64,000 bases of DNA, from NCBI GenBank assembly GCA_951799425.1, contig OX637402.1, positions 34,129,492 through 34,193,491 on the forward strand. The letters run 5' to 3'. Each line of letters opens with the position of its first letter. The first letter of the stretch is position 1. Both the position numbers and the translations under genes were made by a program. The notes beneath the pieces were generated by a model. That model saw nothing but the letters and a program-made list of their open reading frames with translations. It was not told the DNA's origin and did not search any database. This DNA is from Ilex aquifolium (lineage: Eukaryota > Streptophyta > Magnoliopsida > Aquifoliales > Aquifoliaceae). Positions 1 through 64,000 of this stretch are shown here, one piece after another.

Positions 1-105
1 AACACAATTAGTTAAATAAGTTGAGTTAAGTTTGACTAATGTTCGACACAAACCCGTGATGACTCAACACGAATCTGACACAACATGACTCGATTGTCAC
101 CCCTA
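1..105. mobile_element. Right end of a hAT-like element (TAGGGGTG family), cut by window edge
   Basis: The stretch ends in ATTGTCACCCCTA. Its reverse complement starts TAGGGGTGACAAT, like the left end of the element at 46111 (TAGGGGTGGCAAT). The subterminal part with repeated GACACRA/CGACAC words also matches the inner right part of that copy at about 46650-46710 (shared GGTTGACTAATGTTCGACAC-type text). The two therefore look like members of one non-autonomous family. The left part lies outside the window, so the target duplication cannot be tested. hAT is inferred from the terminal sequence style. Confidence 0.6.
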
Positions 106-444
106 ATCTTAGTCAGCACAAAAAAAAATAAAAATTAGTCATTTTTATTTTCCATACATCCAACCAAACACAAAAGAAAGAAAGAATGTATCATTCCTAA
201 TTTCCTTCCTTGAAGGATAAAAAATGTATCCCTCATACTTTTCATCTTTCCTATCAAACGGAGCATAACTGTCTTTGCTATTCCCTGTTGCCCGTAATGG
301 TTTCAATTTGCTCTTCCTGCATGTAACTACAATGAATTTAAAAGTAACTAGTTCAAAAATAATTGAATTGTTTGATAAGATTTAATCCAAGATCCAAATA
401 ATAGCAATTTGATTAAAAAAAAAAATCTAATAACAGTAAGATTT

Positions 445-1240
445 TGGAGTGGGCTACCCATTCTAAGCCCAAATCATCTAATGGGCCCAAAAAGGATGCA
501 CAACGGCTCAAGAGACCCCTTAACAACCCATTTACTCCGTAATAAAGAATGGACCATAATCTAAAGGAGGAAGCCTGGCAGAGAGTCCAACTCGGCATAA
601 CTCTGCTCGGTCATAACAAGCTCAGCGTTAAGTAACCCGGGATCAAGGAACTCGGTACTCACCAGACCCCGAATGTCCCACTTCGCGCCACATGTCCAGG
701 GGACTAGGGGACAATTTCTAGAGCTTCTAACGAACGTGTACTCTCTGGTAAAGGGAATATTTGTGCACGTAACCACCAAGGATTGCGGATACAGTCGCGT
801 CGCATGACAGAGGTTACTAAAGGACATAGGAATAGAGGACCACAGAATCAGCAAAAAAGGAAGAGGAAACCGCAAGAAACCCTAGAAGGATTACTCGTAT
901 AAATAGACCACTATCACACTACAAAAGAGACCCGACAATTTTCATTGAGATACTTGTATTCATAAAACATTGTACGAACAGGCCTTAAGCCCAACAACCC
1001 ATTGTAATCTTCTTCTTCAAAAAATATATACACCCCCAAAGAGCAAGAGACTCCATTACAGTGAACGTAGTCTTAGTCTCTCGGCTAAAGTGAACCACTT
1101 ATATACTGTTTCTGATTCATTCTCACAGTTTAATCCACTGTCAATTCATATATTCACACTACCCCTCTCTGGACCATCAAGTCATTGTTCTGGACTTGAG
1201 CTAAGCATTTCCCAGCACCATCAAAATTTATTAAGACGCA
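445..1240 (+). mobile_element. Old LTR fragment or solo LTR (probably Ty3/gypsy-like)
   Basis: The organisation is that of a plant LTR. A GC-richer U3-like stretch carries repeated CTCGG words (about 580-720). A TATAAATAGACC promoter-like box sits at about 898. A transcribed-leader-like region with poly(T)/(TTC) text follows at about 1005-1025, then a CT-rich tail. No internal domain and no second copy lie in the window, so it is an isolated relic. The exact ends are not certain. Family and age are guesses: no coding part is present and the copy looks old. Confidence 0.4.
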
Positions 1241-1354
1241 TGCCTTCTTCACCCACCATGAAAAAACGACCATCATGGTTTGTTGATAGGGTGGTAATTA
1301 TGAAAATTTTGACCTCCAACTAATAATGCTTATCCTCTTAGGAATATTAATATA

Positions 1355-2352
1355 TCTATATAATAAAGTATAATACAATTCAAATCTTAAAAGATAAACA
1401 AAATCACTTTTACTTTTCGCGGTTGAGATCTCTTTAAATTTTTCTTTAAAGTTAATTCAACGGCTAATATTTACACTCCAATTTTAATAGGAAAAATAGG
1501 CCCCTAAGGGTGTGTTTGGAGTAGCTTTTTAAAAGTGTTTCTAGAACTTATATTTCTCATAAGTACTTAAAAAAAAAAAAAAATGCTTAGAATCGCCCCA
1601 ACACCACCACTATCCCCACTGCTCTAGCATCATCACCACTACCATCACCACCGCCACAACTACTCCTACCAACACCACCGCCACAACAACACCGCCCCAC
1701 CACCATCACCATCATTGCCGTCATCCCACCACCATCGTCGTCACCCCACTATCACCTCTGTCAGAAGAACCACCACCACCCTGTCTGCCCCACCCTTACC
1801 ACCATCACCACTACTACCACCACCATCGTCATCGCCACCTCACCACCACCTCTACCACAACAACCACCACCCCCACTATCACTACTATCACCATGACCAC
1901 CGCCAAACTACCACCACTGTCACTGTCTCACCATCACCCTTACCACCACCACACCCACGACCATCACCATTACTACCACCACCGTCACTACCCCACCACC
2001 ATTGTCACCCACTACCGATTGCTACCACTGTCGTTCACCGCCCCCACCTACTATCATCGTCATCTAATTATTATATTTATTACCACTACCACCATGATTT
2101 CACTACCACCATCATCCACCGTCAGCACCCACCACCACCCACCGCCATCCACTACCACCACAACCATCACCGTTTCCCACCACCACCACTGTTGCCAACC
2201 ACCACTACCACTGCTCACCCCCATTACAACCAGTGCTTAAATTTCTCTCTCTCCTTTATCTTTGTAATTTGATTTTGGGTGTGAATACAAATATGTTTAT
2301 GATTGGCTATTTTTTTTATTACTCTGTGTCTTCAGACACAGGAAATAACTAG
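1355..2352 (+). mobile_element. Non-autonomous Helitron, first copy of a tandem pair
   Basis: It begins with TCTATATAATAAAG directly after an A. It ends with CTAG preceded by a short hairpin (TGTGTC-TTCA-GACACA, 2325-2340) and a 12-base spacer, which is the classic Helitron 3' end. There are no terminal inverted repeats, as expected for rolling-circle elements. The first 220 bases are shared with the next copy, including a CGCGGTTGAGATCTC motif. The middle (about 1590-2235) is an imperfect CCA/CAC repeat tract. No Rep/helicase is encoded, so it depends on enzymes made elsewhere. Confidence 0.85.
1590..2235. repeat. CCA/CAC-rich imperfect repeat inside the first Helitron
   Basis: About 650 bases are built almost wholly from CAC, CCA, ACC and ATC triplets with little G. 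Translated, this gives His/Pro/Thr/Ser-rich open frames in more than one frame. That is the mark of composition, not of a gene. The paired Helitron carries a diverged counterpart. Confidence 0.85.
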
Positions 2353-3494
2353 TCTATATAATAAAATACAATACAATTCAAATCTCAAAAGATAAACAAA
2401 ATAATTTTTATTTTTTGCGGTTGAGATCTCTTTAAATTTTACTTTAAAGTTAATCCGACGGTTAATATTAACAACTCAAATTTAATAGTGAAAATAGGCC
2501 CGTAAGGGTGTGCTTGAGATGACTTTTTAAAAGTACTTCTAGAACTTATAATTTCTAATAAGTATTTAAAAAAAATTAATGTTTGGAACCACCTCACCAC
2601 CACCACCCTCACCAGTCACCACGCACCACCACAACTACCCCCACCCCCACCACCACCACAGTCGTCACAACTGCCACCACCACTGTCGCCACCCCCCACC
2701 CTCACCACCACCACCCCCCCCCACCACTATTCCCACTACAACCACTCCCACCCCCACCATCACCGTCACTGTCACCACCATCATCGCCACCCCAACACCA
2801 CCGTCACTGCCCCACCCCCATCCCACCTCACCACCACCCTCATCGCCACCACACCGTCATCACTGTCCCACCACCGATTACTACTACCGTCGTTCACCAC
2901 CACCATCCACCATAATCGTCATCTCATTCTTATATCTATTTCCACTACTACCGTCACCCACCTTCAGCACCCACCATCACCATTATTGCCCACCATCATC
3001 CACCACCACCCACTACCACAACCCACTATCACCCGTTGTCACCCACCCCTACCATATCTACCACCAACACCACCACCGCCTTTTGTCACCACCTATCTCA
3101 CTGTTACCCAGAAGCACCCGTCATCGCCTACCACCACCATCATCGTAACCCACCGCCACAACCCACCACCATCACTATTAGCCATAAACACCCACCACCA
3201 CCACCGTCGCCGTCACCTATGGCTACCACTACCACTATCATCACCCAAAACTCATCACCACCATCACTGTTGGCACCCACGATTATCACCATCACCACGG
3301 TCGTCGTCACCCACCACAACCACCACCGTCTCCTACCACCACCACTACCACTGTTCATTCTCACTGCAACCTGTGCTTAAATTCTTTTCTCTCTCCTTTA
3401 TGTTTGTGATTTGATTTTGGTTATGAATAAAAATATGTTTATTATTAAATATATTTTTTATTACTCGATACATTCAGGCACAGGGAATAACTAG
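2353..3494 (+). mobile_element. Non-autonomous Helitron, second copy, head-to-tail with the first
   Basis: TCTATATAATAAAAT starts at the very next base after the CTAG of the first copy. The element ends GGGAATAACTAG at 3494, followed by T. The 5' 220 bases and the 3' 130 bases align with the first copy with scattered differences. The 3' hairpin is decayed compared with copy one. The pair as a whole sits between A (1354) and T (3495), the normal Helitron target. This fits a rolling-circle dimer or an insertion exactly at the 3' terminus. Confidence 0.82.
2590..3375. repeat. CCA/CAC-rich imperfect repeat inside the second Helitron
   Basis: This is a longer, diverged counterpart (about 790 bases) of the tract in the first copy, again CAC/CCA/ACC triplets. 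Open frames on both strands here (His/Pro/Thr-rich forward, Gly/Trp/Val-rich reverse) are products of composition. Confidence 0.85.
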
Positions 3495-3581
3495 TGTACA
3501 TATATATATACCAACCAAGTCGTCTGCTTCCATAACTGAGTTGTTTGAGTAGAAAAATGACATCATACACCATATATAATA

Positions 3582-5699
3582 CTAGTCATTACCCGTGCTT
3601 GAAGGCACTACTTAACAAACAAAAAATCGCAAGTAATTACCTGTACATGAAGGTTTTGTATAACAGAAAAATTATCAGTGACAATAAATGAAAAATACAT
3701 AAATGATTTGACACAAAATTAAGTCCTTACAATATATTAACTATACCAAATGGCCAAGTGTTTCTATTTTTACATATTATGAAATAATGCGTTACTCAAT
3801 AAAAAATAAAAATAAAAAAGATAAAAATTGGTGGATTTTCGCTTTTTGGATTAATAAAGTTCTCCCCGTATTTTGAATTGATGAAGTTCTCCTCATATTT
3901 TTTATTCCTAGATTGTTGAGAGATTCCTGGATTCTTGAGAGAACCTATAAGCATTGATTATGACACCATTAATCTGAATACAATATTGGTAACAACGTTG
4001 GTTATATCTAAAAGCAATTGGAATATCTCTAATCATAGCAAAAGAACACACCAAATCATAGCATACTTAAAGATGTATATAAGAAATACCCAGAATCAGA
4101 GTTCATAGCCAAAAAAAATCAACAATTACAAAGAACTCAAATCGCAATACATCCAAAAAAATTCAGCATTAAATTAAAAATCAAAGTCGAAATCAAAACT
4201 GTAGAATCTTAGATTACATGTAACAAACTAACAATAGTTTAAGTCAAACTTGTTATCGAAATTGAGAAAATTTTAATGAACAGAAGAACAAATGGGTGGT
4301 GGGTAAAAGTAGCTTAAAGTGTAGCAAAATCCAAATACAAAAGAAACAGAATGCACCTGTGCATTTGTGTTTTGTGTGACGCCTGCGCCTGCACAAAATT
4401 TTACAACGGCCCTAGTTAGACAAAGAACTTAGCCCCAGGTCGGCACCGGCTCACAAAAAAAACTACAAAAAACATAAAGAACACAATCGTCATATCGAAG
4501 TTGAAATCAAAATTGGGTGTGTGCCCAATATGTGTTATGTGTACCCAAAAAAAATCCAGCATGAAAGAGAGGTAGGAGAGAGAGGGTTCACATAATTCTT
4601 ACATGAGAAAAACAGAGAGTTTCTAAGAGAAAAACCAGAGAGTTGTTGGGATAGTAAAGGAACTGCAAAGCAGGAAAAAATCAGAGTTTTTTTGGCTTAA
4701 AATAGGCAGTGAAGATTGTTCTGCCAACGGAACTGAAACTCCATTATTGGGTCTTAGGAGGCTGTTTTTTTGTATGTTTATTGTCTGGATTCTCATCTGC
4801 TATGTCTAATATCTGTAGACCACCAACATAAACTTATAAGGCACAAAAGAAATACATAGACACAAAGCAAATGCATGGCATTAGTTTTGCCAAAAATACA
4901 AAGCAAGGGCTGAACCGTCACTAACCGAAACAAAGAAGAAAGAAAAAAACAGAGGAATTGCAAAAAAAAATTAGATAAAAATGAGGCCCTTTCATCATCC
5001 ATCAGGCCCAAACCATGAAAATTGACTCATTTGAACATCAATAGAAAAACCAAGTTCACTGAAATTCTAAAAAGATCGACATCCCACTCACTTTTAATTT
5101 TATCCAAAATTTATAATTGATCAACATAATTACAGCATATAAAGCACAACAAAAAGATTAAAGTACACCCTAACGTGCTAAATGGCCAAAACAAAAAGTA
5201 AAATGGAGACTTTAATTTCACTTGCAATTCTCAGCAACTCTTGAATCTGTATACCAAAACCTCCATTTGTCCAATTATCCAAGCATAGACATACCTATAA
5301 GGTGCATACAAACAAAATATTTTAATGATCAAATAAACCATAATTTATAGGATCAAAAGATCAACATTCACAGGAAAAAAAAACTAATTATGGCCATTAC
5401 TCAATTTGAATTACAACAATCCAATCCCTTTGTGCCAAAAATGGGCCTGTTTTATGTATAAGAAACAGGGGTGTGTTTGTGTGTTGCTATGTGTGATCTG
5501 CTAGTTTGTTTGTTTGTGTTTTGCTATGTGTGATTTGCTGGTTTGTTTGTGTGTGTGTGTATGTGATGTGCGACGGGTATATGTGTGTTCGACTGCCTTT
5601 GATCTAATTTGGTATGAGGATTGTCGAATTAATAATATTGAATCGATATGAGCCGCGAAAAGTTAAAGACAAACTAAGCTAGCTACTTTATTATATAGA
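3582..5699 (-). mobile_element. Non-autonomous Helitron on the minus strand
   Basis: Read on the minus strand, it starts at 5699 with TCTATATAATAAAG after an A. It ends at 3582 with CTAG before a T. An imperfect 6-bp hairpin (GTGCCT-TC-AAGCAC on that strand, 3595-3608) lies 9 bases inside the end. The 5' terminus is the same as in the two plus-strand Helitrons next door, and a CTTTTCGCGG motif follows in all three. Internal sequence is AT-rich, with a 50-bp tandem duplication at about 5465-5560 (GCTATGTGTGAT words). I see no helicase or convincing captured exon. Confidence 0.82.
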
Positions 5700-6229
5700 T
5701 AAATGAATATCAATTTTTTTGTTGAATATATAATACATTATAAAGGCATTACATGAATATGAATGACATTCGATTAGTGGCAGCAGATGAACAGAACTTC
5801 CATTAACCTCCGGTGAGTGACATGCGCCCAAGGATAAAGACTAAAGAGCACTCAAAATTAATTAATGATGGTGGTTTGTGAGTCCCAATTGATCCTAATT
5901 AATTAATTAATTTGGTTTGTTTGTTGGTTTATCTGCATGGGTCAACCCTTGACCCAAAGACTTGTGGGCTGGAGAAAGAGAAACCACCAGATTAAATAAT
6001 TGAACCAACGTACATTCCACCTTTAATAGTCTGTCTGTCCCATTACTCATTGGCTAATTGTCAGTCCGAATCCCAATCCCAATCCCAATCCCAATCCCAA
6101 TCCGCTGGGTTACAATTTAATTAACTTTACCAACAAATGAAAAAATCAAACAACAAACAAAGGACTCCCCATCATCTACCTAATTCCTATTAATTCCAGC
6201 CCCTCTCTCTCTATCTCTCTCTCCAAAAT
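5700..6229 (+). promoter_or_regulatory. Upstream region of the GT92 gene with an (AATCCC)n microsatellite
   Basis: No gene lies in these 530 bases. Six to seven copies of a hexamer AATCCC/TCCCAA run from about 6065 to 6104. A CT-rich leader (CTCTCTCTATCTCTCTCTCC, about 6204-6225) sits immediately before the start codon at 6230, as is common in plant 5' leaders. No TATA box can be singled out with confidence. Confidence 0.5.
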
Positions 6230-8008
6230 ATGGCCCGAAAAGTCCGTAGGTCCTTTCTTTACGTGTTAGTCTTAATCTTCTTCTTGCCTTCTGTCTATCG
6301 CCATCTCTTTTGCGATTTCATCTCCGGCGAACGACTCCGTCCATCCTCCGTCCCACTCAAAGCCCCTCAGACCAACGTACCCCATCAAGCTATCGATGAA
6401 AACCTCAATCACCAGACCACCCCTCACCTCACTGGTACCGTATCCTCCGTCCCAACCTCATCATCAATCTCCACCGTCTCAATCTTATTGCAGGATTGGC
6501 AAGTCCTCGTTATTGTGTCGCCGGAGACTCCGGTGACTACTGATTTCGATGAATTTGCTTGTCTTTTCCCAAACAACGATACATCTCGGGCGACACCAGC
6601 CGGAGAATTATCTTTTCCCAACCGGACGATGTTCAAGTGCGAATTACCTGTCAGAATCCGGCGACGATTGCCTTTGCGCCAGCCGATTTTGATTAAATCA
6701 ACAGGTACTCCGCCGGATAGAAAAACCCCGGTACCGGAGTTGCTACGATGGAACTACGTGGTGTACGACTCTCTTACCACCGAAGACGACGTCGTTCTCT
6801 TCGTTAAGGGTCTGAATAATCGCCAAGGCAGTGGTCGAGACCCAAAAGAATTCAAGTGCGTTTTTGGCGATGACCCAATTAACGGCGTTAGAACAGCCGT
6901 TACAAGCTCAGTGCAAGAAGTGTTCCGTTGCCAACGCCCGGATTTAACAGCAATTACTCCTTCTGGCGGGGAGAGAATCAAAGTCTCAGTCGAACTTTCC
7001 GGCGTCAAACTGATGGTTCCGTCGATAGCATACTACACCATCTCCCCCTCGCGCAAGGTAGCAAACAAAGACGAGAAAGTGAAGTTGTGCGCGTGTACAA
7101 TGGTTTTCAACGTGGCCAAGTTCTTGAAAGAATGGGTTGTGTACCATTCGAAAATTGGAATTGATAGATTCATATTGTATGATAATGGCAGCGATGATGA
7201 TTTGAACGAAGTGGTCGAAGAGTTAATCCAAGAGGGTTATGACATGAAGACACTGTTTTGGTTTTGGCCCAAGACACAGGAGGCTGGTTTTTCTCATTCT
7301 GCTATTTATGCCAAGGATTCATGTATGTGGATGGCTTATATTGATGTCGATGAGTTCATACACTCTCCTTCATGGTACAAAGATTCCTCACCCCCATCTA
7401 AATCCTTATTAAAATCGTTGTTGCCAATGCCCAGAAGGTACTCAGATGATCATAATGAACCATCGTCATCATGGTCGTCATCTTCTTCTTCTTCTCTGTC
7501 TTTGCCAACGTCCAAGCCATGGGTTGGGCAAATAAGGATTGGGTGTCATGAATTCGGGCCATCGGATCAGAAGTCTAACCCAAAAGAGGGAGTGATGCAA
7601 GGGTACAATTGCCGGAAGAAAATGGAGAACCGGCACAAGTCTATAGTGTTGTTGGACGCCATTGATGACTCGTTGCTCAACCTGATACACCATTTCCGAT
7701 TAAAGGAAGGTTACAGGACGAGGAAATTTAACATTCACAGCATGGTGGTGAATCATTATAAGTTCCAAGCGTGGCCTGAGTTTAAGGCCAAGTTTAGAAG
7801 ACGGGTCTCAGCTTTTGTTGTGGATTGGACACGACAAACCAATCTCAAGTCAAATGATAGGACTCCGGGATTAGGGTATGCACAGGTTGAACCCCGAGGG
7901 TGGCCTCGAAAATTCTGTGAAGTATATGACAATGGATTGAAAGAGTTGACACGGAGATGGTTCGGGGTTGAGTCTCCGTCCGGCTACAGCATGGTCTGGC
8001 AAAGATGA
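6230..8008 (+). CDS. Glycosyltransferase family 92 (DUF23) protein, single exon
   Basis: A 592-residue intronless gene. Residues about 8-27 form a hydrophobic signal-anchor (FLYVLVLIFFLPSVYRHLF) after a basic start, typical of a type II Golgi membrane protein. The GT92 catalytic domain spans about 283-545. It opens with KLCACTMVFNVAKFLKEWV, continues with IGIDRFILYDNGSDD, and holds the metal-binding DxD as D372-V-D374 (YIDVDEFIHSP). Conserved Cys/His/Asn motifs follow in the second half. Related plant GT92 proteins include the pectin beta-1,4-galactan synthases GALS1-3. This one resembles the At1g27200/RCOM_0530710-type branch more, so a cell-wall glycan role is likely but the sugar substrate is not known. 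A Ser-rich loop at about 410-425 is low complexity. The first ATG follows a CT-rich leader and gives the expected anchor. Confidence 0.92.
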   Translation: MARKVRRSFLYVLVLIFFLPSVYRHLFCDFISGERLRPSSVPLKAPQTNVPHQAIDENLNHQTTPHLTGTVSSVPTSSSISTVSILLQDWQVLVIVSPETPVTTDFDEFACLFPNNDTSRATPAGELSFPNRTMFKCELPVRIRRRLPLRQPILIKSTGTPPDRKTPVPELLRWNYVVYDSLTTEDDVVLFVKGLNNRQGSGRDPKEFKCVFGDDPINGVRTAVTSSVQEVFRCQRPDLTAITPSGGERIKVSVELSGVKLMVPSIAYYTISPSRKVANKDEKVKLCACTMVFNVAKFLKEWVVYHSKIGIDRFILYDNGSDDDLNEVVEELIQEGYDMKTLFWFWPKTQEAGFSHSAIYAKDSCMWMAYIDVDEFIHSPSWYKDSSPPSKSLLKSLLPMPRRYSDDHNEPSSSWSSSSSSSLSLPTSKPWVGQIRIGCHEFGPSDQKSNPKEGVMQGYNCRKKMENRHKSIVLLDAIDDSLLNLIHHFRLKEGYRTRKFNIHSMVVNHYKFQAWPEFKAKFRRRVSAFVVDWTRQTNLKSNDRTPGLGYAQVEPRGWPRKFCEVYDNGLKELTRRWFGVESPSGYSMVWQR

Positions 8009-8089
8009 TCCAGGCAGAAGTCTGTGGAGTGAGGTCTACCCTTGTAAAAAGTCTTGAAACTGAGATAATATTTAATTATACAAGTGACA

Positions 8090-8255
8090 CCGGCTAATAA
8101 TAAACAAATGAGTAAGTGAAGTCTTTAGAAATAAAATTCACCTTACTCATTTGTTGATCTTTTATTAGACTGTAACGTCTCGTAACAAATCAAATAGAGT
8201 TCACTTTACTCATTTGTTTATCTTTTTATTAGACAGTAACGTCCAGTAAAAATAT
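8090..8255. repeat. Inverted and tandem short repeat just 3' of the GT92 gene
   Basis: The text at 8093-8119 (AATAATAAACAAATGAGTAA) is the inverse of TTACTCATTTGTTGATCTTTTATT at 8140-8166. A second direct copy of the latter block follows at 8201-8236, together with the downstream TATTAGACWGTAACGTC block. The result is one inverted and two direct copies within 170 bases, starting 85 bases past the stop codon. It may lie in the 3' UTR and fold, or it may be a small MITE remnant. Confidence 0.6.
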
Positions 8256-8288
8256 TGATAAGATGTTATCTTTTTTTTTAGGTCAGGT

Positions 8289-8899
8289 CAGAGGCGGCTC
8301 AACAGTGTCCTAAAAAAAGCTTGGGCTTTAGGCCCCATTTTTAAAGAAGGCCCAAATTTTTAAATATCATAAATAATCCATATAAAAAAATTAAATCTAT
8401 AAATATTTTAAGCTTTACAAAAAGGCCTTATAAAAATACAAGTTCAATCAAAAAAAAATTTAAGGTCTCACTTCAAGGAAGACCCATAATTTATAGGTGT
8501 ACAGTAATAGTTCAAACAAAAAATTTAAATCCATACCTAAACAAAATATTTCAACTTAAATAGATTGAGCCTATTAATTCAGCCGTAAAATTAAAAAGCC
8601 CTAAAATTTATTTTTTTAAATAAAGAAAAAAAAAGTAACGAAAAACTAAAGCTACTAAAAAATCTAGTTTTAACCCCCAAAAAAATCAAATTTAAACTTA
8701 GCATCATAATTTTTCAATTATTTTTTTTCTCTCTTACTATTAAGTTCAAATATGGTAACAAAAACTTGAATATAAAAATTCAATTAATATTTTTTGTATT
8801 TAAAAAATTTAAAAATTAAATTTATTATTAATATTAAAAATAAAAAGGCGTCATTTATCATTTTCGCTTTAGGCCCCAAAATGTCTCGGGCCACCCCTG
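8289..8899. mobile_element. Non-autonomous hAT-like element with perfect 8-bp target duplication
   Basis: The ends are CAGAGGCGGCTC and, inverted, CAGGGGTGGCCC. The flanks carry an identical 8-bp duplication, GGTCAGGT (8281-8288 and 8900-8907). CAG-type termini and 8-bp duplications are diagnostic of the hAT superfamily. Subterminal GGCTTTAGGCCCC text is inverted near both ends. The 611-bp body is AT-rich with no transposase frame, so it could only have moved with an enzyme supplied elsewhere. Confidence 0.88.
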
Positions 8900-9079
8900 G
8901 GTCAGGTATTAGATGTTATCTTTACTGTGTCATAAATATTTACTCAAATAGAACTGTTGTACTGGCTCAATCTCGTTTAGGGGCACATTGAGTGTGGTGT
9001 GGTACACCAAACATACAGTAAAGGAATATTCTTTTGTGGGTCAGGACATGGAAAAAGAAAGGAATTTTCAGTTTAGTGT

Positions 9080-9082
9080 ATT

Positions 9083-9145
<63 letters not shown>
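9080..9145. repeat. Compound (TG)n(AG)n microsatellite
   Basis: An uninterrupted TG run of about 10 units is followed by an AG run of about 20 units. It lies in gene-free DNA between two hAT elements. Length is likely variable between individuals. Confidence 0.9.
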
Positions 9146-9147
<2 letters not shown>

Positions 9148-9441
9148 AGTTAACGGATGGTTAAGCCCCCCTTGGGGCAGAATGCAGAATGTCTTGTGTT
9201 GTGACCTGGCTAAACACTCCAGGGTGAGACATATTTTACTTCTGCTCAAATGGCTTTAATCAGGTTGGTGTGGATTGGCAAAAAGCCCAAAGGCAAAAAC
9301 AAGTGTGGTTTTCAGGTAATCTTCTCAGTAAATCTCGATGGATATTTTTCACTAATTTATTGAACTAAATCAAATTCAAGAATTTACCAAATTTTGGTAT
9401 GCATGACTTGCAAATTATTGTCGTTATTTCATATATATTTT

Positions 9442-10184
9442 TAGAGGTGTCTATGGGCCAGATTGCCCATTAGTCCTGTTATTCGGCCTAAAAAATAAGC
9501 CCAAAACATAATAGGCTCGCCCATTCATGTCCGAGTCCAATATCTTTCAAGAGAGAGCTTAAGGCTACCTCAAACCCATTATTTGGTCCGAAACTCGGCC
9601 TAATAACCCATCCACAAAAGCCCATTAAAACTTGGCCCAAGAATCCGCCCGCCCGCCCACCCAGCCCAGTCAAAACATGGAAACAAGTTCCTCAATGTCG
9701 GAATTCGAAGTTTTAAAAATTTATAAATAAATAATGTATTCTTTTATTTTTCATGTATTAAACATACTCGCTTTAAAAGTTAGAGTTATGCAAATAATAG
9801 ATAGGCGGGTAGGTGTCAACCTAGTTGAGATATGCTTATTCTATTGTGATGCAGTTCCTCCCTTATTTATAAATAAAATTATTCATTATTTATTTTTTGT
9901 TCATTTTGACTATACTTTTAATTCAAATATATAATTTACAAAAATATTAAGTTACAAAAATATTCATTATTTCTAAATAAAGTTGTATATAAAAAAATTC
10001 ATCCAATAAGTCCACCCACAATCCGCAGGCCACCCAATGAGTGGCGGGTTAGACTGCGGATAGCCTATCTCTATCCAAAGCCCAGTTCGACCCGTTAGAT
10101 AACTCACCCGAATAAGAGTTTGAGCCTACTGTACCAAAGCCTAACCCGGAAATTTTTTTGCAAGTTGGGTCATGGACACCCCTA
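9442..10184. mobile_element. Non-autonomous hAT-like element with perfect 8-bp target duplication
   Basis: The left end TAGAGGTGTCTATGGGCC and the inverted right end TAGGGGTGTCCATGACCC match well. The flanking 8-bp duplication TATATTTT (9434-9441 and 10185-10192) is exact. Subterminal DNA is rich in GCCCA/GGCCC words. No transposase frame is present in the 743 bp. TAGGGGTG-type ends and 8-bp duplications place it in hAT, but it is a different family from the copy at 46111. Confidence 0.88.
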
Positions 10185-10465
10185 TATATTTTGTAGTAAC
10201 TTATAAATTCAAGAATAAAATTATGTTGCCCAAATTTATTTACTAAATTTTATATCCTAAGTAATTTGTCAAAATCCTATATATTAAATATTTGGTGGCA
10301 TTAATAGAGCCGCTGATCAATCCATCCAAATTTATTTGAAACCACATAACATTACTGTTCAGAACACATGCCACACTATACAAGGGCAAGTGACAACAGT
10401 CATCATTTCACACGGCAGTTGGAAGCGACAAATGCCTATAAAATTGTGAAAATTGGAAGTGAGTC

Positions 10466-10697
10466 TCCCTAGATGTACTTGTTTGGAGATCCTGCAAATA
10501 AACTTATAAGGGGATAAGTTCATATTTAAAATTATATGTAATGACTTAAGTCCACTTTTTTTTTTATCTCAAAAATATCCTTCCTTGAAAGGAAGTTAAA
10601 TTAACTTCCTATTTTGGAAATTGTTATCCCTTAATTCAAGGTCAATTAAAATATGTCAATAAAATCTCCATCATAAATTTAAAATTCAAATTCAAAG

Positions 10698-10765
<68 letters not shown>

Positions 10766-11445
10766 GCTGAGTTGTTATGGAGATGATGCAAGTATAGTGG
10801 TGGCGGTGGTGTGGAGTAAAAATGAGCTATCGAAGTGGAACTTGAATGGGTTTTTGTGTGGTAGTAATGGTGGTGAGCGTTATTGTGGAGGTGATGACAA
10901 CGTGATGGTTGGCGTTACTCGGGAGGTGACGATGGTGAGATGGTGGCAGTGCTATAGTGAGAAAAGTGGTAGCCAAATATATATATATATATTCAAATTC
11001 AAATTCATGTTACTATTTTTTTTATTATGTTACTATTCATGTTACCGTTTTTATTGAGTATGTTACTGTTCATGTTACTATTATGTTGAGCATGTTACTG
11101 TTTTTGTTGAGCATGTTACTATTATTATTTTACTAAATATTAATATTCAATATTCAATGTTAATATTAATACACCTAACCTATATATGGATATAGATAGA
11201 TAAGAGAGAGGAAGAATTTTAATGTTAGTTAAACTCTTAACCTATATATGGATATAGATAAATATGAGAAAGAAAAGATTTTAATGTTAGTCAAACTCCT
11301 AACATTTATAAGTTTTTAATTTTTATTTTTATTTCACTTCTAAATGGAATGGATAGTATGGTAAAATTGACAAAAAATGGACTTCATAACAAATAAGTTT
11401 CCTTGATGGACTTAAGTCCAAACAAGTCCACATAGGGGACCGGCC
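10466..11445. mobile_element. Possible inverted-repeat (MITE-like) element
   Basis: CCCTAGATGTACTTGTTTGGA near 10468 matches, inverted, TCCAAACAAGTCCACATAGGG near 11416-11436. AAACTTAT/ATAAGTTT words are also inverted further inside. I found no convincing target duplication. The interior carries a (CT)n(TA)n microsatellite (10697-10762) and repeated TTACTGTTCATGTTACTATT-like text at about 11010-11125. It may be an old transposon; the class is unclear. Confidence 0.35.
10697..10762. repeat. (CT)n(TA)n microsatellite
   Basis: A CT run of about 11 units passes directly into a TA run of more than 20 units. It is in intergenic DNA and looks hypervariable. Confidence 0.9.
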
Positions 11446-12055
11446 TCCAAATTTCCCTATAAAATTTGGTCAAATCCCATAGCAACAGACGCCTATAATG
11501 GCTGTGCACATGGTCCAATGCTAGGAAACCTATTGGGTAGGTCAGTACAGCATTGGAAAGGCCTTTCCCATCTTAAAGTTTTGGGCTTTTGATTGGATTT
11601 AGATTGTAAAGTTTTTTGATTAGCGAACTTATATTTTGAGAATGCGAATTCAGTGGAGTGAGAATGCGAATTTATTCGCTCTCAGTCCGCAAATTCAAAC
11701 AGCAGAGCGTTGGGTAGAAATAACGAATTTTGTGACTAAAGGGAGAATTAAGCAACGGAAGTGGACAAGTATGATTGTCTTAACCTTAGTTTCGGACAGG
11801 ATCTCGAAGATTTAGTCTGCTCAAACAGATCTCTCAATGTATAGCTCATCGCTTATTGGAATGCGCTTGATTGAAATTTGAAAGGACTCGTAAAGTAATT
11901 AAATTTATAAGTCCGAATTAACATATGAGATGAAAGGAGATGTGAATTGGTGACTGAAGAATTAAAATTATGTGGATTTTCTCTATTGGACACTTTGACA
12001 AAAGTCTCGAGGAAGGATCTAGAGAAAGAAGAGAAGACCACGGGTAGGAGCATTA

Positions 12056-12456
12056 TGGGGGCATCGCGGACATAGCCCTCATGCAGTCATGGCCCCGCGC
12101 GCTGACAAGTTGCAATCATTGACCTCGGGAGCCCTCCTTTGTCTCGGCTAACATACGCTTCCTCGGAAGCCATGTCCAAATTGCATTCTAAGAAATGTTA
12201 TATCCATTTAATTAAAGTTGGGACACGTGGCTCATGATGAGCGGCCATCAATATCCCCACAGTCAAGGAAATTGCAAGTTGGCGCATGTGTCAGAAGGTA
12301 ACGGTGGGTAACCTCTACTGTGTTATAAATACTTGCATTACTTACCTACTAAAAGACATTAATTACTATCCGGTCTGAGATAGGTACCCTAGCTCGTGAG
12401 AGCATTTATCTTTTCCACTTTCCCTTTGTTCATTGGTTGGTCTCTTTATATTAACA
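12056..12456 (+). mobile_element. Probable solo LTR or LTR fragment
   Basis: A GC-rich block starts TGGGGGCATCGCGG. It passes through CTCGG-rich text and an ACACGTGGC motif to a TATAAATACTTG promoter-like box at about 12325. It ends in a CT-rich leader-like tail with TATATTAACA at 12456. TG...CA ends, the TATA position and the lack of coding fit a plant LTR. No partner LTR or target duplication was found. The copy is a fossil; its family is not identifiable from this alone. Confidence 0.4.
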
Positions 12457-13536
12457 GCTCAAGTTCCTTTCATCCCACCCATTCATCATACTCATTTCAT
12501 ATTGACACGTGTGTCAATTTTTTTTAACTTCTCACTTACATATTTATACATATATTAATATGTATGTACAATGGCGGAATTAAGTAGCAATTAAAGGGTT
12601 TTTTCGCAACATCTCTATTTGTTTGGTTTGAGACATATGTGAGGGGGAATAAAAATCAAAAGGATTAGAAGAGCAGGTTCAGCCATTCTCCCAAACTGTT
12701 ATCACTGCATCATAGCTGTTACCTGTTAGTTTTGGTTGCTGCTTCTTCAATTGTTATTTTATGTGTGCAGTTTTGAATTGGATTTACCTATCTATCAGAA
12801 CTCAGAAGATGATCTCTCTGCAAACACCCACAATTTGATATTGGTCTTCAGGATATTTTCTCTCCAACACACACACCCCCAAAAAAAAGTGTCAACTCGA
12901 AATGCTTTCACGCCCAACGTCAAATCGCAATGCTCTTAATGCTGTCGTGTTTGTTTTTGTGTGTGCGCACGAGAGGGATTGTCTGGGGAGTGAGGTTTTC
13001 ATGTATAGCTTGATAGGCAAGGTGGGTCTGTGGGCCTTTGAGTGGAACGGAAGGTGGACGGAGTTCATTGCGGGAGATGGCGATTGTGATAGTCTAGTGG
13101 CATTGGAACCACTACTACGAAGCTCAACGTATTATCTCATTACGTATTATCCCTTGGCTACCGAATTCAAAATTTTTCCTTTCCCTGTACTGAAGCACAG
13201 ACCCAAAAAAAATTAATAAAATATATTCTCTCACTAAATCATTGGAACAAGAATTAATCAGCATGTTTTGGTTTTTATTGCCAAGTTCAACGTATTATAT
13301 CTTAAGTCAATCATTAGTTCAATTAATGTTACAAATATATAACCATTGTTTTTTCAACCTAAAATTTTGATACATTAATCTGTACAAAAAATCCTTCTAC
13401 ACGTCTCTGTAACAACATGAAACACTATTCAAGACTCCTACTTGTCAACGAGAACCCACAATTTCAATCCTCTTATTCAAAGGAGCGGCAACCTCATTCC
13501 TTCCTGTCAAATGTCAGAAGAATTACCAACCTATTC
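12457..13536. other. Intergenic stretch, no gene recognised
   Basis: Open frames at 12736-12939 and 12902-13216 show no known motif or plant-like codon pattern, and I do not call them genes. The right part (about 13300-13536) should contain the 3' UTR of the minus-strand bromodomain gene that ends at 13537. Confidence 0.5.
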
Positions 13537-16500
13537 TCAGAGCTGCAATGCTAAATCTGGTTGCTTGGGCGAACCAATCTGCAAGCTAGAACTAGGTGAG
13601 CTTGGAGCCTGGAATCTAACATTTAAATCGGGTGGGACTGGAAGAAAATGCTGTCTGTGGTGCGGTGAAAATACCTGCTGAGATAGCTTCCCAGAAAAGC
13701 CAAATTCAGGTGTTGCATGTGAATTGGGGCCTCCATCTGGGGGAGATCTGGTGTTCCTGGGGTGTAATCTACCCAAACTTTCTGACATGGAATCCGAATC
13801 AATATGCTCTGTGGGTGCAGGATGTGTGGATGGAGTGTCACTTCTGGAAACCCTGCCAAGCAATTGATAAGACTCTGAGGCCTCTTCCAACCCAAATTGT
13901 CCTGTTCGCAAGGATGACCTTGCCATCCCCGTTTTCGATAAAAGCTCATATCCAAGTACACCATTAATACCATTTCTATCTGAGTGAAGTAAAGATTTCT
14001 GTTGAGTCTGTTGGGAAGTTCCGGGTCTTATTATCCCAGAAACACCACTCGTCACTACAGTCAACTCATTTTGGGAATTCACTCTACTAGCAGCTTCAAC
14101 CATGTGTTCCCTGTCTAGTAAAGAAGACTGGTATGCAGGGAGAGAATTTACACCAAAACTAGATGCAGTTACTGATCTGCTTGGATGGCCATCACGTAGC
14201 TCATCTGTTGAAGACTTCTGTTTTTCAGATGAAAAAGACAGTGGCTGCAGTGACGCTTCATTTTCTCCCACCCATCCAGGCCCAAACTTCAGCCCAGGAG
14301 GCAGTACACTCTCAATTTTCTTTGAAGCAATTTTCCAAGCAACAGGCCCAAGATTCGCAGCAAATCGAGCTAGGCTTCTTGTATAACCATGTTCTGAGGT
14401 GAGACCTACCTGAATTGCCAGGTGGAGAGAAACACAAATCAGCTTACCTTAATTGGCCAAAACCGTTAAGACAGATCACACCAGCATCTAAGCATTATAT
14501 GCACGTGGAAGATGGCAGACATATCATACAATGCAACCAGCTTTCTATTATTTCAGTCAAAGTGACGGCTTATTAGATGAACTCCTATAGGTCCTCAGGA
14601 CCTACTCAAATTCTCATAACTATCACTTGCAATGCAGCAGCAGAGTTAATGAAAAATAGATGAGACAACCATTCAGCCGACAAATATCAGTTCAAGACTT
14701 CACTTAATACATCTTTACTTTTTTCACTAAGAGCTAGTCTTCATTGGGGAGGCCAAGGAGTAATAAGTCAATGAGGTGATATAAAGCGAATGAGAATTTT
14801 GCTTACCCCCCCCCCCCCTCCCCTTTTTTCCCTCCCCCCGCATCTTTTATTTTTTCAGAAAAATTGGAGGAAGAGGAAAAGGAAAGAAAGAATAATGAAT
14901 AGCAATTAAGAGAGCGTACAAATTTCCAGATATAACGAATATCTCACAATACATACCGGCATTAACTGCTTCACACCTCCATCAAGGTAAGACAAAGCAG
15001 GTGGCTCATGGCTAAAAGCCAAAGATTGCTTATAGGTATCACGCCTGTTCTCATCTAAAGAAAACTGTTTCTTCCCATGTTTCATGTCAGCCTTCAGAAT
15101 GGATGCTGTAAAATTGAAAGAGAAGAAAAGGCTCGACATACCAAGGTTTTAGAAAAGATTAAATAACACTAACAATAAAATAGAGCAAGCACAAGCCCAA
15201 ACCTGGAAACTCATCATTCCAATTGGACAACCAGTCAGAGTGGTTCTCACTATTGCGAGTACCAAGGGAGTTGAGTGCTGAATCAGTAGACTGAAACCTA
15301 TGCAACATAGGTCCTCTTCTTAGATTGTAGGTATTAGACCCACTCGCATAATCTTCCGGACTAGCGAGCATCGCACCTGAGGAAAGCTCAGGACCAACAC
15401 GGTCAACAGGGGCGCTGACGAGAGATTTTTTCATGTGTTTGCTTGGTGGCCTGCCTCTTCTCACAATTTTCGGTTGTGGTTCACCATCATCACCTTCTTG
15501 CTTCAAATTTTTGAAGTCTCTTTTTGCCAGCTCTTGTATGGACCGTGCCTACAATAAGCCCCAACATTCAGGAATCGCGCCAACTTCAAATACAGATCAG
15601 AAGTACGAAGTAACATTAATAATAAAGAAAATAGGAATGTTGAAGAGTTGAAGAGTTGGATATACCTGCCGAAAGTAAACAGTATCAGATGTGTTATACT
15701 GCATGGCATTTGAACATATCAAGAACACATCTGCCTGCATGATTTACAAGGAAGGGGTGGAGTCAGGGTACGCTCTCTTACTAATTGTCACCGCATGTAC
15801 AATTCCCAAAAGATGGCCAAAACATAAGAAAAAAATAAAGCAAAAAAATTCATAAAACTTTGTTCGACTAGACAAGCCAAAGGTATCATACGATGATATG
15901 CTGCTTTAAATGAAGCTTGGTAGAACCACAAACAAGATATCATATGCCTTCAGACATGTCAAAAAATCATGAATAACAACACTAAGCCATCGCAGTCACC
16001 CTGTTAAAACTTTATTACATTACAGTAGACTTACTCCCAACCATAATCATGAAAATTGCACATATCAGACCCATTCATCCTATTTATCAAATCAACTGTG
16101 ATTACAATCATTCTTTTCGGTGGATTGTTTCTGCCACGCAGGAAATGGAAATGTTTTGAAAATGTTACAGAAACAAAATGAAAACAGATAAAAAAATTTA
16201 GAATTTATTTCCAAATCATTCCAAAATATTGATCGAAATATAAATAAACATTTGATAAAAAGCAAAGCATAAAATAAATTTCAAAGGGATTATTAGAAAC
16301 TATTAGAGCATCCAACCCAAAATCAATTAGCAACAGGTGGAGTGCCCCCTTAAGTATATAAATCAACTTTAGTGGTCATAATTATTCGATATAGGATATA
16401 AGCTCTCTTAACACCCTCCTTTACATTGGATAGCTCGCACGTGGGGTCAACAAATAAACAATAAACCATGCATACTAGAAAATTAAGATGGGTAAAAGAC

Positions 16501-19500
16501 TTGGCTCACTAACCACCTAAGACCCAACTCTAATATCATGTTAGAGTATCCAATCCAATCCAAAAACAATTGGCAATGGATGGAGTGGCCTCTCAACAAT
16601 ATAAATCAACCTTAGTGATCCTAATTATTCAATCTATGATACAAGCCCTCTTAACAAAAACAAAGCCAAGTATAGGCTGCATTCATACAAATTGATGAGA
16701 TGTTTATTGATAATTTTCTTCAACACTAACCAAAAAGCCCATATGGCCCTATATTTTCGTTTTCTCCCAAATTGCTGTTTTTGTTAGTAATACATATAAC
16801 GTTTTCTGCATGAAGGGCACTAGAAGAGAAATGGAATAATGGTGAGCCAGAGATAGTCCCGAGTTAAAATGCACAGGGTAGTAGAGAGCAATCCACATAC
16901 TATCTTTGAGGTGCATTACAAACTCCAGCCTACATTCTAACAAAGCTGCTAAAATTACAATAAAGCCCAAATCGAATTTCACTACTATGGAAAAACAAAA
17001 ATTGTATACCACTATAAATGGCCACTAAATAGCCATTACAGGCAAGATCCACCTTATAAAATATGCCTTAGCAAACAGTGAAAGGAAAGTTCCTCTGTTT
17101 ACTGGAAAAGGAAAAGGAGTTCTCATAAAAAAAAATATCTTTCTTGTGTGCTTGTCAGAAGCACATCACATGCTCGCAGTAAGCAGCACAAGCTGCCAGA
17201 AACAGCAGACCATAAGCATTAAGCGGTAGACTATATTATGTACTTTTCTCCTATCCACGGCATGTCAAAGAACAGTTCACTTGATAGTTCAAGCAGGCCT
17301 CTGAAGTACTGGCAAATACTTTTCACCTGAGTAAAATGGTGGTAATGGAACGGGAACAACTGGGAAGAGGTATTTAAGGAAAGGAGAGATTCCAAAAAGA
17401 ATTAACATTCAAACCCACGATAAAAATCAATGGTCACAAGTACATTGGACAATGGAAGAAAGATGCAATGACAAAAATTTAAAAACGCATTCAACTAAAA
17501 TCAATTCTTGTGAAATTAGTCTTTTGTTTTATAGTCTCCAGATTAGAACTATCCTTATATAACTATGAATGTCATCATATCATATGACATTTTAACTACA
17601 TCCACAATCCAGTCCCAATTGCAATCATCCTCCTCTCTTCATTTAACCAATTTCAGCCATTAATTTAAACAAAAAACAAAATACAGGCTGTATCTCTCCC
17701 ATATTTGCTGTCCTCTCAATAGTATTCACTTAGCAATGATTATAAAATCAGGCATCCAAAATTGATGTTTTTAGGCTGTTTTCTTTTTCCTTTTCATTTT
17801 CAAACAAAAAAAAAAGCACCGAAAAACATTTGAAATACCTAATATAAAGAATGGAAGTGAGGACCATAAAATTGGAGGTGGTTAATAGAGAAGTGCTTGG
17901 TGTTCAGTTAGGGACATCCTGAAGTCATAGCATCATACAATAAGCCCGGGTTAATTGTGCCATAGAGGATAAACTGACGTAGCTAAGGTATACTATATGT
18001 TGAAGTCATAATATCTACCAAAATCATGCAAATGCCGGAGTTAATAGAAATCACCAATACCGTATTGAAATGTACCAACACCCAACCATCATATTTTAAG
18101 ATATCCCAGAGTACACAACCAACCTCCAAATCTTCCAAGTTTGAATAAAGTCCCTGGTCAAGTTTTCTCCTCACAGTCCCAAAATCCATTGGATGTTCAA
18201 TAATTTCAAGGTAATCAGGTAGCTGCATGGAAACTATTTCTATATCAATTTAAGATATATCAATTCCAAAAATGGAAAATCAAAGTACAATCAGTTTAAA
18301 TGCGACATTTCCAGAAAAAGCACCTCATTCGGATCAACAGGTTCTGAGAAAACCCCATAAGTGTCCTTCCTGCCGTCAAATGTATATAACCCAAAGAATT
18401 AAAATCAAAACCCAAATGTGAGAGTAAAAGAAAACGGATTTCTAAGAAGCTAATAAAAGAAAGTCACACACTTTTGAAGCCTGTCAAGAATGAACACCAA
18501 CAACTTTTTGTCTGGCAAAGGTGTTGTGGGGCCAGACTCCAAAGGCGACCCTGTCCATAAATAAATGGCACAAATTAGACTAACATAGATTAAATTTGCC
18601 TTTTTCTTCGAGAATGGAAGATTTAATTGGTACCATGTAGAGCGTCCGTCGCAATCGAAACCTATTCGTCAGCAAAATTAACCCAGTACCAATAGTTAGA
18701 ACAGAAACATAATTAGATATAAATCTAGCTGTTATTAAAGATTCAACAACAATAAAAGCCACAGTAAAAAGGTCAGAAGAAGCAGATAATAAAACAACGC
18801 CACAACAAGCACAAGTGGAATAACTGAGAATAATTAAAAGAAAAGACAAATTTGAACTTTTCTGGTGTAGTAATAGATAAAGGTCCGATTAATTACAAAC
18901 AATCAAGAAAATAATAATAATAAGAAGCATTTATACATAGAAACTGTAGACTAAAGCTCATCCACATTTTATTTCACAATACTAAAAAAGAAATAAATAT
19001 TTACTCTAGGCAAAAGACCCTTGACCAAGTCAAAACACAAACACCCACTTCCGATCTAGGAAGTCACAGAAAAGAACCTTCGAATTGCGCGCGAAATCCA
19101 AAAAGATTCAAAACAATTCAAGGTACAGAAACCTCAAAAGATAACCACACACTATCAAAAATAGGAAAACCAAAAAAAAAAAACGTCTTTTACCATTTTC
19201 CAAAAATATAAACATATTGCAAAGGATTCGAATTTCTAAAAGTAAAAAAAAAAATGGGGAAAACGCCGATGAATAAATATTCACTACCTGATAAGCATCG
19301 ACGTCGTCAGATCTGTCACTAACAGCATTGATCTTACGTTTCTTGATCGAAGTCTCGTTATTCTCGCCATCCTCGTCCGAATTTGAACCCGAATCCAGAG
19401 AAGAAGAATGATGAAAATGTTGCTTCAATTGGGGCAAACGAACAACGAGTTTGACTTTTTTCTCTTTCCTCTCATCATCGTCGTCGTTGTCGATAAATTC

Positions 19501-19677
19501 CGGTGCCGGAGATAGAGCTTCGGGATTAGGGTTCCGTCGGCTGGATCGACGTGTTGGGGTGTTGTCGAAATTAGGGTTTTGTGGTTGATTGAGAGCGCGC
19601 TTTTGGAGGTCTAAGAGAGAAGGACGTCCTTTTTTCTTCTTCTTTCTCTTCGTCTCTGCAGTAGCTACCTTACCCAT
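13537..19677 (-). CDS. BRD1/BRD2: Bromodomain protein, BRD1/BRD2-type SWI/SNF (BAS) subunit
   Basis: Nine coding exons join in frame to 692 residues: 19677-19288, 18661-18634, 18550-18472, 18369-18324, 18222-18124, 15734-15666, 15548-15203, 15105-14957, 14409-13537. All introns are GT-AG. The N-terminus is basic (KRKKKKKGRPSLLDLQKRAL, AT-hook-like GRP, nuclear signal), followed by an Asp/Glu patch. The bromodomain spans about 150-240 and includes KKDTYGVFSEPVDPNELPDY, IIEHPMDFGTVRRKL and the acetyl-lysine-contact Asn in NAMQYN (N228). The 3' half is long, Ser/Pro-rich and mostly disordered. Arabidopsis BRD1 (At1g20670) and BRD2 (At1g76380) are similar in domain order and length and are subunits of BRM-containing SWI/SNF remodellers in the nucleus. 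Assignment to BRD1 or BRD2 specifically is not possible. A TRIM sits in the 2.4-kb fifth intron. Confidence 0.92.
16301..16656 (-). mobile_element. TRIM (terminal-repeat retrotransposon in miniature) in a BRD intron
   Basis: Two direct repeats of about 115 bases (16301-16413 and 16539-16656) with TGTTA...TAACA-type ends flank about 125 bases of internal DNA. Read on the minus strand, the segment after the first LTR resembles the tRNA-Met primer-binding site (TGRTATYAGAGY, about 16521-16538). A purine tract AAAGGAGGG lies directly before the second LTR. Flanking 5-mers GAAAC/AAAAC look like a target duplication. It has no coding part, as usual for TRIMs. The LTRs differ at roughly a fifth of positions, so the insertion is old. 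It is a fossil and lies within the fifth intron of the bromodomain gene. Confidence 0.85.
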
Positions 19678-20019
19678 TCTTGGCGTCTCCTCTCTCTCTC
19701 TCCCTCTCTCTCTCTTTCTCCTCTTGTTTCTCTCGTCTTTTCCTCTCTCCAAACAGGCGTGAATTATTTTTTCTTTTTTTTTAAAAAAAAATTTTGGCAA
19801 CACGAAATGGGTGATAGTCACGTGACTGAGGTTGAGTATTCACATTGTCGTTCTGGTTGCTTCGACTTTGAGAATCGAGAGAGTGTCGTCACGCGCTCTT
19901 AAAGGGACGTGACTCACAACAATGTATTTCTCGTGCCGGCCTCCCCCTGTGATATTAAATTCAAAACTACAGTCTCCATCCCTGTTTATAAAAAAAATAA
20001 AAATTCTAAACTCCATCAA
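19678..20019 (-). promoter_or_regulatory. Leader and promoter region of the bromodomain gene
   Basis: On the minus strand, the DNA just before the ATG is a GA-rich leader (GAGAGAGAGAGGGAGAGAGA, about 19690-19720), the counterpart of the CT-rich leaders seen elsewhere in the window on the other strand. No other gene starts here. The Mutator-like element begins 350 bases upstream of the ATG and may bound the promoter. Confidence 0.45.
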
Positions 20020-20028
20020 TACAATATT

Positions 20029-20944
20029 GGGTGGGGTTGGACTATTCCCACTCTATAAATCTTTATTTTTATTTTATTTAATTTTTTATTATTAAATTAC
20101 TAAATTCACTTTTTTTATATTCACTCTATTAGTAACTAAGTTCACCCTATACTATATATACCCCATTAATAATTAAATTTACTCATTCTATGTACACCAT
20201 TTTAATAATAGAAGACATCGTAAAAAAAATAATAAAAGAAGATAATTACTTTAAATGCATAAATATATTTACGAAATAAGAAAAAAAAGAACAAAGCAAA
20301 ATTGAAACAAGAAAAAAAAAAACCAAAAACGAAACAAGCAAAAAAAATCAAGCATACTGAAACAAGACAAAAAAACAAACCGAAACAAAAAGGAAAAAAA
20401 TCAAACAAATATGAAAAGAACAAGTAAAACTACAAGACGTAAAACCGAATATGAAAAAAAAAAAAAAACATCAAGCACAGACACAAAATCGAACAAGAAA
20501 AAAAAATAACAAATATAGATGCAAAACCTTAACAAGATAAAAAAAGAACAAATAATCTGAAAGCATACATATATATACACACGCATAAATTTTAAATATT
20601 AAATTATTAAACTTGACAGATATTTCAAAACATACCGAAAATAATGAAAATCCATATAACAAATATAAAATCAAACATATAATTAAATTTAGAAGTAATA
20701 CTAATTTGTATCTCACTGAAATAATTTATAAAGATGAGATAGATAATGAAATTCTAATTATGATAAAATATAAAGTGAGTTTATTTATTAAAAAAAGTGT
20801 ATGTAGTATGTGGTAGACTTAGTTACTAATAGGGAGGGTATAGAAGGGATGAACTTAGTAATTTGATAATGAGAAATTTAAATATGATGAAAATGGAGAT
20901 TTGTGAGGTAGGAGTAGCCCACGCCCCCCCCCCCCCCCCCCCCC
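20029..20944. mobile_element. Mutator-like long-TIR element (MULE-type MITE)
   Basis: Inverted repeats of about 150 bases (20029-20185 and about 20775-20944) share ATTACTAARTTCA and CTATTAGTAACTAAGT blocks. Flanking 9-mers TACAATATT (20020-20028) and TACAATACT (20945-20953) differ at one base, as expected for a 9-bp Mutator target duplication. The interior is A-rich (AAAAACAAAC words on the plus strand) with no transposase. The right end has been altered by a run of about 20 C (20925-20944). The element lies upstream of the bromodomain gene. Confidence 0.75.
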
Positions 20945-21125
20945 TACAATACTTCATTCCAATTTTATTCATCCCATAAAACATCATTTACATTTTGATA
21001 ATAACTATATAATTCATTATAAATTAGTTAAAATCATATTTTCTTAATATTTTATTAAAAACATCAATTATATTATCATTATGACTATGCTTATACCATT
21101 CATTATGAATTTTGATTGTATTTAT

Positions 21126-21962
21126 CAGTGTTATCAGAACCAGATCGGACTGGCCGGTCGGACCAGTTCAACCGTGACCCGGGTCCTTAATCGGTCCGGT
21201 TCTCTAATTGGACCGCATAAGGAAGAGAATCGGATAAAAACTGAAAAATCGGCCGATTTTTGTAAAAAACCATGAACCGGACTGTTTGATGCAATAAGGA
21301 AGCAGCCCCTTTCCCTTCGTCTGATAACACTAATCGATTTTTTTTGCCCTAAATCACTGAAGCACAACGACAAACTTGGCTGAACATCGTGTACTGAAGG
21401 TGGTTGATCTTGGTTGAACATCGTGCACTGAAGGTGACTAATCTTGGGGCACAGCCCCTTTCCCTCCCTCACAACCTTGGCTGATCTTGAGCGCCACTTC
21501 ACATCAGGCGACAAAGGTGGACTGATTTGGAGGTATGCCCATCTCTTTCTCTCTCTCTCTCTCTCTCGATAAAGAAAGGATCTATTTTTTTTTCTCTCTC
21601 TCTCTCTTTTTCATTCACGCGATTTTGATTTCAGACCAAAACAAAAAGAAGTTGTCAATCCACATAATAAAGAAAGAAAGACAAGACAACCCCCCAATGA
21701 TTCTTCTGTTCTGTTGTAACCTCTGTTGTAATTTTACTTTCATTTTGGGGTACAAAATCACCCACTAACTTTAATTTATGACAAATTTTATGCATTTTAG
21801 ACATATTTCATATTTTTTAGCTAAATTATTATGTTTTATAATTATTATATATATATTTTTATTATATGACCGGTTTGACCAGTTGACCCAACGGTTGAAC
21901 CAGTGAACCATTGACCCGGTCCCCGTGCCGGTTCGATGACCGGTCCGGTTCTGATAACATTG
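21126..21962. mobile_element. Non-autonomous hAT-like element with long GC-rich termini and perfect 8-bp target duplication
   Basis: The left end CAGTGTTATCAGAACC and the inverted right end CAATGTTATCAGAACC continue into GGACCGG/CCGGTCC-rich subterminal repeats about 100 bases long. The exact 8-bp duplication GTATTTAT (21118-21125 and 21963-21970) fixes the ends. The interior (about 21290-21780) is unlike the termini. It has two copies of a GAACATCGTGYACTGAAGGTG unit (about 21381-21441), a CCCCTTTCCCT block twice, and a (CT)n tract. No transposase frame is present. The interior may be captured host DNA. Confidence 0.88.
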
Positions 21963-22249
21963 GTATTTATCATCTAATTTATGCAATATTTTAACTCTAA
22001 AGAATAAATATGCAAAAAAATAATTAAAGTTTTGAGGAAGGGCTAAAATTTGAACAAAATATAACACTGATGAAATTTAAGACTTCATGGGTACAAATTT
22101 ATGAAACAATAGGACTTAATCTTGATAGGCACAAACTATCAAAGGTACCACTCAATTGTTTTGATAAAAATATAGGACATAATAATTTTTTTGTGGAGAA
22201 AAAATAGAATTTAATCGCGATTTTTTCTATTTTATTTTTTGTTAAAATA

Positions 22250-22490
22250 TGGAAAAAGTGAAATTTTGATATTTAAAAAATTTGATGATTCCTTATGGAT
22301 GAAGGACACTATATCAACAATTCATTTGCCATATCCACAAATTTATGGAAAATGTAAGAATTTGATATTTAAAATTTGATTCATTATGTTGATATTTAAA
22401 ATTTGAATCATTATGTTTATATTTAAAATTTCATTCATTATGGACGAAGAACACTATGTCAACAATTCAATCGTCATGTCTACAAATTTA
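22250..22490. repeat. AT-rich tandem repeat (GATATTTAAAATTTG unit)
   Basis: Repeats of GATATTTAAAATTTGAT(T/C)ATTATG occur three to four times. They are flanked by two copies of a block reading GAAGRACACTATRTCAACAATTCA. This looks like a degenerate local duplication with no coding sense. Confidence 0.65.
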
Positions 22491-23388
22491 ATATATGAAT
22501 TGATTTCATAAGTCTTGCATAATATTTTTAACCTCAAATCAACACAAACACAATGTACATTTGTTTTAGTAATAGAAATTTATGTTCTTTCCATAAAAAA
22601 TTTTACAACTATTTTGTCCATGATTGTAAACTCGGTTTGGTGTACATGTGCATTGAGCTTAAATCATTACGGGTAACGAATAGAACTATACTCCACCATT
22701 CCAATTGTAAAGGACATCTTCAAACATCAAGGTTTTAAATAGTAGGAAAGTCAAATTCCAAAACCTATAATCATTTTTCCATTGTCATCATTCTCTCAAC
22801 AAACAATCATAACCCCAAACAACACTCACCAAGTGGGAAAAAAAATATTGACTTAGGAAACATCCAGGGCTTTGACATAAAGGAGGAGTTTACCAATAAT
22901 AAGAAAGAGCGTTATCAACATGGAATCCGTAAAAAAACAGAGGAATGTCACAAGCCATCTAGTTTACAAACTAACCAAAGGGAAGGTGCAACACGGAAAA
23001 AAAAGATATTCGGCGTCGAGGTTAATTTATGGTTGCCGCAATACCACATCATCTCAATGCTTACTCAACCCTTACCCTTGGGTCAGAACCTGAAATGAAA
23101 CAAAAAAAAAAAAGTTAATGATTCTGGAACTTCAACTATGACCTGCTTACATTTATGGAGTGTGACATACTATTTAAGTGACAGGGAACTGGAAAAAGGC
23201 AATGTGACTACTACATCTGCGTACAGAAGATTTATTACTCCATATTGCTACAGTCAAAATATCTAAAATGCAAGCAGAACAGCACATTTCGTTCTGCTAC
23301 TATTCTACTATTAACCATTCAATAGAATTGTAGTAAGCCAATACTAATCCTTGAGTGAAAGGTAATAAGGTGTAAATGAAGAGTCAGT

Positions 23389-23577
23389 TACCACCGAGCG
23401 TTAGATCAGTTGGTGAGGGACTGTTCTAGCTTAACCAAGGTCTCGGGTTCGAGTCTTGGGAACGCAGCTGCATTCGGTAGGGAGAGCTTTGCCGCCCTTG
23501 TGGTCCCACTCGGCTCGAATCCGGATTAGTCGGAGTCCAATGTGACTTTCAGATTCCGGATGGTCTGACAAAAAAAA
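23389..23577 (+). mobile_element. tRNA-derived SINE with target-site duplication
   Basis: The 5' part resembles a tRNA gene. A box-A-like TTAGATCAGTTGG (about 23401) and a good box B GGTTCGAGTCT (23446-23456) would serve RNA polymerase III. A tRNA-unrelated body follows and the element ends in an A tail. The flanks carry a 15-bp duplication, AAATGAAGAGYCAGT (23374-23388 and 23578-23592), with one difference. It encodes nothing and would have moved with LINE enzymes. The near-identical duplication suggests a fairly young insertion. Confidence 0.88.
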
Positions 23578-23592
23578 AAATGAAGAGCCAGT

Positions 23593-26500
23593 CGGCCATT
23601 ATCTTGACAAATAGACATTAAGAAACAACTTGTGTTTCAGGATTTTTAGCCTTCAAAGAGAAGTTCTGTTACATAATAAAAACAAATCTACTGCTCTCCA
23701 ATATCGCTCACTGGGCTGATGCCCATATATACTCAATGTTAATGCATGGGGAAGTTCCACTGAGATTTCAAAAGGAAGGTAAGTTATTTGCACACTGCAG
23801 CTAGTCAGCTAAGTCAATTGGCGTAGGGGAAAGAAATGAAAAAGAAAGTTTCATCTTGATTTAGCAAATTACACTTACACCGAAAAAATTCAATCATGCT
23901 TCAACCTAATCTTCAGGTCTATTGCCCTTCTAGTCTCAAGACATCTCAACAGAAGTAATTTGAACCATACCAACTTTTACATAGAATATAGATCATACAG
24001 TGCCATTCTTTAGGTAGGGTTTCAATATAGTCCACTTTTACCTAAACAGAAAAAAGGAGAAACAAGCGATCATGAACAGTAAAGCAAGACCAGTGAGCCA
24101 GCAGAAATTCACAAGCAAAATCCACAAAAAGTAAATAAAATTATTTTGCCAACCACGAAGTAAACGAAAAAATTGGAGATAACAAAGATCATCAGCTTAA
24201 CATGACATAAGCATACACATGCATCCAACCCACAGTAAGAAAATTCATTCTTCAAATTCAACTTACCAAAATCAGTAAACCTTTCCTTTGGTGAAAAAAT
24301 AAACTTTGCTTATTAAGACTGCCCCTCTGCCTTACGCAGTTGCAACACCAACAGCCACCTTGTGACAATACCTTAAAATTCAAGGAAGCCCAATGATAAG
24401 AACAAACTATTTCCAAAGAAAAAGAACCATGCTGCCCATCATGATTTCATTTACATGTCTCCAAATCATGCCAAATGTGGCAAGCAGGCAAGGACATTTC
24501 TTGAAAGTTGAAACTAATATTCGATAATAAAAGAACATAAAAACAAATCCAAAATATTAAACCGAATCATTATACAAAATAAATCGAATGCATGCACACC
24601 CACATACAGTCACAAGCACTTGAACCCCACTGTAACCTCATTTGAACTCCAACCATATATGTACTTACTTTCCATTCAATTATTTCAAAAACACTCGGCA
24701 AGACTGAAAAGAAAGAATAGAACCATTGTTGATCAAAATATATTATCATCATTCATAGAATACTGAGTGAAAACAAAAAAGCAAAGCACAATCAACAATC
24801 AAGACACAGTCCAACAATCCATTGCAGTTTTCATTTTCAAAATATAAAATCTTTTGGAGATTCGTTAATCAAAGCAAAATTTTATCTTTTTTTGTCTCTG
24901 TTAACCTATAAAAATTTTCTAGGCAATGGGCCTGCTGAACTTATTTTCAGCTCCATGAGACACACAATCCCCCAAAAAGGCCCCATGGGATTTATGAATT
25001 TCAAACTTGATTTTTCCCGTACATCTAACGCAGAAATTCTAGTGTTATTAATTTATTATGCAGAGCCGCTTTTTCACACTAAAGGGACAAAACCATCATG
25101 CAAAATTATCAGTTCATAGATTATAGAGAATACCAACAATAAATGACAGGACCAAATAGTTCCTTATAAGATATCAGACAACACTAAGTTTACAGTTAAA
25201 GAATAGTAGTTGTTGTGGGTTTTGTGCAAAATTTTATTATTTCCAGAACCCAAAAGGAAAAAAACTCTAACATCAACCAGCACCAAGAAGAGTAATAAAT
25301 CAAGGAATCAGGCTATGCAAACATGCTTTTTTGACAAAACCATTTTCACTGATCTCATATTGAATTGTCATTCACCAGCCCCAATTGAACAAATACAAAA
25401 AAAAGAGACTGCAGAACAAGACGCACAAAAACTCAGTACCTGTTGAAGCACTACAACGGTGGTTCCGTAATGCCAAGACACAAGGTATGTGTGGGTCTGA
25501 GAGAGAGAAGGGAGGGAGAAGTGTGTGGATTGAGACACAATGCTAAATATGAAGAGGGGAAATGGATCTATTAGAGATGATGATGGATCTTTGGATCTTA
25601 TCATATCTCTAATCATGTAGAACTGAAAAGTAATTTCACATTCCGATTGGTAACTGGAGTCATTGCAGCTCCACAAATCATTTCCCAAAATCTGTAGAGC
25701 CACAGATAACCGTAAATAAACAAAGAAAAGCTATATAGTTAACATAGAGAGATCAAATTATTTTGTTTGGTTACGTTTATATGATCACTTAAATTTTGTC
25801 TTCCCAACTTGAAATTATGTGCACAAAATTGTCCGTACTTTCCAGTGCATTGCATGAATTCCCGCTACTATCTTTATCGTAAGAATGCCAATGAGTCCAA
25901 TGGAATTGATTTGAATTGTTCCACACTAGATTATTCACGTCTAACTTGATTTTCTAACATCATGTTGAGGATTGAGTTGTTTTCCTATGAGCCCAACTCA
26001 AACAAGCATTACCCAACTAGCCAAGTTTTATGAGCTTGGTTTCTTATGCATATTTGCGATATTTGGTAGAATATTGAGGTAGGGCCAATCTGACTTTATA
26101 ACTTAGCAAACTTGGTTCATGTGCTCTCATAATTAAGGGGACAGGCATAATCAATAAAACCTTTTTGCATGATTGCTGAAAAGTACCAACGGCTACAGAT
26201 TGAAGGCCAAGCCAAAACAATAAGGAGAGAAACTAATAAAGATGAGGGAATATAGAAGTACTTGCATAGTTGCAGCTTTGCAGGGGGGGAAAGAAGGAAG
26301 AAAGAAAGAAACGCAACAAAAAACGCATTCAGTATGCAAATGCATGCCAGTAAAGCATTATGTAAATTTATGTATCTTTCTCATGGATATATTTCTGTAA
26401 TCAATTGTGGTTTTACTACAAGTGACGACTATCAGGAGGTGTTTAGCTCTGTTGCAAAAAAGACATTGATTCATTTCTAAGTTACTGTTATTTCGTTAGA

Positions 26501-27585
26501 CATTACATCCTACCCTGGAACAGCTCCAAATTTCTAATCCAACACTCCTCTTTCAGGCTCAGTGGTTAGGACAGAATTTCACTTGATTTATATGGTGAAA
26601 GTGATATCACTCTGAAAGAGATGATTGGGACACAGTTAAAGCTGATGAGAGCAAGTTACCCTATATATGTTCCCTTGACTGGGAGCTCAGTCCAAGCTCC
26701 ATATTTGTTATAGTAGTCACTCCACTGGTAAACCTTGTAAGTGATGCCATCTTTTATGCCAACTGAAACTCATGAAACTTCTAAATCTTCGGTTGTTAAA
26801 CACCTACTGTACAGGGGCGACATGGCACCAGAATCACAACTGCATAGACTGTAACAGAAACAGGGACAGTTAGCTTTTATGAGATTTATCTTGAGAGGGA
26901 CACGTGGATAGAGCAATGTGTGAATTCCCCCATCAAGAAGCTGAAATATGCTTGAATGACAAATTACTATTCCCATATATATATTGGAGTCTGAATTTTT
27001 CGGTCAGGTAAAGTCTTAAAGAGCAGCACATCATTCCAGTCTTTCTAGAGCACACACACAAACACAAGTCTAAATTGATAGTTATTTTAAACCTAGTCAT
27101 GAGACGTTGTAGAACTACAACGTTTTACAGTACATAATTAAGTACTTTTCAAAATTAGATAAATAAATAACCAAAAATTAAAATAAATTCAAAGTTAACA
27201 TCAAATATACATTTCACAGCTCAGGACCAACTGAAAGAGGTGGGATGGGTGAATTGGGGATAATCCTCAACATAGTTTCTGAGGAAAAAAAAGGAGGAAG
27301 GAGAAAAATGATAGATAGGCGAGCATCAATAGAAATAAAGGAATTGATGGTCTTGACTTATAATACTGAGCCAAGGCCTTGTTTTGAAACTTGTTGGCAA
27401 CCAACAACTGTAGCGAAAGTCTACAACCATGTTGAATATGTAACCACAGATGATTATCGATGTATATCCAAGCTCTTGAAATTTCATAGTTTTCTCTGTG
27501 TAGCTACATGTTCTTATTGTTTCAAAAGAAAATGCCAGCTCACATATAAAAGCATCGACTGTTATACTGAAAATGTTGAACTCAT
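23593..27585. other. 4-kb stretch with no recognisable gene
   Basis: All open frames here are short and show no domain that I know. There are splice-like signals on the minus strand, for example a donor CAACAG/GTACTGAG at about 25440 and polypyrimidine-AG sites further down, but no consistent protein comes out. A noncoding transcript, introns of an unrecognised gene, or decayed DNA are all possible. The last part, near 27500, may hold the 3' UTR of the PPR gene that ends at 27586. Confidence 0.4.
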
Positions 27586-29079
27586 TCAGCTCTCAAGTTG
27601 CAGCAACTGAAACGTCATTTGCTTATCCAGGTTGAATCCTGCCATCTCCGCCTCCTTGCAGACTTCCTTACACTTTGCCAGCCTCCCAGAAGCCACATAA
27701 ATTTTAATCACGTCTCGGTATATGTCAAATGTCGGAGAAAAACCTGCCTCCTTAAGTTTAGAGTAATATCTAACTGTCCTTGATAGATCATTCAAAGCAA
27801 CAAAAAGCTTTATTACCACACGATAAGCAGGAAGATCTAAAAGACAATTGGCAGCTTCCATTTCCCATATCACAGCCAATGCCTCCCTATATTTTTTCTC
27901 AGTGTAACGACTATGAACCAGAGTAGTGTACATGACCACACTTGGATTGCGACCAGTTTGTTTGAACCAATTATACAAATTCTCCACAATTTCAAATTTT
28001 CCAAGCCTTATGCAGACTTTCATGATAGCTGTACAGTCTTGCTGTGTTAAATTCAGATCTTCTCTCTCCCCTAGCTCGTCCAGTAGGGCCAAAACTAGCA
28101 AGTGTTTATCAGGATTCTTCCCCAACTCTAAAATTAGCTTAGCATAAATGCTAAGATCCAACATTCTTTTACCATTCTTAGCAGCTGCAACAAGTTTCCA
28201 GGCAAGTTTTAAGCTTCCCGCCCTAATAAATCCCTTTATCATTGCCTCATAAACACTCTGGCTTGCCAAGCTAATGAACTTTTCCAAGTTGAATGGCATT
28301 TTTAACTCATGAGCCCTTGCCAAGACTTCAACAGTCGAAGCAAGAATATGATCATCAGGGAATAAATGTGGTTGTTTCTGAGCCCAACAGAATATCTGTA
28401 GAGCTCGATCAGGAAGATCCATGTGACCCAACTCTCGGATTGTTAAGGATAGGGACCCTTTCCGAAGAAACCGATCCCACTTGTTGAGAATTTCAGACAC
28501 ATCTTCGTTAGGGGGAAGGCTTCTAATCTCTCTGGCCAAATCAACCAAGAAACTTGGATTCTTGTACACTTGATTATAAAATAATTGTCGGGAAGAAATT
28601 GTTGTAGAGAAAGCTCTTCTTGCATGCTTCTTTGGTGTGGGAAGTCCCAGAGGTCGAAGCTTGTATGGAAGTGGCAGAGGAAGAGGTCTTTCCCTACTCA
28701 ATTTTCCAGGTTTTTGAGGAATCCTTCCTCTGAAGAGGGATGAAATTGCTTCAATCTCATCGGAGTCCCAAACAGTATTCATATCGTCGTCTTCTTCATT
28801 TACTTCTTTCCATTCTTCTTCAGCATTTTCATCATCATCAGTATCGGATTCATCATGGTTATCAACCACGAGACTTCCATCAAGTGAATCAGGTGTCTCG
28901 TTTTTTAACAAAAAATCATGAGGATTGAAGTCAGTGCCATCGGTGTCAGGACTGTATTTCTTCTTCTTCTTCTTCAAGAATGTGTTCACACCAATGTCTG
29001 GTGGAAACTTGGTGCGCCGAGGATATCGAAGGTTCTTGGGCAGTTTTCTATGGAAAATTCTGGTATTAGGTTGAGCCAT
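27586..29079 (-). CDS. EMB975: Pentatricopeptide repeat protein, EMB975 (At2g01860)-like
   Basis: An intronless gene. Starting at 29079 it encodes 497 residues beginning MAQPNTRIFHRKLP. The frame stays open to an upstream ATG at 29205 (539 residues). The shorter start is preferred because, from memory, the Arabidopsis protein begins near this point (K/R-rich, YPRRTK, PPDIGVN). Domains in order: a basic organelle-targeting-like N-terminus, an Asp/Glu-rich linker (about 60-110), a Pro/Leu-rich KPGKL-RPLPLPLPYKLRPLGLPTPKK segment, and about six P-class PPR helical repeats to the C-terminus (e.g. PSVVMYTTLVHSRYTEKKY). PPR proteins bind organelle RNA. Loss of EMB975 is reported as embryo-defective in Arabidopsis. 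The gene is divergent from the next PPR gene, with 1.4 kb between starts. Confidence 0.85.
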   Translation of the reverse strand: MAQPNTRIFHRKLPKNLRYPRRTKFPPDIGVNTFLKKKKKKYSPDTDGTDFNPHDFLLKNETPDSLDGSLVVDNHDESDTDDDENAEEEWKEVNEEDDDMNTVWDSDEIEAISSLFRGRIPQKPGKLSRERPLPLPLPYKLRPLGLPTPKKHARRAFSTTISSRQLFYNQVYKNPSFLVDLAREIRSLPPNEDVSEILNKWDRFLRKGSLSLTIRELGHMDLPDRALQIFCWAQKQPHLFPDDHILASTVEVLARAHELKMPFNLEKFISLASQSVYEAMIKGFIRAGSLKLAWKLVAAAKNGKRMLDLSIYAKLILELGKNPDKHLLVLALLDELGEREDLNLTQQDCTAIMKVCIRLGKFEIVENLYNWFKQTGRNPSVVMYTTLVHSRYTEKKYREALAVIWEMEAANCLLDLPAYRVVIKLFVALNDLSRTVRYYSKLKEAGFSPTFDIYRDVIKIYVASGRLAKCKEVCKEAEMAGFNLDKQMTFQLLQLES

Positions 29080-29588
29080 CACAATTACGGGACGCGGGGC
29101 CGAAATTTTTTGCCCGAGTGCAGGTCTGATGGATCCTTCAAATCGATAAAAACCTCCAATTTCCGAGACGGGATACGGACCGCGGGACCAAAATAAGCTC
29201 TCCATATCTCAATTAGGACGTCGGAGAACTTCACATGTTGTAGACTTGGAAAAAGTGCGAAAAAGGTACGTCACGAACGGAAATGTGATCACCGTCGAAC
29301 AGGAAAATCATCAAACACTTGGTATGCCACCCAAAAACTGCACCCTAGGGGTTCTCACGATTACAATAGCTATATACCACAACATTCAGAAGCAATCACG
29401 TAGAGATATGTGAGTGTTGCTGCGTGCACTTGAGCCTAACGAATCCTTGTCTGTGCAATTGCTACAGTTTGCTCATGAGCCTTTTTTCACTTCTTTTTCG
29501 GAGAAAAGTGAAATGTCATCCGTGGAAGAGACCCTTGGTAATCTGCCGATCAATAAAACTTTCATGAATACGGTAGTCTTTTTGATAC

Positions 29589-29770
29589 CTTTAATCGGTC
29601 CGGTCCGGTCCAAGAAGAAATTAATTAAATTGTGCATAAATTGATTCATATATCATAGTTAAATAAAAAATGTGTATGAATAATCTGTCTTTAATCAGTT
29701 CGAAAAGAAATTAATTGAATTGTGCATAAACTGACGCAGATATGATGATTAAACAAAAAAAGTGTGTCAA
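29589..29770. repeat. Tandem duplication with a 100-bp period between the PPR genes
   Basis: CTTTAATC(G/A)GT starts at both 29589 and 29689. The two units share AAGAAATTAATTRAATTGTG and AAACAAAAAA text, with several differences. The first unit has an extra CCGGTCCGGTCC stretch. It lies between two divergent PPR genes and has no coding sense. Confidence 0.8.
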
Positions 29771-30018
29771 TTTAGCGAATTTTACTTTGTATTCAAAAAG
29801 ATTTAATTTTTTTTATTTTGTATTCTTAAAAATTAAATTTTTTATATTAACTTTTTAATGTAGTAAAATTATTATAATGTATCCCTTTCATTATTTGCCA
29901 AAAATAAATGTATCCCTTTTATTAATTTTCAGTAATCATCCTCTTAATATCACTGTGATTATTTTTTACAGAATTAATAATAAAAATTAATATAATAATG
30001 ACATCACAACACTTATAA

Positions 30019-30145
30019 TCTATAAAATAAAACATGACAGACATAGTTTATCCGACGATTTCGAATAGATTTATCCAACAGTCACTAACGTTCCTCTCAA
30101 AATCATTAACATTATACCGTGCGTTCGTGCACGGGTTACACCTGG
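30019..30145 (+). mobile_element. Miniature Helitron, 127 bp
   Basis: It starts TCTATAAAATAAAAC after an A. It ends CCTGG (CTRR-type) before a T. The 3' hairpin is CCGTGC-GTTCGT-GCACGG (30117-30134), placed 11 bases from the end. There are no inverted repeats at the termini. The TCTATA...AATAAA start resembles the Helitrons at the left of the window. At 127 bp it is close to the bare terminal signals. It sits about 340 bases upstream of the plus-strand PPR start, so it may contribute promoter sequence. Confidence 0.75.
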
Positions 30146-30488
30146 TACTGAATATAACATAAAAAAAATTGAATCGTTTTGAGTTCAAAGTGGGATTCTC
30201 CTAATTTTTTTATCTTAATTTTAATTTTTAAATTTTTTTGGCATCTCGTCTTCCTTGTTCTCTTCTCTTACCGACAGTAAATCACAAGGATGTAGACAGG
30301 GTACAAGGTGAGGAGATGGAGAAGAAGGGTAACGACCTTGTTTAAATTCGTCTCCCCAGACACAGGTACATAAAAAATGCGGCATTCATGGAAGAACCTG
30401 ATAGCCCAAGACTCAATGTGATCCACGGGAAAGTGGTATGTACACGCACACTGCAAATTTCACGGCATAGCGTCGAGATTGGCATGTC

Positions 30489-32171
30489 ATGGCGTTCCAA
30501 TCCAAAGGAATCACAGTGTTTCTCGCTCAATTCACTCGAACCAGGTACCTTTCACAATGCCTTCATTCGTTAATTCCAGTGCTTCCTTTTTCAACTCTTG
30601 ACCTACCTGTAAACCATGTGAATGGAGAACCTATGGAGAATCGATCCAATATCGACGAGTCTCATGTATTGGACCAGCTATCTGATCTGTTGTCGATCCG
30701 AGGTAGCTCAGCAATTCAAAATCCCATTACAAAGACGATTTCTGCTAACCAACTAGAAATTAGGGCAGTTGATGGATTTTTATCACCAGAAGAGAAATTA
30801 AGGGGCATTTTTCTTCAGAAAATCAGAGGTAGAAGTGCAATTGAACGCGCATTAACAGAAGTTGGTGTGGAACTAACTGATGATGTTGTTGCCAAAGTAG
30901 TGAACAGAGGCAATTTGGGTGCCGAATCGATGGTTAAGTTTTTTAATTGGGCGATCGAACAACCGAGCATATCTAAGGACATTGATGCGTACCATATAAT
31001 TCTTAAAGCATTAGGAAGAAGGAAATTCTTCACTCATATGGTGGAAATGTTACATGACATGAGGATGCGAGGAATAAGCCCTAATTCTGATACCTTATTC
31101 ATTGTTATGGACAGCTTTGCTCGAGCTCGGCAGGTTTGCAAAGCAATCCAATTTTTTGGGAAATTAGAAGATTTTGGGTCAAAATGTGATACTGAGTCCT
31201 TGAATGTTCTTTTACAGTGTCTGTGTCAGAGATCCCATGTGGGTGCTGCAAATTCATTACTCCACAAAATGAAAGAGAAAGTACCCTTCAATAGTATGAC
31301 ATACAACCTGATTATTGGTGGCTGGTCCAAATCTGGAAGGATTAGTGACATCGAGAGGATTTTGGGAGAGATGGTGGCAGGTGGATTTGATCCTAATAGC
31401 TTAACTTATGGTTACATACTTGAGGGTTTAGGTAGAGCTGGTCGAATTAATGAGGCTGTCGAGATTTTTGAAAACTTAGGAAAGGAAGGGCATGCTCTTG
31501 ATGCTAGTGTTTACAATGCAATGATCTCTAATTTCATTTCGGTTGGAAATTTTGGTGAGTGCTTGAAATACTATAAGAGTATGTTGTGTAATAGCTGTGA
31601 CCCAACTATGGATACGTATGTCAGATTGATTTCTGCCTTTCTGAAAACCCGAAGAGTTGCGGATGCTATTGAAATGCTTGATCAAATGTTAGATCGAGGG
31701 ATCATTCCCTCCACAGGAACTGTAACATCTTTCATTGAATCTTTGTGTAGCTACGGTCCACCTCATGCAGCTCTGATGTTTTATAAGAGAGCAAAAAAAG
31801 TTGGATGTAGAATATCTTTGAGTGCCTATAAACTGTTGCTTATGCGGCTTTCTAGATTTGGTAAATGTGGCATGCTGTTGAATATATGGAATGAGATGCA
31901 AGAAAGTGGGCATCCTTCTGATATGGAGGTTTATGAGCATGTCATTAATGGACTTTGCAACATAGGGCAGCTTGATAATGCTGTACTAGTCATGGAAGAA
32001 TCTTTGCGCAAAGGCTTGTGTCCAAGCAAACTTATTTGTAGCAAATTGAATAACAAATTACTGTCTTCAAATAAAGTAGAGAAGGCTTACAGGCTTCTTT
32101 TGAAGATCAAAGAAGCTCGTCGAAATGATAATGCACAGAGATATTGGCGCGCTAAAGGGTGGCATTTCTGA
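30489..32171 (+). CDS. Pentatricopeptide repeat protein, At5g43820-like
   Basis: An intronless gene of 560 residues. The N-terminus (MAFQSKGITVFLAQFTRTRY) is rich in Arg/Ser/Thr/Leu and poor in acids, as in mitochondrial targeting peptides. A linker with HVLDQLSDLLSIRG follows, and then about ten P-class PPR repeats of 35 residues from about 150 (e.g. NSMTYNLIIGGWSKSGRISD, DASVYNAMISNFISVGNF). No E, DYW or SMR tail is seen, so a role in RNA stability, splicing or translation is more likely than editing. The family match to the Arabidopsis gene At5g43820 is from memory of sequence layout. The molecular target is unknown. Confidence 0.88.
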   Translation: MAFQSKGITVFLAQFTRTRYLSQCLHSLIPVLPFSTLDLPVNHVNGEPMENRSNIDESHVLDQLSDLLSIRGSSAIQNPITKTISANQLEIRAVDGFLSPEEKLRGIFLQKIRGRSAIERALTEVGVELTDDVVAKVVNRGNLGAESMVKFFNWAIEQPSISKDIDAYHIILKALGRRKFFTHMVEMLHDMRMRGISPNSDTLFIVMDSFARARQVCKAIQFFGKLEDFGSKCDTESLNVLLQCLCQRSHVGAANSLLHKMKEKVPFNSMTYNLIIGGWSKSGRISDIERILGEMVAGGFDPNSLTYGYILEGLGRAGRINEAVEIFENLGKEGHALDASVYNAMISNFISVGNFGECLKYYKSMLCNSCDPTMDTYVRLISAFLKTRRVADAIEMLDQMLDRGIIPSTGTVTSFIESLCSYGPPHAALMFYKRAKKVGCRISLSAYKLLLMRLSRFGKCGMLLNIWNEMQESGHPSDMEVYEHVINGLCNIGQLDNAVLVMEESLRKGLCPSKLICSKLNNKLLSSNKVEKAYRLLLKIKEARRNDNAQRYWRAKGWHF

Positions 32172-32308
32172 TTGTTGATATTTATCGACTAGCAGTGCAA
32201 CAACCTTGTCTTCCTCTCTGCCTAATATTTCTTGCTACAAAGTATTAACTTGCAAACTGGAAGCATAAGCATTGTGTAAGTGCAACGCCTCGCCCAAAGT
32301 AACCTCTC

Positions 32309-32626
32309 AGTCAAGATGAAGGTGCCCCTGGGAGTGAATCTGCATACACCTGTAGTGAAGATGTGTCGACAAGAAGCCTACCAGAAAGTCCAGCAAAACA
32401 GGCAGCATTTGAAAGTCCATATACGGAATGTCCAGATAACCATTTCAGAAAAAGCTTTGAAGCAGATATAGAGATCCATAAGTATGGGTTTGATTCATGT
32501 ATGTTAATTATCTTATCACCTAACCTTTCATATCTGTACAGCAGCTTTGATCAACCGACATAGTTACTTTTGATAATTGATAAGGATGATGACACAGATT
32601 CAGTATGGGGCCTTACCAATGCCAAG
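32309..32626 (+). pseudogene. Relic of an EH-domain (AtEH1/Pan1, At1g20760-like) endocytosis gene
   Basis: Two exon-like pieces resemble the C-terminal region of plant EH-domain/EF-hand proteins of the TPLATE complex. The first (32309-32481) reads QDEGAPGSESAYTCSEDVST, then RSLPESPAKQAAFESPY and HFRKSFEADIEIH, and stops at a GT donor. The second (about 32542-32626) starts after TACAG with SFDQP and ends DKDDDTDSVWGL before GTGAGT. The second piece is broken by in-frame stops and at least one frameshift (a stop replaces the expected Trp after SFDQPT). No EH domain or other exons are visible on either side. It is therefore a leftover of a lost gene, not a working one. In Arabidopsis the homologue neighbours the VMA22-like gene, which is also the next gene here. 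Confidence 0.72.
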
Positions 32627-32711
32627 GTGAGTGCATGCATATACACCTAAGGGAGAATTACTGCAACAATATATTATCAAATGGAATTGTGTTGTACTAT
32701 GGTCAAAAAGG

Positions 32712-32773
32712 GTAGGCTTGTAAATGGTGGGGGCATATGGCTTAAAATATTCCCCCACCATTTACAAGCCTAC
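32712..32773. repeat. Perfect 22-bp inverted repeat with an 18-base loop
   Basis: Arm one starts GTAGGCTTGTAAATGG at 32712. Arm two (32752-32773) is its exact reverse complement, ending CCATTTACAAGCCTAC. All 22 positions pair and the stem has a GGGGG/CCCCC base next to the loop. It lies between the EH relic and the end of the VMA22 gene. An AATAAA signal lies about 9 bases beyond it. It could be a small RNA hairpin, a MITE remnant or an extruding palindrome. Confidence 0.85.
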
Positions 32774-33420
32774 TGTGCAATAAATGAATATTTCGTTTTC
32801 CCTTCAGTAAACTTGGTTAAATCAAGCTCTTGTACATTTTCTTTTTGTTTCAAACATAAAACAAGTTGTGGTGTTCTACCTGTGGGAAAGTGAACTGATA
32901 TCACCTTTGTTAATCCGGTCGATTCATTCGATCATATCTGGAGTCGACAGACATGACATGTTATCGGAAGTCTGAGGGTGGGAATGGGGTATGTTTGTGT
33001 GGTGTGGGCGTCTAGGTACTCTTCGAAGCAATTTGCTCTTAGTTCCTTTCTATGCTTCAAGAAGCACCGCATAAATTGAAAAAAAAATAAAAAATCATCC
33101 TTTATTGGCCAGATTTTTCGGTCCTTGGGTTAAAATTCTTCAGATTTTTCTTTCTATTTTGTTGTTTTCCATAAAGTGTTTCAGGATTACCATTTCATGA
33201 TCCTAAAGCCCTCGCCGAATGGTTTAGTCGATCTCATTAGATGATCAAACAAAATAAATCAATAAAAAAGAAAGACCACCGAGAAGCACATCATTTATTA
33301 TTTAGCACCGGAGTAGAACAATGCAATAATGGAGGATAATCATGAACCATAAAGAAAGCCACTCAGTAGAACACAAGTAAAACTTGTACAATACATGGAA
33401 AAAGAGGGCATGAGGTGCAG

Positions 33421-36400
33421 TCAGGTGCTGTCAAGCTCTTTCTGCACTTGATCATAAGCACATAGGATTGATGATCGCATGTTTGCTACTTCTACAAGCG
33501 TCTCCAGAGCTGCATAAACAAAAATCACCACAAACAAATCATACAACAGAGTTTGGGATTTATTTTTATTTTTTATTTTTTTATTTTTTGGGGGGGGGGG
33601 GGTGTTTGTTTGCATGGTGGTGGCCATGCAAATTCCACCCAAGGGTGTTAGGACCAAAAACAGTGGCTGTTATAACTGAAACTAGATTCCACATTTCCAC
33701 TTAAAGTGAAGGATGAGAATGAGCGGTGTGTATTTGAACCCAGCAAACCATTCTACAAGAAAAGGACGTTTAAATAGAGTGGCTTTAATTCATCACCTGT
33801 CTCAAATGAAAGTTGGGCAGCTCGAAGCTTAGGAGAAACCAAAGTTCCAAACATAGATAGTGATTTGGATCGTTCTTTCTGGACCTAGGAAAGGAGAAAT
33901 AACAATGAGACAACTCCACACATACCCCTCCTCTGTTCAAATATCACAGCTAATAAATATATTCGTTTCGTATATATTTACATAATTTTCTCTCATTCAG
34001 GATGAAACTTAATTTAAAGCAGGCATATGTAATAAGAGACTAATATGTATACAAATGTTTGATTTGGTACACTGTTATGTTTGTTCAGCTCAAAGAAAAG
34101 TTAACTTCAATAACGGTGCAGGTGCACTGTTGCATGCAGTGACGCCTAAGGCAACAATTGCCACAAAGGAATCCCTTGTTAATGAGAATCAGACTTAACA
34201 GTAACAAGATGGAAATAAGTTTCAAGATCATTTGTGGGACACTTACTTGGGTGTCAACTGTAGGCGGAGATCCATCACTTTCTGGTCTTGTCTCCTGAAT
34301 TTCTTTGCGCCAATAAGAAAGGGAAGTAAGTGGCAATAGAAGAGTAAACATGCTGTTAAATTCCAAGACTATCGAAAAGGGGAACAGCGTTGGGACAGTC
34401 CTTGCATGATTCAAAGGCTTTGACTAACAGTTTACGAAAGTACCAGCGATAGGACAAAGAAGCAGTGAAATCGCAGAAAAGAAACATGACAACAAAAAGA
34501 GTGTACCCATTAGAATATAATTTATCCATCAGCAGGAAAAATGAACACATAATATGGTTGCAACAATGTATCAATATGTGTACCACTGCGCTGTGCTAGC
34601 ATCAGGTTCCTATTCTCTATTATAATTTACACACTACAGGACCAAAACAACTACTCCTATACACCACTATACTCATACATAAGTGCAGAACAAACATTTA
34701 CCAGAATACTGGGATGAACCACGATGCCGAAGCTGTTGATTATTAGATTTCCTCCATAATAAGTCATCCTCCTCAAATTTTGATTCCCCAGGGCAGCACT
34801 TCTGATTAGTAGGGGATTCCCATTTGCACAACATGAAATGTGGTTGTTCTGTCATGGAGCCAGCTGCAACAGAAAGCATATTAATTAGCATCAACAATAG
34901 ATCTTTATTTTGTCTTTGCATACCACATGTTTGGATGCAGGAGTGAAAGTGCATTTGCCCAAGTGCACACACATTCATGCATGTGACAGAGGGAGAGAGG
35001 AGCAGAGACTTTAAATGGTGCAAGTAAGACACTATCAAAATTTGTCAACAGCAATCATATGAACTTATTTTCTGTTTGAATTCTTTGAAAGTTTTTGGTC
35101 TCCTAGAGTGGGATAAAGATAGGATTTTGGAACTCCAAGCATTAGAATCCTTTGTAACTCTATGACATGATAGATTTCTAAGATTGATGACCAAGTGCTC
35201 TTCAAGTTGACGCACAACAGAGCAAGTGCCATTCAACAACATATACAAGCCCCCTAACTGAAAATCTCACTTATAATAAACTGATTTTGTCAAGAAGGGC
35301 AATCAATAACATACCATCATCATGATTAATTTCCAATGATGTCGCTGCAGAGTGGTATTTCAGGTCAAACAAGGCACCGTTGACACGTGAAGTACCCATG
35401 GAATGTCGAGCACTGGCTAACTCCAGCCATCCCTGAAATGGCAAAAGTTTGAATTCAAATCTGTCATATTAATTCATATCATCAGGGCACAACAAAATAG
35501 ATTAAGAATAAATTGAAAGTAGGGAAGTGGTAGGATGTCTGACTTATGATCTAACAATGATTACGGAGCATAAAATTCATGTCAAGATATTCAGAACTAT
35601 ATTTGCTGCTTCCAAATTATAGATATAAGAGTAAGGTGAAGTACCCTGAATCAATGGGGCTACTTCTGGATCTGAATATAAAAGGACACATTATGCAATT
35701 GTTCCAAGTATTATTGATTGGCCTAGGAATATGACTTTGCCATTTCAGTTTCCTAAAACAGGAATTTATGTGAGTAAATTAATCTTGTATGTTTATCAAT
35801 GAACTTTCAGATAATGAAAATATTATTCCAACTCTTTCCTTCCTTCTTTGGTGCTCCTGTTTTATCAGATATTATCTGCATCAAGGAACACACACAAATC
35901 TACAGGAGAGGTCAGCCGCATAGGTGACTCACAGCAAAAAAGGAACAAATAAAACTCCTCAACTTTCAATTTTATTGAAACCAAATTGTTCCTGGATTGA
36001 TTTGAAATTTTTACTTGTAAGTAGAGGATTTGCACTACAGAACGAGCACCTATAATGCTTAAACTTTCTTTTTTATTTTGGGTCAAGCTATTACATGGGG
36101 AGGGGGAATTTGAACCTAACACCTCTTGGTGCATGAAAGGAGTGATAAGCTACTGGGATGGACCCAAGGTCCTATAATGCTTAAGCTCAAAAACCAAGAA
36201 TCAATAAGAATGAGCCTAACATCTTTATTCACACAATGCAATCATTAAAAGCTAACTCCATCCAGCAATAAAAACAAGCACCATCCCTTAGCAAGACAAT
36301 CACTTCAAGAAAAGCTCAAGCATGACAATCATTTATATCAAAGATAGCTTTTAACAATATGATTATTTGCAGAATAGGTAACCATAGAACTAGGTTCGTC

Positions 36401-37116
36401 TGCATACTTTTTCAGTAGCTCTTATCCTTGAATCCCAGTTCAGGTATGGAGTAAAAAATGGCACACATTTCCCATTGCTGAGCTAATGTTTCCAACAAAA
36501 TAATAACGGCAATCTGATAAATGAAATTAGAAAAAAAAAAAAAAACATCCAATAGGAAGATGGCCGATAATTGTTCAAACAGATAACAAATAGTATTCCC
36601 TTTGACAACTTACAACCACCACGCTAAAACTTTGTTACATTAAACCACACCCAGGTATTATATATGAATCATCTCGAAATTTGCCAACTGTGTGATGCCT
36701 TTTTTGTTGTTACAAAAAGAGATGCAGATTCATCAAACATGAACCTAGAGGACAAGTTAATCGTCTTATATAATAGAATACAAATGAAGAACGTACGGAA
36801 GATCTGTGATCTAAATGATTAAAGAATCAATTGGAATTAAGATGAATACAAGATTTCAGGTTGTAGACACCATCCGTCGAGAAATAAAAATTATTGAAAG
36901 AAGGATAAAAGGTTTTTTGGTTTCAACCTGACGAAGAGTTGAAGATAAGGCTTCCATTAGAACTAGATAGCTGTCCATCGAATCCAGGAACTTCAACACA
37001 TGTTCTTCTTCTTGTTGATTTTCTTCCGTTGATCCTTTTCCATTCTCAGAGCTTTTCTTTGTTTCCTTTCCTCCTCCTCCTCCTCCTCCTCCTCCTCCTT
37101 CTTCTTCTTCTCCCAT
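33421..37116 (-). CDS. VMA22: V-ATPase assembly factor VMA22 / CCDC115 homologue
   Basis: Six exons join in frame to 233 residues: 37116-36928, 35432-35315, 34863-34702, 34302-34247, 33884-33797, 33509-33421. The N-terminus has Glu-4 then ten glycines encoded by a GGA-type repeat. A helical segment follows, LKFLDSMDSYLVLMEALSST. Family hallmarks are GWLELASARHSMGTSRVNGA (about 64-83) and the C-terminal MFGTLVSPKLRAAQLSFETA helix, then a coiled coil ending AYDQVQKELDST. The middle is acidic and unconserved. VMA22 acts with VMA12 and VMA21 in the ER to assemble the V-ATPase Vo sector; CCDC115 is the human counterpart. The likely Arabidopsis homologue is the coiled-coil gene At1g20770. Human CCDC115 is shorter (about 180 residues); the extra length is in the N-terminus and linker. 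Confidence 0.85.
37078..37110 (-). repeat. Trinucleotide repeat coding poly-Gly and poly-Glu in VMA22
   Basis: A (TCC)n/(TTC)n run on the plus strand encodes ten Gly and four Glu near the VMA22 start. It is a likely site of length variation and may be disordered in the protein. Confidence 0.8.
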
Positions 37117-37266
37117 GGGCAGATTATAAACGCCAACCAGTATGTTCTCTCCCCTTTCTTCTTCTTCTTCTGCAAATGTAGAAATCGAAAGTTGTTATAC
37201 GGTGCCGTCTTGATACATATAGAAGTGAGGCGGAGAATGTTCACGTTGTTTTGACATGGTGGTATA

Positions 37267-38467
37267 CAGGGGTGGACCCAGCATTGTTGTTTAGTGGGGG
37301 CAACTTTAAAGTTTTTTTTTTTGACAGATGGGCAACTTTAAAGTTAGAACTCATTGATTGGTTAAGACTTAAATTCAATACTTAGTCCTTGAATTTTTAA
37401 CAAATACCTTCTAAGGAGCATAAATAACTAAAATAAATCAAACGAATTTATCAAAAAAAAAAAAAAAATTCAATATATTCTAAGTCTATTAAACCGAACT
37501 AAGGCAAGAAAAATTTAATCAATTACAAGAAAATTAGTAAAGTTTAATTAATGGAACAATTTAATCTAAAGTATAATCCATAAAAGGCAAATTCCCAATA
37601 CTTTGATCCAAAATTTAACATAAACTAATTAAAACTCGACAAAACGATAAACCTTCAATAGTTCAACCTTATGGATTGTATTAAAATTAAATAACTATTA
37701 CACCATATAATTAAATCAATTCTAAAGACCCGAGTTAATAACATATTATAGAAATTACTTGAAGAGTAGCACTAATAAAAATAATATATTGGTATAAATA
37801 CTCGGTAATCAAAGTCAATGCACATCGACGAACCATTTCACTTGAGAATTTCAAGATTTCAAATAGTTCAAAATTGCAGCCTTTTGAGCTTGATCAGTAA
37901 ATAATTTCTATAGGCCTCCCGTATAGTCATGATTACTAGCACACTTTGCTCATTTTCTCATGCCTTTTGTTTGTGGCATTTTAACAAACAACAATGTTTT
38001 GGAAAGAAAATAAGTACTTTTTTTCTTATAGACCACAATGTTTTGTCTCTCATAAAATAAAAAGATTCAAAAAATGATCAAATCTCCAAAAATCTAAAAA
38101 CTTTTGATGGGTTATTGGGTTAGCTCTTGACAGCTCCTCCATAGAGTCTTATAGGGCTCTTATCACGGGCAAATTTACATGATGATTGGTTATGAGAAAA
38201 TCGATAATTAAAAAGGGATACAAGAACAAGGTGGAGATAAATGGACTATGCAGCCTGTGTGATTCTTGAGGAGGATTAAGAAGAGAGATTATCGTCCGCG
38301 AGGAGTAAATTATTCCAGAATAAATTATAAACTAGACCTCAACTGTTTTATAAATTTTCACAGGGGGCAAGTTTTAAGTACTTCTAAAATTTTCCTAAAT
38401 TCTAATTGGGTCACAAAGATTTTTAAAATTTTAGTGGGGGCAGCTGCACCCAACAAATCCGACCCTG
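37267..38467. mobile_element. Non-autonomous hAT-like element with perfect 8-bp target duplication
   Basis: The left end is CAGGGGTGGACCCAGCATTG and the inverted right end is CAGGGTCGGATTTGTTGGG. Both continue into TAGTGGGGGCA/TGCCCCCACTA inside. The exact 8-bp duplication GTGGTATA occurs at 37259-37266 and 38468-38475. The body is 1.2 kb, AT-rich and has no transposase. It lies about 150 bases upstream of the VMA22 start, so it forms most of what would be the distal promoter. Confidence 0.9.
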
Positions 38468-38604
38468 GTGGTATATATGACATCGTCTCCCCTCAGCCAT
38501 TCTTTAATGGGTAAATTGCATTAATAACCCTTAAGAACTTTGGTCTTTAAAATTTTAATTTATCAATTTCATCTTCAAATTTTATATATTACCATTTAAA
38601 TAAA

Positions 38605-38640
38605 CTAGTAATGCACACATGCGTTGCACGTGAACAAATT
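38605..38640 (-). mobile_element. Helitron 3' end on the minus strand (5' end not found)
   Basis: Read on the minus strand, CACGTGC-AAC-GCATGTG forms a 7-bp hairpin (one G-T pair). It is followed by TGCATTACTAG and then T, a typical Helitron terminus. The element would extend rightwards on the plus strand into the AT-rich DNA after 38640, but no TC start could be fixed. Confidence 0.6.
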
Positions 38641-41230
38641 TAGATCATTAATTTGTTATTAAATTTATTAGAAATACGAAATTTATTTTAAAAGTAAGTT
38701 AAGAATTAAAATACCAAGGAAAAAGGCGCTTAACCTTTTAATTTTTCAATTGTATTTGTTAATTAGTTAACTTCCAATTAAATAATCGTATATGTAGTTT
38801 TTTAATTAATTTATGTTACATTAATATAATTTTTCAGTCACAATAAACTTTTTAAGTTGTATTAAGATTTCATATGAAAATAGATTGTAGTTTATAGAGT
38901 AGTATATTAAATCGTATCCCAATTGATATAACTAATTCCTGATTATAATAAGGTTCTAATATGATTAGTATATTGATAATTATTTTTATTTTATTCAAGG
39001 AATTATAAGTGGAATCTTAATCTAATGAATTTCATAAAATTTAATTTTTCAAACATTAGTAAAAAATTACTCTCAATCACGAAATTCTAAAAGAATAGAA
39101 TTTTAACTTTTTTTTTTAAATATTTTTCCTTATAGTTAAAATAAGGATTTTTGGGAACATACAAAGTTTTAATAATCCTATAATAGAATATGAGTAATGA
39201 AAAATTAAGTTTGATAAATTTAAAATGATATTTCATTTAGATACATATATGCTTAATATGTTTTATTAATTTGTGTATACGAAAATTATTCACATGTATT
39301 ATTATTACGTTAAATTTGAATAAAAATGAGATTAAAATTGTATCTTTTAATACTTTTTGATCCATCATGCAACTATACTTTGCCGCATCTTTTAATCTTT
39401 TAAAATTGCATTTTTTATTAATATTCTTATAATATCTAAATTTATAAAAATATAACAACAATCAAGATTGATTTATTTTATATCTATTTTAATACAATGA
39501 TACAAAATTAATTTCATATTTTTTCCCCCAAAAACGTCATCATCTCTGCATGGCTCCCGATATTAGACAACGTCACTAACCCTACCTACGTCTTTTTTTT
39601 TTGTGTTATACCTCTTTCTTATTTTTCTTTTGTTCTCTATAATTTTAAATTATGTATTTTTAAAAAATAAAATAAATTATTAGTTAAAATAAAAATATTT
39701 CACCCTTAATACCCAATTTTTAATATTACAACCAACATAGAAAATTTTAACGTAAACATAAGAATTAATAAACTAACCTCAATTATAATGGATATTTGAC
39801 CTGTCACACCAATCTAATAAACTAAAACATAAGAATTAATAAACTAATCTCAATTATGCCGAATACTCAACATATCACACCAATCTCTTAGAAAACTACT
39901 TGACATTAAATTAAGAAAAATTAAGTGCCGCATAAAATTTAAACGTAAACATAGGAATTAATAAAACTAACTTCAATTATACCGCATACTCGACCTACCA
40001 CACTAATCTCTTAGAAAGTTGTTTGACATTAAATTAAGGAAAATTAAGTGCCATATCAATGTCAATATTCATTAAAGCATAAAGATAGAGACAAAGGGGG
40101 AGGGATAGAGTTACTTTCAATCTCATTAATCGAAAGAGAGAGAGGGAGGGAGGGAGGGAGGGAGAGATGACTAGTATAACAGTAAAAAAAAACAGTTTTC
40201 AATTAGTTGATTAGTTGATTAGTTTAGTAATTATTTTATTAGTAGAATTCTTTTAGTGGCAGTAACTTAATCAAAATAGCACTCAATGTTAAAAATTGGT
40301 TTTCTATTACAAGTAGGATTGTTATGTACTTTATTTTGATGGTCTCATCTAGCGGCTACATGCATTATGTCATGTGTAAAATGGACAAATTATTGCACAA
40401 TAACTAATCAAATAACATAGGGAAAAAACAATGATGACTAATCAAATAACAGAGAAAATGAAAAAAAGCTTACATAATGGAAAAAAAAGAATGTTATGAC
40501 AAGTCATAGAGATAAAATTTATCTACTAAGTTATAGAGATAAAGTTTATCTAGCTGTATTTATCACCTAAAAAATAGCAGTATGTGGTATTAGAATTCTA
40601 GTTGAGTTTATTTTGCCGAATTGAATAGAAAAGAAAGAATGTTATGGCAAGTCATAGAGATAAAGTTTAACTACCAAGTCATTTGACCAAAAAAAAAACT
40701 ACCAAGTCATAAAGATAAAGTTTATCTAGCTAATATTTTGATAAAGTTTATTTACCAATAAAGTTTCTCAAGCTAATATTTTGATAAAGTTTATCTAGCT
40801 AATATTTTAAAAATCAAATGGGTATGAAAGACAGAAAAATATCTGAGTATAATTGATTTTATAGTAATAATTAAGGGTGAAATAAGAAATCAAACTGATA
40901 TTTATAAATAATATAAATAACCAAAAATCATCACGCCCGTAGCACCGGTCAGAGCTTATGCGCGTGATAAGTTTCAGTTATTTGTTTAAACAGCAACGTG
41001 TGAACTTGGAGGATAAAATTGGTTACAATTTATATTTCTTTAATTTAATTCAATTTTTAAACTTGGACTAGACCAACCAGTCAACTCGAAAACCAAACTG
41101 TCTCTAGCCCTAAAATCGCGTTTAGCTCGTGTTTCTTTTTTTATTTAAAGATAAATTGTTTTGAAAACAGTGCTCAAAAACAACAAACAAAAAAAAATAT
41201 GTTCTCAAAAACAAGGGAAACAGAAACAAC
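38641..41230. other. AT-rich gene-free DNA with minisatellite blocks
   Basis: Strongly AT-rich. It holds one tandem block at about 39739-40060 (three units of roughly 75-130 bases with ACATARGAATTAATAAA and CACACCAATCTCTTAGAAA words). A second cluster lies at about 40500-40810 (AAGTCATAGAGATAAAGTTT and CTAGCTAATATTTTGATAAA units). A (GAGG)n run lies near 40135-40165. No coding sequence was recognised. Parts may belong to the Helitron whose 3' end is at 38605. Confidence 0.55.
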
Positions 41231-41582
41231 ACGCACACAGTGGCGGGGAATTAATGAGATTCAGGTTTCGAATCTTTTTAGCAACAAAATACATCTTTTT
41301 TTTGGTTGAACTATAAAACCCTCTTCATTCTCTCTCTTAACGATACCCCTTTTCTCCATCTCCATCTCCATCTCCATCGCCTCTCTCTCTCGCTTCTCTG
41401 TCTGTGCAACGTCTGTCGGAGCGAGGAAGACCGGAGCTCTCTCTCGCTGCAACGAAGACCGTATATAACCTCGCCTCTGTCTGTGCAACGAAGACCCGAA
41501 GGTCTGTCTCTGTCACTCTCTTGCTTGTCTCTGTTAGATTTGAGTTAGATTTGTTAGATCTGAGTTAGATTTTGTGCGTATT

Positions 41583-41594
<12 letters not shown>

Positions 41595-41622
<28 letters not shown>
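41595..41622. repeat. (GT)n microsatellite
   Basis: A run of about 15 GT units in gene-free DNA. Confidence 0.85.
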
Positions 41623-41762
41623 TCGCATCTGTCAAACCCTTGAAAGCAGTAATCCCATGGTTTGACTACACCACCACCTCCTCTTCTTCTACCTAAAAAC
41701 ACTGCCTAACTGTGTGTTTCTGAGTGTGTGTGTGAATTTAGATGTAAAAAAAAAACAGATAT

Positions 41763-41880
41763 ATGGCTATGAATCTGCATATTTGATTTTGGGTATGGCT
41801 ATGAATTTGCATATTTGATTTTGGGTATGGCTATGAATCTGCATATTTGATTTTGGGTATGAATTTGCATATTAGATTTT
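41763..41880. repeat. 32-bp minisatellite, about 3.7 units
   Basis: ATGGCTATGAATYTGCATAT followed by TTGATTTTGGGT repeats with an exact 32-base period at 41763, 41795 and 41827, with a shortened fourth unit. Differences between full units are limited to one C/T position, so the expansion looks recent. Confidence 0.88.
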
Positions 41881-42139
41881 CATAAGCTGAAATTTATGTA
41901 AATATTTGTGTAAAACACCACCTAAACATGCTGCAATTAGTGCTGGTTGCTGTTGTTGATGGGTTATTACTGGGGTGCTACACTGATTTTTTCTATAGTG
42001 ATGTTGGTGTGCTACATGCTTGAAGACATCAGATTTGTCTTTTGTCCATGCACTTGTGTCCTTTGTAACCAGCAAAATGTTTTGTATTTTTGCTTTCACT
42101 TGCTTTTTGAATGCTTTGTAAATGGGGTGTACCTTTGTA

Positions 42140-42182
42140 CATGATCCTTGGTTAATAGAAATCATTTACTTACCGAAAAAAA
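42140..42182 (+). mobile_element. Possible 3' end of a LINE-like retroelement
   Basis: GTACATGATCCTTGGTTAAT followed by AGAAATCATTTACTTACCGAAAAAAA resembles the 3' ends of plant L1-like elements (short TTTGTAC...TTAATA...TTACTTACC, then A tail). The frame upstream (about 41950-42142) is short and shows no clear reverse-transcriptase motif. This is a weak call based on the end only. Confidence 0.3.
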
Positions 42183-42879
42183 GGAATTTTGGATTGTATT
42201 TTGTAGCAGGAAATAATATAAAGTTAATAATTGGGATATAACTTGGAGTCATGTTTTTGTTTTTTTATTTTTTTAAAAACAAAAACGTTATCAAACGCAC
42301 TTGATTCTCAAGTCTCAACACAACTCTCCGGCCACAATCTCACTTCATCTCTCTCACTCGCAGTTGCACGCAGCAATTCACCGTCTGTTATCCACCTGGT
42401 TAATTTATCTCATCTCTCTCACTCACGGTCTCACCTTGTCTCTCTTATCTTTCTCACCTAACAATCCTACGAATCATTCATAATCATAGCGGCATACAAA
42501 AATAGAATGGAAATAAAAAATTCAGAATTTACCTAATTTTTCTATTATACTGCATTATATTCCTTGTATACAATTTTTTGTCATTGTGTTTTTGACACCT
42601 TATGCCATGCTCTTATATGTTTCGGTGTTTTTTTTTTTTTCTATACTTTAATCCTTATCATTCGAGTATTGGAAGTCTCATGGAGTATTCTCGGATTGAT
42701 GGACAATTGGAGTCTTAAACTTGTAAATTGTCTTGAAAGTTGGATGCATTTTGGACTTGCTTGATTTATCTATTTATTTATTTGATGCACTTTATATAAA
42801 GCATGTTATTTTTAGAACTTGTACAAATTTTTTAGCATTATTATTATTATTATTTTTTATTACTTTTTTTTTTTTCCTA

Positions 42880-42960
42880 TGACTGATCGGTTGAACAGTA
42901 ACCCATTGATCTGGTCTCCTTTATTGGGTTGATGTCCGAGCTGGATTTAATAACTATGGC
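42880..42960. mobile_element. Degraded end related to the hAT element at 21126-21962
   Basis: GACTGATCGGTTGAACAGTA and the following ACCCATTGATCTGGTCTCC...GATGTCCGAGCTGGATTTAATAACTATGG align with the right end of the 21962 element (GACCAGTTGACCC...GGTTGAACCAGTGAACCATTGACCCGGTC...TGATAACATTGG). The opposite end was not found. It lies about 130 bases upstream of the AIRIM-like start codon. Confidence 0.5.
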
Positions 42961-42972
42961 ACAAAGCTAATA

Positions 42973-42980
42973 AAACCCTA
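42973..42980 (+). promoter_or_regulatory. Telo-box (AAACCCTA) upstream of the AIRIM-like gene
   Basis: AAACCCTA lies 110 bases before the start codon. In plants this motif is enriched in promoters and leaders of ribosomal-protein and ribosome-biogenesis genes, which fits the function proposed for the downstream gene. A single 8-mer can occur by chance. Confidence 0.45.
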
Positions 42981-43089
42981 CTCTTTCAGGGATACGTGGA
43001 ATAACCTGTGGGTTTCCTTAACTCTCTTCTGCTTGAAAGGAATGTGTGTGTGTCTTATTCAAAGAACTTGATTTGGTTGATGGGTGGTT

Positions 43090-45729
43090 ATGGAGGCAAT
43101 GGTGAAAAAATATCAGCAGAAGTTCAGAAAGGTGAGAGACGAAATGGATCGATGGGACGAACTTCAGTCTAGATTGCTTTCACAGTTCAGGAACGCTTCT
43201 TCCATTATCCAGAGGTTACAGGTCCTTCTACTACACATATATTGTATATATATTACCCTTTTTGTTTTAATCAAAAAATTACAAAAATCTACATTTTTTT
43301 GACCAGGTGATTCAAAATCCCAAGAATTATGGTGCTTTGCAATGTGTTGATGGTATTGGAGATGCACTCTTGGCAAAGCAAATGGAGTCTTTGCAGACTA
43401 TCTTGCTTTCAATGAACAAGACTATGTATGTTTTAACCATCCCTCGTTTTTATAGCTTAATATTTGTTTGCTGGGAAAATGCGGGAAAGGAAAAGAAACT
43501 AAAGTTGGAATCTTTGTATCGGCTAATCTATGTATTTTGCATATAAAATGTCTTAATTAAAACACGATTTTTAGGATTTAGTTCGGTATGTAGCTTATGA
43601 TACCATCATTGAAATGGCTGTTAAGTAAAAAACAATTGTGTGGTTCCCTTTGGACAATGCTGAATGCTTACATCTCCTTGATGGCACTGTTTTACTTTAA
43701 GGTCACATCACATATTTTGATTGTCCATATCATATGGTTTGAGATTTGATGTTGAGGTTACCGGTGCTCAATTGTACTTTTTGTTTCAAAATTTGATGGT
43801 TTTTTTTATGTTGACATCTTGATTGTCAAACTTGGTGGATTATTTCAGAAGCATTTTTTTTGTTTTTCCATCAATTGTGAACCAATTTCAGGGTAGATTT
43901 TCATGGTGTTGTTTTGTCACTTGATAAAAATTTTCGTGATGGGAGGCAGCTAGTAAAAGGGGGGTCTATGCAGCCAACAATGAAACAACTGCAGCAGCAA
44001 ATTGGTTTAAAACCAACTCTTGCAGATTGCTTGGACGGGCTTGGGCTTCTTCATGAGATGCACAATTCAGAGTATGGATTGTCTACAACTCCGCATTATT
44101 CCCTCTTTTTCTTTTTTCTTAAACCGCTGTGTAGGAATGCTAAGTGGATGTTTCAAAGCTCGATGATGTATATTTAGTCTGTGGGGTGCCAAAAGTCTTG
44201 GTGGTCACTTTTTGGGACTAAATCCTATTTTGTTAATGTCTTTTTGGCCCTTACTTATGCATTAAGTCTTGGCCTACAATTCACACATCAGCGAGTAATT
44301 GTACTTTTCTTTTGAGCAAGAGTCACTAGTTGTACTAGAGGGGGGAAATTTGGTTTACATTGTTATAGCATTCCTCGAGTGACCGCTATCTGTCAAGTCA
44401 TCAATTTCATGTATACCCTTTGTGGATGACTCCCTGGTTTGTTCTTTTGTTTATCCATTGATGTTCTTTTCTCCTTGTTTTTGGGAGTAATTGTTTTTGC
44501 ATTATCTACGTTCAAGGAAGTAGGTTACATATTTGTTATCGGCTGAAGAAGCATTTGATTCTTGTTGTGTCTCCCAATCAGGGATATATTGGCAGTCATA
44601 TGATTCCCGCACTCATTTGTTGTGACCATTTCATTGATTGGCTTTTCTTATTTGAGAAATGGTACAGGGTCAAATTTTTGGTTCTTATTTTACCGACCTG
44701 ATTACTTTTTTCCTCCTGATAATTGCTCACTTTTACTTCTGTAGGTACATTCTTAAATTATCAGTGGTATCAGCACTTCCGGCGCTAACCTTGAAACCCA
44801 GGTAATGCAAAAAGTTGGATTTTTCCCTGTTCCTATTTGAAGGCACCAAAGATTTTGCTAGCTCTATTCAAATAAGCACTACATTATAAAATATTAAACA
44901 TACTTAAAACTCTGCAACCAATTATGGATCTGGATATAGTTAACTTTCAAGTATAAGCTATCAGGTAATGGATCTCATTGTTGCCTTAACTCCTTTTCTC
45001 TTGCTTTGAAATCTGAGCCTATTAAATCCTAATCTATTGATGGAACTTTGGTTGAACATCACTATAATGGATCTCCAAAGATGATATATTGTATATGACC
45101 TGATGTGGATCATACTATTTATGAATTAGTTTAGATTATTAACAACAGATATTATTTATCTAATGTTCCATGAATCCACACGCAAAAGGGAACTTCCAAA
45201 AAAAATGCAAAAGGGGGAAATTTTCAAACACTTAAAGCTCTCTTATGAATTTAGGGCCTGCTCCATTTGCCCTTCTTTTATCGTATGTCGGTAAGTGACA
45301 TTAACAATTTGAAAAAAACATGCAATATGGATGAACTTGGATTCACCTGGAAGAGTTGTGCTCATTTTTGTAGTTGTTAGATTAGGTATCTGGATGGTTA
45401 AAACGTATTCATTCATACTATGTATACTTGATGCACTCTATCCGTTCTATTTCTTGGGATTTATGAAGGTGTCTTGACTTGATGTCATTACAGTGCCAGT
45501 GATTTAGGTGCCCTCCAGCAACTCCTGGTTGATCAGCCTAACATTCCCAATGAAGAAGGTTGGTAAATGATTCAGATGTTGGGGAACATAAGTAAAATGA
45601 TGGCTCAACTTCTGCAACCATATCAGTGTGTTGAACATGGTCAATGTAAATCTAGCATCGATCTACTTATTATTGGCTAATAAAACTGATAAAATTGAGA
45701 AGAGGATGTAAACCACCACCACCCCCCCT

Positions 45730-45762
<33 letters not shown>

Positions 45763-47149
45763 CCTCTTTCTCTCCCCTTTCCCTCCTTTTTTCCACTAAA
45801 CTAAAACAATTAGGATAACAATCTGTACTTTCCATAAAAGAATAGTGATGTACTGCCATTTACCTCCTAATGATCTGATTATTCGATCTGTAGACTAGTC
45901 AGCCTTTGAAATAGTATTGAGATTAACTGATCACCATTGAAATGTTTGACTAAATGTGGCAGAACTGATGTTTTGATGTGTAATTGAAGAAATGAAAATA
46001 CGATATTTTGGTTGGTATAAGATAGTTTTGTCTACTTTTCAGTAAATCTTTTCGAAGTCAAAATTGGATGAAGTTTTAATATGTATATATGATTTAGCAC
46101 TATAGGTATGTAGGGGTGGCAATTTTTGACACGACACGAAAACTCGACACGAACACGACACGAATAAATGGGTTTGGGTTGACTATTTTTTTGTAGAAAC
46201 CCGTGTATGACACGACCCGTCAACACGAAGTGTTAATGGGTCATGTTCTGGTTCAACCCGCTTAACCCGAATTGATCTGCCAACATGAAGTTTTTAATTT
46301 GAAGGAGATTGACCAGGCCTTTTCGTTGTATGTATGCGTTTTCATGTTCTGATGACTTGTTTTTTCTATTACTTTTGATGTTTAATTTGGTTGCGCGATA
46401 TACAATTAGCATATTTAATTAGTATTATAGAAATAAAATATTAATTATTTGTAACTGTTTATCAAGCACTGACATAATTATTGTATAAAAAATATATTAT
46501 TACTCATTATTATTATTAAATTAATTTTTAGTTTATAGAAACAGTATGAGGAGAGATTCAATTAAGTGAAAATAAAATCTTAGCGTTGAATTTTTTATTC
46601 AAAGTTTATGTGGATTAACACGAATACGAACATGAAAATAAATAGGTCAATTCGACACGACACGATTAATTAAATGAGTTGGGTTAGGGTTGACTAATGT
46701 TCGACACGACACAAGTCCAGTGTGCATGGACTGTGGGTCTGTGGTCTGTGGTCTGTGGAAATCTTTGAAAAATGATGTGGATGGATATGATAGTCGACGC
46801 GCGTTGTGTGGAACTTGTGAAGCATTATATTCCAACTGGCTAGTAATGCCTTCTTTTCATGTGTAATAAAAGCTCCAGTTTACTTATATTTTCTCATTTT
46901 TTGTTGTGGAATTTATAAGCTCTTCCTCATTTGTTGGGGTTATTTTTTCTGTTCCTCTTTTTTTTTTTTTTTTTTTTTGGTTTTTGTGGTGGGGGGCCTT
47001 ACCACGACTGATATTTACTTACAGACTAATTATTGGTAATGTTATACTTGGATTTTGTGCCGGTCTTAAAATTTGCTCCTTCCTATTGCTTTCATTTCCT
47101 TGCAGTGCAATTCATATTTGACATCATATTCGCTGAAGAGATATGTTGA
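43090..47149 (+). CDS. C1orf109/AIRIM-family protein (CA109-like), probable ribosome-maturation factor
   Basis: Six exons join in frame to 198 residues: 43090-43221, 43307-43425, 43892-44071, 44745-44801, 45494-45558, 47106-47149. Every intron is GT-AG. The protein is nearly all helical. Residues 1-44 form a coiled coil ([20 protein letters not shown]), followed by [57 protein letters not shown] and a C-terminal [13 protein letters not shown]. Human C1orf109 (about 203 residues) has the same layout: a W-containing first helix, the VLxK repeat, PSVADML/PTLADCL, and a DI(L/I)..FF end. It is part of the AFG2A-AFG2B-CINP (55LCC) complex in ribosome maturation. From memory the Arabidopsis counterpart is the uncharacterised At5g43822. 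Function in plants is inferred. Intron 5 carries a hAT-like fragment. Confidence 0.75.
45722..45770. repeat. Poly(C)/poly(A) homopolymer tract in AIRIM intron 5
   Basis: CCCCCCCTCC, then more than 15 C, then nine A, then CCCCC. It lies in the intron, so it has no coding effect. Its length may be a sequencing artefact or variable. Confidence 0.8.
46111..46715. mobile_element. hAT-like element, right end truncated, in AIRIM intron 5
   Basis: The left end is TAGGGGTGGCAATT, followed by GACACGACACGAA words. Near 46650-46710 the text matches the inner right end of the element at 1-105, but the terminal CACCCCTA is missing. The right end is therefore lost or strongly changed and no target duplication can be confirmed. 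It sits in the 1.5-kb fifth intron of the AIRIM-like gene, in the same direction as the gene. Confidence 0.65.
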
Positions 47150-48050
47150 TATGTTGTACATGACGATGATACGAAACCTTGAAGTATTGTGCGAAATGGA
47201 AGTCTCTTTGTTGCAGGAGACGAGGAGGGTGATGATGGCAGTGAGGCTCTTTTCTGTGCTTGTGACACTACAAGGAATGCCCGATAAGCATCTTTAACCA
47301 CTTGGTTCTGGGAGCCCTTGATACTCGGAATCTGTCCGGAGAAACCAATTTTATTTATGCTTTCTAGAAACTGGGAGCACATTTTTTTGGATAGCAAGAA
47401 GTATCTATTTTGTTGTAACATGTCCTTTTTGATGTTTTATGAGATGTACAAATTTCTTGACATTGTTCCTTTTTGATGCTTTGCTCCGAGTATAATAACA
47501 GCAAATTGATTGATTAACGAATTTAAATCTCTCCCAATTATTTTTTTTCATTTTTATTTTGGCACATCATTTACTATTAATAAGTAAGAGATCTACTTAT
47601 ATACAATGTTTTCCGCTTGAATTCACGATAAATGATCCATCAGTAAGAAACATTTAAGAGAAAATGTATTGAGGATGACCTTGCTTTGAAAATTTGGCGT
47701 TTGTCATTATTGTTTGAAAATTAGTTGCAATTATTGATATTATGACATTATTGCTGATGACCTGCTGTTCAAATCCTTTTTTTACTTGGAAGAACCTTTT
47801 AACCTTAATGAAAAACAACCTTCCTATTATAACCTTTGAATTTTTTTATGCTTAATTTGATAATCTTTGGCTCCTTGCAAAAATTCATTACTTTTACTTG
47901 CCTGTTAAAAATTAAAAATTTGATTAATTTAACTGCCAAATAGATAGTTTATTGGAACGTAAAGAGCGCTGGATTTGAACACGACTTAGGCCATTAGATG
48001 TCCAACGGCCAGCCTTGCCTTCGAAGATGCAGTGAGTGACACAGACAGCG
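47150..48050. other. Intergenic and 3' UTR of the AIRIM-like gene
   Basis: The 3' UTR of the upstream gene probably covers the first 250-350 bases. The rest is AT-rich with no gene recognised. Confidence 0.45.
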
Positions 48051-48059
48051 GTTGGCTCC

Positions 48060-48093
48060 CAACTCCACACACTGTCCTTCGTTACTCTTTTAC

Positions 48094-48129
<36 letters not shown>

Positions 48130-48517
48130 CCTTGTTGTTCCTTGTCGCTACACCGATGACTATTCGCCTTGAGTCAACCCTTTCTTCGTTTATTAGCAGC
48201 TACCTCTATAATGATTTTTTTTTTGTTGTTTGTCTTTTACTTTGTGTATTTTTCCTTATTCAACAACAGCAACTTCTATCTTCCTTCCTTCCCTCCCTCC
48301 CTCCCTCTTCTCATCTTGCCCTTTCCCACCTCGATCAATAACAGAAACCCTAATTCTAAAATTTAGCAATCTTCGCACTCCATGGAAGAAGAAGAACTGC
48401 ATATTCACTACTTCTTTCCTGAAATCCATAGAAAGAATTCTAGCTAATACGGTGGCGCGTCATCAAGTTTGAATTAGGGTTCTGGAAATCATTCAAGCTT
48501 TCACGAGTTCAAACAAG
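48060..48517 (+). other. 5' leader exon of the PUB43/44-like gene with a (CT)n tract
   Basis: A CT run of about 16 units (48096-48127) and further pyrimidine tracts (TCCCTCCCTCCC, 48290-48305) lie in a probable leader exon. That exon ends TTCAAACAAG/GTACTT at 48517. The leader intron then runs to TTGACAG at 49418, and the start codon follows 14 bases later at 49433. A telo-box-like GAAACCCTAATTC lies at about 48343. The leader contains several short upstream ATG frames, which could limit translation. Confidence 0.55.
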
Positions 48518-49432
48518 GTACTTTTTCTGACTCTATTCCTGGGTTCGTATGTGTTTTTATAGATTATCTTCCGTTCCAATTTCAATCTGAATTACCCTAG
48601 AAACACTGAATTCCCAACATAAGTTGTCTACTGGATTTGAATGAATTCTTTAGATTTTATTCCATATTGTTGATAAATGATAAGACATGCCGGGCAGCGT
48701 AATTTGTTTGATCATCGGATATATGTGTCGGTGAGAAGGAAAGAAGTAACTTAAGCGGCAATTTCTTTCTAATGGCTTGTCGTGGTTGAGGATAATATTT
48801 CTTTGCATATTCAGTACGCATTTTGTCTGTGTTATTTAGATAGGAATCAGTTCGCCACCATATTGCGATTTTAGAGGCTATCTCGCAGATAGAAGGAATA
48901 GTATTACTTAGGTATCTCTACCTTCACTAAAGCTATTTATGCTAGAAGAACAAAGCCAAAGACAATCAAAACTGCAATCGTTCAACTGGATGTATGCTTT
49001 TCACTGCGTGGTTTTCGTTTATGTTGGGCCTGCTTGCCAAGAAAATTGAAGTGAAGATGAAAATCTATAAATGTCAGCATCCATTACTACACAAAATTGT
49101 CGCCGTTCAAACTTATTATACTTTCCATCATTACCAAACAATCCGGGAATCTCGTGAAATTTGATTTTTTAGTTTAGTTTTTCTACTTTTCAAGAACTTT
49201 TGTTCTCCAATCACAATCTTATCAGGACTCTTTATATGGTTTTGTGTCAGTATGTTTTTTTTTTCCGAAGGAAATTGTATGCTCTTCAAATCCAATCAGT
49301 TTTATTATTATTATTTCTTTTTTGTTTCCTTTTTCAAGTGGTTCATCATTGCTCTGATAAAGATTGATATCTCTAGTAGTTGGTGCACAGTTAAGTTTAA
49401 TATTGCTTCCATTGACAGGGATTTTGGGTTCG

Positions 49433-52400
49433 ATGGCTGGAAGCTGGGATGGAAGTTATGACCTTGGTAGCCAGTCTGATGAGAGCTATCAATTTGAGAG
49501 GCTACATATAGAGCCTATCTATGACGCATTCATATGCCCTCTTACAAAACAAGTTATGCGGGATCCAGTTACCTTGGAAAATGGACAAACTTATGAGAGA
49601 GAAGCAATTGAAAAATGGTTCAAGGAATGCAAGGAGAGTGGAAGAAAGCTGGTTTGCCCATTAACACACAAAGAGTTAAGAAGCATGGAATTGAATCCAA
49701 GTATAGCTCTTCGCCACACCATTGAAGAATGGAATGCTAGGAATGAAGCTGCTCAGCTTGATATGGCTCGCAGGTCATTAACTCTGAGTAGTGCTGAGAA
49801 TGATATTATGCTGGCTTTGAGGTTTGTCCAGCATCTCTGCCAAAAAAGTCGGTCAAATAAGCATGTTGTTCGTAATGCAGAGCTAATACCTATGATTGTT
49901 GACATGCTGAAGAGCAGTAGTCGTAGAGTTAGGTGTAAAGCTTTGGAAACTCTTAGAATTGTGGCAGAGGAAGACTCTGATAATAAGGTAATCAAAGGTT
50001 TACTAAGTTGTCGGCCACTGTTTCTCAGATATTCCAGGCACAGACCTGTTATCTATGGTTTGTCTTGTTTTGCAGGAAATAATGGCTGAAGGGGACACTG
50101 TACGCACAATAGTGAAGTTCTTGTCTCACGAACAATCCAAAGAGAGGGAAGAAGCCGTCGCTCTGCTGTATGAGCTTTCCAAATCTGAGACATTGTGTGA
50201 AAAGATTGGTTCCATAAATGGAGCTATCCTTATATTAGTGGGTATGACCAGCAGCAAATCAGAAAACATTTTGACGGTTGAGAAGGCTGATAAAACTCTG
50301 GAGAACTTGGAGAAGTGTGAGAATAATGTGAGACAGATGGCAGAAAATGGTAGATTGCAGCCTCTTTTGACACTACTCCTTGAAGGTGCTTTTTCTATTC
50401 TTGATACTTATGTGTATGCAAACAAATGGTAGTTGCAAGTATATTGGTCTTTTCTTTCTCAAAAATTTTGGTTGGAAATAAATTATTTTCGATGCTAGTC
50501 TTTGTTTAGAATGGAAAATGAAAGTCCCTGTCAAGAGTTTTTTTATTGGCAAGAATTTCTGTCATGATACCTTTATAAATTGACAAAATTGAATCAAAAT
50601 TGGAGACAAGAAACTTGTGGATCACTATGATGAAACCTTTCAATCACAATGTTACATTCTCACACAAGCATGTGACTTTTTTGTTTTCCTCGGTTTGTTT
50701 GGAAAATTCAAATGGTTTTCTGTAGTATACTGGTAATATTGTAGCTTATGTAAAAGCAAGATCTAGAATCAATTTATTAATAGGAAGAGTAAATCAATGT
50801 CCTCATCAAAATTATTATTTCAAACATAGTTTTGTGGTTGAAAAATCCCAATAGGAAATCAAAACTCAATATTTCATCCTCCGGGTGACCCACACCCACT
50901 ATTTATATGTTTTTTTTTTTTTTTTGTGTGGGGGGGGGGGGGGGGGGGGCAGGGGCACATACACAACAGGCCGCATATTTCATATTTTTATATATTTGCT
51001 TTGGCCTTGTTAGTTAGTAGTTTTGAGAGTTTTTAATATTTTTTTCTTTAAATCCTGTTGTTATTTGGGAAATGGCATCATTTATCTCTCTCTCTCTCAC
51101 ACACACACCAGCACACATACTTACAGTGGTGGATCCATGCGATTTACACTATCCACAACTCCTCCCATCTCGGTCCTCATTCCTCACCTTTCTCCCCTCT
51201 CCCACCCCACTACTCAGGGAAGTTAAAATATCAGGAGAAATTATAGGTTATTAAAGCTGATATTTTTTTTTTGAAAGATTTAAATGATTGGTGGCTAAGT
51301 AGTGAGAGTGGAAGGGTGATTACATGGCCTCGTGTCATAATTTAACTGGGCAAAACTTGATTTTATAATATAAGAGATCAAAATTATGAGAATAAAGGAA
51401 TTGAGGAGGGTAGGCTTGTCAAACCCTATCTCAAATAATTGGAGTGTTTTATATGTCTAGAGTGATATGTTTTACTGACTCTTATCATTTTCATTCAATG
51501 ATATCTTGATATTCCGTTCCTTTAAATGTGTAATTGATGCAAGTGTACAGTATATAAATCTTGTTTGAAGTTTTAAGCACTTGTGAAGTCTGAAAATACT
51601 GCAAGTATCCAGGAAACCCTGCCCACAACATTGAACTATTTCATCACTGTGTTCTTGCTTCTGGACTGACATTTACCAGCTGAATTTGTCTATTAAATCG
51701 TTAAAGCCTGGCTTGGATATGTAAGCACTCAAGAAAAAGAGAGGGGGTATATTTTGTAAAATTAAATTCTCTTTGAATTGATTTGAGTATCAATTATCCT
51801 TGTGATATCTGAAGATTTGGAACCTATGAATCTCCTTTGCTCATTTTTTTATCATTCTACTAAGCTCTTTGTTGCCAAATGGATTGTTGCAGGCCCTCCA
51901 GAAACCAAATTGTCCATGGCCTCATACCTGGGTGAGCTGGTCCTTAACAATGATGTGAAAGTATTTGTGGCCAGAACTGTTGGTTCGTCTCTGATCCAAA
52001 TTATGAGAAGTGGTAACATGCAGTCCAGGGAAGCTACTTTAAAAGCTCTGAATCAAATTTCATCTTGTGACGCCAGCGCCAAGGTCTTGATAGAGGCGGG
52101 TATACTTCCTCCTCTTGTCAAGGATCTGTTCATTGTTGGTCCCCATCAGCTTCCCATGCGGCTGAAAGAAGTCTCTGCAACAATTCTTGCGACCATCGTG
52201 AATTCAGGCTATGACTTTGATTCCATCCCAGTTGGACCTGAACGCCAGACTTTGGTATCAGAAGACACGGTGCATAACCTGCTCCATCTCATCAGCAACA
52301 CCGGCCCAGCAATAGAATGCAAGCTTCTACAGGTTCTTGTTGGACTCACCAGTTCTCCCACTACTGTTTTGAGTGTTGTTGCTGCCATTAAAAGTTCTGG

Positions 52401-53469
52401 TGCTACTATTAGTTTGGTTCAGTTTATTGAGGCTTCACAGAAGGATCTGCGTATGGCTTCCATAAAACTTCTGCAGAACCTCTCTCCTCACATGGGTCAG
52501 GAACTAGTTGGTTGCTTACATGGTACATCTGGCCAGCTTGGTAGCCTTATCAAAGTCATATCAGAAACTATTGGTATCACTGAAGAGCAGGCCGCAGCCG
52601 TTGGGCTTTTAGCTGATCTCCCAGAAAGAGACATGGGCCTCACAAGACAGATGCTTGATGAAGGTGCCTTCCAGATGGTCATCTCCAGAGTGGTTAGAAT
52701 ACGGCAGGGAGAGACTAGAGGCAGCCGCTTTGTGACTCCATTTCTAGAAGGGCTTGTTCGGGTTCTTACAAGGATTACCTTTGTCTTGACTGATGAGCCT
52801 GATGCCATTGCCCTGTGCCGTGAGCACAATCTTGCTGCACTATTCACTGATCTGCTTCAGGCGAATGGGCTTGACAACGTGCAGATGGTTTCGGCCATGG
52901 CTTTGGAGAACCTATCCCAAGAATCCAAAAACTTGACTAAATTGCCTGAGTTGTCATCGTCTGGTTTTTGTGTCTCAATCTTTACCTGTTTTAGCAAACC
53001 ACCTGTCCTAACTGGATTGTGCCGGGTCCACCAAGGGACGTGTTCACAGAGAGACACTTTTTGTCTGTTGGAAGGACAGGCAGTGGAGAAGTTGGTGGCC
53101 CTTCTAGACCACACCAATGAGAAGGTGGTTGAAGCATCGCTTGCAGCACTGTCCACTCTCTTGGACGATGGGGTTGATATAGAAAAAGGTGTTGACGTAT
53201 TATGTGAGGCAGAGGGGATCAGGCCTATACTTAATGTGTTAATTGAAAAACGAACTGAGAACTTGAGTAGGAGGGCAGTTTGGACAGTTGAGAGAATCTT
53301 GCGGACTGAAGATATAGCATTTCAAGTTTCGGGTGATCCAAATGTGAGCACAGCACTGGTGGATGCTTTCCAGCATGGTGACTATCGAACACGACAGATT
53401 GCTGAGCGTGCCCTAAAGCATGTTGACAAGATACCGAACTTCTCTGGTGTCTTCCCAAACATGGGTTGA
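49433..53469 (+). CDS. PUB43/PUB44: U-box/ARM-repeat E3 ubiquitin ligase, PUB43/PUB44 (SAUL1)-like
   Basis: Three coding exons (49433-49987, 50076-50385, 51893-53469) join in frame to 813 residues. From memory, Arabidopsis PUB43 and PUB44 are about 811 and 801. The U-box spans about 28-103: EPIYDAFICPLTKQVMRDPV, GQTYEREAIEKWF, LVCPLTHKEL, LNPSIALRHTIEEW. Armadillo-type helical repeats fill about 120-800 (e.g. SREATLKALNQISSCD, EEQAAAVGLLADLPERD, RRAVWTVERILRTEDIA). The U-box recruits E2 enzymes and the ARM repeats bind substrates. SAUL1/PUB44 ubiquitinates abscisic-aldehyde oxidase AAO3, holds back premature senescence and works in immunity at the plasma membrane. The start after the leader intron fits the family. 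No damage was seen in the frame. PUB43 and PUB44 cannot be told apart here. Confidence 0.95.
50925..50950. repeat. Poly(T)/poly(G) tract in PUB intron 2
   Basis: About 16 T followed by TGTGTG and a run of 17 G in the 1.5-kb second intron, which also holds a (CT)n(CA)n run at 51083-51110. It has no coding effect. Confidence 0.8.
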
Positions 53470-54399
53470 ACCTCTTTTAGATGCTTCCGAAGGTGACAAT
53501 TGGTGATTGAGAGGACATTGTACTGTTGATTTCTCCTCTTCTCCTTAATGAAGTTCTGCGAGGTGTTCTATCTTGTGGTTTGTGAAGCATCATGAGATAC
53601 AGGTGGATAATTTTCCAAAAAGAAATGCAGGTAGATAATGCTTTTGTTTCCTTTTATTATTTTGTTGGTGCAGAGGGTCTTGGAAACTTTTTCTTTATTT
53701 CTTCTTGATGTTGTCTTCATTTGTTCTTCATTTCTTCTAGCATTCACTGTATTAGCATTGGATCTGGGAATGTAATATTGATTTTGTATTACTCCTGTTC
53801 AAGAGTTCCAACAAAAAAAAAAAAAAATCGGTATACCTATTGGCATCGTTTCTCCTTTCTTTTAGACGTTTCAATTTTACCTTCTGTTCTTGCCCAGGAA
53901 GCAATTAGCGATAGCTTTTCTTTCAGCTTTATTGTGTCTTCCTATCTTATATGTTCAGTTGTTGCAGATAAAAATAGGGTACCAGTAGGTTAAAAAATAC
54001 AGACGTTTAGGCCACATGCCACGGTGATACAATGTGTTCAGAACTAAATTGATAAGGAATTTATCAAATTTCAGATTTCCGCAACAAATGCATGCAGCAT
54101 TCCAGTCCATTGGATGTATTGAAACTTTCAGTCCAAATGAGGTCGACCTCCTCCAGCTCTCTAATTGCTTTGTTTCTCCTCCCCTATTTGACCATCCCCC
54201 TCTCTTTCTCTCACACCAGGGGACAGACAGCAGATCATATGAGTTCCGGCTAGTTTTCGTGAACACCAGGTGGGGATGGAGTCGTTTGGATTCCAACCTA
54301 GTAGTTACTTTCCCATTCATTTCTGCAAATTTATCTGTTTTAAATATACGTAAGAGAATAATTTTTTTACAGACAAACCTGTAAATTAAATATTTATAG
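53470..54399. other. 3' UTR of the PUB gene and intergenic DNA
   Basis: The first 250-350 bases after the stop are T-rich and probably the 3' UTR. Frames on both strands at 53955-54407 show no family signature. No gene is called. Confidence 0.4.
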
Positions 54400-54498
54400 G
54401 CAATCAATCAAAGTTTGAGAATTACATAAATACACAAATTAATGTTGAGGATTCTTAGTAAGTTAAGTTAATGTAGTTCTCAAATTTTGATTGATTGC
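54400..54498. mobile_element. Small MITE-like hairpin with 27-bp inverted repeats
   Basis: GCAATCAATCAAAGTTTGAG (54400) continues to 54426. It matches, inverted, CTCAAATTTTGATTGATTGC ending at 54498, with two differences in 27. The loop is about 45 bases. Flanks read ATTTATAG/CTAGTAAAC, so a TA target duplication is possible but not certain. It is in DNA between the PUB and DUF3456 genes. Confidence 0.65.
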
Positions 54499-55049
54499 TA
54501 GTAAACAATTGTTTACAAGCAGACCATAAAGAATTCATTCTCTACACGTAAACGTGGAGGATTTATTGGCTTTATATGTAGTAGCTTACATCTATTGATT
54601 TGGTAGGTAGGTTTATCTATACATTTGGCATCCAGATTGGGGTTGGATTGGTTTTTGTTCGAAGTTGAGTAAAGAGTAAAATGGTCATTTCAAAAATTCC
54701 CTCAATTGCTAATAATATCTCAAACTATGGGGGAGCAATATCATAAGTCCAAACCACAGGGGCGTTTTGTGTAGTTAACCAAAAAGGCCGACTAATCTGA
54801 CGTGTCTATTAATTGAATGTGGCCAATTTCTATTGGGTAATGATACATCATCTGCGTCGAGGAAAGACTGGGACCGTGTCGCTCTCCTTCTCTTTTTCTT
54901 TTTCTTTTTTTGTTTTTTGGCTCAGTCTAATATTTAATAGATTTCTCTCGGAAGAAGAGAGCAGAGGCCTGCCTGCGCGAGCGTATGTTGAACAACTGCC
55001 TGGAAGAGAGAGCCGGAAAAAGAGAGTTCGGAGAACGATAGCGCAGAAG

Positions 55050-58000
55050 ATGGCGGAGCCTCCGCTGCGGTTGATCTTCGTAGTTGCAGTATTATTCTCA
55101 ATTTTATATACTGTTTACTGCATCGATGACAAATGCGCTGCTTGCAATGCAGTCGCGGTGAGTAATCATCTCTCTCTCTCTATTAATTTTTTTTTTATTG
55201 TGTGTGTGTGTGTAATGCAATCCCGCAAGCTCTAGATCTCTACGCTACTCCGTTTAGGACTAATTCACGCAATAAATTTTGGTTGGCTAAGTTCGGTTGC
55301 TGATTTCTTTCTTTTTTTGTCTCATGATTTGCAGGAGGAACTGGAGCGTGGACTGTTGAATGTAATGAGTTATAGTTTTATCAGTTGTTTTTTAATCCTT
55401 GACACCTGGAGAATATGGATGTAATTCTCCAGAAACATATAAATTTTAAGGCATAAATATTTACTTTCATTAAAATTCGACTCATAAGGTCCAAAGCCGC
55501 TGCATATGGAATTCCCAGCTCCTCTTTTTCTCTTTTATCACCACGTTACTAAAAGAAGAAACATAGTTTTACTCACTAACTTTCATGGAAGTCACTTCAT
55601 CCTTTGTGGTTTCACATTACCCCAAATTATTTTGTCTGTAAATTTTTATATTTTGTACAGGAAAAACCAAGAAATCATTTGGACATGAGACACCGATTGG
55701 ACCCGCATGGTCAGCGTAAAGGAAAGGTAATAGATTACAGGTATAAATCCATGCTCCAGATGTATTATATTATTTTAGTCCAATTTCACCTGCAGCATGG
55801 ACAGCGTCTTTACCCTTTCATGCAAGCCTTGAAAGTATTAATCACCGATTCTTTGGTTCAACTCTTGTGAGCCTGATTTGAAATGATGTTTTTTGCCTAC
55901 CTTGACAAAAACTCACATTCTAGAAAAAAAGGAAAAGAAAAAGTGATATATTGTAAACTGTTGACTCTGATCTGTATGACATCTGGAAGCTTTGGTCAAG
56001 ATCTTTCACCAGATGAGCTATTCTAGTATTTACTTTTCTTTATGGGCGATTGTTAACTGCATATTGTCCACTTTGTGCCAACAGAGTCAGTGAGCTGAGA
56101 GTTGTTGAACTATTAGATGGACTGTGTGAAAAGATGCAAGATTATACTCTTGAAAAGGTAATTCTTTGTTTGATTTGGATACTTGTTTGCCACTTTACCT
56201 TTTGTTACGTAGATGTCGCATATGTTGCAATCAAAATCACAGTAGTAAATATATGTTTCAACTGATTGAATAACTTGCTTATGATTTTCACCTATTCTCA
56301 TATATAATTGATAATTGAATGATCAGTGAACAAGTATTGTTTAAGTGGCTCTGTGCATAAAATAATCATCCTTTGCAGTCTCCACATCATGAGATTTTAA
56401 CAATTTTTGGGGCAAGTAATTAGTGGTACCTCATGAATGTTGATGCTAAACTCTCCGATTTGCAGGTCGATTCAAGCGGACATGTATGGATCAAAGTGAA
56501 TAATTGGGATAACCTCACTACTAGTATGTATATCTAACTTCATTGGATAAATACATCATCTCATACTCAAGCTTACATGGACCCATAAAATTGGTGCCTA
56601 GACAATCACAATGCTTCTTATTTCAATGATTACTACTTGAATTTGTTCAATACATTTGCTGATTAATTATATGCAGCAGCATGCTGTTCAATTGTTTTTA
56701 TTAATGAGAAAGAGAATGTATTGTGTGGTTGACAACTAAATATTCTACCTGATATAATTTCCTTTTTAGAAATTCTTGTTGTCTAGGCAATAAAAAAGAG
56801 AAGGTGAAAGTGGTATGCAAATTTTCTTACCTGACATGTTGGTTTTAACACGAGGGAATAGTTGATAACCCCAAGGGTCAGGCTCTGCTGTGGTCCACCA
56901 CCCGTCTCTAATTGTCCATAGTGTGCATAATTGCTATGATTAGGATGTAAGATGGAGCTACAGTTGCTAATGCAAGAACCACGGGATAGACTAATGGATT
57001 CTGGCACACTTTACGACATCCTGAATAGAAGAGGAGCTCGATTGCACGGTGCATGACATATGAGGACATTATTGTTTCAACTAATAAAAGTGTAGTAGCC
57101 TATTAAATCTTGACATGTGTACCAACAACGATTGACTTGTGAAATCGGAGGACCTGGGGGCAACTTTACTCGACATATCGTGGCGCTTCGTTAAGACGAC
57201 AATTAAGAAGATAGGGCATTGGGACCTACTCAAATGGCAAGTATGACATCTCAATCAAACAATTAAATGTGATCTCTAAGCCTTGGCTCTAGCAAAGCTT
57301 GGAAGGCTTAGCCTACATAGTGTAGTAAGCCTTGAGGTTTATGTCTATTACGACTTGGCCGATGTGTGACTTGGCACTTTCTGTTTCGATATCGTTTCAC
57401 ATTCAATGTAAATGATGAGTATTACATGACTCATCGAGTCATCCAAGATGTCTCCGCGTCAACCCAAAGTTTGAACCTCTTATCATGTTCAATTTTTTCT
57501 ATCTAGCATTTTGTACATATCACCTTATATCATTTGTCGATTTCGCAATCTATGTCTCTCAGTGCAGTCTAGTCAATGACCAATACTACATCTTGAACCA
57601 TGTCCTCGGGTGAGCACAATTGGTTAATCCTCTAGTATAGAACTATAGCTCGAGTATCCCACGGTTACCAAGCTGCAACCCTGCCCACTCGAGTATTGGA
57701 GCCACATTATGCATGCACCGAGGGATGCCCCACCAAGTTAAGTAGCCTTGGGACTCATGCACGCATTTTGCATAAGGAAAATGCTATGCTTACCAAAAAA
57801 AAAGTTTATCAAAAGAATGTGGATGGTTGGATCAGTGAGTCTCATCAAAAGAAGTTAATAGGACCCATTAATCCAATTATCTAAATTCATTTGGTAAACT
57901 TTTTTGATAAGCATAGCATTATTCTTTGCAAATAGACGGTGATGGGCACAATCAATGCGCATCTTAACCTGATTGAATAATGTAGTAAATAACCTCATAC

Positions 58001-59855
58001 ATCATCCAAAAAAGGCAATTCTTTGGAGTGGTAAAAAAAATCTCAGCCAAATTATTCACTTGAGGAATATTTTACCTTTTGTCCCTAGTTGCGTAAGTTT
58101 TATGGTGTTTCTTGCTCAAAACCTTCTTTTTACTCATATTGATATTGATTATGTATGTCTAAATAAGTTAACTGCTGTTTAAATTTATGGAGAGTTTATA
58201 ATATAATGAAAAGTTTAAGGTTGTTAGTAGGGTTATACAAATTAAGATTGAATTGAGAAAGTAGTCAATAATATTGATGCCAAGAGATAATTGAGTGAGT
58301 CTTTCTATCACATGGACTAGTCTTGCAAAGTCGTAGATAATCTTCTTATAGAAAGAACATGTTCATAAATTGATTGTAGGTCAAAATGTAAATACTTGAG
58401 AGCACAAAGGATAGATTAGAATAATACCATTGAGACCTCAAAAACTGACATAATATTTTGACCTAATAATGTGACAAGTAATATGATCCCATCAAAAAAG
58501 TCTCACAATTATAACTGCAATCATATTATTAGACCATGTCAATTGCCACATCATGAACAATGTTTTAGGTCAGATTTTTAGGTCTCAGTAGAATTACTCT
58601 TGAAAATTTGGGGTGGTGCTGACGGGGATTGATGCAAATCAATATTTAAAAAATCACATCCAACAAAACTAGTTATTAGTTCACTCAAAGGGGTATGATT
58701 TAGGTTGATAGTTTCTTACAACCGAGGAAAAATCAATTGTGATGTAAGTTGAGGTGGTAAGGTAAAACTTAATGGCTTGTGACATAATGTTGGCGCCTGG
58801 CAGCCTCCGGTGGAAGTTTAGACAAGTCTCTAATAACAAATAAATTACAATTTGATAGTAAAAAAAGGTAACAAAAATCGAATGTTATTTTTTTATACAA
58901 GGATGCAATAAAGAAACTGAAGTGGTTACTATATTTCACCAACAGTAATTTTTCACTTTTTTAGGTGTAAAACACACTAGATTACCACCAGTTGATCCTG
59001 GATTGGTTAGTATCTTTTCTTCTTCATTGCACATTGGCATATATAAGCTTGCACATGAAAATAAAGTGAGGAATTGATTTTCACCTGAAAAACATTCAGC
59101 AAATGCATCTTAAAAATTAAGTCATTGTCCTTTCGATTGTCATGAAAGCATTTGTAGTTATCAAATACATGGTTTTACGTGGGCATGGGTGCAGCTCCAG
59201 TTCTTATTTTTTGTTCCTGATTATTTGAGCACATTGAATGGTTTACATGCAATGATGCCTTTTGAGGAATATATCTCCTTCCATTTCATGACAGATAAAC
59301 AAGAAGCTCGTGCGCATTCAAAGGATATATCAACTTATTGTGGAAGGTTAGACATAAAACATTGAGGCCTCCTTTCAGAGGTTCTTGAATTTCTAATTTC
59401 TGTCTTGGCTGAGTGTGATTATTTGTGTGCTGTTTAGTTTCTCTCTGAAGTCATATTTACCCTTCTAACCAATGTTGAGCTATATATGGCCAGGTTACTA
59501 GAGGAAAGTGAAGATGAGGTGAGTTTCTGTTTTCTGAACTCATCAATTCAGGTTTTTCTGGCACAAAATTCTGAAGATACTATTTATTCATCAACTTAGT
59601 TGGCAGAATTGATAAAGAAAGGATCTGTTAAAGTCGGAGATGTTAGCAAGGTTTTATGTCAAGACCTCAGTAATCATTGTAGCCCGACAAGGTAATTTCG
59701 AGTCCTAGAAGTGAAATCATATTGTTAGTAAAATGGTTAGGTTTGTGTTACAGTTAATTGGCTAGTTGTGAGGAGTTTAACACTTCTATTACATGTACAG
59801 TGGTCACTATCGGGCAGGAAGTGATGGCGAGGAAAATATAGACAGAGAACTCTAA
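55050..59855 (+). CDS. Canopy/MSAP-type ER protein (DUF3456), At1g42480-like
   Basis: Ten exons join in frame to 204 residues: 55050-55157, 55335-55361, 55661-55740, 56085-56157, 56466-56523, 58965-59009, 59295-59346, 59494-59518, 59600-59691, 59801-59855. A signal peptide (PPLRLIFVVAVLFSILYTVY) is followed by CAAC (C29, C32). The saposin-like fold Cys residues continue at C86 (LLDGLCEKM), C146 (STYCGRLLEE) and C176/C183 (VLCQDLSNHC). The highly conserved block NHLDMRHRLDPHGQRKGK plus VIDYR is intact. The animal canopy proteins are ER-lumen chaperone helpers for receptors such as TLRs. The plant role is unknown, but ER folding of surface receptors is a fair guess. The protein ends ENIDREL, a weak KDEL-like tail. 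The 2.4-kb fifth intron holds a MITE. Confidence 0.88.
56524..57765. other. Left part of the large DUF3456 intron, no element identified
   Basis: From about 56810 to 57760 the text is less AT-rich than nearby introns (e.g. GGACCTGGGGGCAACTTTAC, ATCGTGGCGCTTCG). It may derive from an old insertion. I found no terminal repeats, promoter-like boxes or protein motif strong enough for a call. Confidence 0.35.
57767..57932. mobile_element. MITE-like inverted-repeat element in the DUF3456 intron
   Basis: TTTGCATAAGGAAAATGCTA...TGCTTACCAAAAAA at 57767-57800 matches, inverted, TTTTTTGATAAGCATAGCAT...TATTCTTTGCAAA at about 57899-57932, with a few indels. The total length is about 165 bases. No clear target duplication was seen. 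The class is uncertain. Confidence 0.6.
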
Positions 59856-60961
59856 ATCACTCGAGACTTTAGAACTGATCTGATGGGAAGAGAGGTGTAG
59901 ACCAAGTAGTTGGTCTTCAAAGGATTTTCCGAATTTTATTAGGTGCAAGCTGAGACATTTAAACTAGGAACAAGTTGCATGTTTCTTGGCCCAGGAGTTT
60001 ACTATTTATTGGTGACTGTAACTAAATATTTTGTGATTCCCATTTTTTCTCTACGATCATGTATCAACTTTTGGTAATTTACTCTTGAATCAATCAAGTC
60101 AAAATTACCGACTGTTTCACTTATATTATTGTTGGGACTACCATCATCACCCAAAAGGATGATTATTAGGCAACCAGATTTTTGTGGTGACTGCTTCTGA
60201 GTAGCGGGGACGATGGTATCATGTTTACAACTACTATATCGTATCAGGGGAGGTAGTTGGCCGTGTTTTTTTGCTTCTGTTTTTATTCATCATAGAGCTT
60301 GAGACCGAACTCCAACATCCTGCAACTGAATTGAAAGCTGCCTTGAAATGAAAACTTGCTGCCAAGCATCACCAAACAGATAAAGTTTAACGCCTCGAGC
60401 AAAAAAGCCACAGTGCAGTTCTTTCATATGAAAAAGAAAAAAGGGTAACAAATTAGCAACTTCTGATGCATTGTTTTCTATCATGTAGGAGAGGCCTTTC
60501 CTTGAGAAAGTTGGCATGTATAGCAAGCTGGCTCAAGTGTCTTATAATTTCTAAATCTCGCCTGATATTTAAGGACAAGGTTTAAGTACAAGACAGCCAA
60601 AAAGGGCCAAATAAATGACATGTAAATTGCAAGTTTTAGTAGTAAGCAAAAATACATCTCCAGAATTATATACACTCGGAGTAAATGGTCTATGCAACAG
60701 GAAAATCAAACAGTGAATTCTTCCAATTAATACAACATTACTTTAGTCAAATGTACAGGATACAAACACAGAAATCAAAACCTACATCAGTTTTCTTCGT
60801 TCAATTCACAAGTTTGCGACAGATGAATGTCAACTGGTAGCAGCAGCATGAGCAACAACAGCTACATGTTGGGGTAAAAAGGTATCCCTGTAAATTTTAA
60901 CATCCACCTATCTGCGCTAGTCCCCCCTTCCCTTTTTTTCTTTCTCCTCTTTTCCATCTTC
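59856..60961. other. Convergent 3' ends, no gene between
   Basis: The DUF3456 gene (plus) and the PP2C gene (minus) end toward each other here. The stretch should hold both 3' UTRs. No other coding region is recognised. Confidence 0.5.
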
Positions 60962-63347
60962 TCACGAGTTACTTTCCAATACACCTTTCAGAAAATTCAG
61001 CCCTTCTGCTGAAATACTCCTCCTAACTCGGGTTTGGAGTATCTCTATTCGAGGGGGAGGATCCATCGAGAAACAGATTACAATAACTGTCAAATTATCA
61101 CATGTATTGCGCTTGAGTGCTTCCCTAACCAGCTCTCTCGAGCATCTTTCAGGATCATTGTGTAGCATCAGTTCTTTCCTTGCCATTGTAACAGCATACT
61201 GGCTGCTCATCACGTCCCAGAGGCCATCACAACCCATTATCAGAAACTCATCATCCTCAGTCAATGGTGTCCCCTGCAACTCTGGCTCTGCACTTAAGGG
61301 GCAGGCAGAACCTTTAGGGTCCTTCATGTGCCAATCTCCAAGAGCACGTGCCACAGATAATTGGCCATTGAGGTACCCATCATATATAACTCCACCGAGT
61401 TTTTCTATTCTTAGTCTTTCAGATGTGCAGTTGGGTTTGTGGTCCTTAGACAGCTCAATTGCTCTACCTCGTTTACCCAGCACAGCCCGACAATCCCCAG
61501 CATTGGCAACTATCATTGTTCTATGAAGAGGAAGGCAAGTGTCAAATATAATGCAACACCTAATCCCCCAAAAAGAATATTCCCCCCCCCCCCCCCCCCA
61601 AAAAAAAAAAAAAAAAAGAAAAGAAAGAAAACACACTACCTGACACAACCACACACAACTAAAAAAGCAAATTCAGAAACCTATCCATTCCAAGAACAAA
61701 ACAGAAACAACCTAAAAGTGGATTAAAAAGTGCCCAATACTCCTCACTTTACTGTTAAGAACAAATATGATAAATTCATGGTTTTTTTTAATGTACCAAA
61801 AAAAACAATTAGTTTTTCCAGTGGTACCGTGCACAAAATTATTCTTTGCAATTCCAAGCAGTAGTCAGGAGCCCAAGAGACTTCTGCAAGAATCAGCTTT
61901 TCATAAATGCAGGGGAAATCACTCTGCAGCCTTTCTCAGAATGATTTTGATGACATCATCACATTGTGTCATCATTATCTAGATCATATTTCTAATGGGA
62001 AAAACTACGAATTTCAAAACAGGAAAAAATCATGGTTCACTTACCTTCCAAATATCAGAGCAGTCAATGCAGTGGTGCCGGAGGAGATGTCAAGAGAACT
62101 ATCATCTGCAAATGCATGATCAGCTGTCACGAAAGCATTCTTCATTGCCTTCTCCAAACACACAGGAAAATGGGCGTCCTCAACTATAAACTTGAGAATG
62201 TTCTTTCTAATAAATGATGCTGCATCAGTACCACCATGGCCATCAAACACCTGTTGACTTGAACTAATAAACGTCCATTCAAGAAAAAGTAAAACAATAT
62301 TGAATTTGAAATTTTAATAATTTAGCTCATAAAATCATGACAGCAGAGGTGATACTTCAAAAAATGCAAATGCCCTCAAATTGAAGATAATAAGAACTAC
62401 AGACTACAAGTAATTTGAAAGAAAAATTACTACGAATAATACCTAAAACACATTTCAGGTGGAGCTCATTCAGAGCAAATTAGCACCAAGAATTTTATTC
62501 ATTATAACATTCAAAGCACATTTTTAATAATTTTATGAAATCATGGCAGCAAAGGTGATACTTCAAAATAGTACCAACCTCCAAATGACAGATTATTACT
62601 AAAGCCCACGAACTGAAGATAATAAAAACTATAGATGATGCATTTAAAAGACAAATTATTACTCAAAATAACATTCAATGCACATTCCACTTAAAACACA
62701 TTCAGATCAAATTATGACTATGAATCTTATTCAACAACACTATTGTGGACAGTAGGTAGCATACTAAGAGTCCAAATAAGATAGTTATATTACAAAAATC
62801 CACTTGCAGGCTGATCATTTCAAAAATGAAGAGTAGGTTTCCTGAAATTTGCCCAAACTATGATGGTGTCATCCAGTTGGATGGGACCTGTAAATTTTCT
62901 TGTGTAAACTAGTGTGCCAAGTCGAATAAAAGGCACTGATCATGATTAGACACCAAAAAACTCATTTAAGGCCAAAAGGAGAAATGACCCATCAATAGGG
63001 ATTTAATAATTATCCAGCATCTATACAAGCTTGAACCCAACATATGCAAAAAGAAACCAGAATGACTATATTTAACAATCGGGAAGCGGGATCAGCATTA
63101 CGGTATAGTAAATCAACACCAATATTCACGTAAATGATATTTTGTTACACACCCCATAAAAAGCTCCAGGGGAAGGGAAACCTGCACTGCCACCCAAATG
63201 TTCTAGAAGATCGTCTATACATATGTGTTCATCCTCCATGTACTCCTTGGGTCCTTTCTCAGCACAGCTTCCTGATCGAAACACCGGTACGAAGTCTGAT
63301 TTTCCATCTGAAGGTGACTTGATGCTAACAACCCCATTATCTAAATC
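60962..63347 (-). CDS. PP2C27: Protein phosphatase 2C, PP2C27/PP2C47-like, 5' end not in window or not found
   Basis: Three exons give 254 C-terminal residues: 63347-63153, 62250-62045, 61520-60962, joined by GT-AG introns in frame. PP2C motifs in order: [20 protein letters not shown] with the ED pair of [90 protein letters not shown]. All metal-binding Asp residues expected of the family are present, so it should be an active Mn/Mg-dependent Ser/Thr phosphatase. The text is very close to my memory of Arabidopsis PP2C27 (At2g33700) and PP2C47. The first exon before DLDNGVV is not visible in 63400-64000 and probably lies beyond the edge. A 210-bp tandem repeat lies in the first visible intron. 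Confidence 0.9.
61578..61618. repeat. Poly(C)/poly(A) tract in the last PP2C intron
   Basis: A run of about 19 C followed by about 19 A lies about 60 bases inside the intron from the acceptor side (minus strand: poly-T then poly-G). It is outside the coding exons. Confidence 0.8.
62312..62740. repeat. 210-bp tandem duplication in a PP2C intron
   Basis: TTTTAATAATTT, AAATCATGRCAGCARAGGTG, ATACTTCAAAA, TGAAGATAATAARAACTA and AACATTCAAWGCACATT recur with a spacing of about 210 bases (starts 62312 and 62522). The two units differ by many substitutions and small indels, so the duplication is old. Confidence 0.82.
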
Positions 63348-63399
63348 CTTGAAAAGTTCAAGTAGAAAAGACTTGATTGTAAATCTTTAGATAGTCTCA

Positions 63400-64000
63400 A
63401 AGAAATGGAGAAAAATAGAACACTATATGAAAAGACAAAAAAGGAAGGATGGGCACAGCTTTATTTAGTTGCAACATGACAGAAATAGAGAGAACTTGGA
63501 AAATTTAATGTGTAGCTTGAAAGCCTGTGACGAGGTTTCAAAATGTACTTTCTTTTCTTCTTGGTGGGTCTCCTAATGCAACCTAAACGGAAAGATATGC
63601 TCAAAAGGAAGAAAAGCACAAAAATATTGCCGGGGTATACGAGCAAAAGTCTTTTACTTTCTTGTGGAATGGAATGTAACATGGGGAAGCTGACAGAAAT
63701 TTAAAACCAAATCTCAAATGCAAGTATACAAAGTCATTCTACCCAAGTGGGCAATTCTTACTGCACGCTCTTATCAAATTGTCCTATTGCAACTCATTTC
63801 AGCCATTATGATTTGGCACCTCATTTCTGGTATATAAAATCAATTTGTCTACATTAAATGGTGGTATAAATTCCATTTTCATTAATAAGGCCCAATTCCC
63901 CCTTCCAACCCTCACACACACACATGAAAAGAAACGAGAGTCTTGTTCTTGAACTCCCAATTCAAGATGACAGAAATTTACACTTTAGTCCAACCCATAA
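63400..64000. other. Upstream intron of the PP2C gene or intergenic, nothing recognised
   Basis: No exon fitting a PP2C N-terminus is visible on the minus strand here. A (CA)n run lies near 63917-63926. It most likely belongs to an intron of the PP2C gene that continues past the window. Confidence 0.4.

Follow-up and report, generated by a model that had tools for sequence, protein, structure and literature searches.

A C1orf109-like gene of Ilex aquifolium, the probable counterpart of Arabidopsis OPENER

The window analysed here, a 64-kb stretch of Ilex aquifolium DNA, contains a C1orf109-like gene on the forward strand at 43090-47149. Splicing of the window sequence joined its six exons into a single frame of 597 nt, which encodes 198 amino acids followed by a stop codon (calculated mass 22.36 kDa). 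All five introns have GT...AG borders and compatible phases. In the stop-to-stop frame, the stop at 43078-43080 is followed by its first in-frame ATG at position 43090. A preliminary description of this DNA had proposed an exon-by-exon reconstruction of 198 residues, and our model reproduced it exactly, with the same six exons. The features of the gene are as follows.

42973..42980, + strand: telo-box-like 8-mer AAACCCTA, 110 bases from the ATG
43090..43221, + strand: exon 1, residues 1-44; on its own matches PF15011 profile positions 1-38 (E 3.3e-12)
43307..43425, + strand: exon 2; on its own matches PF15011 profile positions 40-78 (E 3.3e-07)
43892..44071, + strand: exon 3; on its own matches PF15011 profile positions 82-138 (E 1e-15)
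44745..44801, + strand: exon 4, within the full-length PF15011 match (residues 7-170); its stretch alone unmatched
45494..45558, + strand: exon 5, only its first residues inside the PF15011 match; unmatched alone
45559..47105, + strand: intron 5, 1547 nt, repeat-rich at about 46105-46715, with a poly-C/poly-A tract near 45725-45760
47106..47149, + strand: exon 6 and stop codon, in frame, with a pyrimidine tract before its acceptor; beyond the PF15011 profile

PMC6865273 counts C1orf109 among the minor-intron genes, so the introns were also tested for U12-type signals. None of the five carried the two signals tested, and minor introns were rejected for this gene.

The family assignment rests on the Pfam profile PF15011, CA109-like ('Ribosome biogenesis protein C1orf109-like'). 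The preliminary description had placed the gene in the C1orf109/AIRIM family and proposed a profile search of the translated exons as a check. This search gave a match of E = 1.8e-54 and 184.4 bits, against a curated cut-off of 27 bits. Residues 7-170 of the protein aligned with positions 1-161 of 161, that is, with the entire profile. When the six exon-containing stretches were scanned separately, exons 1, 2 and 3 each matched PF15011, in collinear order, and the other three stretches (exon 5 alone, exons 4 and 6 with some in-frame intron sequence) had no profile match. Neither of two composition-matched shuffles matched PF15011; one of them gave an unrelated match at E = 0.15. Since exons 1-3 matched separately and in order while the shuffles were unmatched, the PF15011 match is far above chance, and family membership is borne out. 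The length of the protein, 198 residues compared with 203 in human AIRIM, fits the family size of about 200 residues.

A phmmer comparison of the protein with PDB sequences listed five hits at E up to 10, all unrelated by name (best E 0.23) and none of them an AIRIM chain, a negative that holds only if the file searched includes AIRIM. What connects the protein to human AIRIM is therefore the Pfam profile, together with the published structure comparison. For so distant a relative, it is the profile that is defining, and not pairwise similarity to human AIRIM.

The same profile was used to search the Ilex aquifolium assembly (800,232,872 bases in 103 contigs). All five candidates were scored, and the three matches were all exons of this gene. 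Hence, no second C1orf109-like copy was seen by the profile search, which might overlook a copy that is diverged or split into small pieces. Among the control genomes, that of Bacillus subtilis gave a match below the cut-off, which we regarded as noise. Pattern searches for relatives yielded 14 matches in viral contigs and 40 in prokaryote genomes, none of which was confirmed.

Exon 6 is plausible and is the least certain part of the gene model. It codes for a 14-residue tail that lies beyond the PF15011 profile, without homology support of its own. Possibly, the family is right and the 3' end is wrong, with the real protein ending in exon 5 (...EEGW) or in another last exon. Without exon 6, exon 5 reads past its donor to an early stop, which leaves EEGW as the end of the protein. 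As in-frame acceptors beyond exon 5, 87 AGs were tried; the longest 12 of the resulting tails had 31 to 62 codons. Because these other AGs also yield in-frame tails, the frame does not force the choice of exon 6. A different ending would also fit the helical-moment test of the exon 6 peptide, in which 7913 of 10000 shuffles scored at least as high, giving no support for a helix. Against this, the acceptor of exon 6 has a good context with a pyrimidine tract, the frame is kept, and the total length comes close to that of human AIRIM. Moreover, human AIRIM, with 203 residues, has V190 within helix alpha 5 (PMC11055677 / PMC12339376), which is why a C-terminal helix is expected here. V185 of the Ilex protein stands 13 residues before the end, like V190 of 203 in the human protein, and this may be coincidence. 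On balance, we consider a wrong 3' end unlikely and retain the six-exon model. The C-terminal helix of the preliminary description is plausible, but without independent support.

Other parts of the locus and its surroundings deserve a brief mention. The preliminary description took the telo-box upstream of the gene to fit co-regulation with ribosome biogenesis. The element is indeed present. However, AAACCCTA occurs 6 times in the 64-kb window, compared with 3.14 times expected, a count reached by 6 of 100 shuffles, and the 1 kb upstream of the gene contains no site II element (TGGGCY on either strand). Taken alone, the telo-box is weak evidence for such co-regulation.

Within intron 5, the stretch 46105-46715 carries TGGGTTNGGGTTGACTA twice, along with several repeats of the GACACGACACGA type, and looks like a small transposon remnant. 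A T/G-rich tract at 46967-46996 shows ~70-75% complementarity to the long poly-C run followed by poly-A at 45725-45760. Elsewhere in the window, the following features were observed.

6194-8005, + strand: glycosyltransferase family 92 open frame
17986-18249, - strand: bromodomain stretch
27589-29208, - strand: pentatricopeptide repeat open frame, 540 codons
30471-32168, + strand: pentatricopeptide repeat open frame, 566 codons, on the opposite strand to the preceding one
49361-53466, + strand: U-box domain and armadillo-type repeats across successive open frames, like plant U-box ARM proteins
56017-56262, + strand: DUF3456/MSAP stretch
62044-62313, - strand: PP2C phosphatase stretch

The preliminary description also stated that the human factor works with AFG2 AAA-ATPases. 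Action of the family with AFG2-type ATPases is supported, and judging by its sequence a CIP111/AFG2A-type ATPase is present in the Ilex genome. Its gene (L034) lies on the minus strand of contig C19 at 22582000-22591900 and has two AAA-type regions. The P-loop of its D2 domain, GPPGCSKT, is identical to that of AFG2A in 8RHN. Among the five alignments listed for the P-loop region, AFG2A D2 scored 103.9 bits as a single domain, compared with 91.2 bits for archaeal VCP D2; by whole-sequence score, in which two domains are summed, archaeal VCP (176.3) stood above AFG2A (172.3). A longer D2 piece of the same gene does not discriminate (AFG2A 289.4, CDC48A 290.2, archaeal VCP 300.9). Near copies of the D2 exon of L034 occur on contig C15 at 24339207-24339632 (L036), 23088690-23089096 (L037 with L051) and 23225749-23226118 (L038), with 92, 86 and 89% identity, respectively, for the best piece of each. 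Two of them are in pieces, and the three appear to be duplicated or decaying copies.

A CDC48D/AFG2B gene was not recognised among the four loci compared with PDB sequences and the five read by motif, which is not evidence of absence. The CDC48-subfamily search of the genome gave 27 matches, with 19 of 299 candidates scored, and a minority of the 92 matches in the search that gave the C15 near copies were followed, so that this negative result covers the candidates examined. The comparison with PDB took in L020, L021, L022 and L024, and left out L018, L023, L014-L017 and L019, the last two entries (L014-L017 and L019) being loci that we take to be CDC48. L020 was rejected as AFG2B/CDC48D: its best match over a single stretch makes it YTA7/ATAD2-like, and archaeal VCP came first with two stretches. 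L021, L022 and L024 were rejected as well, their best PDB match being the FtsH relative AFG3L2. By motif reading, L055 is presumably katanin-like, L056 PEX1-like, L057 and L058 FtsH-like, and L059 CDC48-like. The L24e family (PF01246), in which RPL24 and RLP24 were left unsorted, had 13 exon matches in the genome.

Much of the system to which this gene appears to belong is already in print. A 2025 paper (PMC12332008) describes an Arabidopsis complex of OPNR (OPENER, AT5G43822), OAP1, OAP2, CDC48D and CIP111, and reports that OPNR is structurally similar to human C1orf109. OPNR, OAP1 and OAP2 form a trimer, and their predicted structures are alike. In mutants of the complex, RPL24C, NOG1-1 and BUD20 were retained on cytoplasmic 60S fractions and polysomes were lost. 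The cytosolic RPL24C-YFP signal fell in the mutants, opposite to expectation; the authors call this assay ill-suited and rely on the retention of NOG1-1 and BUD20 and on 60S proteomics (PMC12332008). That OPENER is essential was published in 2019, as told in two reviews and in the introduction of PMC12332008. The same two reviews place OPNR at the nuclear envelope and mitochondria, and report that it binds SUN1/SUN2.

The statement in the preliminary description that no plant function had been described is therefore overtaken by the 2019 and 2025 publications. The plant 55LCC complex for which it proposed a candidate subunit has already been shown in Arabidopsis; its make-up differs, with an OPNR-OAP1-OAP2 trimer (PMC12332008). 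The Ilex gene is well predicted and belongs to a known system, of which the family, the Arabidopsis protein and the complex are all in print. The locus alone adds little that is new; its use is as a further plant sequence with which to follow the differences among adaptors of the AFG2 ribosome-release motor.

Our preferred interpretation, in which we have high confidence, is that the gene is the orthologue of OPENER (AT5G43822), which in plants corresponds to human C1orf109/AIRIM, and that it encodes a helical adaptor of an AFG2-type motor in pre-60S release. The orthology to AT5G43822 is inferred. Synteny with the Arabidopsis neighbour At5g43820 (PMC3022909) gave nothing usable. The Ilex aquifolium protein would have the same function as its Arabidopsis counterpart, and probably helps the motor enzyme to strip a placeholder from maturing ribosomes. 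Most likely, it is a small helical adaptor that would form a trimer with OAP1 (CINP-like) and OAP2. The trimer would be seated on the N-terminal domains of the hexamer of an AFG2-type AAA+ ATPase (CIP111 with CDC48D), bind the placeholder RPL24C on the cytoplasmic pre-60S and pass it to the motor. Extraction of RPL24C by the motor would then allow NOG1 and BUD20 to leave, so that the 60S subunit matures. We have carried this mechanism over from studies in Arabidopsis and human. From the Arabidopsis studies (PMC12332008) come the complex, the fact that it is essential, and the retention of RPL24C, NOG1-1 and BUD20 on the 60S; the present analysis established the gene model, the family membership, the single profile-detected copy and the CIP111/AFG2A-type gene in the genome.

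An alternative explanation might be that this C1orf109-family protein has its main role outside ribosome maturation, either in replisome turnover or at the two sites reported for OPNR, the nuclear envelope and mitochondria. The localisation of OPNR and its binding to SUN1/SUN2 reported in the two reviews would agree with this, as would the replisome role of human 55LCC (PMC11055677 / PMC12339376). Yet, the Arabidopsis complex mutants keep ribosome assembly factors on the 60S and lose polysomes (PMC12332008), and we regard a main role outside ribosome maturation as quite improbable. Slightly less probable still is orthology to OAP1 or OAP2 instead of OPNR, which the similar predicted structures of the three proteins (PMC12332008) and the assignment of our gene without comparison to AT5G43822 itself would allow.

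As the putative orthologue of OPENER, the Ilex protein resembles Arabidopsis OPNR in several respects. Both are plant C1orf109-like proteins of the same size class (23 kDa, compared with 22.4 kDa here), and OPNR is described as single-copy (PMC12332008), like the Ilex gene, which is the only profile match in its genome. A CIP111-type gene accompanies it in the Ilex genome too. It is a different gene, putatively orthologous to AT5G43822; of the partners in the complex, the analysis covered the two ATPases, and among the candidates examined a CIP111-type gene was recognised and a CDC48D gene was not. With human C1orf109/AIRIM, a subunit of 55LCC (AFG2A-AFG2B-AIRIM-CINP, PDB 8RHN), the Ilex protein shares the PF15011 family and a similar length (PMC11055677, PMC12339376), whereas pairwise phmmer does not recognise the likeness. 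Thus, a plant protein of the C1orf109 kind can be assigned by sequence profile, and not solely by fold comparison.

The ribosome-release motor AFG2 has different adaptors: a trimer in plants, a heterodimer in animals and, as far as described, none in yeast. Human 55LCC contains two C1orf109-CINP heterodimers per complex, compared with the OPNR-OAP1-OAP2 trimer of Arabidopsis (PMC11055677, PMC12339376, PMC12332008). Yeast Drg1/AFG2, with Rlp24, acts at the same step, the removal of the L24 placeholder from the pre-60S; in contrast, it is a homohexamer that binds Rlp24 itself, and PMC12332008 describes no such adaptors for it. In a 2019 analysis (PMC6865273), C1orf109 is listed with genes that arose after the last eukaryotic common ancestor. 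In contrast to this listing, the plant protein matches the full C1orf109-family profile. With roughly even chances, C1orf109-type adaptors may have served AFG2 motors already before plants and animals diverged, and the adaptor-free Drg1 homohexamer of yeast would be a later simplification. If so, it becomes testable whether the trimer of plants (OPNR, OAP1, OAP2) and the pair of animals go back to a single ancestral adaptor family.
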